Origin: Herbaspirillum sp. AP02
Lineage (GTDB): Bacteria; Pseudomonadota; Gammaproteobacteria; Burkholderiales; Burkholderiaceae_D
Direction: 5' to 3'
DNA: 64,000 nucleotides
NCBI RefSeq assembly: GCF_015767275.1
Contig: NZ_JADWMY010000005.1
Location: 1-64,000, forward strand
Of this stretch, positions 1 to 64,000 are shown piece after piece. Position numbers and translations under genes: made by a program. Below the pieces are notes generated by a model. The model was not told the DNA's origin. It searched no databases and was given only the letters and a program-made list of their open reading frames with translations. How positions within the stretch are numbered: position 1 is the stretch's first letter; each line of letters opens with the position of its first letter.

Positions 1-80
1 AAAGATCATCTGCATCAAACGCGCTTGGCGCTGTTTGCATCGCTGCGAATCGTTGTGTTCGTCAGCAGCAGAGAAACGAG

Positions 81-109
81 ATTATGTAGCAGTTAGTTCA
101 TCGCGTCAA
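81..109 (-). promoter_or_regulatory. Downstream sigma-70 promoter, probably of an rRNA operon
   Basis: On the minus strand TTGACG (104-109) is followed after 17 bases by CATAAT (81-86). The upstream side (110-160) is rich in A and T tracts, as expected for an UP element. Transcription would leave the window at its left edge after a leader of roughly 75 bases. The hexamers and spacing are seen directly; identity as an rrn promoter is inferred from design, tandem arrangement and the leader sequence. Confidence 0.6.
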
Positions 110-275
110 CTACTTTTTTGCGATTCGTTTTAAATTTTTTCGTCTTCGCTTTTGCTACCGCTCGACGACTTCCATTTAAAACGCCCTTCAACCTGCTTCA
201 CTACTCATCTGCCTCGCCCACCTTCGTCGCTCTGTTTTTCAACTTCGCTTCGTGTGTCGCGTCAGCAGGGGGCGA

Positions 276-304
276 ACTATAGCAACCCACCCAACACCGC
301 GCAA
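276..304 (-). promoter_or_regulatory. Upstream sigma-70 promoter, probably of an rRNA operon
   Basis: Read on the minus strand there is TTGCGC (299-304), a spacer of exactly 17 bases, then TATAGT (276-281). Directly upstream (about 305-340) is an A/T-rich tract with runs of A and T, like an UP element. It lies about 195 bases upstream of a second promoter of the same design, in the same direction. Tandem strong promoters with UP elements are typical of rrn operons. The rRNA genes themselves are outside the window, so the target is inferred. Confidence 0.55.
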
Positions 305-493
305 GACCTTTTTCTAAAATATTCGAAAATAATTTACAGGGCCCGGAACGATCAACCTTCTTTCTCAATATCCACCCGAGTTCATCCCCCCTCCAAACGA
401 CGCGCCAGGCCAGGCTGACCGCCTGTATTCACCGGCTGCTACAGGACGCGATGATAGTATTGGCATCCTTTCCCCGCTGCTCCCTATCTCTCC

Positions 494-1456
494 ATGCGTA
501 TTCTTATAACAGGCGCTTCCGGTTTCGTTGGCCAAGCTTTGATTCGCAAACTTGCTTGCGAAGGTGGCCATCATTTGCGGGCGGCACTTCGCCGCGCTGC
601 CAACCTGGCCTTGAACTACGACAACCTGGAAAAACTGGCCGTGGAAGGGCTGACGCCAGAGACCGACTGGTCCGCCGCGCTGGATGACATGGATGCGGTG
701 ATCCACTGCGCGGCCCGTGTACACGTGATGAACGAGACCGCTGGCGACCCCCTGTCGGAATTCCGCAGGACCAACGTCGAAGGAACACTGGCACTGGCAC
801 GTCAAGCGCAGCAGGCGGGGGTCCGACGATTCATCTTCATCAGTTCGATCAAGGTCAATGGCGAGGAAACTCAATCTGGACACCCCTTTACTGCCGACGA
901 TATACCCGCTCCGGCCGATCCCTATGGCATTTCCAAGCTGGAAGCCGAACAGGCACTGGGGGAGCTGCTGCGCCATGGCACTATGGAATTGGTGGTGATA
1001 AGACCGGTGTTGATCTATGGCCCAGGAGTCAAAGCCAATTTCCTGAGCATGATCCGCTGGCTGGATAAAGGAGTGCCACTACCCCTTGGTGGCATCACGA
1101 ACAACCGTCGTAGCCTGGTAGCACTGGATAACCTGGTGGACTTGATCAGCGTCTGCCTAGCCCATCCGAATGCCGCGAACCAGGTATTCCTGGCGTCGGA
1201 TGGAGAAGACCTTTCGACCACGGCCATGCTCAGACGCATTGCCCATGCCCTGGGCAGGTCGCCGCTCCTGCCTCCGCTACCGGCTTCCTGGTTAACGCTG
1301 GCAGCACGCCTGGTGGGCAAGCCCGGGATCGCACAGCGCCTTTGCGGCTCACTGCAGGTCGACATCAGCAAGAACCGCGATCTGCTCGGCTGGACTCCCA
1401 GGGTAACGGTCGACGACGCTTTTCAGAAAACCGTCGACGCCTATCGCCGGGCCTGA
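494..1456 (+). CDS. Extended SDR nucleotide-sugar epimerase/4-reductase (WbpV/WbiG-like)
   Basis: This 320-residue protein belongs to the NAD(P)-dependent epimerase/dehydratase family. It opens with the Rossmann motif GASGFVG (residues 7-13) and carries the catalytic YGISK (YxxxK) motif near residue 142. Homologs beside WbpM-type dehydratases reduce or epimerise UDP-4-keto-6-deoxy-HexNAc to UDP-N-acetylfucosamine or -quinovosamine. The WbpM-like gene at 6222-8198 and the phosphoglycosyltransferase at 8208-8768 would supply the substrate and use the product. It is transcribed toward waaA and the two coding regions overlap by 16 bases at their 3' ends. The exact sugar (FucNAc or QuiNAc) cannot be told from sequence alone. 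Confidence 0.75.
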   Translation: MRILITGASGFVGQALIRKLACEGGHHLRAALRRAANLALNYDNLEKLAVEGLTPETDWSAALDDMDAVIHCAARVHVMNETAGDPLSEFRRTNVEGTLALARQAQQAGVRRFIFISSIKVNGEETQSGHPFTADDIPAPADPYGISKLEAEQALGELLRHGTMELVVIRPVLIYGPGVKANFLSMIRWLDKGVPLPLGGITNNRRSLVALDNLVDLISVCLAHPNAANQVFLASDGEDLSTTAMLRRIAHALGRSPLLPPLPASWLTLAARLVGKPGIAQRLCGSLQVDISKNRDLLGWTPRVTVDDAFQKTVDAYRRA

Positions 1457-2727
1457 CCATCCTTCAAGAACCCCTCCAGCAGAGAAAGAGTTCGACCGGT
1501 TGCGCCCTGATGACGTTGCGCAAAGACCTTCGCGGACCGCGACTTATCATCCATGCTCTTGTGGTTGGACACAAGTTCTCTCCACTGGCGTAGCAATGTG
1601 TCCGCATTCTCCACACGGGTGGCTGCGCCATCGGCAATGGCATCTTCTGTAATACGCTGGAAATTGAAAGTATGTGGGCCGATCAACACCGGCTTGCCCA
1701 GGGCGAGTGCCTCAATCAGGTTTTGCCCGCCGAGCGGCAACAGACTGCCTCCGATGAAGGCGACATCGCAGAGCGCATAGTAGGCGAACATCTCCCCCAT
1801 GGAATCACCCAGCAGGACATCCACATCCCGCAAGTCGGCGTCCTGCTCCAGTGCAGAGCGTCGCTGTACGCGCAGGCCGCGCGCGCCGATCATGTCGGCG
1901 ACCTCGTCGAATCGCTGAGGGTGACGCGGCACGATGACCGTCAGCCAGTCAGACCGACCTTCCCTGGCCAATGCATCAAGAATCAGGACCTCCTCCCCTT
2001 CCCGCGTACTGGCGCACAGCAGCACCTGGCGCGCCCCAATCCGGCGTTTCCATTCCAGGCCGCGCGCCACCACGGCAACAGGGGGATCAACGTCGAACTT
2101 GAGGCTACCGGTAACGACGACCTGGCGCGCGCCGAAGGCACGAAGACGCTGCGCATCGGCATCCGATTGCGCTGCCACAACATGGATGGACGCGGCCGCT
2201 GGCCTCAACAGAGCCGCAAAACGCAGCCCACGTCGCAGCGAGCGCTCCGACAAACGGGCGTTGGCCAGCATCACTGGCACCTGGTACCGGCGGCATTGAG
2301 CGATCATGTTGGGCCAGACTTCGGTTTCCATCAGCACGCATACTTCTGGACGAAAGTGACGCAGGAAACGGGCGCACATCCATCCGATGTCATACGGCAA
2401 GAAGCTTTGCACCACGCGCGCGCCGTGCTTGCCATAGACCTGGGCTCCGGTAGCCCGACCCGTGGCGGTCATGCAGGTCAGAAGGATGGAATGCTGAGGA
2501 TATTGCTGCAACAGGGCGTCGATGAGGGGCTCGGCGGCGCGGGTCTCTCCGACCGACACCGCGTGCACCCAGATGAAACGCGCCTGCGGATCAGGCAGGC
2601 GTGGATAGACGCCCAGCCGTTCGCTCACATGCGCCCGGTAGCCAGGCTCCTTGCTGCCACGCCTCCAGAGACGCAGCAACACCAGCGGCAGCACCAGCCA
2701 CCAGATCAGGGAATACAGCAGCCGCAT
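1441..2727 (-). CDS. waaA: 3-deoxy-D-manno-octulosonic acid (Kdo) transferase
   Basis: WaaA (KdtA, family GT30) transfers Kdo from CMP-Kdo to lipid IVA at the inner face of the cytoplasmic membrane. The 428-residue protein has the family's usual length: a hydrophobic N-terminal anchor (residues 4-20), the early WVHAVSVGE motif, the METEVWPN motif near residue 133, and a GT-B C-terminal domain with GGSLLPLGGQNLIEA. The start codon lies one base after the stop codon of the upstream Kdo hydroxylase gene, so the two are surely cotranscribed. The 3' end overlaps the convergent SDR gene by 16 bases. Confidence 0.95.
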   Translation of the reverse strand: MRLLYSLIWWLVLPLVLLRLWRRGSKEPGYRAHVSERLGVYPRLPDPQARFIWVHAVSVGETRAAEPLIDALLQQYPQHSILLTCMTATGRATGAQVYGKHGARVVQSFLPYDIGWMCARFLRHFRPEVCVLMETEVWPNMIAQCRRYQVPVMLANARLSERSLRRGLRFAALLRPAAASIHVVAAQSDADAQRLRAFGARQVVVTGSLKFDVDPPVAVVARGLEWKRRIGARQVLLCASTREGEEVLILDALAREGRSDWLTVIVPRHPQRFDEVADMIGARGLRVQRRSALEQDADLRDVDVLLGDSMGEMFAYYALCDVAFIGGSLLPLGGQNLIEALALGKPVLIGPHTFNFQRITEDAIADGAATRVENADTLLRQWRELVSNHKSMDDKSRSAKVFAQRHQGATGRTLSLLEGFLKDGQARR

Positions 2728-2728
2728 C

Positions 2729-3598
2729 TCAGACCAGGGGATGGCCGACCAGCCGTGTGAGGATGGCCAGCGGACTGGATTGCGGATCGTATTGCTGTTC
2801 CGGTGCCAGGTGCAGGGTCTGCTCCATCATGTATTGGCCTGACATGACGGCGTGGGACGCCTGATCGGAGAAGCAGATCCAGACCGAGCCGGCGGCAAAG
2901 GGCATGGAGACCTGCTGGGCATTCTGCTGGTATTGCATGTCACCCTTCATGCCGTCGTGCAGCTGGAGCATCAGGTGATCGTACTCGCTGCGCAGGGACT
3001 TGGTGACATGCAATGCCTTCAGTACACTCGCCTGCCACGGGACGTAGGGCTTGGCGCGCGGCAGAAAGCGCCGGGCCACGGTTTCAAAAGGCTCGCCTAC
3101 ACGCCAGACACGCGGCACGCCTTCCGGGTTGATATTGGTGAACACGCGCAGGATACGCTCGCCATAGTTCGGCCGTGATGGAAACGCGTCGACGTGCATG
3201 CGGCGGTCGTCAGCCCGCCAAGACTGGGCACGGGTTTCCACCTGCATCGGCCGATAACTGGTGGGCGCCACTCGCAGGGCATCGCGATACTTGGGCAGGA
3301 GAGTATGTACCAGCGACAGCGCCTGCTCGCGGAAGCGCCCCACCATGGCGGCCAGGGCCAGTTGCTGCTCCGTGCCACCAGCGGCCCCTTTAATATGTCC
3401 CCGCGCGTCCAGGCTGATATTGCGGGACTTCGGAGCACGCACCGCCGGATCGAGCAGCATCTGCTCGGACTGCATCAGCTGAAAGGCCAAGTGCGGGAAA
3501 TACAGCACCTTGCCGGCTTCCAGCGCGGCGATCCATTCCTGATTGGGATTGTTGACCCGCCATTCATTCAGGCCGATCTCGATAATTTGCGATTCCAT
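2729..3598 (-). CDS. kdoO: Kdo 3-hydroxylase (Fe(II)/2-oxoglutarate dependent)
   Basis: The protein resembles KdoO of Burkholderia and Yersinia, which hydroxylates Kdo at C3 in Kdo2-lipid A to give Ko (D-glycero-D-talo-oct-2-ulosonic acid). A facial-triad candidate is visible: H135-V-D137 in MHVDAF, and a distal histidine at 249. I place the start at the ATG at 3598 (protein MESQIIEIG..., 289 residues), because the longer reading frame adds an unlikely histidine-rich leader. It sits immediately before waaA, one base apart, which fits sequential action on the Kdo residue WaaA adds. Family recognition is from memory of the sequence pattern. Confidence 0.85.
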   Translation of the reverse strand: MESQIIEIGLNEWRVNNPNQEWIAALEAGKVLYFPHLAFQLMQSEQMLLDPAVRAPKSRNISLDARGHIKGAAGGTEQQLALAAMVGRFREQALSLVHTLLPKYRDALRVAPTSYRPMQVETRAQSWRADDRRMHVDAFPSRPNYGERILRVFTNINPEGVPRVWRVGEPFETVARRFLPRAKPYVPWQASVLKALHVTKSLRSEYDHLMLQLHDGMKGDMQYQQNAQQVSMPFAAGSVWICFSDQASHAVMSGQYMMEQTLHLAPEQQYDPQSSPLAILTRLVGHPLV

Positions 3599-3763
3599 GG
3601 CGCGTATTATGCCCGCAAGCGTCAACGCCGTGTGGTGATGCTGGCGCCACCGGTGGCCGCAAAACCCCGCCACAAGCGGCTGGGAGGCCAGGTTTGACAG
3701 TTTGCCACCGGGATTTGATCTGTTTCAATAATCCGGGTCGATGCCTTGACCGGTCGGGAGCCC

Positions 3764-4741
3764 TCAGTCCAGCAAACCCAGTGCGGCGGACAGCACAGCA
3801 TCCTCGGCCGGCGGCGCTCCCAGATCCCCCAGGTTGACGATCCGAGGCGACCAGTCACCTTCGGTTTTCCAGCGCGGAGAGTCACAATAGAGCTCGACCG
3901 TGGGCTTGCAGTAGGCAGCGGCGATGTGGGTCAGGCCGGTATCCAGCCCGATCACCAGTCTTGCCTGCTGTACCAGCGCCACCGCCTGCATCAGCGGCAA
4001 TGCCGGCAACACGGTGGCCCCGGGAATGCCCGCTGCCAGTTGCTGCGCGGCCGCCTGTTCCCGTGCGCTGCCCCACGGCAACAACACCGGCAGGCCGCGA
4101 GCCGACAGGTCCTGCCCCAACCGAATCCATTGTGCCTGCGGCCACTGCTTGGCGGCACGTGCGGTGCCATGGAAGAAGACCGCATAAGGAATCTCCGGCA
4201 TCCAGGGCCAGCGTGCCGGTTGCGGTGCCTGCAGAGCGAAATCGGGCTCACCCTCGACCTGGTAGCCCAATGCACCGGCAGCCACCAGGCGCGCGCGCAT
4301 GACGGCATGGGTGCGCCGAGCGACTGTGATGCTCTGGTCATGGAAGACCCGTGAGAGCGGCTCATAGCCCGATCCCTCGGTGGCATTGGCCAGGCCCACG
4401 CGACGCCCCTGATCGGCCAGCCGCGCCATGCGCATGACCACGCTGGTCTTGAGCAGGCCCTGAGTATCGAACACCACGTCGTAGCGTTCGGCGCGCAGTT
4501 GCCTTCGGAAAGCCGCGATCTCGGCGCGCGTGGCGGCAGAGAACAAGGTCTTGCGCCAGCGACGCAAGGCAATCGGAATCACATTGTGGACGTGGGGATT
4601 GAGGCGGACGAGGCTGGTATAGGCCTCCTCCACCACCCAGTCGATCTGTGCGGCAGGAAAATGGCGATGGATGTCCGCGACCATCGGCATGTTGTGGACG
4701 ACGTCCCCCAAGGAGGAAACGCGGACGATTAGGATTTTCAA
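3764..4741 (-). CDS. waaC: LPS heptosyltransferase I
   Basis: WaaC (family GT9) adds the first L-glycero-D-manno-heptose from ADP-heptose to Kdo in the inner core. The 325-residue protein starts MKILIVRVSSLGDVVHNMP, the family signature, and has the C-terminal GLDTGLTHIAAA motif that binds ADP-heptose. The conserved N-terminus fixes the start at a TTG codon (4739-4741), a weak start, with no good Shine-Dalgarno sequence. A perfect 10-base inverted repeat ends one base before that codon (separate entry). The upstream gene, 57 bases away, is the phosphomannomutase, so waaC may be read from a transcript shared with it. Confidence 0.92.
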   Translation of the reverse strand: MKILIVRVSSLGDVVHNMPMVADIHRHFPAAQIDWVVEEAYTSLVRLNPHVHNVIPIALRRWRKTLFSAATRAEIAAFRRQLRAERYDVVFDTQGLLKTSVVMRMARLADQGRRVGLANATEGSGYEPLSRVFHDQSITVARRTHAVMRARLVAAGALGYQVEGEPDFALQAPQPARWPWMPEIPYAVFFHGTARAAKQWPQAQWIRLGQDLSARGLPVLLPWGSAREQAAAQQLAAGIPGATVLPALPLMQAVALVQQARLVIGLDTGLTHIAAAYCKPTVELYCDSPRWKTEGDWSPRIVNLGDLGAPPAEDAVLSAALGLLD

Positions 4742-4742
4742 G

Positions 4743-4779
4743 GCTGGCCCACTCTGGCTGAACTTAACTGTGGGCCAGC
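4743..4779 (-). promoter_or_regulatory. Perfect hairpin abutting the TTG start of waaC
   Basis: The arms GCTGGCCCAC and GTGGGCCAGC (4770-4779 and 4743-4752 on the minus strand) are perfect 10-base complements around a 17-base loop. The 3' arm ends one base before the waaC start codon, so in RNA it would cover the ribosome-binding region. No T-tract follows, so it does not look like a standard terminator. It could lower waaC translation, or partly attenuate transcripts coming from the phosphomannomutase gene, or be a protein-binding site. Its role is inference. Confidence 0.5.
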
Positions 4780-4798
4780 ATCTTACCTCATCAAGCCG

Positions 4799-6175
4799 TC
4801 AGAACGGCAGTGCGACGTCGGGACGAGCTGCCAGGATGACCTTGCGGAACTCACCCTGAATGCGCGCCAGCGCTTCCGCAGTCTCGGCCTCGAAGCGCAG
4901 CACCACTACTGGCGTGGTATTGGAGGACCGCGCCAGACCAAAGCCATCGGCATATTCCACGCGCAGACCGTCGATGGTAATGATGTCCTGGGCGCCCTCG
5001 AACTTGGCATCGCTTTGCAGCTTGCCGATCAACGCGACGTTCTCACCTTCCTGCAGCTGCAGTTGCAGTTCCGGGGTGCTGACCGATTGGGGCAGCGCAT
5101 TGAGGATCGCCGACGGGTCGCTCTGGCGCGCCATCAGTTCCAGCATCCGCACGCCGGCATAGAGACCGTCGTCGAAACCGAACCAGCGGTCCTTGAAGAA
5201 GATGTGACCGCTCATCTCGCCGCCCAAGGGCGCACCCGTTTCACGCAGCTTGGCCTTGACCAGCGAGTGGCCGGTCTTCCACATCAGCGGCTGCCCTCCG
5301 CGGGCGCTGATCCAGGGTGCCAGGTGGCGGGTGCACTTGACGTCGTAGAGGATTTGCTTGCCCGGATTGCGGGTCAGCACATCTTCGGCGAAGAGCATCA
5401 GTTGGCGGTCCGGGTAGATGATCTGGCCGTCCTTGGTCACCAGGCCGAGGCGGTCGCCGTCGCCGTCGAAGGCCAGGCCGAGTTCATTGTCGGTTTCCTG
5501 CAGGCACCGAATGAGATCCTGCAGATTTTCCGGGTGTGCCGGATCGGGATGGTGATTGGGGAAGTTGCCGTCGACCTCACAGAACAATTCAGTCACTTCG
5601 CAGCCAAGTGCACGGTAGATCTCAGCGGCGAAAGCGCCGGCCACGCCATTACCACAATCGACGGCGATCTTCAGCGGGCGCGCCAGCTTGACGTCCGAGA
5701 TCATGCGGGCAATGTAGGCGTCCTTGATGTCATGCGTGCTGTAGCTGCCGGTGCCCTGCGGGAATTCACCCTTGACGATGGCGTGGTACAGGGCCTGGAT
5801 GGTCTCTCCATGGATGGCCTCGCCCGCCAGCACCATCTTGAAGCCGTTGTAGTCGGGCGGGTTGTGGCTGCCGGTGACCATGATGCCCGACTGGGTGTCC
5901 AGCACGTGGGTGCCGAAATAGACCATGGGGGTCGCGACCATGCCCAGGTCGATCACGTCCACACCCACTGACTGCAAACCCTTGGCCAGCGCAGCGGCCA
6001 GCGCAGGGCCGGACAGGCGACCGTCACGGCCGATCACGACCTTCTTTTGTCCTTTGGCCAGCGCGGCAGCGCCGAAGGCCTGACCGATCTGATAGGCGAC
6101 CTGGGCGTCCAGGGTTTTGTCGATGATGCCGCGGATGTCGTAGGCTTTGAAGATGGAATGGGAGAGGATGGTCAT
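4799..6175 (-). CDS. manB: Phosphomannomutase/phosphoglucomutase (AlgC/ManB type)
   Basis: This alpha-D-phosphohexomutase interconverts mannose-6-P/mannose-1-P and glucose-6-P/glucose-1-P in the cytoplasm. Visible motifs are the N-terminal FKAYDIRG, the phosphoserine loop VTGSHNPPDYNGFK, the metal-binding DGDGDR, and the sugar-binding GGEMSGH. I use the ATG at 6175, giving 458 residues, the family's usual length. The longer frame to 6304 adds 43 non-conserved residues and would overlap the upstream gene by about 80 bases. The mutase could supply Man-1-P for GDP-mannose/GDP-fucose (fcl-gmd) and Glc-1-P for CDP-glucose (rfbF). The needed GDP-mannose pyrophosphorylase is not in the window. Confidence 0.88.
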   Translation of the reverse strand: MTILSHSIFKAYDIRGIIDKTLDAQVAYQIGQAFGAAALAKGQKKVVIGRDGRLSGPALAAALAKGLQSVGVDVIDLGMVATPMVYFGTHVLDTQSGIMVTGSHNPPDYNGFKMVLAGEAIHGETIQALYHAIVKGEFPQGTGSYSTHDIKDAYIARMISDVKLARPLKIAVDCGNGVAGAFAAEIYRALGCEVTELFCEVDGNFPNHHPDPAHPENLQDLIRCLQETDNELGLAFDGDGDRLGLVTKDGQIIYPDRQLMLFAEDVLTRNPGKQILYDVKCTRHLAPWISARGGQPLMWKTGHSLVKAKLRETGAPLGGEMSGHIFFKDRWFGFDDGLYAGVRMLELMARQSDPSAILNALPQSVSTPELQLQLQEGENVALIGKLQSDAKFEGAQDIITIDGLRVEYADGFGLARSSNTTPVVVLRFEAETAEALARIQGEFRKVILAARPDVALPF

Positions 6176-6221
6176 TGATGGCATCAATACGTCAGGACTA
6201 CGTGAAGGAAGATTAAACAGC

Positions 6222-8198
6222 TCAAGCAGGCAGCTTGGAAAGGTCTTCGGTTGAGTGCACCTCGGCAATGTTGATCCAGTCCACGATCTCTCCAGCTGGC
6301 TCATAGCCTGTTACCAGGGCGGCCAACAGACCTCGGATCGCGTCCACGTCATTGGCTTCCAGCAACGTCACGAGTTGCACCAATCGGGCCTTCAACTCCG
6401 GCCACAGCAAATGTTCCTCATGGGCGCGCAAAATACGGGGATGGGCAGTACGCTTCGCATTTTCTCCGATGAGGAGTTCTTCGTAAAGCTTTTCACCTGG
6501 GCGCAAGCCAGTCACCTGAATCTCGATATCCCCTTGGGGACGCTGCTCGTCGCGGACCGTCAGTCCCGAGAGCTGCACCATGCGGTAAGCCAAGTCAATG
6601 ATCTTGATCGGCTCGCCCATTTCCAGCAGGAATACATCCCCGCCTTCAGCCATGGCGGCGGCCTGTATGACCAGCTGCGCCGCTTCAGGAATCGTCATGA
6701 AATAACGAGTGACCTCGCGATCTGTCAGCGTAATCGGGCCACCCAAACTGATCTGCTGGCGGAAGAGCGGAACCACGGAACCAGAAGAGTCAAGTACGTT
6801 GCCGAATCGCACCATGGAAAAACGGGTGCGGACCGGGGTTAGCTGCTCGTACCGCTCGTCCAAGCTGAGGCACACTGACGGGCTGCTGGCCAGCGCCTGC
6901 AGGATCATCTCTGCCACACGCTTGGTCGCGCCCATGATATTGGTCGGGCGTACCGCCTTATCGGTACTGACCAGCACGAAATCCTGCACGCCCCATGCGA
7001 TGGCTGCGCGGGCAACGTTGTAGGTACCAAGAACGTTGTTGCGGATACCTTCGGCCGGATTGTGCTCGACCAGCGGAACATGCTTGTAGGCAGCCGCATG
7101 ATAGATAGTACGAGGACGCCAGGTGCGGCAAATTTGCTCAATGCGATCATAGTCCTTGATACTGCCCAGCAAAGGAATCAGGTGGATATCGCTGCCTTGG
7201 CTCTCCACTTCCTTGAGTAGCTCCTTGTGGATGCTATAAAGACTGAATTCGTTGTGATCGAGCAGCAGCAGATGGCTGGGTTGCGCCGCAATGATCTGAC
7301 GGCACAGTTCGCTTCCGATGCTGCCGCCCGCGCCGGTCACCAGAACGACCTTGTCGCTGATGTTCCGACTGATCAGAGTGAGATTGGGCGCAACCGGTTC
7401 ACGCCCCAGGAGATCGATGATATCCAACTCGTGGATGTCAGCCACCTTGACGCGGCCCTTGGCGAGATCGGAAAGATCGGGCAAGGAACTGACATGCACA
7501 TGGAATTTACGCAATTGCTCGATGATCTCGTTACGACGGGCCCGTGAAGCCGAAGGCACTGCGAGCAGCACATCGGTGACGGCAAACATGCCAATGACCC
7601 GCTCGACCTCTGATGCCGGGTAGACCTTGAGATTGTTGATCAGCTTGCCGGCCATTTCCGGCTGGTCATCCAGGAAACCGATAACCCGGAACTGGCGACG
7701 TCGATGCAGCACGTCGGCGATCTGCGCACCTGCAGATCCGGCACCATAAATGAGCATGCGCGAGGGTCGCTGCGCGCCATGCTCGCCATCAGCTTGGCTG
7801 AGCCACAAACGCGCAAAGGCGCGCGTACCGCCTACCATGGAAAACATCAGCAACGGCTGGAGGACACCAACAGAACGCGGCACGCCGGGCAAGCCCATCC
7901 ACAGCAGGAAGAGGAAGTAGATAGCACCATACACCGCCACTGCCTTGGCTATGGACACCATGGCCGCGATCCCGGTATACCGGAAGACGGCACGATAGAG
8001 CCCGAACCGCAAAAAGATCGGCAAAGAAAGCAAAGGTGCGACCTGATAGGCATGCCATTGGTAGCCCTCGGGGAAGTGCAAGGTATCCAGCCGCAGCGAA
8101 AACGCTATCCAGGTCGACAGGATACAAATGAAAACGTCGACCGCAATGGCAATACCCTGCTTGGTCGCACGGGGCAGATGAATGATTTGTCGTCGCAT
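6222..8198 (-). CDS. Membrane UDP-HexNAc 4,6-dehydratase (WbpM/CapD/FlaA1-like)
   Basis: The 658-residue protein is a polysaccharide-biosynthesis nucleoside-diphosphate-sugar dehydratase of the long WbpM/PglF type. Residues 1-140 form about four membrane segments. A first Rossmann-like domain (GAGSAGAQIADVL) follows, then the catalytic SDR domain with VTGAGGSIGSELC. The active site carries the WbpM-type Met-x-x-x-Lys in NIMGATKR in place of the usual Tyr-x-x-x-Lys. WbpM makes UDP-4-keto-6-deoxy-GlcNAc, the precursor of QuiNAc, FucNAc or bacillosamine-type sugars. It is nine bases downstream of the phosphoglycosyltransferase gene, so the two form a transcription unit. Confidence 0.88.
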   Translation of the reverse strand: MRRQIIHLPRATKQGIAIAVDVFICILSTWIAFSLRLDTLHFPEGYQWHAYQVAPLLSLPIFLRFGLYRAVFRYTGIAAMVSIAKAVAVYGAIYFLFLLWMGLPGVPRSVGVLQPLLMFSMVGGTRAFARLWLSQADGEHGAQRPSRMLIYGAGSAGAQIADVLHRRRQFRVIGFLDDQPEMAGKLINNLKVYPASEVERVIGMFAVTDVLLAVPSASRARRNEIIEQLRKFHVHVSSLPDLSDLAKGRVKVADIHELDIIDLLGREPVAPNLTLISRNISDKVVLVTGAGGSIGSELCRQIIAAQPSHLLLLDHNEFSLYSIHKELLKEVESQGSDIHLIPLLGSIKDYDRIEQICRTWRPRTIYHAAAYKHVPLVEHNPAEGIRNNVLGTYNVARAAIAWGVQDFVLVSTDKAVRPTNIMGATKRVAEMILQALASSPSVCLSLDERYEQLTPVRTRFSMVRFGNVLDSSGSVVPLFRQQISLGGPITLTDREVTRYFMTIPEAAQLVIQAAAMAEGGDVFLLEMGEPIKIIDLAYRMVQLSGLTVRDEQRPQGDIEIQVTGLRPGEKLYEELLIGENAKRTAHPRILRAHEEHLLWPELKARLVQLVTLLEANDVDAIRGLLAALVTGYEPAGEIVDWINIAEVHSTEDLSKLPA

Positions 8199-8207
8199 GA
8201 ACCGGCT

Positions 8208-8768
8208 CTAATGAGATACACCACTACGGCTGAGTACCTTGCGAGCAGTCTCCCAGATGATATAGAGGTCGAAAAAGAAGGAACGGCGCGTCAGATATTC
8301 CACGTCGAATTGAACCTTGACATCGAGCGGCAATTCGTCCCGACCATTGATCTGCGCCCACCCTGTCAACCCGGGCGTCAATTCAGAGACACCCTTGAGA
8401 GTACGCATCTGGATGAGATCCTCCTGATTGTATAGCGCCGGGCGCGGCCCTACGAAACTCATGTCGCCCTTGAGGATGCACCACAGCTGGGGCAGTTCAT
8501 CCAGACTGCTCTTACGCAGGAATCCACCGATCGGGGTCAAATGCGTTTTCGGATCGGCCAACAGATGTGTGGCCACTGCTGGCGTATTGACCCGCATCGT
8601 CCGGAACTTGGGCATGCGGAAGATTTTATTGTTCCGGCCCACACGATCAGACCAGTAAATAGCCGGGCCGGAAGAAGTCAAAATCACGAAGAGATAAACG
8701 ACAATGCAGGGAACAAGAAGCAATACTGCAGCAAACAACGCACTGACAACATCAAAACATCGCTTCAT
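8208..8768 (-). CDS. Small monotopic phosphoglycosyltransferase (PglC-like initiating sugar transferase)
   Basis: The 186-residue protein is a bacterial sugar transferase (PF02397) of the minimal PglC type. It has one N-terminal hydrophobic re-entrant helix (about residues 10-32), the PKFRTM motif, the catalytic Asp-Glu pair in SLDELPQL, and FVGPRPAL near residue 107. Such enzymes move a phospho-sugar from a UDP-sugar to undecaprenyl phosphate at the inner membrane, starting the O-chain. Its neighbour, a WbpM-like dehydratase, suggests a 6-deoxy-HexNAc substrate. It lacks the large N-terminal domain of WcaJ/WbaP. No WecA/WbpL-type protein is seen in the window, so this is the likely initiator. 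Confidence 0.87.
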   Translation of the reverse strand: MKRCFDVVSALFAAVLLLVPCIVVYLFVILTSSGPAIYWSDRVGRNNKIFRMPKFRTMRVNTPAVATHLLADPKTHLTPIGGFLRKSSLDELPQLWCILKGDMSFVGPRPALYNQEDLIQMRTLKGVSELTPGLTGWAQINGRDELPLDVKVQFDVEYLTRRSFFFDLYIIWETARKVLSRSGVSH

Positions 8769-9213
8769 GATTCCGTTCTCGAGAAAATCTCAATGTCGTT
8801 AATGAGGGAGGGTAAAAACCATCCGCGACAGATATATGAAAAATATATCTTATATTGCACCAATGCAAGCCCGCAGACGCAGAGAAGAGCCGTCATGATA
8901 CAATATAATGTTTAGTCAACCACTCAACAAATCGAGCATTTTCTCGGTGAATGAGGGGACATCTGGTATTTGCCCTCAGCATTGATCTGCATCGGCGCCC
9001 ATGCAAAACAACAATGAAAGGAGTGGCACTCCGTCCTCGCCCTTTCACCGTCAGGACGGTAAGTTAATGGGATCCAGCGGGTTGACGACATGACAGAGGC
9101 GCTGGGACAGCCCTTGAAGGCTGACCGACAGCATCGAACAACAACAGCGCAAATGAAATTGATCCGGGCCTGGAAGCAGGTCGAGTTGACTGCCTCCTCT
9201 TCCATCCAACGCT
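8769..9213. promoter_or_regulatory. AT-rich divergent promoter region of the O-antigen locus
   Basis: This 445-base gap separates the minus-strand sugar-transferase gene from the plus-strand fcl operon, so it must hold both promoters. The part at 8800-8930 is clearly AT-rich against GC-rich surroundings. It contains a perfect 7-base inverted repeat (GATATAT 8831-8837, ATATATC 8843-8849). It also has overlapping -10-like strings on the plus strand: TACAAT (8899-8904, preceded by TG one base upstream, an extended -10) and TATAAT (8904-8909). No good -35 was found. I looked for a JUMPstart/ops element and did not see one. Transcription from 8905 would give a leader of about 300 bases. Confidence 0.4.
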
Positions 9214-10200
9214 ATGAGCACCGCCGCAATGACAGCCAGCAAAAAGATTTATGTAGCCGGACACCGGGGTATGGTTGGCTCCGCGATCGTCCGCCAACTG
9301 CGTAACGCAGGTCACGGCAATATTATTGTCAGGACACACGCGGAACTGGACCTGACCAGTCAGCAGGAAGTCAAGGAGTTCTTTGACCGTGAGCGGCCTG
9401 ACGAGGTCTACCTCGCTGCCGCCAAAGTGGGCGGCATTCATGCCAACAACACTTACCCGGCTGAGTTCATCCACCAAAATCTGATGATTCAGGCCAATGT
9501 CATCGATTCAGCCTTTCGCGCTGGCGTGACGAAACTGCTGTTCCTGGGTTCCAGCTGCATCTATCCCAAGTTTGCCGCACAGCCGATCAAGGAAGATGCA
9601 TTGCTGACCGGGCAACTTGAGCCGACCAACGAACCCTATGCGATAGCCAAGATTGCGGGGATTAAGCTCTGTGAAAGCTACAACCGCCAGTACGGCTCCT
9701 CCCATCAGATCGACTACCGCAGCGTCATGCCGACCAACCTCTACGGTGAGGGCGACAACTACCATCCGGACAATTCGCATGTGATTCCGGCATTGATCAG
9801 ACGTTTCCACGAGGCCAAACTGAACCAGAAACCCGAGGTGGTCGTATGGGGAAGCGGCACACCCATGCGCGAATTCCTGTACGTGGACGACATGGCGGCG
9901 GCCTGCGTACATGTCATGCAGCTTCCGGCAGAGGAATATCAGCGCCACACCACGCCGATGCTCAGCCACATCAACGTGGGCTACGGCAGTGACGTGAGCA
10001 TTCGAGAATTGGCAGCGCTGGTGGCAGAGACTGTAGGATATACGGGCGAATTGAAGTTCGACGCCAGCAAACCCGATGGCACACCCCGCAAACTGATGGA
10101 CAGTTCCCGCCTTGCGTCACTGGGATGGAAGGCCAAGGTCGACCTGCGACAAGGGCTCAACATTACCTATCGTGAATTTCTGAAAGTCTATTCGGCATGA
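9214..10200 (+). CDS. fcl: GDP-L-fucose synthase
   Basis: Fcl (WcaG) is the NADPH-dependent 3,5-epimerase/4-reductase that turns GDP-4-keto-6-deoxymannose into GDP-L-fucose. The 328-residue SDR protein shows [10 protein letters not shown] (nucleotide binding, about residues 16-25), LGSSCIYPK, the catalytic YAIAK motif and [10 protein letters not shown]. An alternative ATG at 9229 would remove five residues. The gene ends in an ATGA overlap with gmd, so the two are translationally coupled. Here fcl precedes gmd, whereas gmd-fcl is the more familiar order. It opens the long plus-strand O-antigen operon. Confidence 0.94.
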
Positions 10201-11300
10201 CAACCTCTTCCCAATCGATGCAAAAAGTGGCCCTGATCACCGGCGTCACCGGCCAAGACGGCTCCTATCTGGCGGAATTCCTGCTGGAAAAGGGTTACAT
10301 CGTGCACGGCATCAAGCGCCGTGCCAGCCTGTTCAACACCCAGCGGATCGACCACATCTACCAGGATCCGCATATCGAAAACAGCAATTTCAAATTGCAC
10401 TACGGCGACTTGAGCGACACTAGCAACCTGATTCGCATCATCCAGGAAACCCAGCCGGACGAGATTTACAATCTCGGCGCACAAAGTCACGTAGCAGTCA
10501 GCTTCGAAAGTCCGGAATACACCGCCGATGTCGATGCCATCGGTACGCTGCGGATCCTGGAAGCCATCCGTATTCTGGGTCTGGAAAAGAAGACCCGCTT
10601 CTACCAGGCCAGCACCAGCGAACTCTATGGTCTAGTACAGGAAACGCCACAGAGTGAGACCACCCCGTTCTATCCGCGCAGCCCCTATGCCGTTGCCAAG
10701 ATGTACGCCTACTGGATCACCGTCAACTACCGAGAAGCTTACGGAATCTATGCATGCAACGGCATCCTGTTCAACCACGAGAGCCCACGCCGCGGCGAGA
10801 CCTTCGTGACCCGCAAGATCACGCGTGGTCTGGCCAATATCAGCCAAGGCCTCGAAGAATGCCTGTATATGGGCAACATCGATGCATTGCGCGACTGGGG
10901 TCACGCCCGTGACTATGTACGCATGCAATGGCTGATGCTGCAGCAAGAGCAGCCAGAGGACTTCGTCATTGCCACCGGCGTACAGATCAGCGTGCGCTCG
11001 TTCATCGAGAAGACAGCTGCGGCCCTGGGTATGCAACTGACCTGGAAGGGCCAGGGTGTGGATGAGGTCGGATACTGGAGTGACCGTGAGATCGTTCGCA
11101 TCGACCCGCGTTACTTCCGCCCTACCGAAGTGGAGACCCTGCTGGGGGACCCAACCAAGGCAAAGGAAAAACTTGGCTGGGTACCGGAAATCACCGTCGA
11201 CCAGATGATCGAAGAGATGGTCGCTCACGATCTTTCTCAAGCCAAACAGCACGCATTGCTCAAGCAGCACGGTTTTGAAGTCCCTGTGAGCACCGAATGA
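10197..11300 (+). CDS. gmd: GDP-mannose 4,6-dehydratase
   Basis: Gmd converts GDP-D-mannose to GDP-4-keto-6-deoxy-D-mannose, the substrate of the upstream fcl product. The 367-residue protein has [19 protein letters not shown] at the N-terminus, the substrate-loop signature with [16 protein letters not shown], the catalytic YAVAK motif, and [16 protein letters not shown]. Length and motifs are typical. It starts inside the fcl stop codon (ATGA) and ends one base before rfbF. Together with manB at 4799 and an unseen GDP-mannose pyrophosphorylase it completes the GDP-fucose route, which fits the two fucosyltransferase-family genes downstream. Confidence 0.96.
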
Positions 11301-11301
11301 G

Positions 11302-12075
11302 ATGAAAGCAGTCATCCTGGCCGGCGGGCTTGGCACGCGCATCTCGGAAGAGACCGACATCAAACCCAAACCGATGGTAGAGGTAGGCGGCATGCCGATT
11401 CTCTGGCACATCATGAAGATCTATTCCCACTTCGGCGTGAATGACTTCATCATATGCTGCGGCTATCGCGGTTACGTGATCAAGGAGTATTTCGCCAACT
11501 ACTTCCTGCACATGTCGGACGTCACGCTGGACCTGAGTCAGAACAGCATGGAAGTCTTGCATCGCTACGCCGAGCCCTGGCGTATCACCTTGCTCAACAC
11601 TGGCATCGACACCATGACGGGTGGACGGCTAAAGCGTGCGGCTCCCTACCTGCAGGACGAGGAAGCTTTCTTCTTTACCTATGGCGATGGCGTGGGCAAC
11701 GTCGATATTGCGCAGCTTCTGGACTTCCATCGCTCACAGAAGACCTTGGCAACGCTGACCGCAACCTACCCTCCAGGCCGCTTCGGCGCGCTAGACCTTG
11801 CCGGAAACAAGGTCCGCAGTTTCAAGGAAAAACCCAAGGGTGACGGCAACATGATCAACGGCGGCTTTTTCGTGCTCTCGCCCAAGGTGATCGACCTCAT
11901 CGAGGGTGACCACACCGTGTGGGAAGCCGATCCGCTGGAAGCCTTGGCCACAAAAGGCGAACTGTCTGCGTTCCGCCATGAGGGCTTCTGGCAGCCGATG
12001 GATACCCTGCGTGACAAGAATTACCTTGAAAGCCTTTGGTGCGGCGGTAACGCACCTTGGAAGGTGTGGTCATGA
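11302..12075 (+). CDS. rfbF: Glucose-1-phosphate cytidylyltransferase
   Basis: RfbF joins CTP and glucose-1-phosphate into CDP-glucose, the first committed step toward CDP-3,6-dideoxyhexoses. The 257-residue nucleotidyltransferase has [19 protein letters not shown] (pyrophosphorylase signature), YGDGVGNVD (metal site) and MINGGFFVL, and matches the family's usual length. It follows gmd by one base and overlaps rfbG by an ATGA. It starts a six-gene block (11302-17163) with very short gaps or overlaps whose products look like one pathway. Confidence 0.95.
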
Positions 12076-13151
12076 ATCGCGCGTTTTGGGCTGGCCGCAG
12101 GGTTTTCATCACCGGTCATACTGGATTCAAAGGAAGTTGGCTGAGTTTGATGCTGCAAGACGCCCAAGCCGAAGTGACCGGCTTCGCATTGCCTCCACCG
12201 ACCGAGCCCAGCCTGTTCGAAGAAGCATCCGTCGCCACGGGCATGCGTTCGATCAACGGCGATATACGCGATCAGGCCTGCTTGTTCGACGCCCTGCGAC
12301 AATCTCGACCAGAAATCGTTCTGCATCTGGCTGCGCAGCCTCTGGTCGGATATTCGTACAGCCATCCGGTTGAGACCTACGCGACCAATGTCATGGGTAC
12401 GGTGCATTTGCTGGAAGCAGTGCGGCAGACCGGTAGCGTGCGCGCAGTGGTGAATGTCACTACCGACAAATGCTATGAAAACCGCGAGTGGTCCTGGCCC
12501 TACCGGGAAAATGAACGCCTGGGTGGCCATGACCCCTACAGCAACAGCAAGGCCTGTTCTGAACTTGTCAGTGCCTGTTTCCGAAGCTCGTTCTTCAGCC
12601 CGGAGAGGTTCGACAGTCACGGTGTCGGCTTGGCCACGGCGCGGGCGGGCAATGTCATTGGAGGCGGCGACTGGGCGGACAACCGCCTGATTCCGGATAT
12701 CCTGGCCGCCTTTGCCCGAGGCGAGCCCGCGGGCATACGGTCGCCGGCATCGGTACGGCCTTGGCAACACGTTCTCGAGCCGCTCGCAGGCTATGCGCGC
12801 TTGGCCGAACTGCTGCACGAGCAGGGCCCGCGGTTCGCGCAGGCCTGGAATTTCGGTCCCCATGCAGAAGACACCCGTCCCGTATCGTGGATTGCCGACA
12901 AGATGGCAGACCTCTGGGGTGACGGTGCCAGCTGGATCAATAGCGCATCTCTGCAACATCATGAGGCCGGGCAACTGCGCCTGGACAGCACCAGTGCGAT
13001 GCAGGAATTGAATTGGCAGCCCAGGCTGCGCCTGGAAGAAGCCTTGAAACTCGTCACAGAGTGGGCCAAACGACGTATGCAAGGCGCCGATATCCGTGCG
13101 CTTACCTTGGACCAGATCCGCCATTATGGATCGCTTACCCACGCAGATTAA
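12072..13151 (+). CDS. rfbG: CDP-glucose 4,6-dehydratase
   Basis: RfbG (AscB/DdhB type) oxidises CDP-glucose to CDP-4-keto-6-deoxyglucose with tightly bound NAD+. I place the start at the ATG at 12072, which overlaps the rfbF stop as ATGA. An earlier in-frame ATG at 12057 would add five residues. The 359-residue protein shows [13 protein letters not shown] at the N-terminus, [23 protein letters not shown], and the YSNSK catalytic motif, all characteristic of this family. It feeds the rfbH product three bases downstream. Confidence 0.95.
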
Positions 13152-13154
13152 GTC

Positions 13155-14477
13155 ATGCAACAAGCCAAAACCCTACAGATCCGCCAGCAGATCGCTGCTC
13201 TGGTCGATGAATACGCAGCCCTGGCGCTGGCTCCCCGGCCTTTCGAACCTGGCGTGACGACGATTCCTCCCTCGGGAAAACTGATCGATGCCGCAGAACT
13301 GAAAATGATGGTCGAGGCCTCACTGGATGGATGGCTCACGACTGGCCGCTTTAACGACCAGTTCGAAGCCGCGCTGGCTAGATTCATCGGTGTCGACTAC
13401 CTCATTACTGTCAATTCGGGCTCGTCGGCGAACTTGGTCGCCTTCTCCACCCTGACATCCCCCAAGCTCGGGGCTCGCGCCATCATTCCGGGCGACGAGG
13501 TCATCGGCGTGGCCGCCGGCTTTCCTACGACGGTCAACCCCATCCTCCAATTTGGTGCGGTGCCGGTCTTCGTCGACGTGGAAGTCGGAACGTACAATAT
13601 CGATGCCTCGAAGATCGAAGCCGCCATCACGCCACGAACCAAGGCCATCATGCTGGCCCATACCCTCGGCAATCCCTACAACCTGTCGATCATCACCTCC
13701 CTGTGCAAGAAATATAATCTGTGGCTGATCGAGGATTGCTGCGACGCGCTGGGATCAACCTATGACGGCAAGATGGTGGGGACCTTCGGCGATATCGGCA
13801 CTCTGAGCTTCTATCCTGCGCACCATATCACCATGGGCGAAGGCGGAGCGGTGTTCACCAACGATCCCCAGCTCAAGCAGATTGCCGAGAGTTTCCGGGA
13901 TTGGGGGCGTGATTGCTACTGCCCCCCGGGCAAAGACAATACTTGCGGCAAGCGCTTCTGCTGGAAAATGGGACGTCTACCCGAAGGCTACGACCACAAG
14001 TACACCTATAGCCACCTGGGCTACAACCTCAAGATCACGGACATGCAGGCGGCCTGCGGTCTTGCGCAACTGGCCAAAGCACCGCTCTTCATCGAACGGC
14101 GCAAAGCCAACTTCGCACATCTGAAACAGCGCCTGCAGAGCTGCACAGAATTCCTGATTCTTCCGGAAGCCACCGAAAACAGCCAGCCTTCCTGGTTCGG
14201 CTTCCCGATCACCCTGCGCGAGAACGCGCCGGTGAGCCGGGTGGATCTGCTGACCTATCTGGACCAGCAGAAAGTAGGAACTCGCCTGCTGTTTGCAGGG
14301 AACCTGACACGACAGCCCTACATGGAAGGCCGCCAGTATCGCGTCAGCGGCGACCTCACCAATACCGACATCGTCATGAACAATACATTCTGGATCGGTG
14401 TACAACCAGCGCTGGATCAGGCGATGTTGGACTATGCTGCCGACAAGATCGAACAGTTCCTGGGCGTAAGCTTCTGA
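13155..14477 (+). CDS. rfbH: CDP-4-keto-6-deoxyglucose 3-dehydratase (E1)
   Basis: RfbH/E1 is the PMP-dependent, [2Fe-2S]-containing enzyme that removes the C3 hydroxyl from CDP-4-keto-6-deoxyglucose. The 440-residue aminotransferase-fold protein has the diagnostic histidine replacing the PLP lysine ([13 protein letters not shown]223/H224). It also has the cluster cysteines C196, C254, C256 and C264, with the C-X57-C-X1-C-X7-C spacing described for E1. E1 normally needs the flavin/iron-sulfur reductase E3 (RfbI/AscD/DdhD) to finish the deoxygenation. No E3 gene is next to it, and the only related reductase in the window (44580-45605) belongs to another operon. Confidence 0.94.
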
Positions 14478-14480
14478 AGC

Positions 14481-15314
14481 ATGGAGCAAGCCATGAGCCC
14501 AAGTGCCGCCACCTTCAATGCCTCCCGATTGAGGCGTACCGTGCTGGACATGGCCTACGCAGGCGCCACCGTACACATTGCCTGCGCGTTTTCGATCATC
14601 GAACTGCTGGCAGTTCTGTACCGCTCATACGTGCGCTATCCCGACGACAATCCCGAGCACCCGGCACGTGACTTCCTGATCCTCAGCAAGGGCCATGGCG
14701 TCATGGCGCAATATGCCTGCTTGCTGGAAAAGCAGTGGCTATCGCGCCATGACATCGACCATTATTTTGCCGACGGATCGCTGCTAAAGGGCCTGTCTGA
14801 TTCCCGCGTCCCCGGCCTGGAGGTGTCGTCCGGATCCCTGGGCCATGGTCTGTCCGTCGGCGTAGGGCTCGCTCTGGCGGCCAAGCTGGATCAGACCGGA
14901 CAGCGCACCTTTGCATTGCTGGGCGACGGCGAACTCAACGAGGGAACGATCTGGGAAGCAGCGATGTTTGCTGCCCACCATCAGCTCAACGACCTGACCG
15001 TGCTTATCGATGCCAATGGTTTCCAGGCAATGGGCAAGACGGATGACATCATTGGTCTCGGCTCCATCGAAAGCAAATTCGCCAGCTTTGGATTCGAAAC
15101 GATGTCGGTAGACGGCCATGACGAACAACAGATCCATGCAGCGCTCGACACGCTTGGAAAGAGTCCTTCCACCGCGCCCAAGGCTCTGGTGGCACGTACC
15201 ATCAAGGGTCGCGGCGTGTCGTTCATGGAACATGACAATCGCTGGCATTACGCCCGCCTGGATGCGGACAGCTACGCCCGGGCGATCCACCAGCTATCGG
15301 AAGGAAGCGCATGA
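14481..15314 (+). CDS. Transketolase-like protein, N-terminal (TPP-binding) subunit
   Basis: The 277-residue protein matches the N-terminal half of transketolase. It has SKGHG near residue 69, GSLGHGLS near 118, and the TPP/metal motif GDG (148-150) followed by N179. It is half of a split enzyme: the next gene, overlapping by ATGA, is the other half. An alternative start at 14493 is preceded by a GGAG and may be the real one. Split transketolases occur in several sugar and antibiotic pathways. Between rfbH and an O-antigen exporter, a role in transferring a two-carbon ketol unit to a CDP-4-keto-deoxyhexose is my inference. A separate supply of pentose phosphates is less likely. Confidence 0.85.
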   Translation: MEQAMSPSAATFNASRLRRTVLDMAYAGATVHIACAFSIIELLAVLYRSYVRYPDDNPEHPARDFLILSKGHGVMAQYACLLEKQWLSRHDIDHYFADGSLLKGLSDSRVPGLEVSSGSLGHGLSVGVGLALAAKLDQTGQRTFALLGDGELNEGTIWEAAMFAAHHQLNDLTVLIDANGFQAMGKTDDIIGLGSIESKFASFGFETMSVDGHDEQQIHAALDTLGKSPSTAPKALVARTIKGRGVSFMEHDNRWHYARLDADSYARAIHQLSEGSA

Positions 15315-16231
15315 GAGCCGCGTTCACCGAAGCCCTGCTTGCATTGGCCAAATCCGACCCGCGCGTGCTCCTGCTCACGGGAGATCATGGCTATGCCCTG
15401 TTTGATGGCTTCCGTCGCGAATGTCCTCGCCAGTACATCAACGCCGGGATCGCCGAACAGAACATGGTAGGCATGGCGGCGGGTCTTGCCAAGGCGGGAT
15501 TCCGACCGTTTGTCTACGGCTTGAGCGCCTTCGTGCCGATCCGTGTGCTCGAACAGATCAAGATCGATGTGGCGCACGACAAGCTCCCTGTGGTCTTCCT
15601 GGGCGATGGCGCTGGCCTTGTGTACAGCCATCTTGGTACCAGCCACCAGTCCACCGAGGATATCGCCTGCACACGCGCCATCCCCCACCTGGCCATCTAT
15701 TCGCCAGCCGACCGATTCGAAATGAAGCTCTGCATGCAGATGGCCTACGATGCGCGCGGACCGGTTTACCTGCGCATGGGCAAGAGCGATCGTGGCGATG
15801 TCCACAGCGCACCGCTGACGGAGGCAAACGCTGGACAATGGCTTGCCCTCAAACAAGGGACTGCTGGAGCACCCGTGTTTGTGGCCACCGGATCCATGGC
15901 CGTCACGGCGCTGAGATTGGCGCGGGAAGCGTTTCCGCAAGCTTCTGTGTGGAGCGCTCCTTGCATCAAACCTGCTCCTGTGGAACAGATTGCAACCCTG
16001 TGCAGAGAGAGCGGCTGTGTCGTCACGCTGGAAGAACACTCCGTCATCGGTGGACTAGGCTCCCTGGTCAGCGAAATCGCTTGCACCATGGCGCCTGCGC
16101 GCGTGCTACGGATCGGCGTGGAGGATCGGTTTTCGAAGCACTGCGGCACTCACGCCTACCTGCTCAAGGAACACGAAATCGATGACGAATCGATTCGCCA
16201 CCGCCTTGAAGCATTGCTTCAAGGCGTCTGA
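15311..16231 (+). CDS. Transketolase-like protein, C-terminal subunit
   Basis: This 306-residue protein carries the pyrimidine-binding and C-terminal domains of transketolase. GIAEQNM near residue 46 holds the glutamate (E49) that activates TPP. LGTSHQSTEDIA near residue 114 is the usual loop, and the last 120 residues form the C-terminal domain. It starts within the stop codon of the N-terminal subunit gene (ATGA), which suggests equal amounts of the two parts. The active site would form between the two chains. The donor and acceptor cannot be read from the sequence; location argues for a nucleotide-sugar acceptor. Confidence 0.85.
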   Translation: MRAAFTEALLALAKSDPRVLLLTGDHGYALFDGFRRECPRQYINAGIAEQNMVGMAAGLAKAGFRPFVYGLSAFVPIRVLEQIKIDVAHDKLPVVFLGDGAGLVYSHLGTSHQSTEDIACTRAIPHLAIYSPADRFEMKLCMQMAYDARGPVYLRMGKSDRGDVHSAPLTEANAGQWLALKQGTAGAPVFVATGSMAVTALRLAREAFPQASVWSAPCIKPAPVEQIATLCRESGCVVTLEEHSVIGGLGSLVSEIACTMAPARVLRIGVEDRFSKHCGTHAYLLKEHEIDDESIRHRLEALLQGV

Positions 16232-16233
16232 TC

Positions 16234-17163
16234 ATGCGCATTGCTTTTCTCGGCGCGTCAAGCCAGATTGCGCGCGATCTGGCTCCCTTGTTCGCTGCAG
16301 TGCCCGGCCTCGCTCTGGAGCGCTTCCTTCGTGATCCCGATGGCGATGTAGCCTGGCGCACGCAAGCCGGCCTGCATGCGGTTCCAGCCGGCCATCATCT
16401 CCACGAATGGACGCAGCGCCCGGCGTTCGACGCCATCGTCAATTTCATCGGTGCCGGCAGTCCGGCCCGTGCCACAGGATTGGGCGCAAATATCCTGGAA
16501 CTGACCGCGCATTACGATGACATGGTCGTGGCCTATCTGCAGCGACATCGCGGTTGCCGCTACCTGTTCCTCAGCAGCGGCGCAACCTATGGTTCCGACT
16601 TCGTGGTACCGGCGCGTCACGACACAGTCGCAAGCTTCCCGGTCAATGCACTAGACCAGCGTCACTGGTATGGCTTGGCCAAGTTCCAGGCGGAGTGCCG
16701 GCACCGTGCCAGACCAGAACTGAACATATGCGACATCAGGGTCTTCAGCTACGTCAGCACCAGCCTGGACATGAACAGCCGGTTTCTGCTTGCGGATATC
16801 GTGCGGACGTTGGCAGAAGGGGGCACCCTCGATACGTCGAGCCAGGACATTCACCGCGACTACATCAGTCCGCCAGATCTCTTTGCGCTCATGCATAGCA
16901 TGTTGATGCACGCGCCATGCAATACCGCAGTGGATGTCTACAGCCTGGCACCTGTGGGCAAGATGCAATTGCTGGATCATCTGAGCAAACGCTTCGGATT
17001 GCGCTATGAGCTGGTGGAACGGGCCACCGGCCTCAACGCCACAGGCATCAAACCCAATTATTTTTCAGAAAACCGGAAAGCTGCCGAGTTCGGGTATCTG
17101 CCCCGGTTCGATTCGCTCTCAGCAGTCATCCATACTGTTGATCAACTTCTTTCCCAGTCCTGA
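16234..17163 (+). CDS. SDR-family NAD(P)-dependent reductase/epimerase of the CDP-sugar cassette
   Basis: The 309-residue protein is an extended SDR: Rossmann motif FLGASSQIA (residues 5-13), LSSGATYGSD around 113-122 with a catalytic serine, and Y146-x-x-x-K150 in YGLAK. It begins three bases after the transketolase C-subunit gene and is the last gene before the exporter. In the yersiniose pathway an SDR (YerF) reduces the keto group of the two-carbon branch added by YerE. By position this protein could play the equivalent role after the transketolase step. It could instead reduce C4 of a simpler dideoxyhexose (abequose/paratose type). Function is inferred from context; family is clear. Confidence 0.7.
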   Translation: MRIAFLGASSQIARDLAPLFAAVPGLALERFLRDPDGDVAWRTQAGLHAVPAGHHLHEWTQRPAFDAIVNFIGAGSPARATGLGANILELTAHYDDMVVAYLQRHRGCRYLFLSSGATYGSDFVVPARHDTVASFPVNALDQRHWYGLAKFQAECRHRARPELNICDIRVFSYVSTSLDMNSRFLLADIVRTLAEGGTLDTSSQDIHRDYISPPDLFALMHSMLMHAPCNTAVDVYSLAPVGKMQLLDHLSKRFGLRYELVERATGLNATGIKPNYFSENRKAAEFGYLPRFDSLSAVIHTVDQLLSQS

Positions 17164-17170
17164 TTCAGAA

Positions 17171-18031
17171 ATGAATATTCACCAAACCGAAAAACGCTGG
17201 ACCACCGTCATCGACGCCAACGCGAATCGCTCCGCCTCGCGCGTGCGCGAGCTCTGGAAGGCCCGCGATCTGATTTTCCTCTTCGTGCGACGGGACTTCG
17301 TGACGTTCTACAAGCAGACCATCCTCGGCCCGCTCTGGTTCTTCATCCAGCCGCTCATGACGACACTGGTCTTCACGGTGATCTTCGGACGCATTGCCAA
17401 TATTCCCACGGATGGAATTCCGCCGTTCCTGTTTTACATGTCGGGCATCATCCTGTGGACCTACCTTTCCTCTTGCATCGAGAAGACTTCGACGATCTTC
17501 GTCGAGCAACAGGCCGTTTTTTCAAAGGTCTACTTCCCGCGGCTGTCAGTCCCTGTCTCGATTGTCATCAGCAAGGTATTTTCCTTCGGCATCCAGTTCG
17601 TCACGTTTCTCGGTTTCCTCACCTATTACGCTGCGACCGGAGCCACCATTCATTTCCATTGGTGGGCCATTCTGGTCGTACCGTTGCTGCTGGCTTACGT
17701 TGCGATCCTGGCCATCTCGATCGGCCTGACGGTATCGGCCCTGACGACCAAGTACCGGGATCTGGCTTTCATGGTCACTTTCGGTGTCCAGCTGTGGATG
17801 TACGCGACCCCCATCGTGTATCCAATGTCGCAGGCACCGGACCGGCTCAAGTTGGCGCTAGCCTTCAATCCCATGTCGGCCCCGATCGAGATTTTCCGAT
17901 TCGCCTTCCTTGGCAATGGCCAGATCTTCGTTCCCGCGATCGTCGCCGGACTGGTCATTACCAGCGCGCTTGCCATCACTGGCGCCAGGCTGTTCAGTAG
18001 TGCTGAAAAGACTTTCGTCGACACGATCTAA
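17171..18031 (+). CDS. wzm: O-antigen ABC exporter, membrane subunit
   Basis: This is an ABC-2 type permease (Wzm/TagG/RfbA family), about 286 residues with some six membrane segments. The cytoplasmic N-terminus carries the typical ARDLIFLFVRRDF stretch before TM1, and YKQTILGPLWFFIQP is the family hallmark. Near the C-terminus is the WMYATPIVYP motif. I use the ATG at 17171 (MNIHQTEKRW...), eight bases after the SDR stop; the longer frame overlaps that gene. With the downstream ATPase it would export a complete undecaprenyl-PP-linked O-chain, so this O-antigen follows the ABC-dependent route. No wzx/wzy genes are seen. Confidence 0.92.
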   Translation: MNIHQTEKRWTTVIDANANRSASRVRELWKARDLIFLFVRRDFVTFYKQTILGPLWFFIQPLMTTLVFTVIFGRIANIPTDGIPPFLFYMSGIILWTYLSSCIEKTSTIFVEQQAVFSKVYFPRLSVPVSIVISKVFSFGIQFVTFLGFLTYYAATGATIHFHWWAILVVPLLLAYVAILAISIGLTVSALTTKYRDLAFMVTFGVQLWMYATPIVYPMSQAPDRLKLALAFNPMSAPIEIFRFAFLGNGQIFVPAIVAGLVITSALAITGARLFSSAEKTFVDTI

Positions 18032-18046
18032 ATCAAGTTAATCCGT

Positions 18047-19330
18047 ATGACCGACAAATCCCAGATCGCCATCGAAATCGACCGCATTTCCAAGGAATAC
18101 CGTCTTGGTACCATTGGTCACGGTACACTGTATCGCGACTTACAGAGCTGGTGGGCAAAGATCCGTGGCAGACCGGATCCGAATGCCCTGGTCTTCGATG
18201 AAGCCACGCCCGAAAAAAAGAATTTAAATCAACGTTTCAAGGCACTCGACGAGATTTCGCTCACCATCAACAAGGGCGACATCATCGGTGTCATTGGCCG
18301 TAATGGTGCGGGGAAATCCACGCTACTCAAGCTGCTCTCCCGCATCAGTGCGCCCAGCAGTGGCGAGATCCGCATCAATGGGAGAATTGCCAGCTTGCTC
18401 GAAGTCGGTACCGGCTTTCACGCCGAGCTGACAGGCAGAGAAAACGTCTACCTCAATGGCACCATTCTCGGCATGACCAAGGATGAGATCGACGGAAAAT
18501 TTGACGAAATCGTCGCCTTTTCGGAACTGGAAAAATTCATTGACACACCGGTCAAGCGCTATTCCTCCGGCATGACCGTGCGCCTCGCGTTTTCCATCGC
18601 AGCCCATCTTGAACCGGAAATCCTGATCGTCGACGAAGTGCTCGCGGTAGGCGATACATCGTTTCGCAAGAAGTGCATCGGCAAGATGCAGGGCATCTCT
18701 CGCGATCATTCCCGCACGATCCTGTTCGTCAGTCATGACATGGGAGCCATCCGCAACCTCTGCACGCGCGGCGTAGTCCTTGAGAAAGGACGCGTCATCT
18801 ATGACGGTGACGTTGAGACGGCAGTCAAAACCTACAGCGATATCAACAAGGATGACGACCGCAAGGATGGTGTCTTCGAGTTCGACAGCGGCAATAGCAA
18901 ATATCCGGTGCGCATCACCAAGGCGACGCTGTACAACGGTAAGGGTGAGGTCACATCACGCATCGAATCAATGGACTCCGTCGTGCTTAGCATCGATCTG
19001 GAGGGAGAACCGCCCCAGGGAGGATTCAACCTGGAGTGGCGCCTCTTTTCCTACCGTGGCGAGGCCCTTGCCTATGGCTCCAGCTATGCGTTGGATGCAA
19101 AGGTCTATGCCATCGGCGATCGCCAGATCCACTGCAAGATCGACAGCTTGCCGCTAGCGGCTGGGGAGTACCACATGACGCTGATGTTGCGCGTCTGGGG
19201 GCAGGAGGCATGGGATTACATTGAGCGCGCGGTACTCTTCGAGGTCCTTCCGCAGCCCCACGCCGAGACTGGATTTGAATACGTACTGGAAAGCGCCGGC
19301 CCCTTCCGTATTTCCCAGCATTGGTATTGA
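18047..19330 (+). CDS. wzt: O-antigen ABC exporter, ATPase subunit with C-terminal substrate domain
   Basis: The 427-residue ATPase has Walker A GRNGAGKST (about residues 84-92), signature SSGM, and Walker B ILIVDEVLAVGD. An insertion of some 40 residues precedes the Walker A region, as in many Wzt proteins. Residues from about 270 form the extra domain (Wzt C-terminal, PF14524) that in E. coli O8/O9a recognises the capped non-reducing end of the glycan. The presence of methyltransferase genes downstream fits a terminal modification read by this domain. It follows wzm by 15 bases. Confidence 0.93.
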   Translation: MTDKSQIAIEIDRISKEYRLGTIGHGTLYRDLQSWWAKIRGRPDPNALVFDEATPEKKNLNQRFKALDEISLTINKGDIIGVIGRNGAGKSTLLKLLSRISAPSSGEIRINGRIASLLEVGTGFHAELTGRENVYLNGTILGMTKDEIDGKFDEIVAFSELEKFIDTPVKRYSSGMTVRLAFSIAAHLEPEILIVDEVLAVGDTSFRKKCIGKMQGISRDHSRTILFVSHDMGAIRNLCTRGVVLEKGRVIYDGDVETAVKTYSDINKDDDRKDGVFEFDSGNSKYPVRITKATLYNGKGEVTSRIESMDSVVLSIDLEGEPPQGGFNLEWRLFSYRGEALAYGSSYALDAKVYAIGDRQIHCKIDSLPLAAGEYHMTLMLRVWGQEAWDYIERAVLFEVLPQPHAETGFEYVLESAGPFRISQHWY

Positions 19331-19353
19331 CGCTATCTGAAAGAAGCATTCTT

Positions 19354-20586
19354 GTGAAAAACTCATCCGATCAGCGCATCCATATCTCCATGATCATGTA
19401 CGGTGGCCTCTCCTATGGTGGAGCCCACCGGCAGACGATTCGGCTGGCTTGTGCGCTGGATCCCGGACGCTTCGCGATCAATTATTTCTGGTGCAAGCCT
19501 AATCCCGACCTGCATTCCGATTTTGTATGGCCGGAACTCGATTACAGCAACATTGAGCTCATGCGCAGCCATGGCATCAACGTGATTGAATTTCAGACCC
19601 GAACCCGTGATATCTCGCACCGCTATCAGCGCTGGATCGACACGACGTTCTTCGAGGAATACAACAAGGTCAGAACCGATCTGGTATTCGCAAGTCGAGG
19701 CGGATATCCCGAATATCCTTTCATTCTGCTGCGCGAGCCAGTCATCGAGTGGAACATTTTCGGATGCGCAGATCGCTCGGCGAATCTGATCTATTCCGCC
19801 GCAATCAGTCACTGGGCGCACGAAACATGGCGCCAGGCCGCGCTGCCCGTCGAAGCAGAGATCGTCTATCCTGCCGTACCCGGCCCGGCTGAGGTCGCTG
19901 ATCTTCGCGGCCAGCTTGGCATCGATGCCGAGACAATCGTGCTGGGCTTCCATCAGCGTCAGGATGACCATATTTACGGCGAACACGCCCTTCGTGCATA
20001 TGCACAGGCGCTGCCACTCCTGGAAAAGCCTAGCCGCTTCCTGATCGTAGGCGGTTCGCCAAAGTACCGCAGGCTGGCCGCGGAGCTCGACATTGATGTC
20101 GGTTTTCTTCCGATTGCCAAGGACTACGAGGCCGTCTCCAGCTTCCTGCACACCCTCGATATTTTCGCCCACTCGGGTGGCGCCGGCGAAGCGCACGGGA
20201 CGGTCATCCAGGAAGCGATGATGCACGCACTTCCAAGCATTACCATGCTGATCGAAGGCAAGGCTGACGGCCAGGTCGGCACCATGGCCGGAACAGGCAT
20301 GGTCACCCGCTCGGTTGCCGAATATGCAGCGGCCATCACGGAGCTGGTCAATGACGAGAACCGGCGCAAGACCTTGGGGGCAATGGCCCACAACATTGCT
20401 CACGAACGCTACGCCATCGCTCCGGTAGCACGTCATTTCGAAAAGGTATTCTTGGAAAAAGCCACAGCGTATCGCCGGCGCCGTTTCTCGCGGATCAACA
20501 GAGTCGCGGTCGATTACTTCGTCGAGAGCACTCCTTTGCTTCGGCGTATCGTTGCACGTTTCCCCGTCCTGCGGCGCTTCCTGTAA
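19354..20586 (+). CDS. Glycosyltransferase, GT4-like
   Basis: The protein, about 410 residues, is a GT-B glycosyltransferase. The N-terminal domain begins IHISMIMYGGLSYGGAHRQT, with the glycine-rich loop of GT4 enzymes. The C-terminal half has FLIVGGSPKYR and the donor-binding segment HSGGAGEAHGTVIQEAM, where the E-x7-E pattern is visible. I favour the GTG at 19354, preceded by AAAGAAG eight bases upstream. The alternative TTG at 19321 would overlap wzt by ten bases. It probably adds a sugar to the O-chain on the cytoplasmic face; donor and linkage are unknown. Confidence 0.75.
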   Translation: MKNSSDQRIHISMIMYGGLSYGGAHRQTIRLACALDPGRFAINYFWCKPNPDLHSDFVWPELDYSNIELMRSHGINVIEFQTRTRDISHRYQRWIDTTFFEEYNKVRTDLVFASRGGYPEYPFILLREPVIEWNIFGCADRSANLIYSAAISHWAHETWRQAALPVEAEIVYPAVPGPAEVADLRGQLGIDAETIVLGFHQRQDDHIYGEHALRAYAQALPLLEKPSRFLIVGGSPKYRRLAAELDIDVGFLPIAKDYEAVSSFLHTLDIFAHSGGAGEAHGTVIQEAMMHALPSITMLIEGKADGQVGTMAGTGMVTRSVAEYAAAITELVNDENRRKTLGAMAHNIAHERYAIAPVARHFEKVFLEKATAYRRRRFSRINRVAVDYFVESTPLLRRIVARFPVLRRFL

Positions 20587-20598
20587 TTTCATATCGCC

Positions 20599-21618
20599 AT
20601 GTCAGCCAGCCGCCATCCTGCCAATGTCACCGACGCCATGCGTCTGGTAGGGGCCTACTGCGTCGTGTGGTATCACAATCCGTTTTATTGGAACCTGCAC
20701 GAGCACACCCAATGGGTGGACGCAATGAAGCTGCTTATTCTGGGATGGTCGATGCCGTTTTTCTATACGACTTCGGCTAGGTTCGCCTTCGCTGGAAAAG
20801 ATGTTTCCCGGCATTTCCAGCGCGTGGTTCGCCTAGTCGCCCTGATCGGCTTCTATACGGTGCTCTACGAGTTGCTGCACTGGAACCTTCCCACTTCGCT
20901 CGCCAGCCACTGCTTTGGAAGCAGCACCGCGGACTGCTCCCCCGGGCTGGTCTTCGAGACCTTGCGCAACGTCGGCAATACCCCCGGATATTATTTGTCA
21001 GACCTGATCGTGATGCACCTGCTGGCCATGCTGGTGGCAGCGCGTCCCTTCATCGGCAAGGGTCTGGCCATCGTTGGCGGAATTGCCCTATTCGCGGGCT
21101 GGATTAGGCTGGGCGGCCTGTTCCTCAATCCGCTGGGCCTGTTTGGCTTGAGTGCAGCGCTGGGCTATATTTATCTCGTGGCGCCCCGCCTCTCAGGGTA
21201 TCGACGCGTCTCGCTGGCGCCAGTGCCGACCGCCGCAATGGCGCTGGGCTTCGTTCTGTTGTGGGGCGTCGCCAACCTCCTGCAGGCGCAGAACCAGTAC
21301 TGGAACGACACGAGCAATATACTTCTGTTCCTTCCTCTGCTTTTGCTCTTCATGGCACTGAGCGATCTTATACGGCCCGAGGGGCGCCTGACGTTGCTTG
21401 TCTCCGAGTGGGGCAGAAAGTATGCCTTTGGCATCTTCATCTTTCACCAGCTCTGCTTCGATCTTCTGGCACCCCGGGTCGCCCAGGTTACGATGAAGCT
21501 GGTTCAGGGCGATAATGCGCTTACCCTCTATGTGCTCTCGTCCATCGTCATTTCAGCGGCCGCCACGATCGTCACCGCCATCATACGAAAGGCAGCGCCT
21601 GTGCTCCTGACGCCGTGA
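20599..21618 (+). CDS. Multi-pass membrane acyltransferase-like protein
   Basis: The 339-residue protein has about ten hydrophobic segments. Its first segment contains an arginine followed by VVWYH (RLVGAYCVVWYH), the Arg...His arrangement typical of acyltransferase-3 family O-acetyltransferases. That family decorates O-antigen sugars with acetyl groups. Similarity is weak in the middle of the protein and I do not see other firm motifs, so the family call is tentative. It lies between two O-antigen genes, 12 bases after the glycosyltransferase. A 148-base gap without visible genes follows. Confidence 0.55.
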   Translation: MSASRHPANVTDAMRLVGAYCVVWYHNPFYWNLHEHTQWVDAMKLLILGWSMPFFYTTSARFAFAGKDVSRHFQRVVRLVALIGFYTVLYELLHWNLPTSLASHCFGSSTADCSPGLVFETLRNVGNTPGYYLSDLIVMHLLAMLVAARPFIGKGLAIVGGIALFAGWIRLGGLFLNPLGLFGLSAALGYIYLVAPRLSGYRRVSLAPVPTAAMALGFVLLWGVANLLQAQNQYWNDTSNILLFLPLLLLFMALSDLIRPEGRLTLLVSEWGRKYAFGIFIFHQLCFDLLAPRVAQVTMKLVQGDNALTLYVLSSIVISAAATIVTAIIRKAAPVLLTP

Positions 21619-21766
21619 CGATCAACTTTGGCTCGACTGAAAACCCCGAGTCGCCACGCACCTCCTATCGTGAGTAAAATATTTTCAGCCTAGGGGGATT
21701 GTCCAGTGACTTCGTGCGCTGGCAAACGCAGGCGAGAACGGAAGCCAGGACAGTCATTAGTGACTG

Positions 21767-22477
21767 ATGCAGAACAAACCAACTAAACTGCCTATGCGAC
21801 ATTTCATACACTCGACCGCCATCCGCCTGAAGAAAAAACTGAGCGAAAAGTACTATCGCGAAGTTCTGGACATTCATGGACAGTACGGAGAAGACATCAT
21901 TCTTGACCGGCTCATGGGCAATCCGGCGAGCGGATTCTATGTGGATATTGGCGCAAACGATCCCAACAAGTTCAGCAATACGCTGCGTTTCTACCGTCGA
22001 GGATGGTCTGGCATCAACGTAGAACCCAATCCTGTCAAATTCCGCGAGATCTCTGCATGTCGCCCGCGTGATACCAATCTTAATGTTGGCATAGGTCCCG
22101 CACCCGCCATCTTGCCGTTTTATGTGATCGATCCGGATACGCTCTCGACCTTCGACCGGAAGGTCGCCGATATAGCCGTCAAGGACGGTTTTCATCTTGC
22201 CGAGACCATCGATGTCCAAGTCATCAAGATGGAAGACCTGATCACAGAACATTCCAAGGGTCGCGCGATTGATTTCATGTCCATCGACGTTGAGGGATTC
22301 GAAATGCAAGTTCTGTCGAGCAATGACTGGAACCGCTATCGTCCGCGCTTTGTGATGTTGGAGGTCAACCGCGCAGAACAGGAAATCGATGCGTTCATGT
22401 CCGGAGTGGGATACATCGATATCTTCAGCAATGGCACGAACAAGATCTATGCCCAGCGCGAATTCTCTCCCCAATGA
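21767..22477 (+). CDS. FkbM-family SAM-dependent methyltransferase
   Basis: The 236-residue protein has the FkbM-type layout: QYGEDIILDRL, then YVDIGANDPNKFSNT (SAM-binding motif I, about residues 58-72), INVEPNP, and the late FMSIDVEGFEMQVL. FkbM-type enzymes O-methylate hydroxyl groups on sugars and polyketides. In an ABC-exported O-antigen locus a methyl group may cap the chain or modify internal fucose or deoxyhexose residues. An ATG nine codons downstream (21794) is an alternative start. The gene overlaps the next by an ATGA. Confidence 0.85.
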   Translation: MQNKPTKLPMRHFIHSTAIRLKKKLSEKYYREVLDIHGQYGEDIILDRLMGNPASGFYVDIGANDPNKFSNTLRFYRRGWSGINVEPNPVKFREISACRPRDTNLNVGIGPAPAILPFYVIDPDTLSTFDRKVADIAVKDGFHLAETIDVQVIKMEDLITEHSKGRAIDFMSIDVEGFEMQVLSSNDWNRYRPRFVMLEVNRAEQEIDAFMSGVGYIDIFSNGTNKIYAQREFSPQ

Positions 22478-23610
22478 AGATCGCAGTCTGTAACGATATC
22501 GCTGAGTTCGGCGGCAACCGCTTGTTCGACAAGCAATGGGCGGCACGCTTTCCTGGTGCGGGCTGGGTCAGCGCACTGGGTGAACTGGCAGCGCAACGTG
22601 GCTGGGAAGTCGCCTCGGGTGATGTCGCGCTATCGCATGTGCAATGCGGCTACTGGAGTTCCAGCGATGTGCTGGTAGTGCAGGAACTGGACTCCACCTG
22701 GGGCACGCGACTGCGGGAATCAGGTGCGCGTCCGCTCCTGCTGACCTGCATGGAATCCCCACTCTACGCAAGCCTGTTCTTCGACCGGTGGCGCACGCTG
22801 GCCGCTGCTTTCCCGCATCACATGATACCGGGTGCTAGCGCCACGGAAGACCGGAGTGCGGGCTCCAGCACTGGCTGGCCCTTGCGCTTCCCCTGCTACT
22901 GGCAGCACCAGCCCGTCCATGCCGCCGACTGGGAGGAACGCAAGGACGAAGTGGTCCTGGTCGCTGCAAACAAATACTGGAGTCACGAGGACAAGGCCGT
23001 TATCCCGCCATGGACAAGGCCACGCAGCTTCCTCCAATGGCATCGCCAGAGCCGCGCCGTGCAATCCTCTCCCGCAAGGAAATATGCACAGCGGCAGCAA
23101 TTGCACGATGCCCGCCTCGATGCCATCGTCGCACTCACTCGCGAGAACAGGCTAGCCTTGTACGGCTCTGGCTGGGAGCGCCGTTCGGTCCTGCCAAAGC
23201 GCTGGCAGACCACCCTCGCCGCGCTGAACCTGCCCTATCACGGTAAGGTCGATGACAAGCTCGGTGTGCAGTCCGGCTACCGCTTCGCTCTCTGCATCGA
23301 AAACATCGCTTCGCCCGGTTACGTCACCGAGAAGATCATCGAAGCCTTGGTGGCACGCACGCTGCCCATCTACCTGGGAGCGCCCGACATAGGCGATTTT
23401 GTCCCGCCCGAGGCGTTCATCGATGCGCGCGCACTGGCGTCGATGGCAGCACTTCCGGATCGACTCAACATGGTCACCAGCAAGGAGGCCTCGGACATGA
23501 TCGCAGCGGGTCAACGCTTTCTGGCGAGCGAACAAGGCCGCTTGCACAGTTACGAAGGATTCGCAAAATGGGTGGAAAGTCTGGCTCTGGAGCAGGCCCA
23601 TGCCATTTGA
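22474..23610 (+). CDS. GT10-family (alpha-1,3/4-fucosyltransferase-like) glycosyltransferase
   Basis: The 378-residue protein carries the GT10 donor-binding signature. A stretch beginning YRFALCIENIASPGYVTEKI (near residue 270) is followed by EALVARTLPIYLGAPDI. In that family this region binds GDP-fucose. The GDP-L-fucose genes fcl and gmd in the same operon make fucose the likely donor. The N-terminal third is less conserved, as is usual for the acceptor-binding part. It starts in the FkbM gene's stop codon and overlaps the next glycosyltransferase gene by 11 bases. Confidence 0.8.
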   Translation: MKIAVCNDIAEFGGNRLFDKQWAARFPGAGWVSALGELAAQRGWEVASGDVALSHVQCGYWSSSDVLVVQELDSTWGTRLRESGARPLLLTCMESPLYASLFFDRWRTLAAAFPHHMIPGASATEDRSAGSSTGWPLRFPCYWQHQPVHAADWEERKDEVVLVAANKYWSHEDKAVIPPWTRPRSFLQWHRQSRAVQSSPARKYAQRQQLHDARLDAIVALTRENRLALYGSGWERRSVLPKRWQTTLAALNLPYHGKVDDKLGVQSGYRFALCIENIASPGYVTEKIIEALVARTLPIYLGAPDIGDFVPPEAFIDARALASMAALPDRLNMVTSKEASDMIAAGQRFLASEQGRLHSYEGFAKWVESLALEQAHAI

Positions 23611-24592
23611 GGCCTGCGACGTTGATATCTTCGTGCTGACCTACAACCGGTCAACCCTGCTGCCGGCCACCTTGCGCAGCCTGCTGGCGCAAAGCGCCCG
23701 TGGAGCCAGCATCACGGTATTGGATAACGCCAGCCAGGACGATACGCAGCAAACTGTTGAGGCATTCGCCCCCGAAGGCGTGACCTATGCACGCGCCAGC
23801 AGCAATCTCGGCTGGGCCGGTAATCTTGCGCGCGCCCAGCAGCAGGCTCGCCGGCCTTGGACCATGGTATTCCATGACGACGATCTCCTGCATCCGGATT
23901 ATTTACGTCATGCGCTGGACGCTATCAACACGCTGCCGGGGGTCGGCATGGTGGTAAGCGCGATGAGTTTCGAAACCGCACCCGGCGAGACCGACTGGCC
24001 CGCCACCGAGCCGCGCAGCCTGCTCTGCCCCGGTGCGTCCACGCTGGCAATGCTGTGCTACGCCGGCTCTCCTATTCATTTCGGCTCGGCCCTGTACCGT
24101 ACGGATATCTTCAAGACCCTGCGGTGGGAGAGCGACCGCTTCGGCAAGATTGCCGACCGCCCCTTCCTGTTGGCCGCATGCGGAACTTTGGCGTGCCAGG
24201 TGTTCCTCAGTCCCCTGGTCCGTTATCGCATACACGACCAGCAAGACAGCACAAGTTCCGACAGCGGTCCGTTTGCACCCCAACTGGCGGCGCTGCACCA
24301 CTGCTACCGGTCTTACCTTGGCGAAAACCCGTTGCACTCCACCGGGCGCTGCTTCCTGCGACACAATTACCGCTGCATTGCTGATGAGTTCGGCCGCCTG
24401 GGACGGGCTGATCGCGCCCGCTTCCCTACGCTGGCCACGTACCTCACTTTTTTGCAGAAGGCCGGGGCCTGCTCCCGTTTTTCACTGGTCTCAGGCAAGC
24501 TGATGTACCGGTGGCAATGCCTGGGCCGTGGGCTGTCGGGCTTGTTCCATGGTCTTGCCCGCTGCTCTCGCCGCTGGAGAAGGCAATCATGA
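23600..24592 (+). CDS. Glycosyltransferase family 2
   Basis: The 330-residue protein is a GT-A fold family 2 enzyme. It has VDIFVLTYNRSTLLPATLRSL at the N-terminus, VLDNASQDDT near residue 45, and the metal/nucleotide-binding FHDDDLLHPDY near residue 91. Short C-terminal residues are basic and may touch the membrane. It overlaps the GT10 gene by 11 bases and the next gene by four (ATGA). Likely a transferase of the repeat unit; donor and linkage cannot be predicted. Confidence 0.8.
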   Translation: MPFEACDVDIFVLTYNRSTLLPATLRSLLAQSARGASITVLDNASQDDTQQTVEAFAPEGVTYARASSNLGWAGNLARAQQQARRPWTMVFHDDDLLHPDYLRHALDAINTLPGVGMVVSAMSFETAPGETDWPATEPRSLLCPGASTLAMLCYAGSPIHFGSALYRTDIFKTLRWESDRFGKIADRPFLLAACGTLACQVFLSPLVRYRIHDQQDSTSSDSGPFAPQLAALHHCYRSYLGENPLHSTGRCFLRHNYRCIADEFGRLGRADRARFPTLATYLTFLQKAGACSRFSLVSGKLMYRWQCLGRGLSGLFHGLARCSRRWRRQS

Positions 24593-25587
24593 GTGGCGAC
24601 CACCAAGCTCGCCCTCGTCTGAGCGTTTTGACCGAACCGACGCCGTTCTTCAATCCTCGCGGCTATACCGGGAACCTCAATCGCGCGCTTCCATTACGTT
24701 TGCGCACGTGGATTCGCCGCGCAGGAGCACGCACCATCGGCGGCCACGCCGCAGTCACCCGCAGCTTGCTGCAGGGACTGGACGCGCTTGGCTGCCGGCA
24801 TAACTACAATCCGGTAATGCAGCGCTGCATCGCCGAGCATTGCCTCGTCCTCAGCAACGAAGAAGCGCTCCGGCAAGCGATCCTGCTCAAACGTGCCGGC
24901 AAGATCAAGCGCCTGGTCGCCGGGCCCAACGTGTTCGTGTTACCGAGCGACATGGATGCGCTGATCGCCAGCCCCGAGGTCGATCTTTGCCTGGTGCCCT
25001 CTGAATGGGTCAAACAGGTCTACCTCACCGAGACGCCTGCGCTGGCAGGCCGTATCGCCATCTGGGCCGCAGGCGTCGATATCGCAGCGTGGACCGCGCC
25101 CCCGCCTCGCCCTCCTGCGTCGGCCCCCGTCGTATTGCTTTACGTCAAGAGCGGCATGGACGAGGATGAACTGATGCGAGTGCACAATCTCCTCGTCGAC
25201 CATGGCGCCAGTGTCATACGCATGGATTACGGCCAGTACAATGCCAGCCAGTTCCGCCAACTTCTGGCCCGAGCCGACCTGTGCGTCTTCGTCAGCGCGT
25301 CCGAATCGCAGGGAATCGCCCTGCAGGAAGCCTGGTCCTGTGACCGACCGACCTGGGTATTCAACCCCGGCTACTGGACCGCGCCAGACGGACACCGCCA
25401 CCCGGCCTCTTCTGCGCCCTACCTGAGTGCTGCTTGCGGCCAAGCGTTCAACGAACTCGGCGCACTGGCAATCCTCCTCAAACGCTGGGAAAATGGCGAA
25501 TTGCAATATGCTCCTCGCCACTGGGTCTGCCGACACATGACGGACCAGGCCAGCGCCGAGCGGCTGACAAGCCTCCTATTTGACTGA
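24589..25587 (+). CDS. GT-B type glycosyltransferase
   Basis: I place the start at the ATG at 24589, overlapping the preceding stop as ATGA; the frame extends back to 24511 but that stretch is inside the upstream gene. The 332-residue protein looks like a GT-B glycosyltransferase. It has LVAGPNVFVLPSD and LCLVPSEWVKQVY in the first half. In the second half are VVLLYVKSG and VFVSASESQGIALQEAWSC, whose S-E-x-x-G-x-x-x-x-E pattern resembles the GT4 donor site. It is short for GT4 and lacks the usual N-terminal glycine-rich loop, so the family assignment is uncertain. Confidence 0.65.
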   Translation: MSGDHQARPRLSVLTEPTPFFNPRGYTGNLNRALPLRLRTWIRRAGARTIGGHAAVTRSLLQGLDALGCRHNYNPVMQRCIAEHCLVLSNEEALRQAILLKRAGKIKRLVAGPNVFVLPSDMDALIASPEVDLCLVPSEWVKQVYLTETPALAGRIAIWAAGVDIAAWTAPPPRPPASAPVVLLYVKSGMDEDELMRVHNLLVDHGASVIRMDYGQYNASQFRQLLARADLCVFVSASESQGIALQEAWSCDRPTWVFNPGYWTAPDGHRHPASSAPYLSAACGQAFNELGALAILLKRWENGELQYAPRHWVCRHMTDQASAERLTSLLFD

Positions 25588-25598
25588 GAAAGTCGACA

Positions 25599-26249
25599 AT
25601 GAAATTACATTTGGGCTGCGGCCAGAACTACCTTGATGGCTACGTCAATATCGACTTCCCGCCAACGGAACATACTGTCCAGGAGAAATCCATTGCGGAC
25701 CGGCTGGCCGATATCACCACACTGCGCTTCGAGGCCGGCTCGATAGAAGAAGTGCGCCTGCATCATGTGTTCGAGCATTTCCGTCGCCCGCAGATCACCG
25801 GCATGGTCGCCTGCTGGAACAGCTGGCTGAAGTTAGGTGGCATCGTCCACGTAGAGGTGCCGGACCTCGGACGCATGGCCCGCGTATTTGCCAATCCGTT
25901 CGCCAGCCTGCGGACACGTGCCGTGGCCGAGCGCCACTTGTTCGGATCCCACGAGGCTGGATGGGCAGCCCACTATGAAGGCTATGACGAGTCCCTGCTG
26001 CGCCACCTGTACAGCGCGCTCGGCCTGGAGGTGATCCAGGTCAAACGCCAGCACTGGCGCGGCACGGATAATCTGCACGTTTTCGGCAAGAAGGTCCGCA
26101 AGTTGAAACTGGGCGAAGACGTCACGAATGCGGGACGCAACTTCCTGTCCTCCTTCCTGGTCGACGACTCCCCTGGAGAGCTGCGCATGCTCGATATTTG
26201 GCTGGAAGGGTTCCACCAGCAGGTCCAGAACGGATGGGCAACGGCTTGA
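25599..26249 (+). CDS. SAM-dependent methyltransferase-like protein (COG4627 type)
   Basis: The 216-residue protein starts MKLHLGCGQNYLDGYVNIDF, the SAM-binding motif I of the compact methyltransferases often found in surface-polysaccharide loci. It continues with HHVFEHF and GGIVHVEVPDLGRM, typical of that group. Real substrates of this group are mostly unknown. Together with the FkbM gene it provides a second possible O-chain methylation. It overlaps the next gene by 16 bases. Confidence 0.72.
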   Translation: MKLHLGCGQNYLDGYVNIDFPPTEHTVQEKSIADRLADITTLRFEAGSIEEVRLHHVFEHFRRPQITGMVACWNSWLKLGGIVHVEVPDLGRMARVFANPFASLRTRAVAERHLFGSHEAGWAAHYEGYDESLLRHLYSALGLEVIQVKRQHWRGTDNLHVFGKKVRKLKLGEDVTNAGRNFLSSFLVDDSPGELRMLDIWLEGFHQQVQNGWATA

Positions 26250-27112
26250 ACCAGATCGAGTCCGGTCTGGTAAGTGTGATCATCCCGACCTGGAACCGCG
26301 AAAAGGAGTTGCCCGACGCCATTCGTTCGGCTCTGGCGCAAAGTCATGGTCAGCTGGAAGTGCTGGTCTGCGACGACGGCTCCTCGGATGCCTCGCAGGC
26401 GGTAGTCGCTGCAGTGGGTGACCAACGCGTACGATGGATTCCCGGTCCGCGCGCCGGACTCCCCGCGGCCCCGCGCAATCGCGGCCTGCGTCACGCACGA
26501 GGCGAATGGATCGCCTTCATGGATAGCGACGACTGCTGGCTGCCCGACAAACTTGCCACGCAACTGGACCGTCTGCAGCGCTCCGGGGGAAGCTTGCTCG
26601 CCTCATGCGGCAATGCCTTGCGCCGAACCACGCCTTCCAGCCAGGTCGACGGCGGGCTGCTGCTGGAAAGGCAACTCTCCGATACGGTACTGACCCTGGA
26701 ACAGTTGCTACAGGGTAATCAGGTGATCACCAGTACCGTTCTGCTGCATCATTCCCTGCTGGCCAACATCGGTACGTTTCCCGTCCAGACCGGACTAAAG
26801 GTCGGTGAAGACTATGCCTACTGGCTGAGAGTGGCCAGCCTGACGCCGCTGGCCTTCCACGGCACGGCACTGGCCCGCTATACCGACGCTCCCGCAACCA
26901 GTGTGCGCGCCCATGCTCGCAACGAGGTGCTGGTCAAATTGCGCATCTACCGGGATTACTTCGGCTGGCTAGCCGGATATGCGCCCCGGCGACTGCTGCG
27001 CGTGTTGCCGGTGTGCGTACTTCTGGCCGTCCGGAATGCCTCCCTGCGCCAGTGGTGGCGCCTGCGTGCAACATTGGGGACACTCAAACGCGCACTGCTG
27101 CGCAAACTTTAG
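26234..27112 (+). CDS. Glycosyltransferase family 2
   Basis: About 292 residues from the ATG at 26234. GT-A motifs are clear: VSVIIPTWNREKELPDAIRS, VLVCDDGSSDAS and FMDSDDCWLPDKL (the DxD-like site). Further on is the EDYAYWLRVA segment, matching the ED-Y pattern of the catalytic region. An upstream ATG at 26198 would add 12 residues but lie deep in the preceding gene. The C-terminus is arginine-rich, possibly for membrane contact. Donor and acceptor are unknown. Confidence 0.78.
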   Translation: MGNGLNQIESGLVSVIIPTWNREKELPDAIRSALAQSHGQLEVLVCDDGSSDASQAVVAAVGDQRVRWIPGPRAGLPAAPRNRGLRHARGEWIAFMDSDDCWLPDKLATQLDRLQRSGGSLLASCGNALRRTTPSSQVDGGLLLERQLSDTVLTLEQLLQGNQVITSTVLLHHSLLANIGTFPVQTGLKVGEDYAYWLRVASLTPLAFHGTALARYTDAPATSVRAHARNEVLVKLRIYRDYFGWLAGYAPRRLLRVLPVCVLLAVRNASLRQWWRLRATLGTLKRALLRKL

Positions 27113-27120
27113 CAGGACAC

Positions 27121-28188
27121 ATGAAGCAAACGGAAACCAACATCATCGTGAGTCAGCCGCCGCTGGTGAGTGTGCTCATGCCGGTCTACAACGGCGAACG
27201 CTACCTGCAGCCGGCCATCCAGAGCATCCTTGAGCAGACCATGGGTGACTTTGAGCTCATCGTCATCGACGACGCCTCACGGGACAGTACGCCGGACCTG
27301 CTGGCAAGATGTATGGACCCGCGCCTGCGCGTCATCCGTCATGACAGTAACCGGGGAATCGTCGATGCGCTCAATCATGGCCTTAGTCATGCCCATGGCC
27401 AGTACATCGCCCGGATGGATGCGGATGATATCAGCCGTCCTGACCGTCTGGAAAAACAGCTGGCATTCCTGCAACGCCATCCTGAGGTCGGTCTGGTGGG
27501 AAGCTGGATTCGCGGTTTTGGAGATGTACGGCGCAAGTACATCCATCGTTATCCAATCACGCACGATGCTATCCGCGCTCTGATGTTGTTCGAGAACGCC
27601 TTTGCGCATTCCACCGTGATGTTCCGCCGTGGGCTGCTGCTGGAACACGGACTTGGCTATTCGGAACGATTCAAATACGTGGAAGACTGGGCGTTGTGGT
27701 GGCAGATCGCTAGCGTTTCCCGCGTCGCCAATCTGCCCGAAGTGCTGCTGGACTACCGCATCAACAAGGCCGGTACCAGTTACACTGGCACCAGTATTCA
27801 GACGCGGTCGCGCCTGGATTTTGTCGAGGCCCGTCTAAAGGAAGCCGGCATGCCTTTTCGTCAGGAACTGGCTGAAATGGCGCCCTCGTCGCTGCAGGAG
27901 CTCCACGCACTCTCGGAAGCTTTCACGGCCTTGCTGGCTGCCCATGCGCGGCACCCCTCCATGGATGACCGCGCCCTGCACGAATGTGTGGAACAGCTGT
28001 GGTTCCGGTCATGCTGCCGTGCGCGCCGCGCCGGTTTGGATGTGGCCAGGCTGTACGTATCGACACCACACGCCGCTTTGCCCTGGTCTGTACGGTCCCG
28101 CCGTTTTGCCGGTATCGTCGTACGTACCTATGGCCGGCAGGCTTGGGACCTGATCAAGAAAATAAAAACCAACAGAATGGGAACCTGA
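27121..28188 (+). CDS. Glycosyltransferase family 2
   Basis: From the ATG at 27121 the protein has 355 residues. It shows VSVLMPVYNGERYLQPAIQS, VIDDASRDST, and ARMDADDISRPDRL, the classic nucleotide-diphosphate/metal site of this family. The catalytic region has the KYVEDWALWWQIA segment. The N-terminal 16 residues before the fold are not conserved. It follows the previous family 2 gene by eight bases and is two bases from the next gene. Similar motifs occur in the minus-strand gene at 31591, so the two may be distant paralogs. Confidence 0.8.
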   Translation: MKQTETNIIVSQPPLVSVLMPVYNGERYLQPAIQSILEQTMGDFELIVIDDASRDSTPDLLARCMDPRLRVIRHDSNRGIVDALNHGLSHAHGQYIARMDADDISRPDRLEKQLAFLQRHPEVGLVGSWIRGFGDVRRKYIHRYPITHDAIRALMLFENAFAHSTVMFRRGLLLEHGLGYSERFKYVEDWALWWQIASVSRVANLPEVLLDYRINKAGTSYTGTSIQTRSRLDFVEARLKEAGMPFRQELAEMAPSSLQELHALSEAFTALLAAHARHPSMDDRALHECVEQLWFRSCCRARRAGLDVARLYVSTPHAALPWSVRSRRFAGIVVRTYGRQAWDLIKKIKTNRMGT

Positions 28189-28190
28189 CG

Positions 28191-29507
28191 GTGAAAATCT
28201 TATTGTGCTGTGAGTTCTTCTATCCCAGTGTCGGGGGGGCGCAGGAAGTGGTAAGGCAGCTGGCTACTCGGCTGGCGCGGTGGGGCCATGATGTGTCTGT
28301 CGCGACATCGTTTCTGGCCAACCGGACTTCCGACGTTCACGAGGGCGTCAAGATCATCTCGTTCAATATCAGTGGCAACTGGGCCAACGGGCTGATGGGA
28401 GAAGTTCAGTCTTATCGTCAGTTCATGCTAGAAGGGCGGTTTGACCTAGTCTTCATCTATGCCGCACAGCAATGGACGCTCGATGCGATTCTCGACGAGC
28501 TGCCTCGCATCAAAGCACGCAAGGTGCTGGTGCCGTGTGGCTACTCCGGTCTACCCGATCCCGGCTACGCCAGATATTTCGCACGCCTTCCCGCGGTACT
28601 GAGCTGCTTCGACGCGCTGGTCTATCACGCCTATGATTACCGTGATCACCACTTTGCGAAGGAACATCAGCTGAACAACTCCTTCTTCATCCCCAATGCG
28701 GCGGACGACATCGAGTTCTCCAGCTCATCCGGCGCCGATGCCCGCTCGGCTCTGGAGCTGGCGCCCGACGAAGTGGTCTTGCTGACGGTCGGCTCGCTCA
28801 ATGGCGCCAAAGGTCACCTGGAAGTGGCCGAAGCGTTCTCCAAGGCAGTCCTGCTGCGCAGTGCGACGCTCATCCTCAATGGGAATGACATGCCCCCCAC
28901 CGGGGACAATATGATGTCGAACGTCCGCAAACTGGTGACACAGATGAAAAGCCGCGGAATATTGCACACCGCGCGCTTTGTGCTGGGAAGACTATTGCAT
29001 GCCGTCGGCCTGCGCCCCGACTATTTTGACCGGCTTGAACGCGTGATGAAGGAAGTCAACGGCAGGCCCGCTGCGGGAAAGCGCATCATCCGGACCAACC
29101 TTGCGCGCAGAGAACTGATCGAGACCTTCCTCGCGTCGGACCTCTTCGTCTTCGCCTCGATCATTGAATACTCGCCCTTGGTGCTGTTCGAAGCTTGCGC
29201 GGCGGGACTACCGTTCCTGACCGTCCCGGTTGGCAACTCACGGGAGATCGTAGAGTGGACCCAGGGCGGAGAGCTGTGCCCGGCCAAGGTCGATGCACAC
29301 GGTTTTACGCGGGTCGATACGACCGAGCTCGCCCGGCGCATCTCAGACTTGGCAGCAGATCCGGAGCGCCTGGCTGCGCTAGCTGCCAATGGTCGGAAGG
29401 CCTGGCGCGAACGCTACAACTGGGAGACCATCTCCAGGGAATATGAAGCCCTGTTTGCCAGACTGACCCGTCCTCATTCCTCCACAGATTCAACTCATGA
29501 AAAATAA
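28191..29507 (+). CDS. Glycosyltransferase family 4
   Basis: The gene appears to start with GTG at 28191, two bases after the previous stop; the protein then begins VKILLCCEFFYPSVGGAQE, the typical GT4 N-terminal loop. The 438-residue product has TVGSLNGAKGHLEVAEAF and a C-terminal IIEYSPLVLFEACAAGLPF, with the E-x7-E donor-site pattern. A region of about 70 residues between them (LRSATLILNG to RRELIETF) is longer than usual. The gene overlaps the next one by 11 bases. Donor unknown. Confidence 0.8.
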   Translation: MKILLCCEFFYPSVGGAQEVVRQLATRLARWGHDVSVATSFLANRTSDVHEGVKIISFNISGNWANGLMGEVQSYRQFMLEGRFDLVFIYAAQQWTLDAILDELPRIKARKVLVPCGYSGLPDPGYARYFARLPAVLSCFDALVYHAYDYRDHHFAKEHQLNNSFFIPNAADDIEFSSSSGADARSALELAPDEVVLLTVGSLNGAKGHLEVAEAFSKAVLLRSATLILNGNDMPPTGDNMMSNVRKLVTQMKSRGILHTARFVLGRLLHAVGLRPDYFDRLERVMKEVNGRPAAGKRIIRTNLARRELIETFLASDLFVFASIIEYSPLVLFEACAAGLPFLTVPVGNSREIVEWTQGGELCPAKVDAHGFTRVDTTELARRISDLAADPERLAALAANGRKAWRERYNWETISREYEALFARLTRPHSSTDSTHEK

Positions 29508-30399
29508 CGTCTCCGTTGCCCTTCACGGCGGCCTGGGCAATCAGCTCTTCCAGTTCGCCACCGGGCTATCAGTGGCACGCAAGCACCATGTTCCGTTGAC
29601 GCTGGACCTGACCTGGTTCGACATGGCTCCGCATCTGCCCAATACGACTGTGCGCAGTTATGCACTGGCGCCCTTCGGCGTGGACGTGCCGACTTACCGC
29701 AAGCCGACGCCAGAAGGCTCACGCGTGCGCTTCTTCATCTATCGCGCCATGCGCAAATTGCAGCGCCATCTTGGTATCAGCGCGCAGGGCCTGACCGCTC
29801 TGAACGAAAAGAGCTTCCGCTTCGACCCCCGTGTTTTGGAAACGGCACCACCGCTGCACTTGTTCGGCTATTGGCAGTCTCCCTTGTATTTTGATCGCAT
29901 CCGCCCGGAACTGACGGCGATGCTGGGCACGCCGCGTCAGATGAATGCAGGCACTTCCCGGTTACATGAACAGATCCGCAACACCGATGCGATCTGCATC
30001 CACGTGCGCCGCGGCGACTACGTGACCAACCAGCAGGCCGCTTCCACCCATGGTCTTTGCGACATGAGCTACTACCATACCGGCCTGGCACATGTCCGGC
30101 AGGGGCTTTCGGCACCACACGCCTTCCTCTTTTCAGACGATGCGCAATGGGTGCGTGCCAATCTGAAGCTGGATATCCCCATGACGGTGGTGGATGTCAA
30201 TGGCCCGGATGACGCGCACCAAGACCTGTGGCTGATGGCTGCGTGCAAGCGCTTCGTCATCGCCAACAGCTCTTTGAGCTGGTGGGGCGCGTGGCTGTCC
30301 GAGGCGCAGTCAAAGGTCGTCGTGGCGCCCAGCAAATGGTTTGCCGATGACAAATTGGATACCACCGATCTCATACCGCCCGACTGGCTACGCGTATAA
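29497..30399 (+). CDS. GT11-family alpha-1,2-fucosyltransferase-like protein
   Basis: The 300-residue protein matches family GT11. It starts with VALHGGLGNQLFQFATGLS, and has the GDP-fucose site HVRRGDYVTN near residue 169, FLFSDDAQWV near 210 and SSLSWWGAWLS near 262. Bacterial members (FutC, WbsJ, WbiQ) make alpha-1,2-fucosyl linkages. Together with the GT10 gene it suggests at least two fucose linkages in the O-chain. It overlaps the previous gene by 11 bases. Confidence 0.88.
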   Translation: MKNNVSVALHGGLGNQLFQFATGLSVARKHHVPLTLDLTWFDMAPHLPNTTVRSYALAPFGVDVPTYRKPTPEGSRVRFFIYRAMRKLQRHLGISAQGLTALNEKSFRFDPRVLETAPPLHLFGYWQSPLYFDRIRPELTAMLGTPRQMNAGTSRLHEQIRNTDAICIHVRRGDYVTNQQAASTHGLCDMSYYHTGLAHVRQGLSAPHAFLFSDDAQWVRANLKLDIPMTVVDVNGPDDAHQDLWLMAACKRFVIANSSLSWWGAWLSEAQSKVVVAPSKWFADDKLDTTDLIPPDWLRV

Positions 30400-30410
30400 G
30401 CGGCCCTATC

Positions 30411-31613
30411 ATGCGTACCAAGGAAATGAAGTCAAGCCAGCTGCCACGACCGTCTCACCGTCTCTGCATTGTCTGCGCCACGCCGATGATGATCCATTTC
30501 TTTCTCAAGGAGCACGTCCATCTCTTGAGCGAGTTTGCGGAGATCACCATCGTGACGAACATGCAGAACGATCCGCAGACCCCGGCCCTGAATCTGCCAG
30601 CCCGGGTAATCTCCCTTGGGCTGCAACGCAATATCGTTCTGCGCAAGGACATCAGCAGCCTGATGGCACTGTTCGCCTTGCTGCGCCGTGAGAAATTCGA
30701 TCTCATCTGGGGTGTCGGCCCCAAGGCGGGTCTGCTCGCCATGTCGGCAGGATGGGCCGCCAGAATCCCGAAACGACTGTTCATCTTCCAAGGCGAAGTA
30801 TGGGCCAACAAGAGTGGCATGGGCCGCTTCGTCCTCAAGACGATGGACAGGCTAATCGCACGGCTGGCCACTCACCTACTGACCGTCGGCCACTTTGAAC
30901 GCGAATTCCTTTGTCAGCAGGGCGTCCTGTCGCGTCAGCAGGGGCCGACGCTGGGACGAGGTTCGATTGCTGGCGTGGATACGGGAAAATTCCACCCTGA
31001 TCCGGTCACACGGACAGAGATGCGAGACCGCTGGGGTATCCCCGAGGACGCCGTGGCAGTGCTTTTTCTCGGGCGCCTGAATGCCGACAAGGGGATCGAG
31101 GATCTTGCACATGCCTTCCATGTCGCAAGGAAGACCTGTCCCCGCCTGTGGCTGTTAATGGTCGGTCCGGACGAAAACGGCATGGCCAAACGCATCAACA
31201 CCATACTGGACGATGCGCAGGAAAGACGGCATACACTGATCGGCTTCACAGAGCAGCCGGCTGCCTGCTTCAATGCGGCGGATATCTTCTGTCTGCCCAG
31301 CTATCGTGAAGGTTTCCCCGTATCATTGCTGGAAGCTGCTGCCTCGGGCCTACCCAGCATCGGCAGTGATATCTACGGTATTCGCGGCGCCCTGATCCAT
31401 GGAGTAACGGGTCTGCTCTTCAACGCAGGCAATCGCGAAGATCTGGCCGATGCGCTCGTGCGCCTGGGCATGGATGAAGCAGGAAGGGCGGCAATGGGGG
31501 CCAGCGCCCGCCAGTACGCCAAGAACCATTTCGAGCAGGATGAGGTGCTGGCCCGCTACAGCAGCTTCTTCAGGCAGATGCTCATCGGCCCTAAATCTGC
31601 CGCGATCGGATGA
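30411..31613 (+). CDS. Glycosyltransferase family 4
   Basis: The 400-residue protein has the GT4 layout. The N-terminal domain has LIWGVGPKAGLLAMSAGW and a Q-G-E-V-W segment. The C-terminal domain has VLFLGRLNADKGIEDLAHAF and SYREGFPVSLLEAAASGLP, the donor-site E-x7-E. Proteins of this shape in O-antigen loci often resemble N,N'-diacetylbacillosamine or QuiNAc-type transferases (PglA/WbnK). That would fit a UDP-deoxyHexNAc as first sugar, but this is only suggestive. It is the last plus-strand gene of the operon and its 3' end overlaps the convergent gene by 23 bases. Confidence 0.78.
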   Translation: MRTKEMKSSQLPRPSHRLCIVCATPMMIHFFLKEHVHLLSEFAEITIVTNMQNDPQTPALNLPARVISLGLQRNIVLRKDISSLMALFALLRREKFDLIWGVGPKAGLLAMSAGWAARIPKRLFIFQGEVWANKSGMGRFVLKTMDRLIARLATHLLTVGHFEREFLCQQGVLSRQQGPTLGRGSIAGVDTGKFHPDPVTRTEMRDRWGIPEDAVAVLFLGRLNADKGIEDLAHAFHVARKTCPRLWLLMVGPDENGMAKRINTILDDAQERRHTLIGFTEQPAACFNAADIFCLPSYREGFPVSLLEAAASGLPSIGSDIYGIRGALIHGVTGLLFNAGNREDLADALVRLGMDEAGRAAMGASARQYAKNHFEQDEVLARYSSFFRQMLIGPKSAAIG

Positions 31614-32457
31614 TCGCACGTAGCGCATGCCAGGCTGCGACCTGTTGTTCCCCGGGAGGCACAAGACGATTGCGGGCGGCGCGAATTCCACCAAACATGA
31701 AAAGCAGGTCGGCAGCGATCTTGGCCGGCTGGCGCAAGCTGACAATGAGGGCATCACGATAGCGCCGCTGCCGACAGGCTTCCATCATGAATACCTTCCA
31801 GAAACGCAAGCGTCGCGACAAGAGCTTTCTGAACGACTGCCGATCGTCGCGATAGGCCAGAAGCACCTCAGGAATCCCGTGAAAGCGACTGCGGGCAAAT
31901 GCGCGATAGAGCAGGTGCTGATCCTCTGCACCATCGGCCTGGCTGACATACCGGAACTGCCTGAACCAAGAAGTCTTGCCCATCCATGAAGGATGCGGAA
32001 AATGAAAGCCATTCCAAGGACGGGCACAGATGACAGCGTGGTCCGTTGCCACTTCAATGACGCCTGTGATATCGAGCCCGGAAGTAAAGGTCATCACTGA
32101 CGAGGCGACCAGGTCGATCGTTGAGTCGGCTTGCAGCGCAGAAACCTGCACCTGCAGACGTTGCGGAAAGCTCATGTCGTCGGCATCCATGCGGCAGAAG
32201 TATTCACCGCGGGCCAGATCAAGTGCCTGGTTGAGCCGCCAGGAAATCCCCTTGTTCTGCCCATCGCTGATCCAGCGGATTCGCGCATCATTGAAGCCGC
32301 ATGCAATACCCCCACTGGCATCAGATGAACCATCATCCATGATCAGCAATTCCCAGTTCTGGTAGGTTTGCCCCAGGACAGAAGCAATTGCCTCTGCGAT
32401 GGTTCGCTGCGCGTTGTAGAGGGGTAAGCCAATCGTTACCAAGGGAGTTGCGATCAT
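31591..32457 (-). CDS. Glycosyltransferase family 2, convergent with the O-antigen operon
   Basis: Counting from the ATG at 32457, the protein has 288 residues. It opens with VTIGLPLYNAQRTIAEAIAS, then IMDDGSSDASG and CRMDADDMSFPQRL. The reading frame extends to 32553 but the added residues are not family-like and would run into the apaH gene. It is the only glycosyltransferase on the minus strand and must have its own promoter, in the 83 bases shared with apaH. It may add a side branch or belong to the core rather than the O-chain. Confidence 0.75.
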   Translation of the reverse strand: MIATPLVTIGLPLYNAQRTIAEAIASVLGQTYQNWELLIMDDGSSDASGGIACGFNDARIRWISDGQNKGISWRLNQALDLARGEYFCRMDADDMSFPQRLQVQVSALQADSTIDLVASSVMTFTSGLDITGVIEVATDHAVICARPWNGFHFPHPSWMGKTSWFRQFRYVSQADGAEDQHLLYRAFARSRFHGIPEVLLAYRDDRQSFRKLLSRRLRFWKVFMMEACRQRRYRDALIVSLRQPAKIAADLLFMFGGIRAARNRLVPPGEQQVAAWHALRAIIRSRQI

Positions 32458-32540
32458 TCCGATTGCCTGTGTAGTTCTGCTGCGCAGAGGGCGAAAGTAT
32501 AATTCTAAGCCACCAAAGCAATATTGCCAGAGGTTTCCTG

Positions 32541-33365
32541 ATGCATTTCCCATCTCACACGATCGTAGTCGGCGACCTCCAGGGATGCCTTTCCCCCTTT
32601 TTGCGGCTTCAATCGCTGGCTGATATACCCAGCCACCGTTTTATATTCGCCGGCGACCTCATCAACCGCGGCCCCCAATCCCTGCAAACCCTGCGCACGG
32701 TCATGCAAATGGGCGATCGAGCCAAGGCTGTGCTGGGCAACCACGACCTGCACCTGCTGGCAGTGGCCTGCGGCATCCGTCCGGCCCACCGGGATGACAC
32801 GCTCGACGAGATCCTGGCAGCACCCGACCGGGACGAACTGATCGACTGGCTACGCCATCGTCCGCTGGCCATCCACGAGCAGGGCCACCTGATCGTACAC
32901 GCCGGCGTGCTGCCGCAATGGGACCTGAAACAGGCGCTGTCGCTGGCCGCCGAAGTCGAGACCATGCTGCAAAGCGAGCAATGGATCGATTTCCTGCGCC
33001 ACATGTACGGTAACCAGCCAGCGTGCTGGAGCGACGACCTGGCCGGCTACGACCGGCTGCGCTGCGTCATCAACGCCTTCACCCGGCTGCGCTTCTGCCA
33101 GGCGGACGGGACGATGGATTTTGCAGTGAAGGAAGGCGCGGCAGCCGCACCGGAAGGGTTGATGCCCTGGTTCGAGGTGCCGGGCCGTCGTACGGAAGAG
33201 GTGACCGTGGTCTTCGGTCACTGGTCCACGCTGGGTCTGGTGATGCGCCCCAACCTGATCGCCCTCGACACCGGCTGCGTCTGGGGCGGCAAGCTCAGTG
33301 CGGTGCGACTTGAGGATCGTGCGCTGTTCCAGGTGCAGTGTCCGCAAGCGCGCCAGCCGGGCTGA
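32541..33365 (+). CDS. apaH: Symmetrical bis(5'-nucleosyl)-tetraphosphatase
   Basis: ApaH splits Ap4A into two ADP and can remove Np4 caps from RNA. The 274-residue protein is a metallophosphoesterase with GDLQGCL (residues 11-17), [10 protein letters not shown], and [11 protein letters not shown], all metal-binding motifs of the family. Length is normal. It sits at the boundary of the O-antigen locus, divergent from the last glycosyltransferase. Its 3' end overlaps plsC on the other strand by 71 bases. Confidence 0.95.
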
Positions 33366-34095
33366 GCGACTCCAGCGAATACCCCAGGCCGGTCGCGATC
33401 ACCTCGCGCGCGCTACGTGCCAGGTCGCGCCGGTGGGCGCCTTCGGTGCTGATGATGGGCAACTGCTTCAGCTGCGCGCGCATGCCATCGGCCTTGAGGA
33501 TGGTCAGGATGCTCTCGGCAATGGACATGTCGCCGATGAAATTGGCTGCCCCGTGCAGCTTGCCGGCCGCATCCACGTAGCGCAACGCATACGGCTGCAC
33601 CGGCGCCCTGGCGTCGATGGCGGCTTCGAACAGGTTGGCATGGAAGGGTAGCAACGTACCCTGGGCCGCCGTGGTGCCTTCCGGGAAGAAGGCCACATGC
33701 TCGTCCTTCTCGATGCTTTCCACCAGTCCCTTGAAGATGCGGCGCACATCGCTGGCCTTGCCGCGCGAGATGAAGATGGTCCCGGTCTTGGCGCACAACC
33801 AGCCGATCAGCGGCCAGCCGCGGATTTCGGACTTGGCCACGAAGCGGCAGGGTTGCAGCGAATTGACCACGAAGATATCCAGCCAGCTCACGTGGTTGGA
33901 CACCAGCAGCGAACGCTGCAGCGGCAAGGGACTATCGATCTCGACGCTGATGCCGCAGATGCGCAGCAACTTGCGCGACCAGCGCCGGATATGCGCCTCC
34001 TGGCCATTCTTGCCGGTCAACGGGAACAGGAAGGCGCAGACCGCCATGCCCTTGAACAGATGCGCGATCAGGCGCAGCAAACGGAAAACGAACAT
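33295..34095 (-). CDS. plsC: 1-acyl-sn-glycerol-3-phosphate acyltransferase
   Basis: PlsC acylates lysophosphatidic acid to phosphatidic acid at the inner membrane. The 266-residue protein has an N-terminal hydrophobic stretch, the catalytic NHVSWLD (H-x4-D type) near residue 67, and [10 protein letters not shown] near 137, the substrate-binding motif. It follows pyrC' by 45 bases on the same strand, so it may be the last gene of the pyr operon. The C-terminal part (about 24 codons) overlaps apaH on the opposite strand, so either gene's end constrains the other. Confidence 0.87.
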
Positions 34096-34140
34096 GGTTC
34101 GGTCGGCTCGTGGTCGGCTAAAGAAACTGTCCGGATCGGA

Positions 34141-35427
34141 TCAACGCTCGAAGGCGAGATGCCCGGATACGATGGTGGCCTTGACCACGCCAGGCAACTC
34201 ATAGCCCAGGAAAGGCGTGTGCTTGCCCTGGCTGGCCAGGGCACTGCCCTGCACCTTCCACATGGTGTTGGGATCGAACAGGCAGAGGTCGGCCACGTTG
34301 CCAACGGCCAGGTTGCCCGCCTTCAGGCCCGCCACCTTGGCGGCGCGATGAGTCACCTTGGAGATCGCCTTGGACAGCACTTCCTTGCCCTCGCCTTCGG
34401 TCTCCAGTGCCCACTTCAAGGACAACGACAGCAGCAATTCCAGACCGGTTGCGCCCGGCGAGGCTTCGCCGAAGGGCAGCAGCTTCTCGTCATCATCCAC
34501 CGGGGTGTGATCGGAGCAGACGGCGTCGATGGTGCCATCGAGCAGCGCAGTGCGGATCGCTTCACGGTCGCGTTGCGAGCGCAGCGGCGGGGTCATGCGG
34601 GCGTTGGAATCGAAGAAACCGATATCCAGGTCGCACAGATGGATGTGGTGCACGCCCACGTCGCAGGTCACCGGCAGGCCTTCGCTCTTGGCCTGGCGCA
34701 CCAGTTCAAGACCGGCGGCCGAGGACATGCGGCACAGGTGGACCCGCGCGCCCGTCGCGCGCATGAGCTCGAACAGGGTGTACAGGGCGATCGTTTCGGA
34801 CATCACCGGCACGCCCGACAGGCCCAGGCGCGACGCGGCCGGGCCGCTGTGGGCAATACCCGAGCGGCCCAGGTGCGGATCCTGCGGGCGCAGCCAGACG
34901 GTGTAGTTGAAGGTCTTGGCATATTGCAGCGCCGACAGCAGCACCGTGGTATCGGTGATCGGTTCCTCGGCCTGCGAGAAGCCGATGCAGCCGGCTTCGG
35001 TCAGCTCGGCCATCTCGGTCAGGGCCTTCCCCTTCAGACCGGCGGTCAGCGCGCCCAGCGGATAGACATGCGCCTGATTCAATGAACGGGCGCGGTGCTT
35101 CAGCATTTCCACCAGGCCGGGCTCGTCCAGCACGGGATCGGTATCCGGCGGGCAGATCAGGCTGGTCACACCGCCCTGGATGGCGGCCTGCATCTCGGAT
35201 TCCAGCGTGGCCTTGTATTCGTAGCCGGGCTCGCGCAGGCGCGCCGACAGGTCCACCAGCCCGGGAGTCACCACCAGTCCGGTGGCGTCGATGGTCTTGT
35301 TGGCCACGAAGTCGGCCGGAGCCTGGCCGACACCGACGATCTTGCCGGCGGCTACGTACACATCCTGCTGGGCATCAATGCCGTTGGCCGGGTCGATCAG
35401 GCGGCCGTTCTTGATATGCAGTTTCAT
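34141..35427 (-). CDS. pyrC: Dihydroorotase-like protein PyrC', probably catalytically inactive
   Basis: From the ATG at 35427 the product has 428 residues and the shape of a class I dihydroorotase. Active members carry HxH in VDxHxHLREPG; here the segment is VDLSARLREPG, so both zinc-binding histidines (positions 61 and 63) are S and R. The later H in the cHxST motif is also lost (VHLCRMSS). The SDHTP aspartate motif is kept. In Pseudomonas the inactive PyrC' is a structural partner of PyrB (aspartate transcarbamoylase), and pyrB is directly upstream here (64 bases). An active dihydroorotase must be encoded elsewhere. The frame extends upstream to 35490, but MKLHIKNGRLID is the typical start. 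Confidence 0.88.
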   Translation of the reverse strand: MKLHIKNGRLIDPANGIDAQQDVYVAAGKIVGVGQAPADFVANKTIDATGLVVTPGLVDLSARLREPGYEYKATLESEMQAAIQGGVTSLICPPDTDPVLDEPGLVEMLKHRARSLNQAHVYPLGALTAGLKGKALTEMAELTEAGCIGFSQAEEPITDTTVLLSALQYAKTFNYTVWLRPQDPHLGRSGIAHSGPAASRLGLSGVPVMSETIALYTLFELMRATGARVHLCRMSSAAGLELVRQAKSEGLPVTCDVGVHHIHLCDLDIGFFDSNARMTPPLRSQRDREAIRTALLDGTIDAVCSDHTPVDDDEKLLPFGEASPGATGLELLLSLSLKWALETEGEGKEVLSKAISKVTHRAAKVAGLKAGNLAVGNVADLCLFDPNTMWKVQGSALASQGKHTPFLGYELPGVVKATIVSGHLAFER

Positions 35428-35491
35428 CAGTTCTTGTCTTCTTAACGGATCGTTCAAAACGTCGCTGTGATAGTCGTCGTTACCGCTCAAT

Positions 35492-36451
35492 TCAATTGCC
35501 GGCCACGATGCTCATGACCGCCATGCGTACCGCAATGCCGAAGGTCACCTGCGGCAGGATCACGGCCTGGGCGCCATCGGCCACGGCCGAGTCGATTTCC
35601 ACCCCGCGGTTCATCGGGCCGGGGTGCATCACGATGGCGTCCGGCTTGGCCAGGGCCAGGCGTTCCGGAGTCAGGCCGTAGCTCTTGAAGAACTCCTGCG
35701 CCGAGGGCAGCAGCGCGCCGCTCATGCGTTCGTTCTGCAGGCGCAGCATGATGATCACGTCGACGTCCTTCAAGCCCTCTTCCATGTTGTGGAAGACACG
35801 CACGCCCATCTGCTCCAGGCCACTGGGCAAGAGTGTGCGCGGGCCGATGGCGCGCACTTCCGGCACGCCCAGGGTGGTCAGCGCATGGATGTCCGAACGC
35901 GCCACGCGGCTGTGCAGGATGTCGCCCACGATGGCCACGCGCAGGTTGCTGAAATCCTTCTTGTAGTGACGGATGGTGTACATGTCCAGCAGCCCCTGGG
36001 TGGGGTGCGCATGGCGACCGTCACCAGCGTTGACCACGTGCACATGTGACTGCTTCGTATCGACCAGGTGCTTGGCGATCAGGAAGGGGGCACCCGATTG
36101 CGCGTGGCGCACCACGAACATGTCGGCATGCATGGCGGCCAGATTGTCGATGGTGTCCAGCAGCGACTCGCCCTTGCTGGTGCTGGACGCCTGGATGTTC
36201 AGGTTGATCACGTCCGCCGAGAGCCGCTTGGAGGCGATCTCGAAGGTGGTGCGGGTGCGCGTGGAGTTCTCGAAGAAGAGATTGAACACGCTCTTGCCGC
36301 GCATGAGCGGCACCTTCTTGACTTCGCGGTCGCCGATGCTGACGAACGAGGAAGCGGTGTCGAGGATGTGCGTGAGAATCGAGCGCGGCAGGCCCTCGAT
36401 GGTCAGCAGGTGCTGCAGTTCGCCGTTTTTGTTGAGTTGTGGATTAAGCAT
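35492..36451 (-). CDS. pyrB: Aspartate carbamoyltransferase
   Basis: PyrB makes N-carbamoylaspartate from carbamoyl phosphate and aspartate, the second step of pyrimidine synthesis. The 319-residue protein has [15 protein letters not shown] (carbamoyl-phosphate binding), the [11 protein letters not shown] loop and [11 protein letters not shown], all standard. It overlaps pyrR by eight bases upstream and is followed by the inactive pyrC', an arrangement matching Pseudomonas-type dodecameric ATCase with no PyrI regulatory chain. Confidence 0.97.
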
Positions 36452-36956
36452 GGACCACCGTGAGTGAGAAGCGGCCGTCGTCGGCGCGTTGCAATTGCAG
36501 GTTTTCTTGTTTGGTCAGCTCGACCGAGGTCGCCACGAAGTCGGCGGCCACCGGCAGCTCGCGCCCACCGCGATCGGCCAGCGCGGCCAGCAGCACGCGC
36601 GCCGGGCGGCCGTAGTCGAACAGTTCGTTGATGGCCGCACGCGTGGTGCGCCCGGTGTAGAGCACATCGTCCACCAGCAGGATGGTGGCACCCTCGACAT
36701 CGAAGGGAATCTGGCTCGGCTTGACGTCGGCGCGCAGGCCCTTCTCGGAAAAGTCGTCGCGATAGAAGGACACGTCGACAAAGCCCAGGCGTTCGGTCAG
36801 GCCCAGTTCGGCCGCCAGCCGCTCGGCCAGCCAGGCACCACCGGAATGGATGCCCACCAGCGCCACGTCGGTCGCGCCCTGCAGGCCGGCCCTGATCTGC
36901 TGCACCAGGGTCTGGTACAGCGCTTCTGCATCAAGCTGGGAAGATGTTGTGCTCAT
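36444..36956 (-). CDS. pyrR: PyrR: pyrimidine operon regulator / uracil phosphoribosyltransferase
   Basis: The 170-residue protein is a PyrR-type phosphoribosyltransferase with the PRPP loop [17 protein letters not shown] near residue 92. In Bacillus it binds attenuator RNA; in Gram-negatives it often acts mainly as a UPRTase or has an unclear regulatory role. I found no anti-terminator-like stem-loop upstream of pyrB, which overlaps it by eight bases, so an attenuator between the two genes is not possible here. It overlaps ruvX by four bases. Confidence 0.93.
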
Positions 36957-37339
36957 GAATGTGCGTCGTCAAAGTATTGCTGCAAAATGATGGCGGCGGC
37001 CTGGTCGTCGATCTGCTCGCCGCGCTGGTGCTGGATCACCGCGGAACTGTAGCGTTCATCCACCAGCGTGACCTCGATCCCGTAGCGACCGTGCAGCTGG
37101 TTGGCGAAGCGCCGGCAGCGCACGCTCATCTCGTGCTCCGCGCCGTCCGGATGCAACGGCAGGCCGACCACGCAGCGCGCCGGCTGCCACTCTGCGATCA
37201 GGCGCGCGATGGCGGCGAACTTGCCGTCGTTGGTGGGCTCGCCGATCACCGCCAGCGGCTGGGCCTGCTTGAGACCGGTATTGCCCACTGCCACGCCGAT
37301 GCGCTTCAAGCCGAAATCGAAGGCCAGGATGGTTTCCAA
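36953..37339 (-). CDS. ruvX: Putative pre-16S rRNA nuclease / Holliday junction resolvase-like YqgF
   Basis: RuvX (YqgF) is an RNase H-fold protein acting in 16S rRNA 5'-end maturation. The 128-residue product has ILAFDFGLKRIGVAVGN at the N-terminus, CVVGLPLHPDG in the middle and LVDERYSS near residue 97, with the three acidic positions of the fold. Length is normal. It lies between yqgE/algH (18 bases upstream) and pyrR (four-base overlap). Confidence 0.94.
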   Translation of the reverse strand: METILAFDFGLKRIGVAVGNTGLKQAQPLAVIGEPTNDGKFAAIARLIAEWQPARCVVGLPLHPDGAEHEMSVRCRRFANQLHGRYGIEVTLVDERYSSAVIQHQRGEQIDDQAAAIILQQYFDDAHS

Positions 37340-37357
37340 GCGATTTTCCTATCGTCC

Positions 37358-38128
37358 TCAGGCCCGTCCGGCGTCGCCGGAGAGCATCACCGGATCGATG
37401 CCCAGCAAGGCCAGGGCCGCCGTGAAGCGTTCTTCCACGGGCAGCTCGAAGATGATGGCCGGATCGGCCTTCACCGTCAGCCAACCGTTGCGTCCGATCT
37501 CCCCTTCCAGCTGGCCCGGGCTCCAGCCCGAGCACCCCAGCGTGATCAGCACCCGCTCCGGGCCATTGCCATGCGCCACCGCTTCCAGCACATCCTTGGA
37601 GGTGGTCAGCGCGACATCATCGGTCACCTGCAGGGTGGAAGAATATTTTTCCGAGGTCGAATGCAGCACGAAGCCGCGCTCCACCTGTACCGGGCCACCA
37701 AACATGACCGGCCGGCGATACAGCTCCGGCATGGCGTCAGGGGTATCGGGGCGGATTTCCAGCTTGAGGTTGATGCGGTCGAACAGCACGTCCATCGTCA
37801 TGTCGGTGGGCTTGTTGATGACCACGCCCAGCGCGCCGTTATGGTTGTGTTCGCACAGATAGACCACCGTGCCGCCAAAGATCGGGTCCAGCATGGACGG
37901 CATGGCGATCAGGAAGTGATTGGTCAGGTCCAGCTCCAGCGGCGGACGGTTTTCCTCTTCGGCGCTGTCCTCGCCCGCGGCGGATGGCCCGGACGGTCCG
38001 GCTTGGGCCGAAGCCGCCTCGCGGCGAGAGGAGCCAGGACGGAAAGGATCGAAAGCGCCAAAGGAATCCATGGATTCATCGAAATCCTCGGCTGAGAAAC
38101 TGAAGGGAGAATTACGTCGCTTGATCAT
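37358..38128 (-). CDS. algH: YqgE/AlgH family protein (UPF0301) with long N-terminal extension
   Basis: The C-terminal 190 residues match UPF0301: LTNHFLIAMPSMLDPIFGG (from about residue 68), GALGVVINKPT, VMFGGPVQ and LGCSGWSPGQLE. The molecular function of the family is unsettled; AlgH was named for an effect on alginate in Pseudomonas. Residues 1-65 form an unusual acidic, low-complexity extension rich in S, E, G and P, possibly disordered. A start at an internal methionine is possible but no ATG lies close to the conserved core, so the extension may be real. It is the first gene of the ruvX-pyr operon. Confidence 0.88.
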   Translation of the reverse strand: MIKRRNSPFSFSAEDFDESMDSFGAFDPFRPGSSRREAASAQAGPSGPSAAGEDSAEEENRPPLELDLTNHFLIAMPSMLDPIFGGTVVYLCEHNHNGALGVVINKPTDMTMDVLFDRINLKLEIRPDTPDAMPELYRRPVMFGGPVQVERGFVLHSTSEKYSSTLQVTDDVALTTSKDVLEAVAHGNGPERVLITLGCSGWSPGQLEGEIGRNGWLTVKADPAIIFELPVEERFTAALALLGIDPVMLSGDAGRA

Positions 38129-38180
38129 CCCGACATTTTAGCAGTTTTGGCCGCCCTCCCATGCGGCTCATGGGAAAGCG

Positions 38181-38213
38181 GGGCGAAGGCGGCGCAAGCA
38201 ACCGGCTTCGCCC
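38181..38213 (-). terminator. Hairpin downstream of the 8-oxoguanine-deaminase-like gene
   Basis: The arms GGGCGAAG (38181-38188) and CTTCGCCC (38206-38213) are perfect complements, located five bases past the stop codon of the minus-strand operon. The T-tract is weak (only TTT on the minus strand), so this may be a poor intrinsic terminator or an mRNA 3'-end stabiliser. Confidence 0.4.
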
Positions 38214-38217
38214 TGCC

Positions 38218-39633
38218 TTAATTGCCCGAAAGCATCTTCCCCACCGCCTGCCGCGCCTGCGCGCCCAGTTCAGCCAGATCAAGCCCCGGGATGACATCGT
38301 CCCGCACCACGGCCCGGCCGCCGACCCACATTGCCTTCAGGAAAGGGCGCCCACCCGAAGCCACCGGCCCGATGGCCGGATCATGCAGACCGAAGTAGCG
38401 GGGATCATCCAGGCGGTACAGCGCGATGTCGGCCTGCTGCCCCACCTGCAGGCCATCCAGCGCGTCCAGCCCCAGCACCCGCGCGCCACCGGTCGTGCCC
38501 CAGCGCACCACATCCTCCACCGTGGCCTCGGCCGCGCCGCCCTCGAAGCTGCCGCCCCGGAACACCGGCGTCGCTTCCTGGCCGCGCCGGGCGCGCTGCA
38601 TCAGCCAGGCGGCGTGGGTTTCGGAAATCATGTCAGCCGCCTCGTTGGAGGCCGCGCCATCCACGCCGATCGACACCGGCACCCCGGCCGCCTCCAGCGC
38701 ACGTATCGGCGCAATGCCGCTCCCCAGGCGCCCATTGCTCTGCGGACAGTGGGCAATGCCGGTGCCGGTGGCACCCAGCAGAGCAATTTCCTCGGCATCG
38801 AGCTTGACCAGATGCGCAAACCAGACGTCCGGTCCCAACCAGCCAATGCGCTCGCAGAACTGTACCGGGCTGCAGCCATGCATGGCGTGCGCGCTGTCCT
38901 GGTAGCCCACCGTCTCGGAGAGGTGACTGTGCAGCCGCAAGCCCATCTCGCGCGCCGCCACCGCCATCTCTCGCAGTTCCTCGGGCGCCGCCGAATAGAG
39001 CGGCGTGGTGGGCGCCATCACCACCCTGCGCATGGATGCCGGTGCCGGATCATGGAAGCACTTGTGCAAGCGCGCCATGTCGGCCAGGAAACCCTCCAGC
39101 GTTTCCGGTCGCAAGGCACTCGGCAATTCGGCCTCCAACTGCCGGGTGCGGGTCGCGGTGCCACGACACAGCACGAAACGCAGCCCCAGCCGCTCGGCTT
39201 CCTCGAACAGGATTTCGGAAGTATCAAAGGGCATGCCCGGGTAGTACAGGTAGTTGTGGTCGGCAATCGTGCCGCAACCCGAACGCAGCAGTTCCACCAT
39301 GCCGACGCGCGCCGCCAGCCGGAACAGCTCGGCATCGAATCTGGCCCGATAGCGATAGGGTGTGGCCGCCAGCCAGGGTGTCAGCGTCGCGTTGATGCCC
39401 AACGGGTCGCCCTTCAACAGCGACTGGAACAGGTGATGATGGGTATTGACCCAGGCCGGATAGGCCACGCAATCGCTGGCATCGATCACGTCTTCGCCGG
39501 CCTGTGCCGCAAGCCGGCCGATGGCTGCGATCACGCCGTCCTGCACCCGGATGTCGGGGCCGACGTGGCGCGCCGCAGCGCCGGGCAAGCCGGTCATGAT
39601 GGCTTGCAGGTTCCTGATCAGGAAGGTGTTCAT
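38218..39633 (-). CDS. 8-oxoguanine deaminase-like amidohydrolase
   Basis: The 471-residue protein (ATG at 39633, with AAGGAG 11 bases upstream) is an amidohydrolase of the AtzB/TrzA/8-oxoguanine-deaminase group. Motifs are H65-H-H67 (THHHLFQS), RLHSHLSE, AHCPQSNGRL and the metal-binding aspartate in IGVDGAASNE. 8-oxoguanine deaminase turns 8-oxoguanine into urate. Related enzymes deaminate or dechlorinate triazines and other N-heterocycles, so the precise substrate is uncertain. It is the last gene of a seven-gene operon with oxygenases and an ABC importer, which suggests a catabolic rather than repair role. Confidence 0.8.
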   Translation of the reverse strand: MNTFLIRNLQAIMTGLPGAAARHVGPDIRVQDGVIAAIGRLAAQAGEDVIDASDCVAYPAWVNTHHHLFQSLLKGDPLGINATLTPWLAATPYRYRARFDAELFRLAARVGMVELLRSGCGTIADHNYLYYPGMPFDTSEILFEEAERLGLRFVLCRGTATRTRQLEAELPSALRPETLEGFLADMARLHKCFHDPAPASMRRVVMAPTTPLYSAAPEELREMAVAAREMGLRLHSHLSETVGYQDSAHAMHGCSPVQFCERIGWLGPDVWFAHLVKLDAEEIALLGATGTGIAHCPQSNGRLGSGIAPIRALEAAGVPVSIGVDGAASNEAADMISETHAAWLMQRARRGQEATPVFRGGSFEGGAAEATVEDVVRWGTTGGARVLGLDALDGLQVGQQADIALYRLDDPRYFGLHDPAIGPVASGGRPFLKAMWVGGRAVVRDDVIPGLDLAELGAQARQAVGKMLSGN

Positions 39634-39661
39634 GCGCAATCGTCTCCTTGATATCGTGGAC

Positions 39662-40465
39662 TCATCCCATTTCACTTTCATGCCAGCCGGCCAGGGCCGC
39701 ACGCGACAGCGCACTCATCAACCAGAACAGCAGGATGCCGGTCAGCGTGATCAGCAGCAAGGCCGCAAACAGCCGCGGGATGTTGAGCTGGAAGCCGGCC
39801 TGCAGGATCTGATAGGCCAACCCCGACCCAGTACCGCCGGTGCCGGCCACGAACTCCGCCACCACCGCGCCAATCAGCGCCAGTCCGCTGGAAATGCGCA
39901 AGCCGCCGAAGAAATATGGCAAGGCACTCGGAATGCGCAAGCGCCTGAGCGTCTGCCAGCGGGTCGCCTTGTTCAGCCGGAACAGATTGAGCAAGCCCGG
40001 ATTGACGCTGCGCAGCCCCAGCGTGGTGTTGGAAATGATCGGGAACAGCGCCATGATGGTGGCGCAGACCGTCAGCGCAGCGGTGGTGTCCTTGACCCAG
40101 ATGATGATCAACGGCGCAATCGCCACGATGGGCGTGACCTGCAGGATGATCGCATAGGGAAACAGGCTGACCTCGATGAAGCGGCTCTGCACGAAGACGA
40201 AGGCGATCGCCACGCCCAGGATCACCGCCAGCACAAAAGCCAGGAAGGTGATCTTCAGCGTCACCAGCAACGAATCAAGCAGCATGCCCCAGTCGGCCAC
40301 CAGGGTCTTGGCAATCAACGTCGGCGTAGGCACCAGGTAGGGGGGCACCTCCAGCAGCGTGCACACCACCTGCCACATCAACAACAGTGCGATACCAATC
40401 GACAAGGGCGCCACCACCCGCCAGAAACCGGGACGGTTGACCAGTGGATCATTGTTGGGCTTCAT
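39662..40465 (-). CDS. ABC importer permease (SsuC/ThiX-type)
   Basis: The 267-residue protein has about six membrane segments and the BPD-transporter EAA loop around residue 160 (LRRLRIPSALPYFFGGLRISSGLAL). The family takes up nitrate, sulfonates, taurine and thiamine precursors. It overlaps the ATPase gene by 17 bases and lies 28 bases from the amidohydrolase gene. The partner binding protein is at 43528. Confidence 0.88.
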   Translation of the reverse strand: MKPNNDPLVNRPGFWRVVAPLSIGIALLLMWQVVCTLLEVPPYLVPTPTLIAKTLVADWGMLLDSLLVTLKITFLAFVLAVILGVAIAFVFVQSRFIEVSLFPYAIILQVTPIVAIAPLIIIWVKDTTAALTVCATIMALFPIISNTTLGLRSVNPGLLNLFRLNKATRWQTLRRLRIPSALPYFFGGLRISSGLALIGAVVAEFVAGTGGTGSGLAYQILQAGFQLNIPRLFAALLLITLTGILLFWLMSALSRAALAGWHESEMG

Positions 40466-41306
40466 GACCGCCTCCCTGCTGGTTGGCCAGCGTCAGGTAA
40501 TCCGACAGTGTCTTGCAATACTGCATGAAGGGCGCAGAAATGCGGAAGGCCTCATCACGCGGCCCTGGCACGTCGATGGCCACATCGGCGATCACCCGTC
40601 CGGGGCGCGCCGCCATCACGATCACCCGCGAGGACAGGAACACCGCCTCGTAGATGCTGTGGGTCACGAAGACTACCGTCAGGTCCTGCTGGCTCCAGAT
40701 ATCGCGCAGGTCGGCATCGAGCTTGTTGCGGGTGAACTCGTCCAAAGCACCGAACGGCTCATCCATCAGCAGCAGATTGGGCGATGTCGCCAGCGCCCGC
40801 GCAATCGAGGCACGCATCTGCATGCCGCCGGACAATTCGCGCGGCAGCACCTTGTGGAACTTGTCCAGGCCCACCAGCTTCAAGGCGGCCGCCACCCGTG
40901 CATCGGCCTGCGCACGTGGCACATGGCGCAGGTCCAGCGGCAGCCGCGCATTCTGCTCCACCGTGGCCCAGGGCATGAGCGTGGCTTCCTGGAACACCAT
41001 GGCCAGCGTGCGCTCCGGCGTGCCCACCGTGGCCAGGTTACCGCCCCACCAACGCAGATGCCCATGCGACGGCTCCTCCAGCCCGGCGAACATCTTCAGC
41101 AGGGTGCTCTTGCCGCAGCCCGAAGGACCCAGCAGCGAGACGAACTCCCCGCGCCCGATATCGAGCCGCACTTCGTCCAGGGCGCGGGTGCCGTTGCGGT
41201 AGGTCTTCTCCACCCGTTGCGCCGACAGCACCGGAGCCTCGCCGGATGCCTCACCCTGCTGCTCCCATGCCGCGGCCTGCGACATGGCGTGATCATCTCT
41301 GTCCAT
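40449..41306 (-). CDS. ABC importer ATPase (SsuB/TauB/ThiZ-type)
   Basis: The 285-residue ATPase has Walker A LGPSGCGKST, the signature LSGGM, and Walker B LLLMDEPFGALD. The start at ATG 41306 has an AGGAG a few bases upstream; the frame reaches further but overlaps the Rieske gene. The N-terminal 25 residues before the fold are not conserved. The protein couples ATP hydrolysis to the import complex formed with the adjacent permease and the NMT1/THI5-like binding protein. Confidence 0.9.
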   Translation of the reverse strand: MDRDDHAMSQAAAWEQQGEASGEAPVLSAQRVEKTYRNGTRALDEVRLDIGRGEFVSLLGPSGCGKSTLLKMFAGLEEPSHGHLRWWGGNLATVGTPERTLAMVFQEATLMPWATVEQNARLPLDLRHVPRAQADARVAAALKLVGLDKFHKVLPRELSGGMQMRASIARALATSPNLLLMDEPFGALDEFTRNKLDADLRDIWSQQDLTVVFVTHSIYEAVFLSSRVIVMAARPGRVIADVAIDVPGPRDEAFRISAPFMQYCKTLSDYLTLANQQGGGHEAQQ

Positions 41307-41323
41307 GGAATCTCCTGGCGGGT

Positions 41324-42355
41324 TCATGCAGCGGGATGGATGCGGAAGACTTCGGATTCGCCATGCTCTTCCAGCAACTGCAGCAGCATGCGACGCATGA
41401 TCAGGCCCGGACGGTCCGAGGCCATGTGGAATTCCTGGCGGCGCCGCACGTCGATGCAGGCATCCGGGTCGGTGGCTTCCAGGATGTCGCGGTCTTCCAC
41501 CAGGATGGGGGCATCCCAGGCGATCAGTTCGGCCTCGGAACAATCTTCCTCGGTATCGTTGCGGTACAGCCACTGCGCCAGCATGATGCTGCCGTCGTCG
41601 ATGGGCGTAGCGCAGTTGTAGATGATGTGATGCCGGCCGCTCTCCGGATAGGTGCAGCCGAAGCGACGTACGAAAGGCAGGTACCAGCGGTTGAACATGT
41701 GGCGCACGGTGGTATCGGCGGTGCTGCCGGTGACGCGGTGGCTGGCCGGCACGTTCTTGATCGGCACCCGGGTCTCGGCCTCGAAGCCGTAGTCGGTTTC
41801 CTCGATCTCGTACTTCTCCGGCTTGGGCTGGTCGTACAGACCGAAGGTGGCCCGATGCACGTAGCTGAAGTGGGAATTGTCGAAGGAATTCTCCATCATG
41901 CGCAGCGCGCTGGTATCCCAGCGTTCGTAGAACTGGAAGATGCGGCGGTATCCCGGCGCACCGTCCTCGGGAAAATCGGGGATGTCACGCAGCGGATCGT
42001 CCAGCGCCACCCAGACATAACCGTAGCGCTCCTTGCAGTGATAGGACTTCACGCAGGCACCCGACGGCACGCTGCCGTCCACGCTCTGCGGCACGCGTAC
42101 GCAGGCGCCCTCGCCGTTGAAGGTCCAGCCGTGATAGCCGCAGACGATATTGCCGTTCTCCACGAAGCCCTTGGACAGTCGCGCCGTGCGATGGCAGCAG
42201 CGGTCCTGCAAGGCGGCCGGCGTACCATCTTCCCTAAGCCATACGACCAGCTTCTCGCCCAGCAGCGTAAAGGGCAGCGGACCGTCCTTGAGCTGCGAGA
42301 TGGGCATGAGCGCGTACCAGAACCTGCGCAAGACTTTCTGTTGAGTTACCAGCAT
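41324..42355 (-). CDS. Rieske-type ring-hydroxylating oxygenase, terminal (alpha-like) subunit
   Basis: Counted from the ATG at 42355 (AGGAG eight bases upstream), the protein has 343 residues. The Rieske motif CxH-17-CxxH is clear: C53-C-H55 and C72-x2-H75. The mononuclear iron site follows in NSFDNSHFSYVH. Size and layout match the single-component VanA/TsaM/HpxD-like class. Members demethylate or hydroxylate aromatic acids, sulfonates or, for HpxD of Klebsiella, hypoxanthine. The reductase is at 44580-45605. Operon context with an 8-oxoguanine-deaminase-like gene makes an N-heterocycle my favoured substrate, but this is inference. Confidence 0.88.
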   Translation of the reverse strand: MLVTQQKVLRRFWYALMPISQLKDGPLPFTLLGEKLVVWLREDGTPAALQDRCCHRTARLSKGFVENGNIVCGYHGWTFNGEGACVRVPQSVDGSVPSGACVKSYHCKERYGYVWVALDDPLRDIPDFPEDGAPGYRRIFQFYERWDTSALRMMENSFDNSHFSYVHRATFGLYDQPKPEKYEIEETDYGFEAETRVPIKNVPASHRVTGSTADTTVRHMFNRWYLPFVRRFGCTYPESGRHHIIYNCATPIDDGSIMLAQWLYRNDTEEDCSEAELIAWDAPILVEDRDILEATDPDACIDVRRRQEFHMASDRPGLIMRRMLLQLLEEHGESEVFRIHPAA

Positions 42356-42480
42356 GATGCTGCTCCTTCTGCTTGGACTGCGGACCTGGGGATCCGCAGC
42401 GGTCCGGCCGGCGTGCCAATACGGTCGCCTTCGCCGGAAAATCTGACATTCGAAAATTCGGACTTGCTGGCTGCGGCGAC

Positions 42481-43467
42481 TCAGTCCATCGCCACCGCCC
42501 CGAAGGTCTGCCTCACCTTCATGTCCAGGTACTCGCCAATGGTGCAAGGCGCATAACGCGGTGGGCGCTCGGCGCCGCAGCAGGTCGGCAGGCAAGCCAC
42601 CACCGCCGCCTGGTCGCCATCCTGAAAAAAGGGCAGCGAATAGCGCGGCACCGTGCCGGCATTGAGCACGCGATGTGGATTGCTGTGATAGAGGTCATTG
42701 CTCCAGCGCTGCAGCAGGTCACCGATGTTGACCACGAAACTGTCCTCGATGGGCGGTGCGCTCACCCACTGGCCCTCTGCGTTGCAGACCTCCAGTCCAC
42801 CGATGGCATCCTGCGCGAGGATGGTGACCAGGCCCCAGTCGGTATGCGCACCGGCGCCGATCTGGTTGTTGCGCGCACCGTCCGGTTGCGGCGGGTAGTG
42901 CAGCATCCGCTGCGTGGCGATGGGCGTTTCCAGCACGGGCTCGAAGAAATCCTCCGGCATCTCCAGCGATAGCGCAATCACGCTGAGCAGACGATGCGAG
43001 AGCGCACGCACGGCCTCGTAATAGCGCCGCGAATGGGCCTCGAATCCGGGCAAGTCCTGCGGCCAGCGGTGGTGACCATAGCGCAGCAGGCCGCGCTGCA
43101 CGTAGGCATGATCATGGGCAATGTCGAAGCCGAACTGGAAGCCCTCCTTCAGGTCCGCCGGCGAACCCTCGTCAAGGGCCTGCGCCCCCATGCGTTCATA
43201 GCCGTAGCCGGAGGGCGAACCGCGCATGTCGATGGCCGCCTTGCTGGCCGCCGGTAGCGCAAAGAAACGGCGCGCCCAGTCGAACTGGCCTTCTACCAGC
43301 GCCTGCGGTACGCCGTGGTTGACGATGTAGAAGAAACCCACGTCACGCGAAATCTTGTGGATTTCCCAGGCCAGCGCTTCGCGCCGGCTTCGCTCGGGGG
43401 AAAACGCACCGGCAAAATCGATCACCGGGATGCGGCGGGCTGTCATCGGTGCTGTGTAGGGAATCAT
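42481..43467 (-). CDS. 2OG-Fe(II) oxygenase, isopenicillin-N-synthase-like
   Basis: The 328-residue protein has the DIOX_N and 2OG-FeII_Oxy domains. N-terminal IPVIDFAG and GFFYIVNHGVP are typical. The iron ligands are H208-T-D210 and H265, and R275-x-S277 binds 2-oxoglutarate. Such enzymes hydroxylate or demethylate small molecules; some family members act on purines or related bases. A second start at residue 8 (MTARRIPV) is possible. It lies between the Rieske oxygenase gene (125 bases) and the binding-protein gene (60 bases), so two different oxygenases are made together. Confidence 0.87.
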   Translation of the reverse strand: MIPYTAPMTARRIPVIDFAGAFSPERSRREALAWEIHKISRDVGFFYIVNHGVPQALVEGQFDWARRFFALPAASKAAIDMRGSPSGYGYERMGAQALDEGSPADLKEGFQFGFDIAHDHAYVQRGLLRYGHHRWPQDLPGFEAHSRRYYEAVRALSHRLLSVIALSLEMPEDFFEPVLETPIATQRMLHYPPQPDGARNNQIGAGAHTDWGLVTILAQDAIGGLEVCNAEGQWVSAPPIEDSFVVNIGDLLQRWSNDLYHSNPHRVLNAGTVPRYSLPFFQDGDQAAVVACLPTCCGAERPPRYAPCTIGEYLDMKVRQTFGAVAMD

Positions 43468-43527
43468 GGCGTCCTCACGCGCAAGGTGGACCGCGCCGCC
43501 GCACCCACGCAGCGGCGCCGAACGGGA

Positions 43528-44532
43528 TCAGGGCATGACCTTCATGTCCTTGACGAACTGGGTGGTGTAGGCCTTGTGATAATCCGTACCCGCCTTGAGC
43601 AGGCCGGTGGCGACCATGACGTCATAGGTCTGCTTCCAGCGTTCATCGGTCATCACACCGATGCCCAGCCGCGCGGCATCGCCGCCGGTGACCACCTTGA
43701 GCTCCTTTAGCTTGCCCAGGGCATAGGCCAGCTGCTCGTCGCCCATGTTCTTGTTGTCGGCCTTGATGAGGGCATTGGCCGGGGCCGGGTCTTCCAGGTA
43801 GCTCTTCCAGCCTTCAGCGGTCGCCTTGACGAAGCGCTGCACCAGGTCGGGCTTGCTGGCCACGGTCTTTTGCAGCGTCACGATGGTGGTGCCATACGGC
43901 GGATAGCCCTCGCTGGCGAAGAGGAAGAACTTGCTCTTCACGCCGGCCTTGTCGGCCTGGAACAGTTCGGAGGATGGATAGGCCTGCTGCGCGATGTTGG
44001 GATCGGCGAAGAAAGGCTGCAGGTTGAAGGTGTAGGCCTTGGACTGCGCATCGGTATAGCCATACTTGGACTTGAGCCACGGCCACCAGCTCGACTGGCC
44101 GGAACCGGCCACCAGGATGGTCTTGTTCTTCAGGCCGGCCAGGCTGGTGACATCATCATGCGTCATCATGCCCTGCAGGTCGGACTGGAAGGACGTACCC
44201 ACCGTCACCAGCGGCAACCCCTGTTCGATCCCCTTGAGCACCGTGAAGTCGTACCCCATGCTGAAGTCGGCCTGCCCCGCCACCAGGATCTGCATGTTGT
44301 TGACCTGCGGGCCACCCATCTTGATGGTGACGTCCATGCCGTACTTCTTGTAGATGCCCTTGGCCACAGCCTGGTAGAAGCCGCCATGCTCGGCCTGCGC
44401 ATACCAGTTCGACAGCAGCGTGACCTTGTCCTCGGCATGGGCCAGGCCGGCCATCTGCAGGGCTGCCGCGCCCAGCAATACGCCGGCGACACGCCGCATG
44501 AAAGTCCGCTTCTGCATCGCTTGCTTCTTCAT
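43528..44532 (-). CDS. ABC importer substrate-binding protein, NMT1/THI5-like
   Basis: From the ATG at 44532 (GGAGAGGAAGG upstream) the protein has 334 residues. It has a basic N-terminus, a hydrophobic signal segment and a likely cleavage after LAHA. The mature part opens LLSNWYAQAEHGGFYQA, a signature of NMT1/THI5-like proteins such as the hydroxymethylpyrimidine-precursor binder ThiY. That relation suggests a heterocyclic ligand rather than a sulfonate. The protein works in the periplasm with the permease at 39662 and ATPase at 40449. Confidence 0.88.
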   Translation of the reverse strand: MKKQAMQKRTFMRRVAGVLLGAAALQMAGLAHAEDKVTLLSNWYAQAEHGGFYQAVAKGIYKKYGMDVTIKMGGPQVNNMQILVAGQADFSMGYDFTVLKGIEQGLPLVTVGTSFQSDLQGMMTHDDVTSLAGLKNKTILVAGSGQSSWWPWLKSKYGYTDAQSKAYTFNLQPFFADPNIAQQAYPSSELFQADKAGVKSKFFLFASEGYPPYGTTIVTLQKTVASKPDLVQRFVKATAEGWKSYLEDPAPANALIKADNKNMGDEQLAYALGKLKELKVVTGGDAARLGIGVMTDERWKQTYDVMVATGLLKAGTDYHKAYTTQFVKDMKVMP

Positions 44533-44579
44533 AGCCTTCCTCTCCAGGTGGGTTGAACTTGCACAGACAAATCGGAACA

Positions 44580-45605
44580 TCACAGATCCAGTACCAATCG
44601 CGTTCCTGCACAGCGCGAGACGCAGGGCAGTAGCGTGCGACCACTGGCGCGCTCGGCGGCCGACAGCACGCTGTCGCGATGCAGGGGCAAACCTTCCAGC
44701 ACGGCGCTTTCGCAACTGCCGCAGAAACCCTCGCCGCAGGAGGTGCCGATCACCACGCCAACCTCGGCGGCGGCCGCCACGATGCTCTGGCCGGACGACA
44801 CCGGGCAGCTCACGCCGGAGCGGTGCAATACCAGTTCGAAGACGTGGTCGTCCTGGTCAGTGACATGGTGGATGGCATGGCCTGCGCCAGTGGGCGCGGC
44901 GAACCATTCGAAGTGGATATCGTCCTCGCGCCAGCCGGCCTGGCGCGCATGGTCACGCGCCGCCTCGATGAAGGGCGCGGGACCGCATACATACAGCGGG
45001 GAAGAGCACGGCACGCCGGCCAGCGCAGCGGCAATGGCGCGTCCGGTCTCGGTGCCATCCAGCCCCAGATGCAGGGACAGGCCCTGCGAACAGGCCGCCA
45101 GTTCGTGGAAGAAAGCCGCATGCGCCAGGCCGCGCGCAAAATAATGCAGACGGTGGCGTACACCGCGTGCGGCCATGTCGGCGACCATCGCATGGAGCGG
45201 TGTGATACCGATACCGGCGGCCAGCAGCAGCGGAGCACGTTCATCCGCCACCAGAGGAAAGGCATTGACGGGTGCCGATGCAGTGAGCAGGTCACCCTCT
45301 TCCACCTGGTCGTGCAGGAAGGCCGAGCCGCCGCGTGAGGCGGCTTCCCTCTTGACGGCGATCACATAACAGTCGCGCTGCTGCGGCGTATTGCACAGCG
45401 AATAGCAGCGCTCCAGCCCATCCCGCAGTTGCAGGCGCAGGTGCGCGCCCGCGCTCCAGGACGGCAATGGGGCGCCGTCCACGGATGTCAGTTCGAAGAG
45501 GCGGATATCGGCGGCAGCCTGGCGTATGGCCATTACCCGCAAGCGCAGCCTGATGGCGGGCTCGGCAAGGGCGACGCGGTTGAAGCGTTCAGTGACGGCA
45601 TTCAT
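44580..45605 (-). CDS. Ferredoxin/FMN oxygenase reductase (phthalate dioxygenase reductase-like)
   Basis: The 341-residue protein has, in order, a flavin domain (RCYSLCN, residues near 93), an NAD-binding domain (LLLAAGIGITPLH) and a C-terminal plant-type [2Fe-2S] domain with GTSCGEGFCGSCES plus a late cysteine. This is the layout of the VanB/phthalate dioxygenase reductase class, which feeds electrons to Rieske oxygenases. It is the first gene of the operon that contains the Rieske gene at 41324. Its promoter must lie in the 400-base gap upstream. Confidence 0.9.
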   Translation of the reverse strand: MNAVTERFNRVALAEPAIRLRLRVMAIRQAAADIRLFELTSVDGAPLPSWSAGAHLRLQLRDGLERCYSLCNTPQQRDCYVIAVKREAASRGGSAFLHDQVEEGDLLTASAPVNAFPLVADERAPLLLAAGIGITPLHAMVADMAARGVRHRLHYFARGLAHAAFFHELAACSQGLSLHLGLDGTETGRAIAAALAGVPCSSPLYVCGPAPFIEAARDHARQAGWREDDIHFEWFAAPTGAGHAIHHVTDQDDHVFELVLHRSGVSCPVSSGQSIVAAAAEVGVVIGTSCGEGFCGSCESAVLEGLPLHRDSVLSAAERASGRTLLPCVSRCAGTRLVLDL

Positions 45606-46005
45606 CGCTCACCTCGCAGAGATGCGGGCGATCCTGAGCGTGGCCGGGAACAGAATAGAGAGAATGAGAAAGAGAAAAGCGCGCGGGCATCGTGCATGGT
45701 CTCGTGTCCTATCAAAAGATGGGGACCATCGGTGAGTTCCGATGGCATCACGAGCAATGCCCCGCAGGAAGGTAAGTGTCTGTTTTACCGACCGCTAGCC
45801 GCTTCTACTCAATCCATGTCATAGCAAACCGCGTGCCAATGCCGCAAGGCCGGGATCGGCGCGGTATACCCATGTGTTTTGTCCCACACCCATGCAAAAG
45901 GGACGGAAAATTCCGTCCCTTGTCGTAGCAAGCCGGCACATCTTGGTGCGCACCGCCTTGATCTGCATCAGACGCGCACCAATAAGAAGCCTGACCTTCA
46001 GTTCG
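45606..46005. other. Intergenic region upstream of the oxygenase operon
   Basis: This 400-base gap separates the oxygenase operon from the dienelactone-hydrolase-family gene, both on the minus strand. It holds the terminator at 45896-45921 and must contain the operon's promoter, which I could not pin down. A plus-strand reading frame over 45429-45824 has no family-like features. No regulator gene is found in it, although such operons are often next to one. Confidence 0.4.
45896..45921 (-). terminator. Rho-independent terminator of the dienelactone-hydrolase-family gene
   Basis: On the minus strand a stem AAGGGACGGAA pairs with TTCCGTCCCTT (11 bases, tiny loop) and is followed by T residues. 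It lies 85 bases past the stop codon of the gene at 46006 and closes its transcription before the oxygenase operon. Confidence 0.75.
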
Positions 46006-46890
46006 TCATGCCACGCCGTGACTCTTGAAGAAGGCCACCACCTTGCTCCAGGCATCCTTGGCGTCGGCCTCGACATAGCTGGGGCGGTAATCGGCATTGA
46101 AGGCGTGGCCGGAATTGGCATAGACATGGAATTCCGACTTGTTGCCGGCCTTCTGCAGGGCTTCCTTCATCTGTTCCACAGTCGACACCGGGATGCCCTG
46201 GTCCTTGCCGCCATACAGGCCGATGACCGGGGTCTTCAGCGTGGGCGCGATATCGATCGGCTGCTGCGGGAACAGCGCGGTCTTGTCACCCACCAGGCGG
46301 CCATACCAGGCGGCACCGGCCTTGACCTTGGGATTGTGGGCGCTGTAGAGCCAGACGATGCGGCCACCCCAGCAGAAGCCGTTGATGCCCAGGCGGCTGG
46401 TATCACCGCCATTTTCGCCGGCCCATTTCACGTAGGCGTCGATGTCGCCCATCACCTGGGCATCCGGCACCTTGGAAATGATGTCCTTCTGCAGCTCGGC
46501 AATGGAGGTATAGGCCATGGGATTGCCTTGGCGCACGAAGAAGTCCGGTGCGATAGCCAGATAGCCCAGCTTGGCGAAGCGGCGGGCGATATCGGCGATG
46601 TGCTCGTGCACGCCAAAGATTTCCGACACCACGATGATGACCGGCAGCCCGGTCTTGCCCTCGGGCTGGGCCCGATAGGCCGGCACGCGCTGGCCGTTGA
46701 CGTCGATGACGACCTCGCCGGCAGTCAGGCCGCTGGTATCGGTCTTGATCATGGTCTGCGCGCAGACCGGCAGCACGGCGGCGGCAAAGCCGGTGCCCAG
46801 GGCAGTCTTCAGGAAGCTACGGCGGTCGGCGCTGCCGGACAGGGTGCTCTGTCCCAGCAGGCTGTGGAAATCATTGCGAAGGTCGTTCAT
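46006..46890 (-). CDS. Dienelactone hydrolase family protein, Tat-exported
   Basis: From the ATG at 46890 the product has 294 residues. The N-terminus has DRRSFLKTALG followed by a hydrophobic stretch and a likely A-x-A type cleavage, a typical twin-arginine signal. The mature part is an alpha/beta hydrolase of the dienelactone hydrolase family: nucleophile-elbow cysteine in NGFCWGG near residue 176, GLYGGKDQGIP (acid), and a late histidine in YANSGHAF. Exported DLH-family proteins are common in proteobacteria but their substrates are mostly unknown; I do not link it to chloroaromatic degradation. Confidence 0.85.
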   Translation of the reverse strand: MNDLRNDFHSLLGQSTLSGSADRRSFLKTALGTGFAAAVLPVCAQTMIKTDTSGLTAGEVVIDVNGQRVPAYRAQPEGKTGLPVIIVVSEIFGVHEHIADIARRFAKLGYLAIAPDFFVRQGNPMAYTSIAELQKDIISKVPDAQVMGDIDAYVKWAGENGGDTSRLGINGFCWGGRIVWLYSAHNPKVKAGAAWYGRLVGDKTALFPQQPIDIAPTLKTPVIGLYGGKDQGIPVSTVEQMKEALQKAGNKSEFHVYANSGHAFNADYRPSYVEADAKDAWSKVVAFFKSHGVA

Positions 46891-46990
46891 CGGGGTTCTC
46901 CATCTTGGTGGCACGTGGCCTCGTTGTGGTGGACATGATGCAGGGAAGGATCACGGATTTCCTGGCCTCATCCGGAATATCCAGATCCAG

Positions 46991-47016
46991 AAAAAAGCGG
47001 CCCTTGCAGGCCGCTT
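46991..47016 (-). terminator. Rho-independent terminator of the chemoreceptor gene
   Basis: The stem AAGCGGCC (46995-47002) pairs with GGCCGCTT (47009-47016) around a six-base loop, followed on the minus strand by a run of T. It is 104 bases past the stop of the chemoreceptor gene. Confidence 0.8.
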
Positions 47017-47119
47017 GCCGGCATCCTCACAGATGCGCTCCGACTTCACCCAAGCCGGAGTCTAACCGCAAACCGGCGCAGGCGTTGGCCCCATCCCGGG
47101 GCCATGCTCTACCCGGTTT

Positions 47120-48802
47120 TCAGCCCTGCACCGCCAGCACCTGGCCACCGGCCGGCAGTTCCGGCGCGCCCGGCGTGACATCGATGACGCGCTCGGCACT
47201 CGGCGCCGCATAGGATGACGCCACCCTCGCCTCTGCAGCATCGACACGGAACACGCTGACCAGCTGCTGCAGGCCGGCCGCCTGTTCCTGCAGCGAACGG
47301 GCCGCCGCTGCGGCCTGTTCGACCAGCGCCGCATTCTGCTGTGTCATGTCGTCGATCTGGATGATCGCCTCGTTGACCTGTTCGATGCCGCTGCTCTGCT
47401 CGCGGTTGGCGTGGGTGATCTCGGTCATCACGTCGGTCACGCGGCGGATGCTGGTGACGATGTCGGTCATGGTGCTGCCGGCCTGTTCCACCAGCTTGCT
47501 GCCGTTCTCGACCTTGCCCACGGAGTCGCCGATGAGCACCTTGATTTCCTTGGCCGCCGAGGCCGAGCGCTGGGCCAGCGAGCGCACCTCGGACGCCACC
47601 ACCGCAAAACCGCGCCCCTGCTCGCCGGCGCGGGCCGCTTCGACCGCTGCATTCAGGGCCAGGATGTTGGTCTGGAAGGCGATGCCATCGATCACGCTGA
47701 CGATATCGGCCACCTTCTGCGAAGAGGCATTGATGGACTGCATCGTCTCTACCACCTGCGAGACGATGCTGCCACCCTGCACCGCCACATCGGAGGCGGC
47801 CAGCGCCAGGTCGTTGGCCTGGTGGGCGTTCTCGGCATTCTGCTTGACGGTGGAATTCAACTGTTCCATCGAGGAAGCAGTCTCTTCCAGGGCGCCGGCC
47901 TGCTGCTCGGTACGGCCCGACAGGTCGAGGTTGCCGCGGGCGATTTCGGTGGAGGCGGTGGTGATGGTTTCCGAACCCCGGCGTACTTCGGTGACGATGG
48001 CAGCCAGCTTGTCGCGCATGACCCGCATGGCGGCCAGCAGGCTATCGTTGTCGCCGGCACGGGTGTCGATGACCACGGCCAGGTCGCCTTCGGCAATCTG
48101 GCCGGCGATCTGCACCGCATAGTCCGGCTCGCCGCCCAGCTTGCGCAGGATCTGGCGGGTCAGCCAGAGTGCCGCGAGAATGGCGGTGACCACGCCGATG
48201 GCACTGATCACCAGCATCAGCAGGCGCGCACGCGCATACGCGGTGGCGCTGGCCTCGGCCGCTTCCTTGTTGAGCCGGTCTTCCAGCGCGGCCAGCGCCT
48301 TCAGTTCGACCTGCCAGGACTTTTGCACCGGCAGGTATTGTTCCTTCAGGAATTGCGCCAGCTCGTAGGCTTCACGACGTTTGCCGAACTCCACGGCCTC
48401 GTTGATCAGCTTTTCGGCATTGGTGGCCTGGGCCTGGATCTTGGGCAGAGCGGCCTTTTCCTCATCGGTGGTGTCAGCCGAATCCATGAAGAGCTGCTGC
48501 AGCTTCTGCGCGGCCATCTTGTACTTCAGCGTCTGCGCTTCGATGTACTGCGCCTCGATATCCACGTCCTCGGGCGCGGCCGGCAACATGAGGTTGCGCA
48601 GCGAGATGGACCGTTCACCCACGGTCTCCAGCATGTCCTTGACCAGCGTGCTCTCGGGGTTCTTGACCTCCACCACGTGGGTGAAGCGCCCCTGCACCTG
48701 GTGCATGTTGAAGATGCCGAAACCGGTCACCAGCACCAGCAACAGCACCACCCACGCAAACCCGAGTCCCAGGCGCGTGCCCACTTTCATTGCTGACTTC
48801 AT
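47120..48802 (-). CDS. Methyl-accepting chemotaxis protein
   Basis: The 560-residue protein has a first membrane helix (about residues 12-33), a periplasmic four-helix-bundle domain of about 160 residues, a second membrane helix (near 195-215), a HAMP domain, and a long cytoplasmic coiled coil. The hairpin tip carries the signature [20 protein letters not shown]. No CheR-binding pentapeptide is seen at the C-terminus. The ligand is unknown. GGAG lies seven bases before the ATG. A long stretch of its signalling domain is almost the same as that of the Aer-like protein at 56359. Confidence 0.94.
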
Positions 48803-49202
48803 GACGTCTCCTCCAATGTGTTCATCGGAGGCCGGACGGAAGCGTTGGGGGATGGAAAGACCTGCGCCGATGGCGCAGCCCGCATGCGCGGTGCGTGTCG
48901 AAAAACCTGGTGCTTGTCCCCTGCCCTTTCCTGCCCAGCCTCTGCTGCACCGGACCTTGGTCCGGCTTCACCCAGTGCGTCGTCCCGTCTTCGAATGCCT
49001 GCGGTTGCGACGCCAGTCTTCTATTTTTCTAAGTTCTGATTGCGCCGACTTGTCAGTTCGTCAGCTTGTTGCATTGCCAATTTTTATATCCGGCACCTGC
49101 GCCCGATCCGCTTTTCCTGGCGAGGCGGGCGCCGGTTCCACACGACCGGCGGTGATGCGAAACCGCGAACGATGTTGTGCCAGAATCCGGAATTAATGTG
49201 AA
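48803..49202. other. Intergenic region between polA and the chemoreceptor gene
   Basis: No gene is supported in these 400 bases. An AT-richer part at 49018-49092 is the likely chemoreceptor promoter region, but no good sigma-70 or sigma-28 box was found. A perfect short palindrome (CCGGACC-TT-GGTCCGG, 48950-48965) is present. At the right end a 10-base tandem copy (49191-49200 and 49201-49210) spans the polA stop codon. Confidence 0.4.
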
Positions 49203-51965
49203 TTAATGTGCTTCGTCCCAATTCTTACCGATTCCTACCTCGGCAAGCAAGGGAACTTTCAGCTCCGCAACATTTTTCATCAATTCGGGCAGCTTTTCAC
49301 GCACAACGTCCAGCTCCTGTTGCGGAACTTCCAACACCAGTTCATCGTGCACCTGCATGATCATGCGAGTCTGCATGCCGGCGCTCTCCAGCCAGTCCTG
49401 CACGGCGATCATGGCCAGCTTGATGAGGTCGGCGGCCGTGCCTTGCATGGGCGCGTTGATCGCCGCCCGTTCCGCACCCTGGCGACGCGGGCCATTGGGC
49501 GAATTGATCTCGGGCAGCCACAGGCGACGACCGAACACGGTTTCCACATAGCCGCGCGCCTTGGCCTGCAGGCGGGTTTCGTCCATGTAGCGCTTCACGC
49601 CGGAAAAACGCATGAAATACTTGTCGATGTACATCTGCGCCGCCGAGCGCTCGATGCCCAGGTTGCCGGCCAGGCCGAAGGCGCTCATGCCGTAGATCAG
49701 GCCGAAGTTGATCACCTTGGCATAACGGCGCTGCTCGGACTCGACCTGCTCGGGCGCGATGCCGAAGATTTCGGCGGCGGTCGCCTTGTGGATGTCTTCG
49801 TTGTTGGCGAAGGCCTTCAACATGTTTTCGTCTTCCGAGATATGCGCCATGATGCGCAACTCGATCTGCGAATAGTCGGCCGACACGATCACGCAGCCTT
49901 CGGGCGCGACGAAGGCTTCGCGGATGCGGCGGCCTTCGGCGGTGCGGATCGGAATGTTCTGCAGATTGGGATCGTTGGAGGCCAGGCGTCCCGTGACCGC
50001 CACGGCCTGCGCATAGTTGGTATGCACGCGCCCGGTGACCGGATTGATCATCTTGGGCAGCTTGTCGGTGTAGGTGGACTTGAGCTTGGACAGGCCGCGA
50101 TAGTCCAGCAACACCTTGGGCAGCGGATAATCCTCGGCCAGCTTCTGCAGCACTTCTTCGTCGGTGGAAGGCGCGCCGGAAGCGGTCTTCTTCACCACCG
50201 GCAACTCCAGCTTGCCGAACAGGATCTCGCCCAGTTGCTTGGGTGAATTCAGGTTGAAGGGCTGGCCGGCCAAGTCATAGGCCTGCTGCTCGATCTCCAG
50301 CATGCGGCGCCCGAGGTCGTGCGATTGCTGGCCCAGGCGTTCACTGTCGATGAGCACGCCATTGCGCTCGATCTTCTGCAGCACCACCGAGGTGGGGACT
50401 TCGATCTTTTCATAGATGAAGCGCAGCTTGTCGTCATGTTCGATCTGCGGCCACATGTTGCGGTGCAGGGCCAGCGTGACCTCCGCATCCTCGGCCGCAT
50501 ATTCGGTGGCGCGTTCGATGGCCACTTCGTTGAAGCCGATCTGGGAGGCGCCCTTGCCGCACACCTCGGCAAAGGTAATGGTCTTGCGCTCCAGGTGACG
50601 TGCCGCCAGGCTGTCCATGTCGTGCGGCCGATGCGATTCGAAGACATAGGATTCCAGCAGCGTGTCGTGCTTCACGCCTGCCAGGCCGATGCCATAGTTG
50701 GCGAAGATGTGGCTGTCATATTTCAGGTGCTGGCCCAGCTTGGGCTTGCTGGCGTCTTCCAGCCAGGGCTTGAGTTTTTCCAGCACATGTTCGCGCGACA
50801 ATTGCGGCGGTGCGTCCTGGTAATTGTGGGCCACCGGGATATACGCGGCGCGGCCCGGCTCCCAGCACAGCGAGATACCGACCAGCTCGGCCTGCATCGC
50901 TTCCAGCGAGGTGGTTTCGGTATCGACGGCGGTCAGCTCGGCTGCATTGATGGCGGCGATCCATTGGTCCAGCTGCGCATCGGTGAGTACCGTCTCGTAC
51001 TCCATCGGCGTGGCCGGGGCGAACAAGCCTCCCTGGGCCGGCGCTTCCAGCGCGGCTGCAGCGACGGCGCCCACCACCGGCGACTTGCCGAGCGCAGCAT
51101 CGCCGCCTTCGGCCAGTTCACGCAACCAGGTGCGGAAGTTGTAGCGGGTGAAGATGTCCTTGAGGACTTCCTTGTCCTGCGGCTGCATGGTCAGCGATTC
51201 GAGAATGGACTTCATGTGCGCCGACAGGTCGCAATCGGTCTTGACCGTCACCAGCACGCGGCCCTGCGGCAGCCAGTCCAGCGCGCGGCGCAGGTTCTCG
51301 CCGACCACGCCGCTGATCTTGTCCGCATTGGCCATCACGCCATCCAGCGAATCGTAGGCGGTCAGCCACTTCACGGCAGTCTTGGGGCCGCACTTTTCCA
51401 CGCCGGGAACGTTGTCGACGGTGTCGCCGATGAGGCTGAGGTAATCGACGATACGGTTGGGCGGCACGCCAAATTTTGCAGTCACGCCGGCAATGTCGAG
51501 AACTTCATTACTCATCGTGTTGACCAAGGTAACGTGTTCATCGACCAGCTGGGCCATGTCCTTGTCACCGGTGGAGATGATCGTGTCCAGCCCGGCGGCG
51601 GTGGCCTGTACCGACAGGGTACCGATGACGTCGTCGGCCTCGATGCCCTCGACCATCAGGATGGGCCAGCCCAGTGCGCGCACGGCGGCATGGATGGGTT
51701 CGATCTGCAATGCCAGGTCTTCCGGCATCGACTTGCGGGTGGCCTTGTAGTCGGGATACAGATCATCACGGAAGGTCTTGCCCTTGGCGTCGAACACACA
51801 GGCAACGTAACTTGCGGGATAATCGTTGCGCAGTCGGCGCAGCATATTGATGATGCCGTACAGCGCACCGGTGGGCGCGCCTTCCGCGTTACGCATATCG
51901 GGCAGTGCATGGAATGCGCGATAGAGGTAACTGGAACCATCAACTAACAACAAGGTTTTTTGCAT
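49203..51965 (-). CDS. polA: DNA polymerase I
   Basis: The 920-residue product has three parts. These are the 5' nuclease domain (from LLLVDGSSYLYRAFHAL), the 3'-5' exonuclease domain with its metal aspartate and glutamate intact (AVDTETTSLEA, so proofreading is expected), and the polymerase domain (SADYSQIELR; VHDELVLE near the C-terminus). The start is the ATG at 51963-51965; an upstream frame to 52169 would run through the divergent LOG gene. This ATG lies back to back with the ATG of that gene in the palindrome CATATG. No purine-rich ribosome site is visible before it. Confidence 0.96.
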   Translation of the reverse strand: MQKTLLLVDGSSYLYRAFHALPDMRNAEGAPTGALYGIINMLRRLRNDYPASYVACVFDAKGKTFRDDLYPDYKATRKSMPEDLALQIEPIHAAVRALGWPILMVEGIEADDVIGTLSVQATAAGLDTIISTGDKDMAQLVDEHVTLVNTMSNEVLDIAGVTAKFGVPPNRIVDYLSLIGDTVDNVPGVEKCGPKTAVKWLTAYDSLDGVMANADKISGVVGENLRRALDWLPQGRVLVTVKTDCDLSAHMKSILESLTMQPQDKEVLKDIFTRYNFRTWLRELAEGGDAALGKSPVVGAVAAAALEAPAQGGLFAPATPMEYETVLTDAQLDQWIAAINAAELTAVDTETTSLEAMQAELVGISLCWEPGRAAYIPVAHNYQDAPPQLSREHVLEKLKPWLEDASKPKLGQHLKYDSHIFANYGIGLAGVKHDTLLESYVFESHRPHDMDSLAARHLERKTITFAEVCGKGASQIGFNEVAIERATEYAAEDAEVTLALHRNMWPQIEHDDKLRFIYEKIEVPTSVVLQKIERNGVLIDSERLGQQSHDLGRRMLEIEQQAYDLAGQPFNLNSPKQLGEILFGKLELPVVKKTASGAPSTDEEVLQKLAEDYPLPKVLLDYRGLSKLKSTYTDKLPKMINPVTGRVHTNYAQAVAVTGRLASNDPNLQNIPIRTAEGRRIREAFVAPEGCVIVSADYSQIELRIMAHISEDENMLKAFANNEDIHKATAAEIFGIAPEQVESEQRRYAKVINFGLIYGMSAFGLAGNLGIERSAAQMYIDKYFMRFSGVKRYMDETRLQAKARGYVETVFGRRLWLPEINSPNGPRRQGAERAAINAPMQGTAADLIKLAMIAVQDWLESAGMQTRMIMQVHDELVLEVPQQELDVVREKLPELMKNVAELKVPLLAEVGIGKNWDEAH

Positions 51966-52712
51966 ATGGAACAGAGAGGAAAGAATGTCCCGCGTCTGCG
52001 GGAAGTGGGAGACATCGAACGCGCGACAGCCAAGAAAGCGCGCGAGTCGTGGCATGTACTCACGATTATGGCAGAATTCATTGAATCGACCGAACGTCTC
52101 TCCGAGTTGCGTCCTGCCGTTTCCATCTTCGGTTCTGCCCGTATCCGCCCCGACAATCCCCACTATCAACTGTGTGTGGAGATCGCCCGCCTGATCTCGG
52201 ATGCCGGCTATGCCGTCATTTCCGGCGGTGGTCCCGGCATCATGGAGGCCGCCAACAAGGGCGCCTACGAAGGCGCCTCACCCTCGGTGGGCCTGAACAT
52301 CGAACTGCCGCACGAACAGCATGGCAATGCCTGGCAGGACATTTCGCTGTCCTTCCGTCATTTCTTCGCGCGCAAGGTCGCCTTCGTCAAGTATGCCGAC
52401 GCCTATGTGGTCCTGCCCGGCGGCTTCGGCACGCTTGATGAACTCACCGAAGCACTGACCCTGATGCAGACCGGCAAGTCGCGCATGATGCCGGTGATCC
52501 TGGTGGGCAGCGAGTTCTGGGCGGGCCTGGTGGACTGGATCAAGACCCGCCTGGTGGACGACGGCATGATCTCGCCCAAGGACGTCAACCTGCTGCAGGT
52601 GATCGACGAGCCGGCCGAGGTCCTCGCGGCGATCCAGAAATTCCACGCCGAGAAATCCAAACCGGCCGAGACGCAGCAGGAGGCGGAGCGGCAGAGCGGG
52701 ATGTATCTCTGA
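51966..52712 (+). CDS. LOG-family protein (putative cytokinin-type nucleotide phosphoribohydrolase)
   Basis: LOG-family (TIGR00730) enzymes cut the base off nucleoside 5'-monophosphates. The product has VSIFGSARI, GGGPGIMEAANKG and LPGGFGTLDELTE (PGGxGTxxE), the family's binding and catalytic motifs. The start is not certain. ATG 51966 (AAGG ten bases upstream) abuts the polA start, GTG 52005 is an alternative, and ATG 52068 would cut off the RESWHVLTI segment that looks conserved. With the first start it has 248 residues. Bacterial members are often annotated as lysine decarboxylases, which is wrong. Confidence 0.85.
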   Translation: MEQRGKNVPRLREVGDIERATAKKARESWHVLTIMAEFIESTERLSELRPAVSIFGSARIRPDNPHYQLCVEIARLISDAGYAVISGGGPGIMEAANKGAYEGASPSVGLNIELPHEQHGNAWQDISLSFRHFFARKVAFVKYADAYVVLPGGFGTLDELTEALTLMQTGKSRMMPVILVGSEFWAGLVDWIKTRLVDDGMISPKDVNLLQVIDEPAEVLAAIQKFHAEKSKPAETQQEAERQSGMYL

Positions 52713-52757
52713 TCGGCTGTAGTGCCGGCAGCACTCGCTGCCTCCCCCATTCCACCC

Positions 52758-52792
52758 AGGCCGGGCCGCAGCAATGCCGCCCGGCCTCTTCA
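52758..52792 (+). terminator. Terminator-like hairpin after the LOG-family gene
   Basis: AGGCCGGG (52758-52765) and CCCGGCCT (52780-52787) form an 8-9 base GC-rich stem, followed by a short pyrimidine-rich tract with few T residues. It is 46 bases past the stop codon. The T-tract is weak, so efficiency may be moderate. Confidence 0.5.
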
Positions 52793-52815
52793 TTGCTCCC
52801 TCCCGGCCCGCCATC

Positions 52816-52835
52816 TTTACACCGATAAGTGTAAA
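52816..52835. promoter_or_regulatory. 20-base perfect palindromic operator candidate
   Basis: TTTACAC (52816-52822), six bases, then GTGTAAA (52829-52835) form a perfect inverted repeat with the geometry of a dimeric repressor/activator site. It is about 100 bases before the predicted start of the membrane protein gene at 52934, in its promoter region. I do not recognise the regulator. Confidence 0.45.
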
Positions 52836-52933
52836 AACGTTCACTTTCCAGCACCTTCGTACGATTTAAAAAACATGTCGACAACTTCATGATGCGCGGC
52901 ACGCAAATGAACTAATTGCACGCCCTCGTCGTC

Positions 52934-53626
52934 ATGCCGGTCACCAAAGCCTACCTTATCCAACTCCTCATCGGCACGCTCTACACGCTCGCGCTGGCAG
53001 GAACGCTGATCGCCGCACTGGTCAGCATGCCGGCGATCATTTCACCGGCAATCGGCCAGCAGCTGGGCGTACTGCCCTGGGACCAGAACGCGCCATCCGA
53101 CACCACGCCACTCTACTGGACCATGGGCATGGTGCTGGTCTGTGCACTGGGCCTGTTCTATCGCACACTGATGCGCGTGGTTGCGCCGGCCAAACCCGCT
53201 CTCAAACCCGGTTACCACGCCGTGACCCTGCTCTATCTGCTGGCCATGGCCTACGGGCTGGCCGCCACGGTGACCACCGCGTTCACGCCGCGCTACCGCG
53301 ACTGTGCCATCTACAGCCAGAAGCTCAACGGTGGCTGGCGCCAGTATCGGGGCCAGCAGTTGCGGGTCGAACTGTGCGGCGCGGGCCCGGCCGAGCAGAC
53401 CCGACAAGATAAGATCAGGCTGCGCATCTTCGGAGAACGGGGCGAACTGCGCGCCCTGCGGCACTTCACGGTGCAATGGGGACGCGACTTCCCGACCCTG
53501 CTGGAATATTCCTCCGACCACCTCAGCTACTTCGATATCAGCGACGAAGACGATTTCACCCGCCTGGTGGCCATGCCACCCACTACGGGCGACTGGATTC
53601 ATAGCAGGCTCCCGCTGCTGGACTAG
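52934..53626 (+). CDS. Hypothetical membrane protein
   Basis: The product of about 230 residues has three likely membrane segments: about residues 7-30, 63-83 and 97-118 counted from the ATG at 52934 (a TTG at 52916 is an alternative). The second half is soluble and hydrophilic and may face the periplasm. It has a pair of cysteines (RDCAIYSQ, VELCGAG) that could form a disulfide. I do not recognise the family. A 20-base palindrome upstream suggests regulated expression. Confidence 0.6.
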   Translation: MPVTKAYLIQLLIGTLYTLALAGTLIAALVSMPAIISPAIGQQLGVLPWDQNAPSDTTPLYWTMGMVLVCALGLFYRTLMRVVAPAKPALKPGYHAVTLLYLLAMAYGLAATVTTAFTPRYRDCAIYSQKLNGGWRQYRGQQLRVELCGAGPAEQTRQDKIRLRIFGERGELRALRHFTVQWGRDFPTLLEYSSDHLSYFDISDEDDFTRLVAMPPTTGDWIHSRLPLLD

Positions 53627-53778
53627 CCGCCCGCATGACGCCGCCGGCCGGCAGGAAAGCGGACCCAATGTTGCCTTCCTGATCATTCCCGTGAAGAAAC
53701 GCAGGGGCCGCACCACGATGGTTTGCTACAATGAAGAAAACAACACCATCTTTTTCCTGCATTTTTCCTGTCGATATC

Positions 53779-54216
53779 ATGAAACCATCCAACGTCTGGT
53801 TCCAACAGTCCCTGGCTGCCGCCCTGCTGTGTGCATCGGCCAGCCTGGCTGCACCGCTGGCTCTCGCCCAACCGGCCCCCGCCGGCCTGGCCGCCCAGCC
53901 GGCGCCGCCGCCACCCGAACTGGAAAAGCTGGAAGAAGGCGAACCGCCCGCCGTCACCATCCGTAAGCCCGGTGAAGACAGCCGTACCCAGGGCAACAGC
54001 ATCAAGGAACGCCGCGACCACGGCCAGACCAAGGAAATCGAAGTCAAGTCCGGCCCCAGCACCTATTACGTGCGCCCCAATCCGCAACTGGGCGGCTCCA
54101 CCCCGGGCGATGCCCAGAGCCCGCCGCCGAGCTCGGCGCAATGGAAGGTCGGCGAGTTCGACTGGGGCGTCAAGAAGCCGCAGGAAGGCGATACCGACAG
54201 CAATCCCAAGAAGTAA
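53779..54216 (+). CDS. DUF2782-like exported protein
   Basis: The 145-residue product (ATG at 53779) has a signal peptide with a hydrophobic core LAAALLCASASLAAPLALA and a likely cleavage after LALAQ. The mature part is proline-rich at first. It then has VTIRKPGEDS and EIEVKSGPSTYYVRPNP, which resembles the DUF2782 family of small periplasmic proteins found near polA and thrB in other proteobacteria. Function is unknown. The frame extends upstream to 53731, but the shorter start gives the better signal peptide. It precedes thrB by 186 bases. Confidence 0.65.
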   Translation: MKPSNVWFQQSLAAALLCASASLAAPLALAQPAPAGLAAQPAPPPPELEKLEEGEPPAVTIRKPGEDSRTQGNSIKERRDHGQTKEIEVKSGPSTYYVRPNPQLGGSTPGDAQSPPPSSAQWKVGEFDWGVKKPQEGDTDSNPKK

Positions 54217-54402
54217 TCGCTTCGCCACGATGGCGGGCCGACCCTGCGGGTTGGCCAGCATCACCCCGGTCGCCCGCCGCGACCGGTCCAGGGACAGCCG
54301 GTGCGGCCCATATGCCTCTGCTGTCACGCCAGTCCCGGCGGTGCCGGCAGGCGTAGCTAGGGATCTCGGTATTTCAGCAAGCTTCACATTCTCAATTTCG
54401 TC

Positions 54403-55356
54403 ATGGCAGTCTTTACACCGGTCAGTCTGGAACAGCTCTCGGACTGGATCCAACAATTCCCGCTCGGTCGCGCCCGCTCGATCAAGGGCATTTCCTCGGG
54501 CATCGAGAACAGCAACTTCTTCATCGGTACCGACAGCGGCCAATACGTGCTGACCCTGTTCGAAAAGCTGCATATCGAACAATTGCCCTTCTACCTGGAA
54601 CTGATGCGCCACCTGGCGCAGCGCGGCATTCCCGTGCCGGCGCCGGTGGCCAATGACAAGGGGGCCATCGTCACCCTGCTCAACGACAAGCCGGCCGCCA
54701 TTGTCAGCAAGCTGGAAGGCGAGTCCCAGCTCGACCCGCAACCGGTGCACTGCGCCGCGCTGGGCGACATGCTGGCGCGCATGCACCTGGCGGGCAAGGA
54801 TTTCAAGATCCTGCAACCCAACCTGCGCGGCCTGGCCTGGTGGCTGGAAACCACGCCCTCGGTGCTGCCCTTCCTGCCGCCCGAACTGGCCCGCCTGCTG
54901 GCCGATGAAGTGCAGTACCAGAAGGACTTCGCTGCCACCGCCGATTACCGCGCCCTGCCACGTGGCCCGGTGCATGCCGACCTGTTCCGCAACAATGCGA
55001 TGTTCGTGGGCGAACGCCTGTCGGGCATCTTCGATTTCTATTTCGCCGGTTGCGACACCTGGCTGTTCGACCTGGCCGTGACCGTCAACGACTGGTGCGT
55101 GGACCTCGATACGGGTGCGCTGGACCTGGCCCGTGCCGAAGCCATGCTGACCGCCTACCGCGCCGTGCGTCCGTTCTCGCCAGCCGAAGGCGTGGCCTGG
55201 CAACCGATGCTGCGCGCGGCTGCACTGCGCTTCTGGCTGTCGCGCCTGTATGACTTCTACCTGCCGCGTGAAGCAGAGATGCTCACGCCGCATGATCCCA
55301 CCCACTTCGAACGCATCCTGCGCCTGCGCATCAAGGAAGCGCCGCCGGCGCTGTAA
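54403..55356 (+). CDS. thrB: Homoserine kinase (ThrB, APH-fold type)
   Basis: This 317-residue protein is the proteobacterial homoserine kinase of the aminoglycoside-phosphotransferase fold, not the GHMP type of E. coli. It has [11 protein letters not shown] near residue 33 and the catalytic [11 protein letters not shown] near 197, followed by [11 protein letters not shown]. It phosphorylates L-homoserine for threonine synthesis. It is next to a DUF2782-like gene and 11 bases before a BPSS1780-family gene, an arrangement seen in related betaproteobacteria. Confidence 0.94.
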
Positions 55357-55367
55357 CCACTGGAGCT

Positions 55368-56171
55368 ATGGAAAAGATTCCCGCACATACCGGCTGGTCC
55401 TGGGTCAAGCAAGGCTTTGCGCTGTTCCGCAAGCAGCCGGCCGAGATCTCCACGCTGTTCCTGGCCTACATGTTTCTGATGCTGGCACTGGGCATCATCC
55501 CGGTGCTGGGTCAGATGCTGCCGCTGATCCTGATCCCGCTGTTTTCGATGTCGTTCATGCAAGCCTGTGCGCAGATCGAAAAAGGCGAACGGGTCTACCC
55601 CAACCTGCTGCTGGTCGCGTTCCGCAGTCCGGCCCGCAACACCCTGCTCAAGCTGGGTCTGCTCTACCTGCTGGTGGCCACGCTGGTGGTGGCTGCTTCG
55701 GCGCTGGCTGACGGCGGTACCTTCTGGAAAGCCATGATGGGGGGCGGACTCTCGACCGAGGAGCTGCAGAATGCCGCCGGCAGCATGCGCATCGCCATGC
55801 TGGTGGCGGCCGCCCTGTACGTGCCGGCCGCCATGGCCTTCTGGTACGCGGCGCCGCTGATCATGTGGCAGCAGATGCCGCTCGGCAAGGCGTTGTTCTA
55901 CAGCTTCTTCGCCGTACGCCGCGCTGGTCGCGCCTTCCTGGTCTACGGCCTGGCCTGGATCGTCATCGCCATCGTCGTCCCGACCGTGATCAGCATGATC
56001 ATCGCGCTGGTGAGCGGCAGCTTCACGGTGGTGTTCTTCGTCCTGTTGCCGATCTCGATAATGTTGACGGTAGTCATGTACTGTTCGTTCTATCCAACCT
56101 ACACTAGCGTCTTCGGAAAGCTCCGCAGAGGGTCCGACAGCCCGCATCCCGGAGACAATCCCGCCGCCTGA
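55368..56171 (+). CDS. BPSS1780-family membrane protein
   Basis: The 267-residue protein has about six membrane helices and begins with WSWVKQGFALFRKQP, the signature of the BPSS1780 family typical of Burkholderiales. Function is unknown. It follows thrB by 11 bases and is likely cotranscribed. The C-terminal tail is hydrophilic. Confidence 0.82.
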   Translation: MEKIPAHTGWSWVKQGFALFRKQPAEISTLFLAYMFLMLALGIIPVLGQMLPLILIPLFSMSFMQACAQIEKGERVYPNLLLVAFRSPARNTLLKLGLLYLLVATLVVAASALADGGTFWKAMMGGGLSTEELQNAAGSMRIAMLVAAALYVPAAMAFWYAAPLIMWQQMPLGKALFYSFFAVRRAGRAFLVYGLAWIVIAIVVPTVISMIIALVSGSFTVVFFVLLPISIMLTVVMYCSFYPTYTSVFGKLRRGSDSPHPGDNPAA

Positions 56172-56358
56172 CTCTCATCAGGCAAGACATGCGCCAGGCT
56201 GTCGCTGCCTGGCGCCGACGGTTCCACGCGTTCGTCAGGGAGAGACGGACGCTGCCCGCCGCGCCGCTTGCGCCCGCCAGCCGGTCTTTCCACACACAAG
56301 GCTAGAACTCATGTCGTCAATAGGCGTGAGATGCGTTCTACTTACACGGGGGTAAAAG

Positions 56359-57921
56359 ATGCGCATGAACATGCCGGTCACCGGCGAGGAGCGCCTGCTC
56401 ATCGACGGCAAGGCAATCGTTTCCAAGACCGATCTCAAGGGCAACATCACCTACGTCAATCCCTACTTCATCGAAATCAGCGGTTTCGAGGAAGAGGAAT
56501 TGCTGGGTGCGCCGCAGAACCTGATCCGCCATCCCGACATGCCGGGCGAAGCCTTCGCCGACATGTGGGCCACCATCAAGGGCGGTCTGCCCTGGACCGG
56601 GCTGGTCAAGAACCGCAGCAAGAACGGCGACCACTACTGGGTGCGCGCCAACGTCACGCCCATTCGCGAGAGCGGCCAGGTGGTCGGCTACATGTCGGTC
56701 CGCACCAAGCCCGAACGCGAGGCCGTGGCCGGCGCCGAAAAGCTGTATGCCAGCATTCGCCGCGGCCAGGCCAAGGGCATCGCCCTGCACCGTGGCGAGG
56801 TAGTGCGCACCGGTCTGGCCGGCTGGCTGGGCAAGCTTGCGCGCATGCAGTTGAACACCCGGTTGAACCTGTCCATGGGCCTGATGCTGACCATCCAGAT
56901 CGCCGTGGTGATCGCCGGCATGGCGGCCCTGCATCAATGGTGGATCAGCGCCCTGGCCGCCGCCTCCGCGCTGATCTCCATCGTGCAGTGGATCGCCTTG
57001 CGCAACGCCCTCATCAAGCCCCTGCACCAGGCACTGGAGATCACCCACGCCATCACCGGCGGTGACCTGTCGGTGCGCATCGAAAGCCGCCGCCACGATG
57101 AACTGGGCCGCCTGCTGGCCTCGCTGCGGCAGATGAACGTGAACCTGACCGCCATCATCGGCGACGTACGCTCCAACGTGGAAACCATCACCCTGGCCAC
57201 ACGCGAGATCGCCACCGGCAACATGGACCTGTCACGGCGCACCGAAGCGCAGGCCTCCAACCTGGAAGAGACCGCCTCCAGCATGCATCAGCTGGCCGCC
57301 ACCGTACGCCAGAATGCCGACCATGCCGTACAGGCCAACGACCTGGCCGGTACCGCCTCCTCCATCGCCATGCGCGGCGGCGATGCGGTGGCCAGCACCG
57401 GCACCACGATGAACGAGATCAGTGAATCCTCGCGCAAGATCGTGGACATCATCGGCCTGATCGACAGCATCGCCTTCCAGACCAATATCCTGGCGCTCAA
57501 CGCCGCCGTGGAAGCGGCGCGTGCCGGCGAACAGGGGCGCGGCTTTGCGGTGGTGGCCTCCGAAGTGCGCTCGCTGGCGCAACGCTCGGCAGCGGCGGCC
57601 AAGGAAATCAAGCAGCTCATCGATGCCTCGGTGGAAAAGGTCGACGTCGGCAACCGGCAGGTGGAACAGGCCACCAGCACCATGCGCGACATCGTGGCGT
57701 CGGTACAGCGCGTCTCCGGCATCATGGGGGAGATCAAGGAAGCCACCCAGCAGCAGAGTGCCGGCATCAACCAGGTGCATGAAGCGATCACCCAGATGGA
57801 TGCCAGCACCCAACAGAACGCCTCGCTGGTGGAAGAAGCCGCCGCCGCGGCAGGCAGCCTGCAGGAGCAGACGGTGCGGCTGTTGCAGGCGATTTCGGTG
57901 TTCAAGTTCAATCGTCGCTGA
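56359..57921 (+). CDS. aer: Aer-like PAS-domain chemoreceptor
   Basis: The 520-residue protein has an N-terminal PAS domain with the Aer pattern ([47 protein letters not shown]), which in E. coli Aer holds FAD and senses redox state. A hydrophobic double segment (about 172-215), HAMP and the signalling domain with [20 protein letters not shown] follow. Aer guides cells toward oxygen or preferred electron acceptors. The gap before it (56172-56358) holds no gene. A strong terminator follows the gene. Confidence 0.9.
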
Positions 57922-57950
57922 GTCACTGAATCACTGCATCACCGTATCAA

Positions 57951-57997
57951 GCAACAGGCCGTTCTTGCCCACCTGGCAGGAACGGCCTGTTGCTTTT
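57951..57997 (+). terminator. Strong rho-independent terminator after the Aer-like gene
   Basis: GCAACAGGCCGTTCTTGCC pairs with GGCAGGAACGGCCTGTTGC (one mismatch in 19) around a five-base loop, followed by TTTT. It is 29 bases after the Aer gene stop and 15 before the end of xylB on the other strand, so it may serve both. Confidence 0.85.
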
Positions 57998-58012
57998 CAA
58001 CGATCGTTTTCT

Positions 58013-59485
58013 TCAGCCTGCGTCCCCATGCAAGGGCGCAAACGGCGCATAGATGGCGCGATACCGCTGCAAGCGCGCCTGCAAGGCGGCACGCCTGTCC
58101 GGGTCCGGCTGGTACTGCGCCTGCCGGGCCGGCTTGCGGCAGACCTCGGCCTCGTCGCCGCCATCGGCCAGCCAGGCCAGGCGCGCCGCACCGAGTGCGC
58201 CGCCGGCTTCGCTGCCGACGTGGGTGACAATGCGCACCTCCAGCGCGTCGGCCAGCAACTGTGCCCAATACGGGCTGCGTGCGCCACCCCCTACCAGCGA
58301 CAATTCGGCCACGTCGGTACCGGCGGCTCGCAGCGCATCCAGGCCATCGACCATGCCGAAGGCCACCCCTTCCAGCACCGCATAACCCAACGCGGCGCGC
58401 TGGTGTTCCGGCGTCAGGCCATGGAAGACACCGGTGGCGTAGGGATCGTTGTGGGGCGTGCGCTCGCCGGACAGATAGGGCAGGAACAGCGGCGCATTGT
58501 CACGCGCCTCCTGGTCCAGCTGTTCGATCTCGGCCAGCAGGCTCTTCTCGTCCACCGAGCAGAGACGACAGAACCAGCGCAGGCAACTGGCAGCCGAGAG
58601 CATCACGCTCATCTGGTGCCAGCGTTGCGGCAGGGTATGGCAGAAGGCATGGATGGCACGTCCCGGATTGGGACGGAAGCGGTCGTTGACCACGAACAGC
58701 ACGCCCGAGGTCCCTAGCGAAAGAAATCCGTCGCCCGGCTTGACCGCACCGATCCCGACCGCGCTGGCCGCACCGTCACCGGCACCGCCGGCCACGATCA
58801 CGTCCGTCGCCAGCCCCCAGCGCTGCGCCACGTCCGGCAGCAAGGTGCCGGAGACCGCACTGCCATCGACCAGCGCCGGCATCTGATCGCGTCGCATGCC
58901 GGAGGCCGCCAGCAGTTCATCGGACCAGTTGCGACCCTCCACATCCAGCCACAGCGTACCAGCCGCGTCCGAGGGGTCGGAGACCTTGCGTCCGGTCATC
59001 TTCAGACGCAGCCAGTCCTTGGGCAGCAGCACGGTGGCAATGCGCGCAAACAGTTGCGGTTCATGACGCGCCACCCACAACAGCTTGGGGGCAGTGAAGC
59101 CAGGCATGGCCAGGTTGCCGGCGATGCCGTGCAGGCGCGGTGCGCGGCGCGTGAGTTCGGCGCATTCGGGGGCGCTGCGCGAATCGCTCCAGAGGATGGC
59201 CGGGCGCAATACCTGGTCTTCTGCATCCAGCAGCACGGCCCCATGCATCTGTCCTGACAGGCCGATGGCGCGGATGCGGCTGAAACTCTGCTCGCCCAGT
59301 TGTGCGCGCAGCTTGGCCACGGTATCGCAGGTGGCCTGCCACCAGTCGGCCGGCGCCTGCTCCGACCAGCGCGGATGCGGGCGCGAGACGTTCAGGGTAC
59401 TGCCGGCCAGCGCCAGCAGGGCGCCCTGGTCGTCGATGACCACTGCCTTGACCTCCGACGTACCCAGGTCTATCCCAAGATACAT
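58013..59485 (-). CDS. xylB: Xylulokinase
   Basis: XylB phosphorylates D-xylulose to xylulose-5-phosphate. The 490-residue FGGY kinase has YLGIDLGTSEVKAVV, LSGQMHGAVLLD, GAGDGAASAVG and SLVGGGARSPYW, at standard length. It ends the polyol operon and takes the product of the dehydrogenase gene upstream (59575-61008), 89 bases away. In Pseudomonas mannitol/arabinitol operons a xylulose kinase (MtlY/DalK) has the same place. Confidence 0.94.
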   Translation of the reverse strand: MYLGIDLGTSEVKAVVIDDQGALLALAGSTLNVSRPHPRWSEQAPADWWQATCDTVAKLRAQLGEQSFSRIRAIGLSGQMHGAVLLDAEDQVLRPAILWSDSRSAPECAELTRRAPRLHGIAGNLAMPGFTAPKLLWVARHEPQLFARIATVLLPKDWLRLKMTGRKVSDPSDAAGTLWLDVEGRNWSDELLAASGMRRDQMPALVDGSAVSGTLLPDVAQRWGLATDVIVAGGAGDGAASAVGIGAVKPGDGFLSLGTSGVLFVVNDRFRPNPGRAIHAFCHTLPQRWHQMSVMLSAASCLRWFCRLCSVDEKSLLAEIEQLDQEARDNAPLFLPYLSGERTPHNDPYATGVFHGLTPEHQRAALGYAVLEGVAFGMVDGLDALRAAGTDVAELSLVGGGARSPYWAQLLADALEVRIVTHVGSEAGGALGAARLAWLADGGDEAEVCRKPARQAQYQPDPDRRAALQARLQRYRAIYAPFAPLHGDAG

Positions 59486-59574
59486 GGTGCTCCTCGTTAT
59501 CGTTATGAATGTGCGGTGTGCTTGCTGCGATGGTGAACGGCAATTCTATGCCGCCTTGGACCGGGTGGTCTGCT

Positions 59575-61008
59575 TTAGTTTGCCTGCCCCAGCCATTCAC
59601 GCACGCGTTGTACGGCGGCGCGCACCAGCGCTTCCAGCCGGGCATCGCCGGCCAGTTCACCCCACAGCACCGCATCGGCGCAGAAGGCCCGCACCGGATC
59701 GACGGCGGCCAGCATGCTGCGCGCCGCAGCCGGGTCGAAGATGCCGTCCTGGTATTCATACGGCAACTGCCCGGCATTCCAGCGCTGCAGGAACACCAGG
59801 AACAGCGCCGGCAACATGGCGGTTGCCTGCGGATCGCGGCCGGCGTTCAGGCTCTCCTGCAACGTCGGCCGGATGAAACCGGGAATCTTGGAATAGCCAT
59901 CCGCGGCCACACGCTGGTTGGTGTCCTGGATGGCAGGATTGGAGAAGCGCGCCAGGGTGGTATCGCGATAGGCCGCCAGATCGATGGGGCTGGGCGTGAG
60001 ACAGGGAATCACGTCCTGCGTCACATAGTCGTAGGCCAGCTGGCGGATATCGTCGCGCAGCGTGCCTTCGTGGATGTATTGCAGGCCCACCAGGGTGCCG
60101 GCCCAGGCGATGCAGCTATGGCTGGCGTTGAGGATGCGGATCTTGGCCTCTTCATAGGGCAGCACCGATTGCACCATCTCCACGCCCGCCTCTTCCAGGC
60201 GCGGGCGGCCGGCCTTGAAGTCATCCTCGATCACCCACTGGATGAAGGACTCGCCCATCAGCGCGCAGGGGTCATCGATACCGGTGGCCTCCTTCACGCG
60301 TTGCGCCACGGCCGGCGTGGGACGCGGCGTGATGCGATCGACCATGGCGTTGGGGCAGGTGGTATGCGCCTCCATCCACTGCGCCAGCGCGGTCTCGCCA
60401 CGCAGCGTCAGGAACTGGCGCAGGCCGTCGCGGAAGCGCTCGCCGTTGTGGCGCAGGTTGTCACAGTTCAGCAGCGTCAGCGCCGCTTGCGGATGGGCCT
60501 GGCTGCGCGCCAGCAGGATCGCGGCAATGGCGCCATAGATGGTGCGCGGCGCGCCGCTGCCGTCGAGAGCACAACGCAGGTCGTCGGCCAGGTCGGCATT
60601 GGCGGTGTCGAGCCGGTGCTGGTGGTCCAGATAGTAACCGCCTTCGGTGACGGTGAAGGAGATGATGCGGGTGCGTTCTTCGGCACCGGCAGCGATCAGC
60701 TGGGTGAGCCTGTCATCCCAGGGCAGGATGCGGCCGATGGAGGCGATGCGCTGGTAGCTGCGCTCGCCCTGGGGCGTGACGGTTTCCAGCGTGTACTGAC
60801 CTTGCTGGCGTGCCAGCGCCTCCAGCAGCGGGCCCATGTCGGCACGGATATTGGCCAGCGCCAGTTGCCAGCGGCGGTCGGCGCCGCTTTCACGCAGGGC
60901 GTTCAGGTAAACCGCCTGGTGGGCGCGATGGAAGGAGCCGGCGCCGATATGCAGCCAGGTCAGGCTGTCGGCGGCGTCCTGCTCGGTGGAGGTGGCGGTG
61001 CGGGTCAT
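59575..61008 (-). CDS. dalD: D-arabinitol 4-dehydrogenase (or mannitol 2-dehydrogenase)
   Basis: The 477-residue polyol dehydrogenase (ATG at 61008, AAGGAC upstream) belongs to the mannitol dehydrogenase family. It has [18 protein letters not shown] at the N-terminus, [10 protein letters not shown], the [11 protein letters not shown] motif and [13 protein letters not shown]. Its early region resembles the arabinitol dehydrogenase DalD more than MtlD as I remember them, and a xylulokinase gene follows, so D-arabinitol to D-xylulose is my first choice. A role on mannitol to fructose is possible. The frame extends to 61386 but overlaps the ATPase gene. Confidence 0.82.
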
Positions 61009-61046
61009 GCCGTGTCCTTGTCGATGAGGTGAAGAAGGCGAAGGGT

Positions 61047-62177
<1,131 letters not shown>

Positions 62178-62238
62178 GTCTCTCTCCTCGGGGTCTCTTG
62201 TAGTGGGTCTATGGATCTGTGTATCTGTGGGCCGCACT

Positions 62239-62967
62239 TCAGCGCAGCCAGATCAATTCACAGATCAGTTGCGGGAACTGCTTCATGTCCTCGAATACCT
62301 GATGCGCGCCGGCCTCGCGCAGGCGCCGGGCCATCGCCTTGCGGTCATGTGCCACGCCGGTGAAGCCCAGCACATGCATGCCGGCCGCCACGGCGGCGCG
62401 CACGCCGGTGACGCTGTCGTCGATGGCCACGCAGCGCGCCGGATCAACGCCGAAACCGGCGGCCGCGGCCAGGTACACATCCGGCGCCGGCTTGGGATGG
62501 GCCACAGCGTGGCCACTGTAGATACGGCCGGCAAACTGCGGATACAGGCCGCAGCGCTTCAGGCCGGCTTCGATGCGCGGTGCATCGCTGTTGCTGGCCA
62601 CGGCGCGCGGCAGCCGGATCGCCTGCAGGGCCTCGACGATGCCCGGCACCGGCTGCGCCTGTTCGCTGCAGGCCAGCGCCACGGTGGCGTGGATACGCTC
62701 CATCTGCGCCGCCTCCAGGCCCAGTTCGAACTCCAGGTCCACTTCCGAGAGCAGCACATCGGTGTACATGCCCAACCGGTTGGCGATGGCATCGTGCAGC
62801 ACCTGGCTGCGCTGTTCCTGCAGAGAGGGCGCTTCGTCGACGTCGGGCCAGGCCGGCAGCAGGGGCAGCAGTTCGCGGTGCAATACCCCCAGGGCGATGC
62901 TCTCGCTGTCGAGCAGCACGCCGTCGCAGTCGCAGATAAGGTGGGTCACTGCCTGACGCGCCATCAT
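62239..62967 (-). CDS. HAD-superfamily sugar phosphatase-like protein
   Basis: The 242-residue protein is a HAD IA hydrolase (beta-phosphoglucomutase-like group). Catalytic motif I is CDCDGVLLDSE, motif II is AVASNSDAPR, and the acidic motif IV is VAIDDSVTGVRAA. The gene overlaps the permease stop (either ATG 62967 or GTG 62970 is used). In a polyol operon it may act on a phosphorylated by-product or a polyol phosphate; this is inferred. It interrupts the more familiar permease-to-ATPase order. Confidence 0.82.
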   Translation of the reverse strand: MMARQAVTHLICDCDGVLLDSESIALGVLHRELLPLLPAWPDVDEAPSLQEQRSQVLHDAIANRLGMYTDVLLSEVDLEFELGLEAAQMERIHATVALACSEQAQPVPGIVEALQAIRLPRAVASNSDAPRIEAGLKRCGLYPQFAGRIYSGHAVAHPKPAPDVYLAAAAGFGVDPARCVAIDDSVTGVRAAVAAGMHVLGFTGVAHDRKAMARRLREAGAHQVFEDMKQFPQLICELIWLR

Positions 62968-63782
62968 CACTTGACCGCTCCGAAGGTCAGGCCCCGCACC
63001 AGTTGCTTCTGCGCCAGCCAGCCCAGCGCCATGATGGGCGCAATCGCCAGCAGCGAGGCGGCCGACAGCTTGGCCCAGAACAAGCCCTCGGGGTTGGAAT
63101 AGGAGGCGATGAACACCGTCAGCGGCGCTGCGTTGACGCTGGTCAGGTTAAGGCTCCAGAAGGCCTCGTTCCAGGACAGGATGATCAGCAGCAGGGCCGT
63201 GGAGGCCAGTCCCGGCATGGCAGTGGGCAGGAGCAGGTAGATCATTTCCTGCCAGGCGTTGGCGCCATCGATGCGGGCCGCTTCCAGGATTTCCTTGGGC
63301 ACGTCATTGAAGTAGGTGAAGGCCATCCACACCGCGATGGGCAGGTTGATCAGGGTGTAGATGATCGTCAGGCCGCTGACCGTGTCGAGCATGCCGGTGT
63401 TCTTGGCCAGCAGGTAGATCGGGATCAGCACGCCCACGGCCGGCATCATCTTGGTCGAAAGCATCCACAGCAGCAGCTTCTGGGTGCGCCCGGTCGGAAA
63501 GAAGGCCATCGAGTACGCCGCCGGCACTGCCAGCAGCAGCGACAGCACGGTCGAACCGAGCGAGACGATCAGCGAGTTCTGCACATAGGCCAGGTAGTTG
63601 CTGCGGCTGAAGACTTCACGGAAGGTGTCCAGCGTGGGCAGGAACACCAGCGAAGGCGTATAGGCCTGGGCCTCGGTCTTGAAGGCCGTCACCGCCACCC
63701 AGAAGATGGGGAAGAACAGCACGATGGCGCAGGCCCAGCCCAGCACGGCCACCCACAGGGGGCTTTTCTTTTGATCGCTCAT
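62967..63782 (-). CDS. Polyol ABC importer permease (MtlG/SmoG-type)
   Basis: The 271-residue protein is a carbohydrate ABC permease (MalG family) with six membrane helices and the EAA-loop EAARIDGANAWQEMIYLLLP near residue 167. It overlaps the partial permease gene upstream by an ATGA and the HAD gene downstream by a few bases. It would form the channel with that partner. Confidence 0.92.
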   Translation of the reverse strand: MSDQKKSPLWVAVLGWACAIVLFFPIFWVAVTAFKTEAQAYTPSLVFLPTLDTFREVFSRSNYLAYVQNSLIVSLGSTVLSLLLAVPAAYSMAFFPTGRTQKLLLWMLSTKMMPAVGVLIPIYLLAKNTGMLDTVSGLTIIYTLINLPIAVWMAFTYFNDVPKEILEAARIDGANAWQEMIYLLLPTAMPGLASTALLLIILSWNEAFWSLNLTSVNAAPLTVFIASYSNPEGLFWAKLSAASLLAIAPIMALGWLAQKQLVRGLTFGAVK

Positions 63783-64000
63783 TTTTCGTTGACTCCCTTG
63801 AGGTTCCTGGCCAGCATGCGCACCAGGAAGAACGAGACGATATTGGCCAGCACCACGGCGAAGATGCCGCCAGCCGAAGCGATGCCGATATCGAACTGCT
63901 GCAGGCCGATGGCATAGACCAGGAAGGTCAGGTTGGTGGTGGCCGTGCCGGGACCGCCGGCGGTGGTGGTGAAGATCTCGGCAAACACCGAGAGCAGGAA
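63779..64000 (-). CDS. Polyol ABC importer permease (MtlF/SmoF-type), cut by the window edge
   Basis: Only the last 74 codons are inside the window; the 5' part is beyond the right edge. The visible sequence has FTTTAGGPGTATTNLTFLVY and a last membrane segment, typical of the C-terminus of MalF/MtlF-type permeases. It overlaps the next permease gene by ATGA. The periplasmic polyol-binding protein gene would be expected further right. Confidence 0.85.
   Translation of the reverse strand, partial: FLLSVFAEIFTTTAGGPGTATTNLTFLVYAIGLQQFDIGIASAGGIFAVVLANIVSFFLVRMLARNLKGVNEK

Follow-up and report, generated by a model that had tools for sequence, protein, structure and literature searches.

Based on the layout and recurrence of one gene cassette in an O-antigen locus of Herbaspirillum sp. 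AP02, we propose a model for the synthesis of a branched sugar by a split transketolase. The cassette may produce a CDP-linked 4-C-branched 3,6-dideoxyhexose of the yersiniose type for the O-antigen, with pyruvate as the source of the branch; we give this reading a probability of roughly 55%. Gene order, gene families, a conserved gene association, the exchange of ligases beside one reductase family and an active-site residue pattern form its observational basis. In the mechanism that we infer, covering subunit assembly, acceptor, donor, product and stereochemistry, RfbF, RfbG and RfbH, together with an unlinked electron-donor reductase, would generate CDP-4-keto-3,6-dideoxy-D-glucose. TktN and TktC would form a thiamine-diphosphate heterotetramer acting in the place of YerE, which would decarboxylate pyruvate and join the remaining two carbons to the sugar at its C4 ketone; the product would be an acetyl-branched tertiary alcohol. 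The short-chain dehydrogenase/reductase (SDR) would then reduce the branch ketone to a 1-hydroxyethyl group, as in a yersiniose-type sugar, and Wzm/Wzt would export the branched sugar as part of the O-chain.

A compact CDP-sugar cassette

The genes concerned lie as follows in the window, the whole 64,000-nucleotide stretch of DNA that was analysed.

9214..10200, + strand: fcl, GDP-L-fucose synthase; other sugar, same O-antigen locus (NF047922, 525 bits)
10197..11300, + strand: gmd, GDP-mannose 4,6-dehydratase; other sugar, same O-antigen locus (TIGR01472, 590 bits)
11302..12075, + strand: rfbF/ddhA, glucose-1-phosphate cytidylyltransferase (TIGR02623, 453 bits, cut-off 300)
12057..13151, + strand: rfbG/ddhB, CDP-glucose 4,6-dehydratase; possible start ATG 12072 (TIGR02622, 470 bits, cut-off 278)
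13155..14477, + strand: rfbH/ddhC, CDP-4-keto-6-deoxyglucose 3-dehydrase, E1 (NF011936, 754 bits, cut-off 423)
14481..15314, + strand: tktN, diphosphate-binding half of a split transketolase (PF00456; Leu105 at the His100 place, E. coli numbering)
15311..16231, + strand: tktC, pyrimidine-binding and C-terminal half (PF02779, PF02780; 6yaj, 1e-45; residue tables)
16234..17163, + strand: extended SDR, proposed branch-ketone reductase (PF01370)
17171..18031, + strand: wzm-type ABC-2 permease, polysaccharide exporter (PF01061)
18047..19330, + strand: wzt-type ATPase with Wzt_C carbohydrate-binding domain (PF00005, PF14524)

Profile matches and coordinates bear out the predicted order of rfbF, rfbG, rfbH, two transketolase halves, an SDR gene and the exporter. 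The six genes from rfbF to the SDR form a compact run on the + strand, flanked by gmd/fcl and the ABC exporter, with successive gaps of -19, +3, +3, -4 and +2 bases; the first overlap shrinks to -4 if rfbG begins at the in-frame ATG 12072. The longest open reading frame of the permease starts at 17006, and its second in-frame ATG, at 17171, lies 7 bases past the SDR stop.

The genes of a yersiniose-type precursor set, for CDP-glucose, the 4,6-dehydratase and the 3-dehydrase, are present in the cassette. RfbH carries cysteines 196, 254, 256 and 264 in a C-X57-C-X1-C-X7-C spacing and a histidine (motif AHHITMG) at the position of the aminotransferase lysine, features that we take to be the marks of an E1 3-dehydrase. 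The cassette holds no dedicated E3 reductase gene for RfbH. A Fer2/FNR-type candidate encoded elsewhere in the genome (L125) falls below the cut-off in all 25 NCBIfam models listed, of 29 matched, in a scan covering two of the seven PF00970 places of the genome.

A split transketolase, probably in the slot of YerE

What kind of enzyme do tktN and tktC encode? TktN carries the PP domain and TktC the Pyr and C-terminal domains, the division that defines a split-gene transketolase. Among solved structures, both halves match best to the split-gene enzyme of Carboxydothermus hydrogenoformans (6yak, 1.7e-55, for TktN; 6yaj, 1e-45, for TktC), and the predicted single-chain model of TktN has the same fold. 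Transketolase models outscore pyruvate dehydrogenase models for TktN (235 versus 46 bits) and TktC (137 versus 27 bits). TktC also scores well with DXS models; the other split pair carried by the host genome does likewise, so this score was given no weight and a DXS-like identity was rejected. Since the host possesses a full-length transketolase (988.8 bits, above cut-off), the split pair is not its sole transketolase, and a housekeeping role was rejected.

The genome search for the cassette order, as suggested with the original prediction, shows rfbH and a reductase with TktN in all 14 mapped loci of the clade. The reductase is of the SDR family in nine and of the SDR2 family in five. The surroundings of these loci differ; rfbF and rfbG are present in 13, and the fourteenth is a contig fragment. 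Among 294 genomes of the family the clade occurs in ten, all of them within the 44 that have rfbH (Fisher 2e-9, a value that is indicative only, because the genomes are kin). Beyond the order, a search of 369 genomes of the class at E 1e-70 returned one, the window's own.

This constancy bears on the reading that the pair is an ordinary transketolase supplying sugar phosphates for another O-antigen sugar, lying next to rfbFGH through the mosaic nature of the locus. Family and fold agree with it. However, the full-length enzyme of the host, the presence of rfbH in 14/14 loci, the altered substrate-binding residues described below and the occurrence of the same reductase family in loci with a YerE-like ligase make it very improbable.

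The 294 family genomes contain 48 rfbH places: a split transketolase accompanies rfbH in 15, a YerE-like enzyme in 10, and the remaining 23 lack both. In 15/15, 7/10 and 1/23 of these, respectively, the 7 kb downstream of rfbH include a reductase (Fisher 1.7e-9, indicative as the strains are related; three reductase families, at least 37% identity). When YerE-like loci alone are compared with loci lacking a ligase, the counts are 7/10 versus 1/23 (2e-4). Contig ends cut three of the 23, leaving 1640 (L083), 4963 (L113) and 1 (L114) bases downstream of rfbH; without these the association is 22/25 versus 0/20 (5.6e-10). In L113 an SDR2 gene is present but the 3.9 kb up to the contig end show no ligase; in the related loci L111 and L112, by comparison, 2.3-2.4 kb separate SDR2 from the start of the ligase. 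Two YerE-like loci (L102 and L106) have no reductase of at least 37% identity at all, and in the YerE-like locus of the window's own genome (C7) about 13 kb separate rfbH from SDR2, more than the 7 kb limit. The host has this YerE-like gene elsewhere in its genome; within positions 1-30000 of the window three YerE-like queries found no match, and the split transketolase holds the slot.

In the ten related loci the YerE-like thiamine enzyme adjoins rfbH in the transketolase's stead. The enzyme of one of them, L086, aligns ungapped and at full length with 8rph (610 residues, 1179 bits), reported to be the crystallised JanthE, and is followed by an SDR 46% identical to that of the window. The window's SDR family is found in five of the ten, at 42-46% identity; the SDR tree places the SDR of L067, which is linked to a transketolase, within a YerE-linked group (forks 95/92 and 100/99). 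Structural matches of the window SDR are closely spaced, and the fold tells only that it is an extended SDR. As a YerE-like enzyme occupies the place beside rfbH, the SDR family is common to both and the SDR tree is interleaved, the transketolase very probably takes the slot of YerE and would add two carbons to a CDP-keto-dideoxy sugar at its C4 ketone. With considerable confidence, we regard TktN/TktC as the branching ligase acting with RfbFGH. Genomic context likewise supports the SDR as the matching ketoreductase for the branch; the role of the reductase in JanthE and YerE clusters is itself putative.

Donor-side residues and the nature of the branch

Which two-carbon unit would be transferred? 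All 14 TktN-clade loci retain the residues of thiamine diphosphate binding and proton relay (His26, His66, GDG/Asn, His261, Glu411 and His473). The donor/phosphate-side set departs from the residues of EC 2.2.1.1: His100, Ser385, His461, Asp469 and Arg520 are replaced by Leu, Ala, Gly, Leu and Lys in 14/14, the last four being Ala29, Gly100, Leu108 and Lys158 of TktC. Leucine stands at the His100 place in all 14 loci and in 120/120 homologues, these being the best, and hence nearest, 120 of 7996 matches. Ser385, His461 and Arg520 are presumably binders of the substrate phosphate. The changes at His461, Asp469 and Arg520 are no pointer to pyruvate, because they are common to many other split transketolases that retain His100.

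His100 is described as a donor-binding residue of transketolase, and H100L is the reported change by which engineers made transketolases accept pyruvate. According to the published accounts, an E. coli variant in which H100L was combined with five further changes, D469T among them, uses pyruvate, which the wild type cannot; it is slow (kcat 0.22/s). The H100L enzyme of G. stearothermophilus is reported to have one third of DXPS activity, and DXPS itself to have Phe at this place. Read against this precedent, the leucine makes an acetyl branch, and with it a yersiniose-type sugar after reduction, more likely than a branch with an extra hydroxyl. If TktN/TktC is the branching ligase acting with RfbFGH, pyruvate is probably its donor, mainly on account of this one residue.

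The original prediction had assigned a different chemistry to the pair, in which a hydroxyacetyl unit would pass from a ketose phosphate, or from hydroxypyruvate, to C4 and the SDR would leave a 4-C-(1,2-dihydroxyethyl) branch. Transketolase ancestry and fold are in keeping with it, as is the hydroxyacetyl transfer proposed in the literature for miharamycin and amipurimycin. Moreover, a second kind of rfb-linked split transketolase retains His100 in 6/6 loci (L051, L074, L079, L081, L089, L096), and matches the hydroxyacetyl idea better. For the window, however, the replacement of His100 and the loss of Ser385, His461 and Arg520 render this donor unlikely. The predicted pathway thus stands in its C-C ligase and, by genomic inference, in its ketoreductase, whereas transfer from a ketose phosphate and the additional hydroxyl on the branch have become doubtful.

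A 2-oxo acid donor other than pyruvate, for instance 2-oxobutyrate or a longer acid bearing hydroxyl groups, would give a longer branch of the kind seen in erwiniose and caryophyllose. The YerE-like enzymes ErwE, MMAR_2332 and JanthE are reported to accept longer acids, and in one YerE-like locus (L098) an HpcH/HpaI aldolase adjoins the ligase. Yet the interval from rfbF to the SDR has no unassigned gene to make such a donor and the published H100L variants were built for pyruvate, so we consider a longer donor improbable and retain pyruvate as the preferred one.

Implications and relation to known systems

What would such a cassette add? It would bring in a two-gene family from outside the Streptomycetes, with a kept partner reductase and, in RfbFGH, a likely supply of the acceptor. 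It opens two questions to experiment: whether a transketolase can build tertiary alcohols from ketones, and whether H100L is a natural determinant of the donor. Tentatively, and with the odds somewhat against it, we suggest that two kinds of split transketolase in O-antigen loci branch CDP-4-keto-3,6-dideoxyglucose. The natural H100L kind would use pyruvate to make yersiniose-type sugars, convergently with YerE, and the His100 kind of the six loci above would use a ketol donor to make undescribed 4-C-(1,2-dihydroxyethyl) sugars. If so, evolution and protein engineers have reached an identical donor switch, and the O-antigen sugar might become predictable from one residue.

Transketolase-made branched sugars are, as an idea, not wholly new. 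In Streptomyces, split-gene transketolases of miharamycin and amipurimycin are described as proposed, without in vitro proof, to branch a keto sugar. Those products are antibiotic nucleosides with a hydroxyacetyl donor proposed, whereas the window concerns an O-antigen, and the likeness is one of published description only. A 2025 review, as far as its accessible text goes, counts 13 candidate branching transketolases, all split-gene, all from Streptomycetes and none characterised in vitro, and assigns YerE-like enzymes to cell-surface sugars such as LPS. Among the open-access papers listed, no title or abstract opening described O-antigen synthesis through a transketolase.

The yersiniose pathway (DdhABC, YerE and a reductase) and the JanthE and ErwE systems resemble the cassette in combining rfbFGH precursor genes with a thiamine-diphosphate C-C ligase, and in the JanthE-type loci L086, L090 and L092 the window's SDR family likewise follows the ligase. 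The YerE-like enzymes, however, are single-chain and acetolactate-synthase-like (PF02776/PF00205/PF02775 in L086 and L098), unlike the two-chain transketolase of the window. The C. hydrogenoformans enzyme, reported to be active with hydroxypyruvate and aldehydes, shares the two-chain division and the fold of the TktN model, but keeps His100, Ser385, His461, Asp469 and Arg520 where the window pair has Leu, Ala, Gly, Leu and Lys. A further parallel is offered by two-subunit thiamine enzymes described as adding an acetyl unit from pyruvate, KbDH (shown) and AviB1/B2 and Pau11/12 (proposed); these are assigned to the alpha-ketoacid dehydrogenase group, whereas both halves of the window enzyme score higher with transketolase models.

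The cassette, its locus and its recurrence

The six-gene cassette lies where the original prediction placed it, with all genes on one strand and almost contiguous:

11302-17163, forward strand: rfbF, rfbG, rfbH, tktN, tktC and SDR

In a profile search rfbF, rfbG and rfbH each score above the cut-off of a curated model, and sequence matches to the structure database and Pfam identify tktN and tktC as both halves of one split transketolase. The last gene encodes an SDR reductase: Pfam places it under its general Epimerase model, NCBIfam gives no family match, and a sequence search of solved chains gives none at E 0.001. The cassette is preceded by gmd and fcl and followed by an ABC-2 permease, a Wzt-like ATPase and then glycosyltransferases; this is an ABC-exporter O-antigen locus. 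Because glycosyltransferases of families 10 and 11, which are fucosyltransferase families (window positions 22474-23610 and 29497-30399), share the locus with gmd and fcl, its gene content suggests that L-fucose is also present in the O-chain.

Genome searches with TktN and mapping of the loci revealed that the cassette recurs among relatives, with order variants; Herbaspirillum sp. LeCh32-8, the closest named relative among the cassettes compared, has an identical gene order. TktN was found at 59% identity or more in 4/399 genomes of the order-level sample (own included; the next best match is 41%) and at 58% or more in 10/294 genomes of the family, at 11 places, while in the class sample its clade is present in the own genome alone (1/369). 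We mapped 14 distinct clade loci: the window, L004 (LeCh32-8; same place as L064), L045, L046, L047 and L065 to L073. All 14 contain rfbH and a reductase, and 13 contain rfbF and rfbG, the remaining locus (L066) lying on a contig of 3.4 kb that breaks off within rfbH. In L047, rfbH lies upstream of rfbF and shares just 55% identity; the same contig (G103:C68) bears another split transketolase pair, with its tktN ~11 kb from that of the cassette. Nine loci have a reductase of the window's SDR family and five have one of a second family, SDR2, and the orders rfbH-tktN-tktC-SDR, rfbH-SDR-tktN-tktC and rfbH-SDR2-tktN-tktC all occur. Because of this swap and the varying order, we regard the cassette as a module that moves as a unit and whose reductase can be exchanged.

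Occupants of the ligase slot beside rfbH

All 48 rfbH places from the 294 family genomes were mapped, 36 places being fetched for the slot survey with upstream flanks of ~4 kb and downstream flanks of at most 7 kb around rfbH. The slot holds a split transketolase in 15 (window's clade 11, another 4), a YerE-like enzyme, the thiamine-dependent C-C ligase of yersiniose-type pathways, in 10, and neither in 23, three of which (L083, L113, L114) are shorter owing to contig ends. A reductase of three families (at least 37% identity, within mapped reach) accompanies 15/15 transketolase, 7/10 YerE-like and 1/23 ligase-free places (Fisher 1.7e-9, with loci from related strains and hence not independent); omission of the three short places gives 22/25 versus 0/20 (Fisher 5.6e-10, with the same dependence among strains). 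The YerE-like loci outside the seven are L102 (no reductase), L106 (SDR2 match at 30%) and a locus of the own genome with SDR2 ~13 kb off. The window's SDR family itself occurs in 12/25 ligase loci (7 transketolase, 5 YerE-like) versus 0/23 loci without ligase. The sole exception to the pairing is L113 (G791:C115), which has rfbFGH and SDR2, and no transketolase or YerE-like match in the 3.9 kb that remain beyond SDR2 before the contig stops. The ligase of the related loci L111 and L112 starts 2.3-2.4 kb after SDR2, so the contig cut is not a full explanation.

The own-genome locus just mentioned (G000:C7:256.2-274.6 kb; L048, L049) is looser and contains rfbG (51%), SDR2 (39%), a YerE-like enzyme (40%), rfbH (77%) and rfbF (65%); from these matches it is probably a second branched-sugar system of classical YerE type. 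In L098 (5330-7965) an HpcH/HpaI aldolase gene immediately precedes a YerE-like enzyme and a window-family SDR, adjoining rfbFGH, an arrangement that suggests a longer-branch system in which the aldolase makes the donor.

Active site and proposed route

The 14 clade loci were aligned with six rfb-linked loci of another type, 38 other split transketolases and the genome's own transketolase; for residue counts three duplicate loci were dropped, and in L037 the stretch covered lacks TktC. We take the aligned positions to correspond to the E. coli residue numbers used here, which were assigned by motif. Catalytic residues are conserved in 14/14 clade loci. The His100 position is Leu in all 14, as in 120/120 TktN homologues (best 120 of 7996 matches). 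The other rfb-linked type has His there in 6/6 loci, and so do 34 of the 38 remaining split transketolases (Ser in 2, Glu in 1, Ile in 1). Throughout the clade Ala, Gly, Leu and Lys replace Ser385, His461, Asp469 and Arg520, respectively. Because the last three changes are also seen in the second kind of rfb-linked locus (1/6 with Ala at Asp469) and in many remaining split transketolases, they would point at most to a non-phosphorylated acceptor.

Donor binding is reported to involve His66, His100, Gly114 and His473; DXPS has Phe at position 100, and H100L in the G. stearothermophilus transketolase gives one third of DXPS activity with pyruvate (PMC7661550). 

Wild-type E. coli transketolase is described as unable to use pyruvate, which its variant 6M (six changes, including H100L and D469T) does use (PMC10787763). 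The clade has Leu at this position, so that, judged by aligned residues, it bears naturally a substitution that engineers picked for pyruvate use by transketolase.

The original prediction had the split transketolase transfer a hydroxyacetyl unit to C4 and the SDR reduce it, to yield a yersiniose-like sugar with one more hydroxyl. The exchange of ligases beside rfbH favours, as we infer, the two-carbon branch at C4 and its reduction, whereas Leu at His100 disfavours the hydroxyacetyl unit and the extra hydroxyl. What we observe is the order of the genes, their conservation, the exchange of ligases and the residues; the assembly, acceptor, donor, product and stereochemistry of the TktN/TktC route are what we propose beyond that. 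Most likely, RfbF, RfbG and RfbH with an electron donor would form CDP-4-keto-3,6-dideoxyglucose, TktN/TktC would decarboxylate pyruvate and attach the remaining two-carbon unit at C4, and SDR would reduce the branch ketone; the product would then be a yersiniose-like sugar without the extra hydroxyl. The cassette holds no electron-donor partner of RfbH; a weak candidate for that role is a Fer2/FNR-type protein encoded at another place in the genome.

Other split transketolases and known pathways

In the second rfb-linked type (L051, L074, L079, L081, L089, L096), rfbFGH stands with a split transketolase that has 39-45% identity to TktN and retains both His100 and Ser385; its partner is SDR2 or a reductase of a further family, SDR2b. 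In L089 the transketolase lies on the opposite strand, convergent with rfbFGH. In a tree of 59 joined pairs, which has several long branches, one meeting the window's clade, each rfb-linked type forms one group (100/100 each, ungrouped rows not counted), apart from the other. If His100 sets the donor, these six loci are the place to seek the predicted hydroxyacetyl sugar. Another group (L006-L009, L011-L013; Pseudoalteromonas, Marinomonas, Colwellia, Thalassotalea) keeps His100 and has Leu in place of Asp469; the genes that come next in L008 and L011 resemble, by eye only, a HAD phosphatase, a kinase and a zinc alcohol dehydrogenase. The own genome has another pair (G000:C13:43.8-45.6 kb; L050) with Ser at His100, Tyr at His26 and, by eye, TRAP transporter-like neighbours; it is probably catabolic.

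According to a review, transketolase branching has been proposed for miharamycin and amipurimycin, and 13 candidate branching transketolases are listed, all split-gene, all from Streptomycetes and none characterised in vitro. Among titles and abstract starts of mostly open-access papers we found no transketolase route in an O-antigen, and the word 'transketolase' is absent from the text of a paper on Oxalobacteraceae O-antigens (PMC9834719). We regard the cassette as probably encoding a yersiniose-type route whose ligase differs: a split transketolase stands where known pathways of this kind have a YerE-like enzyme.
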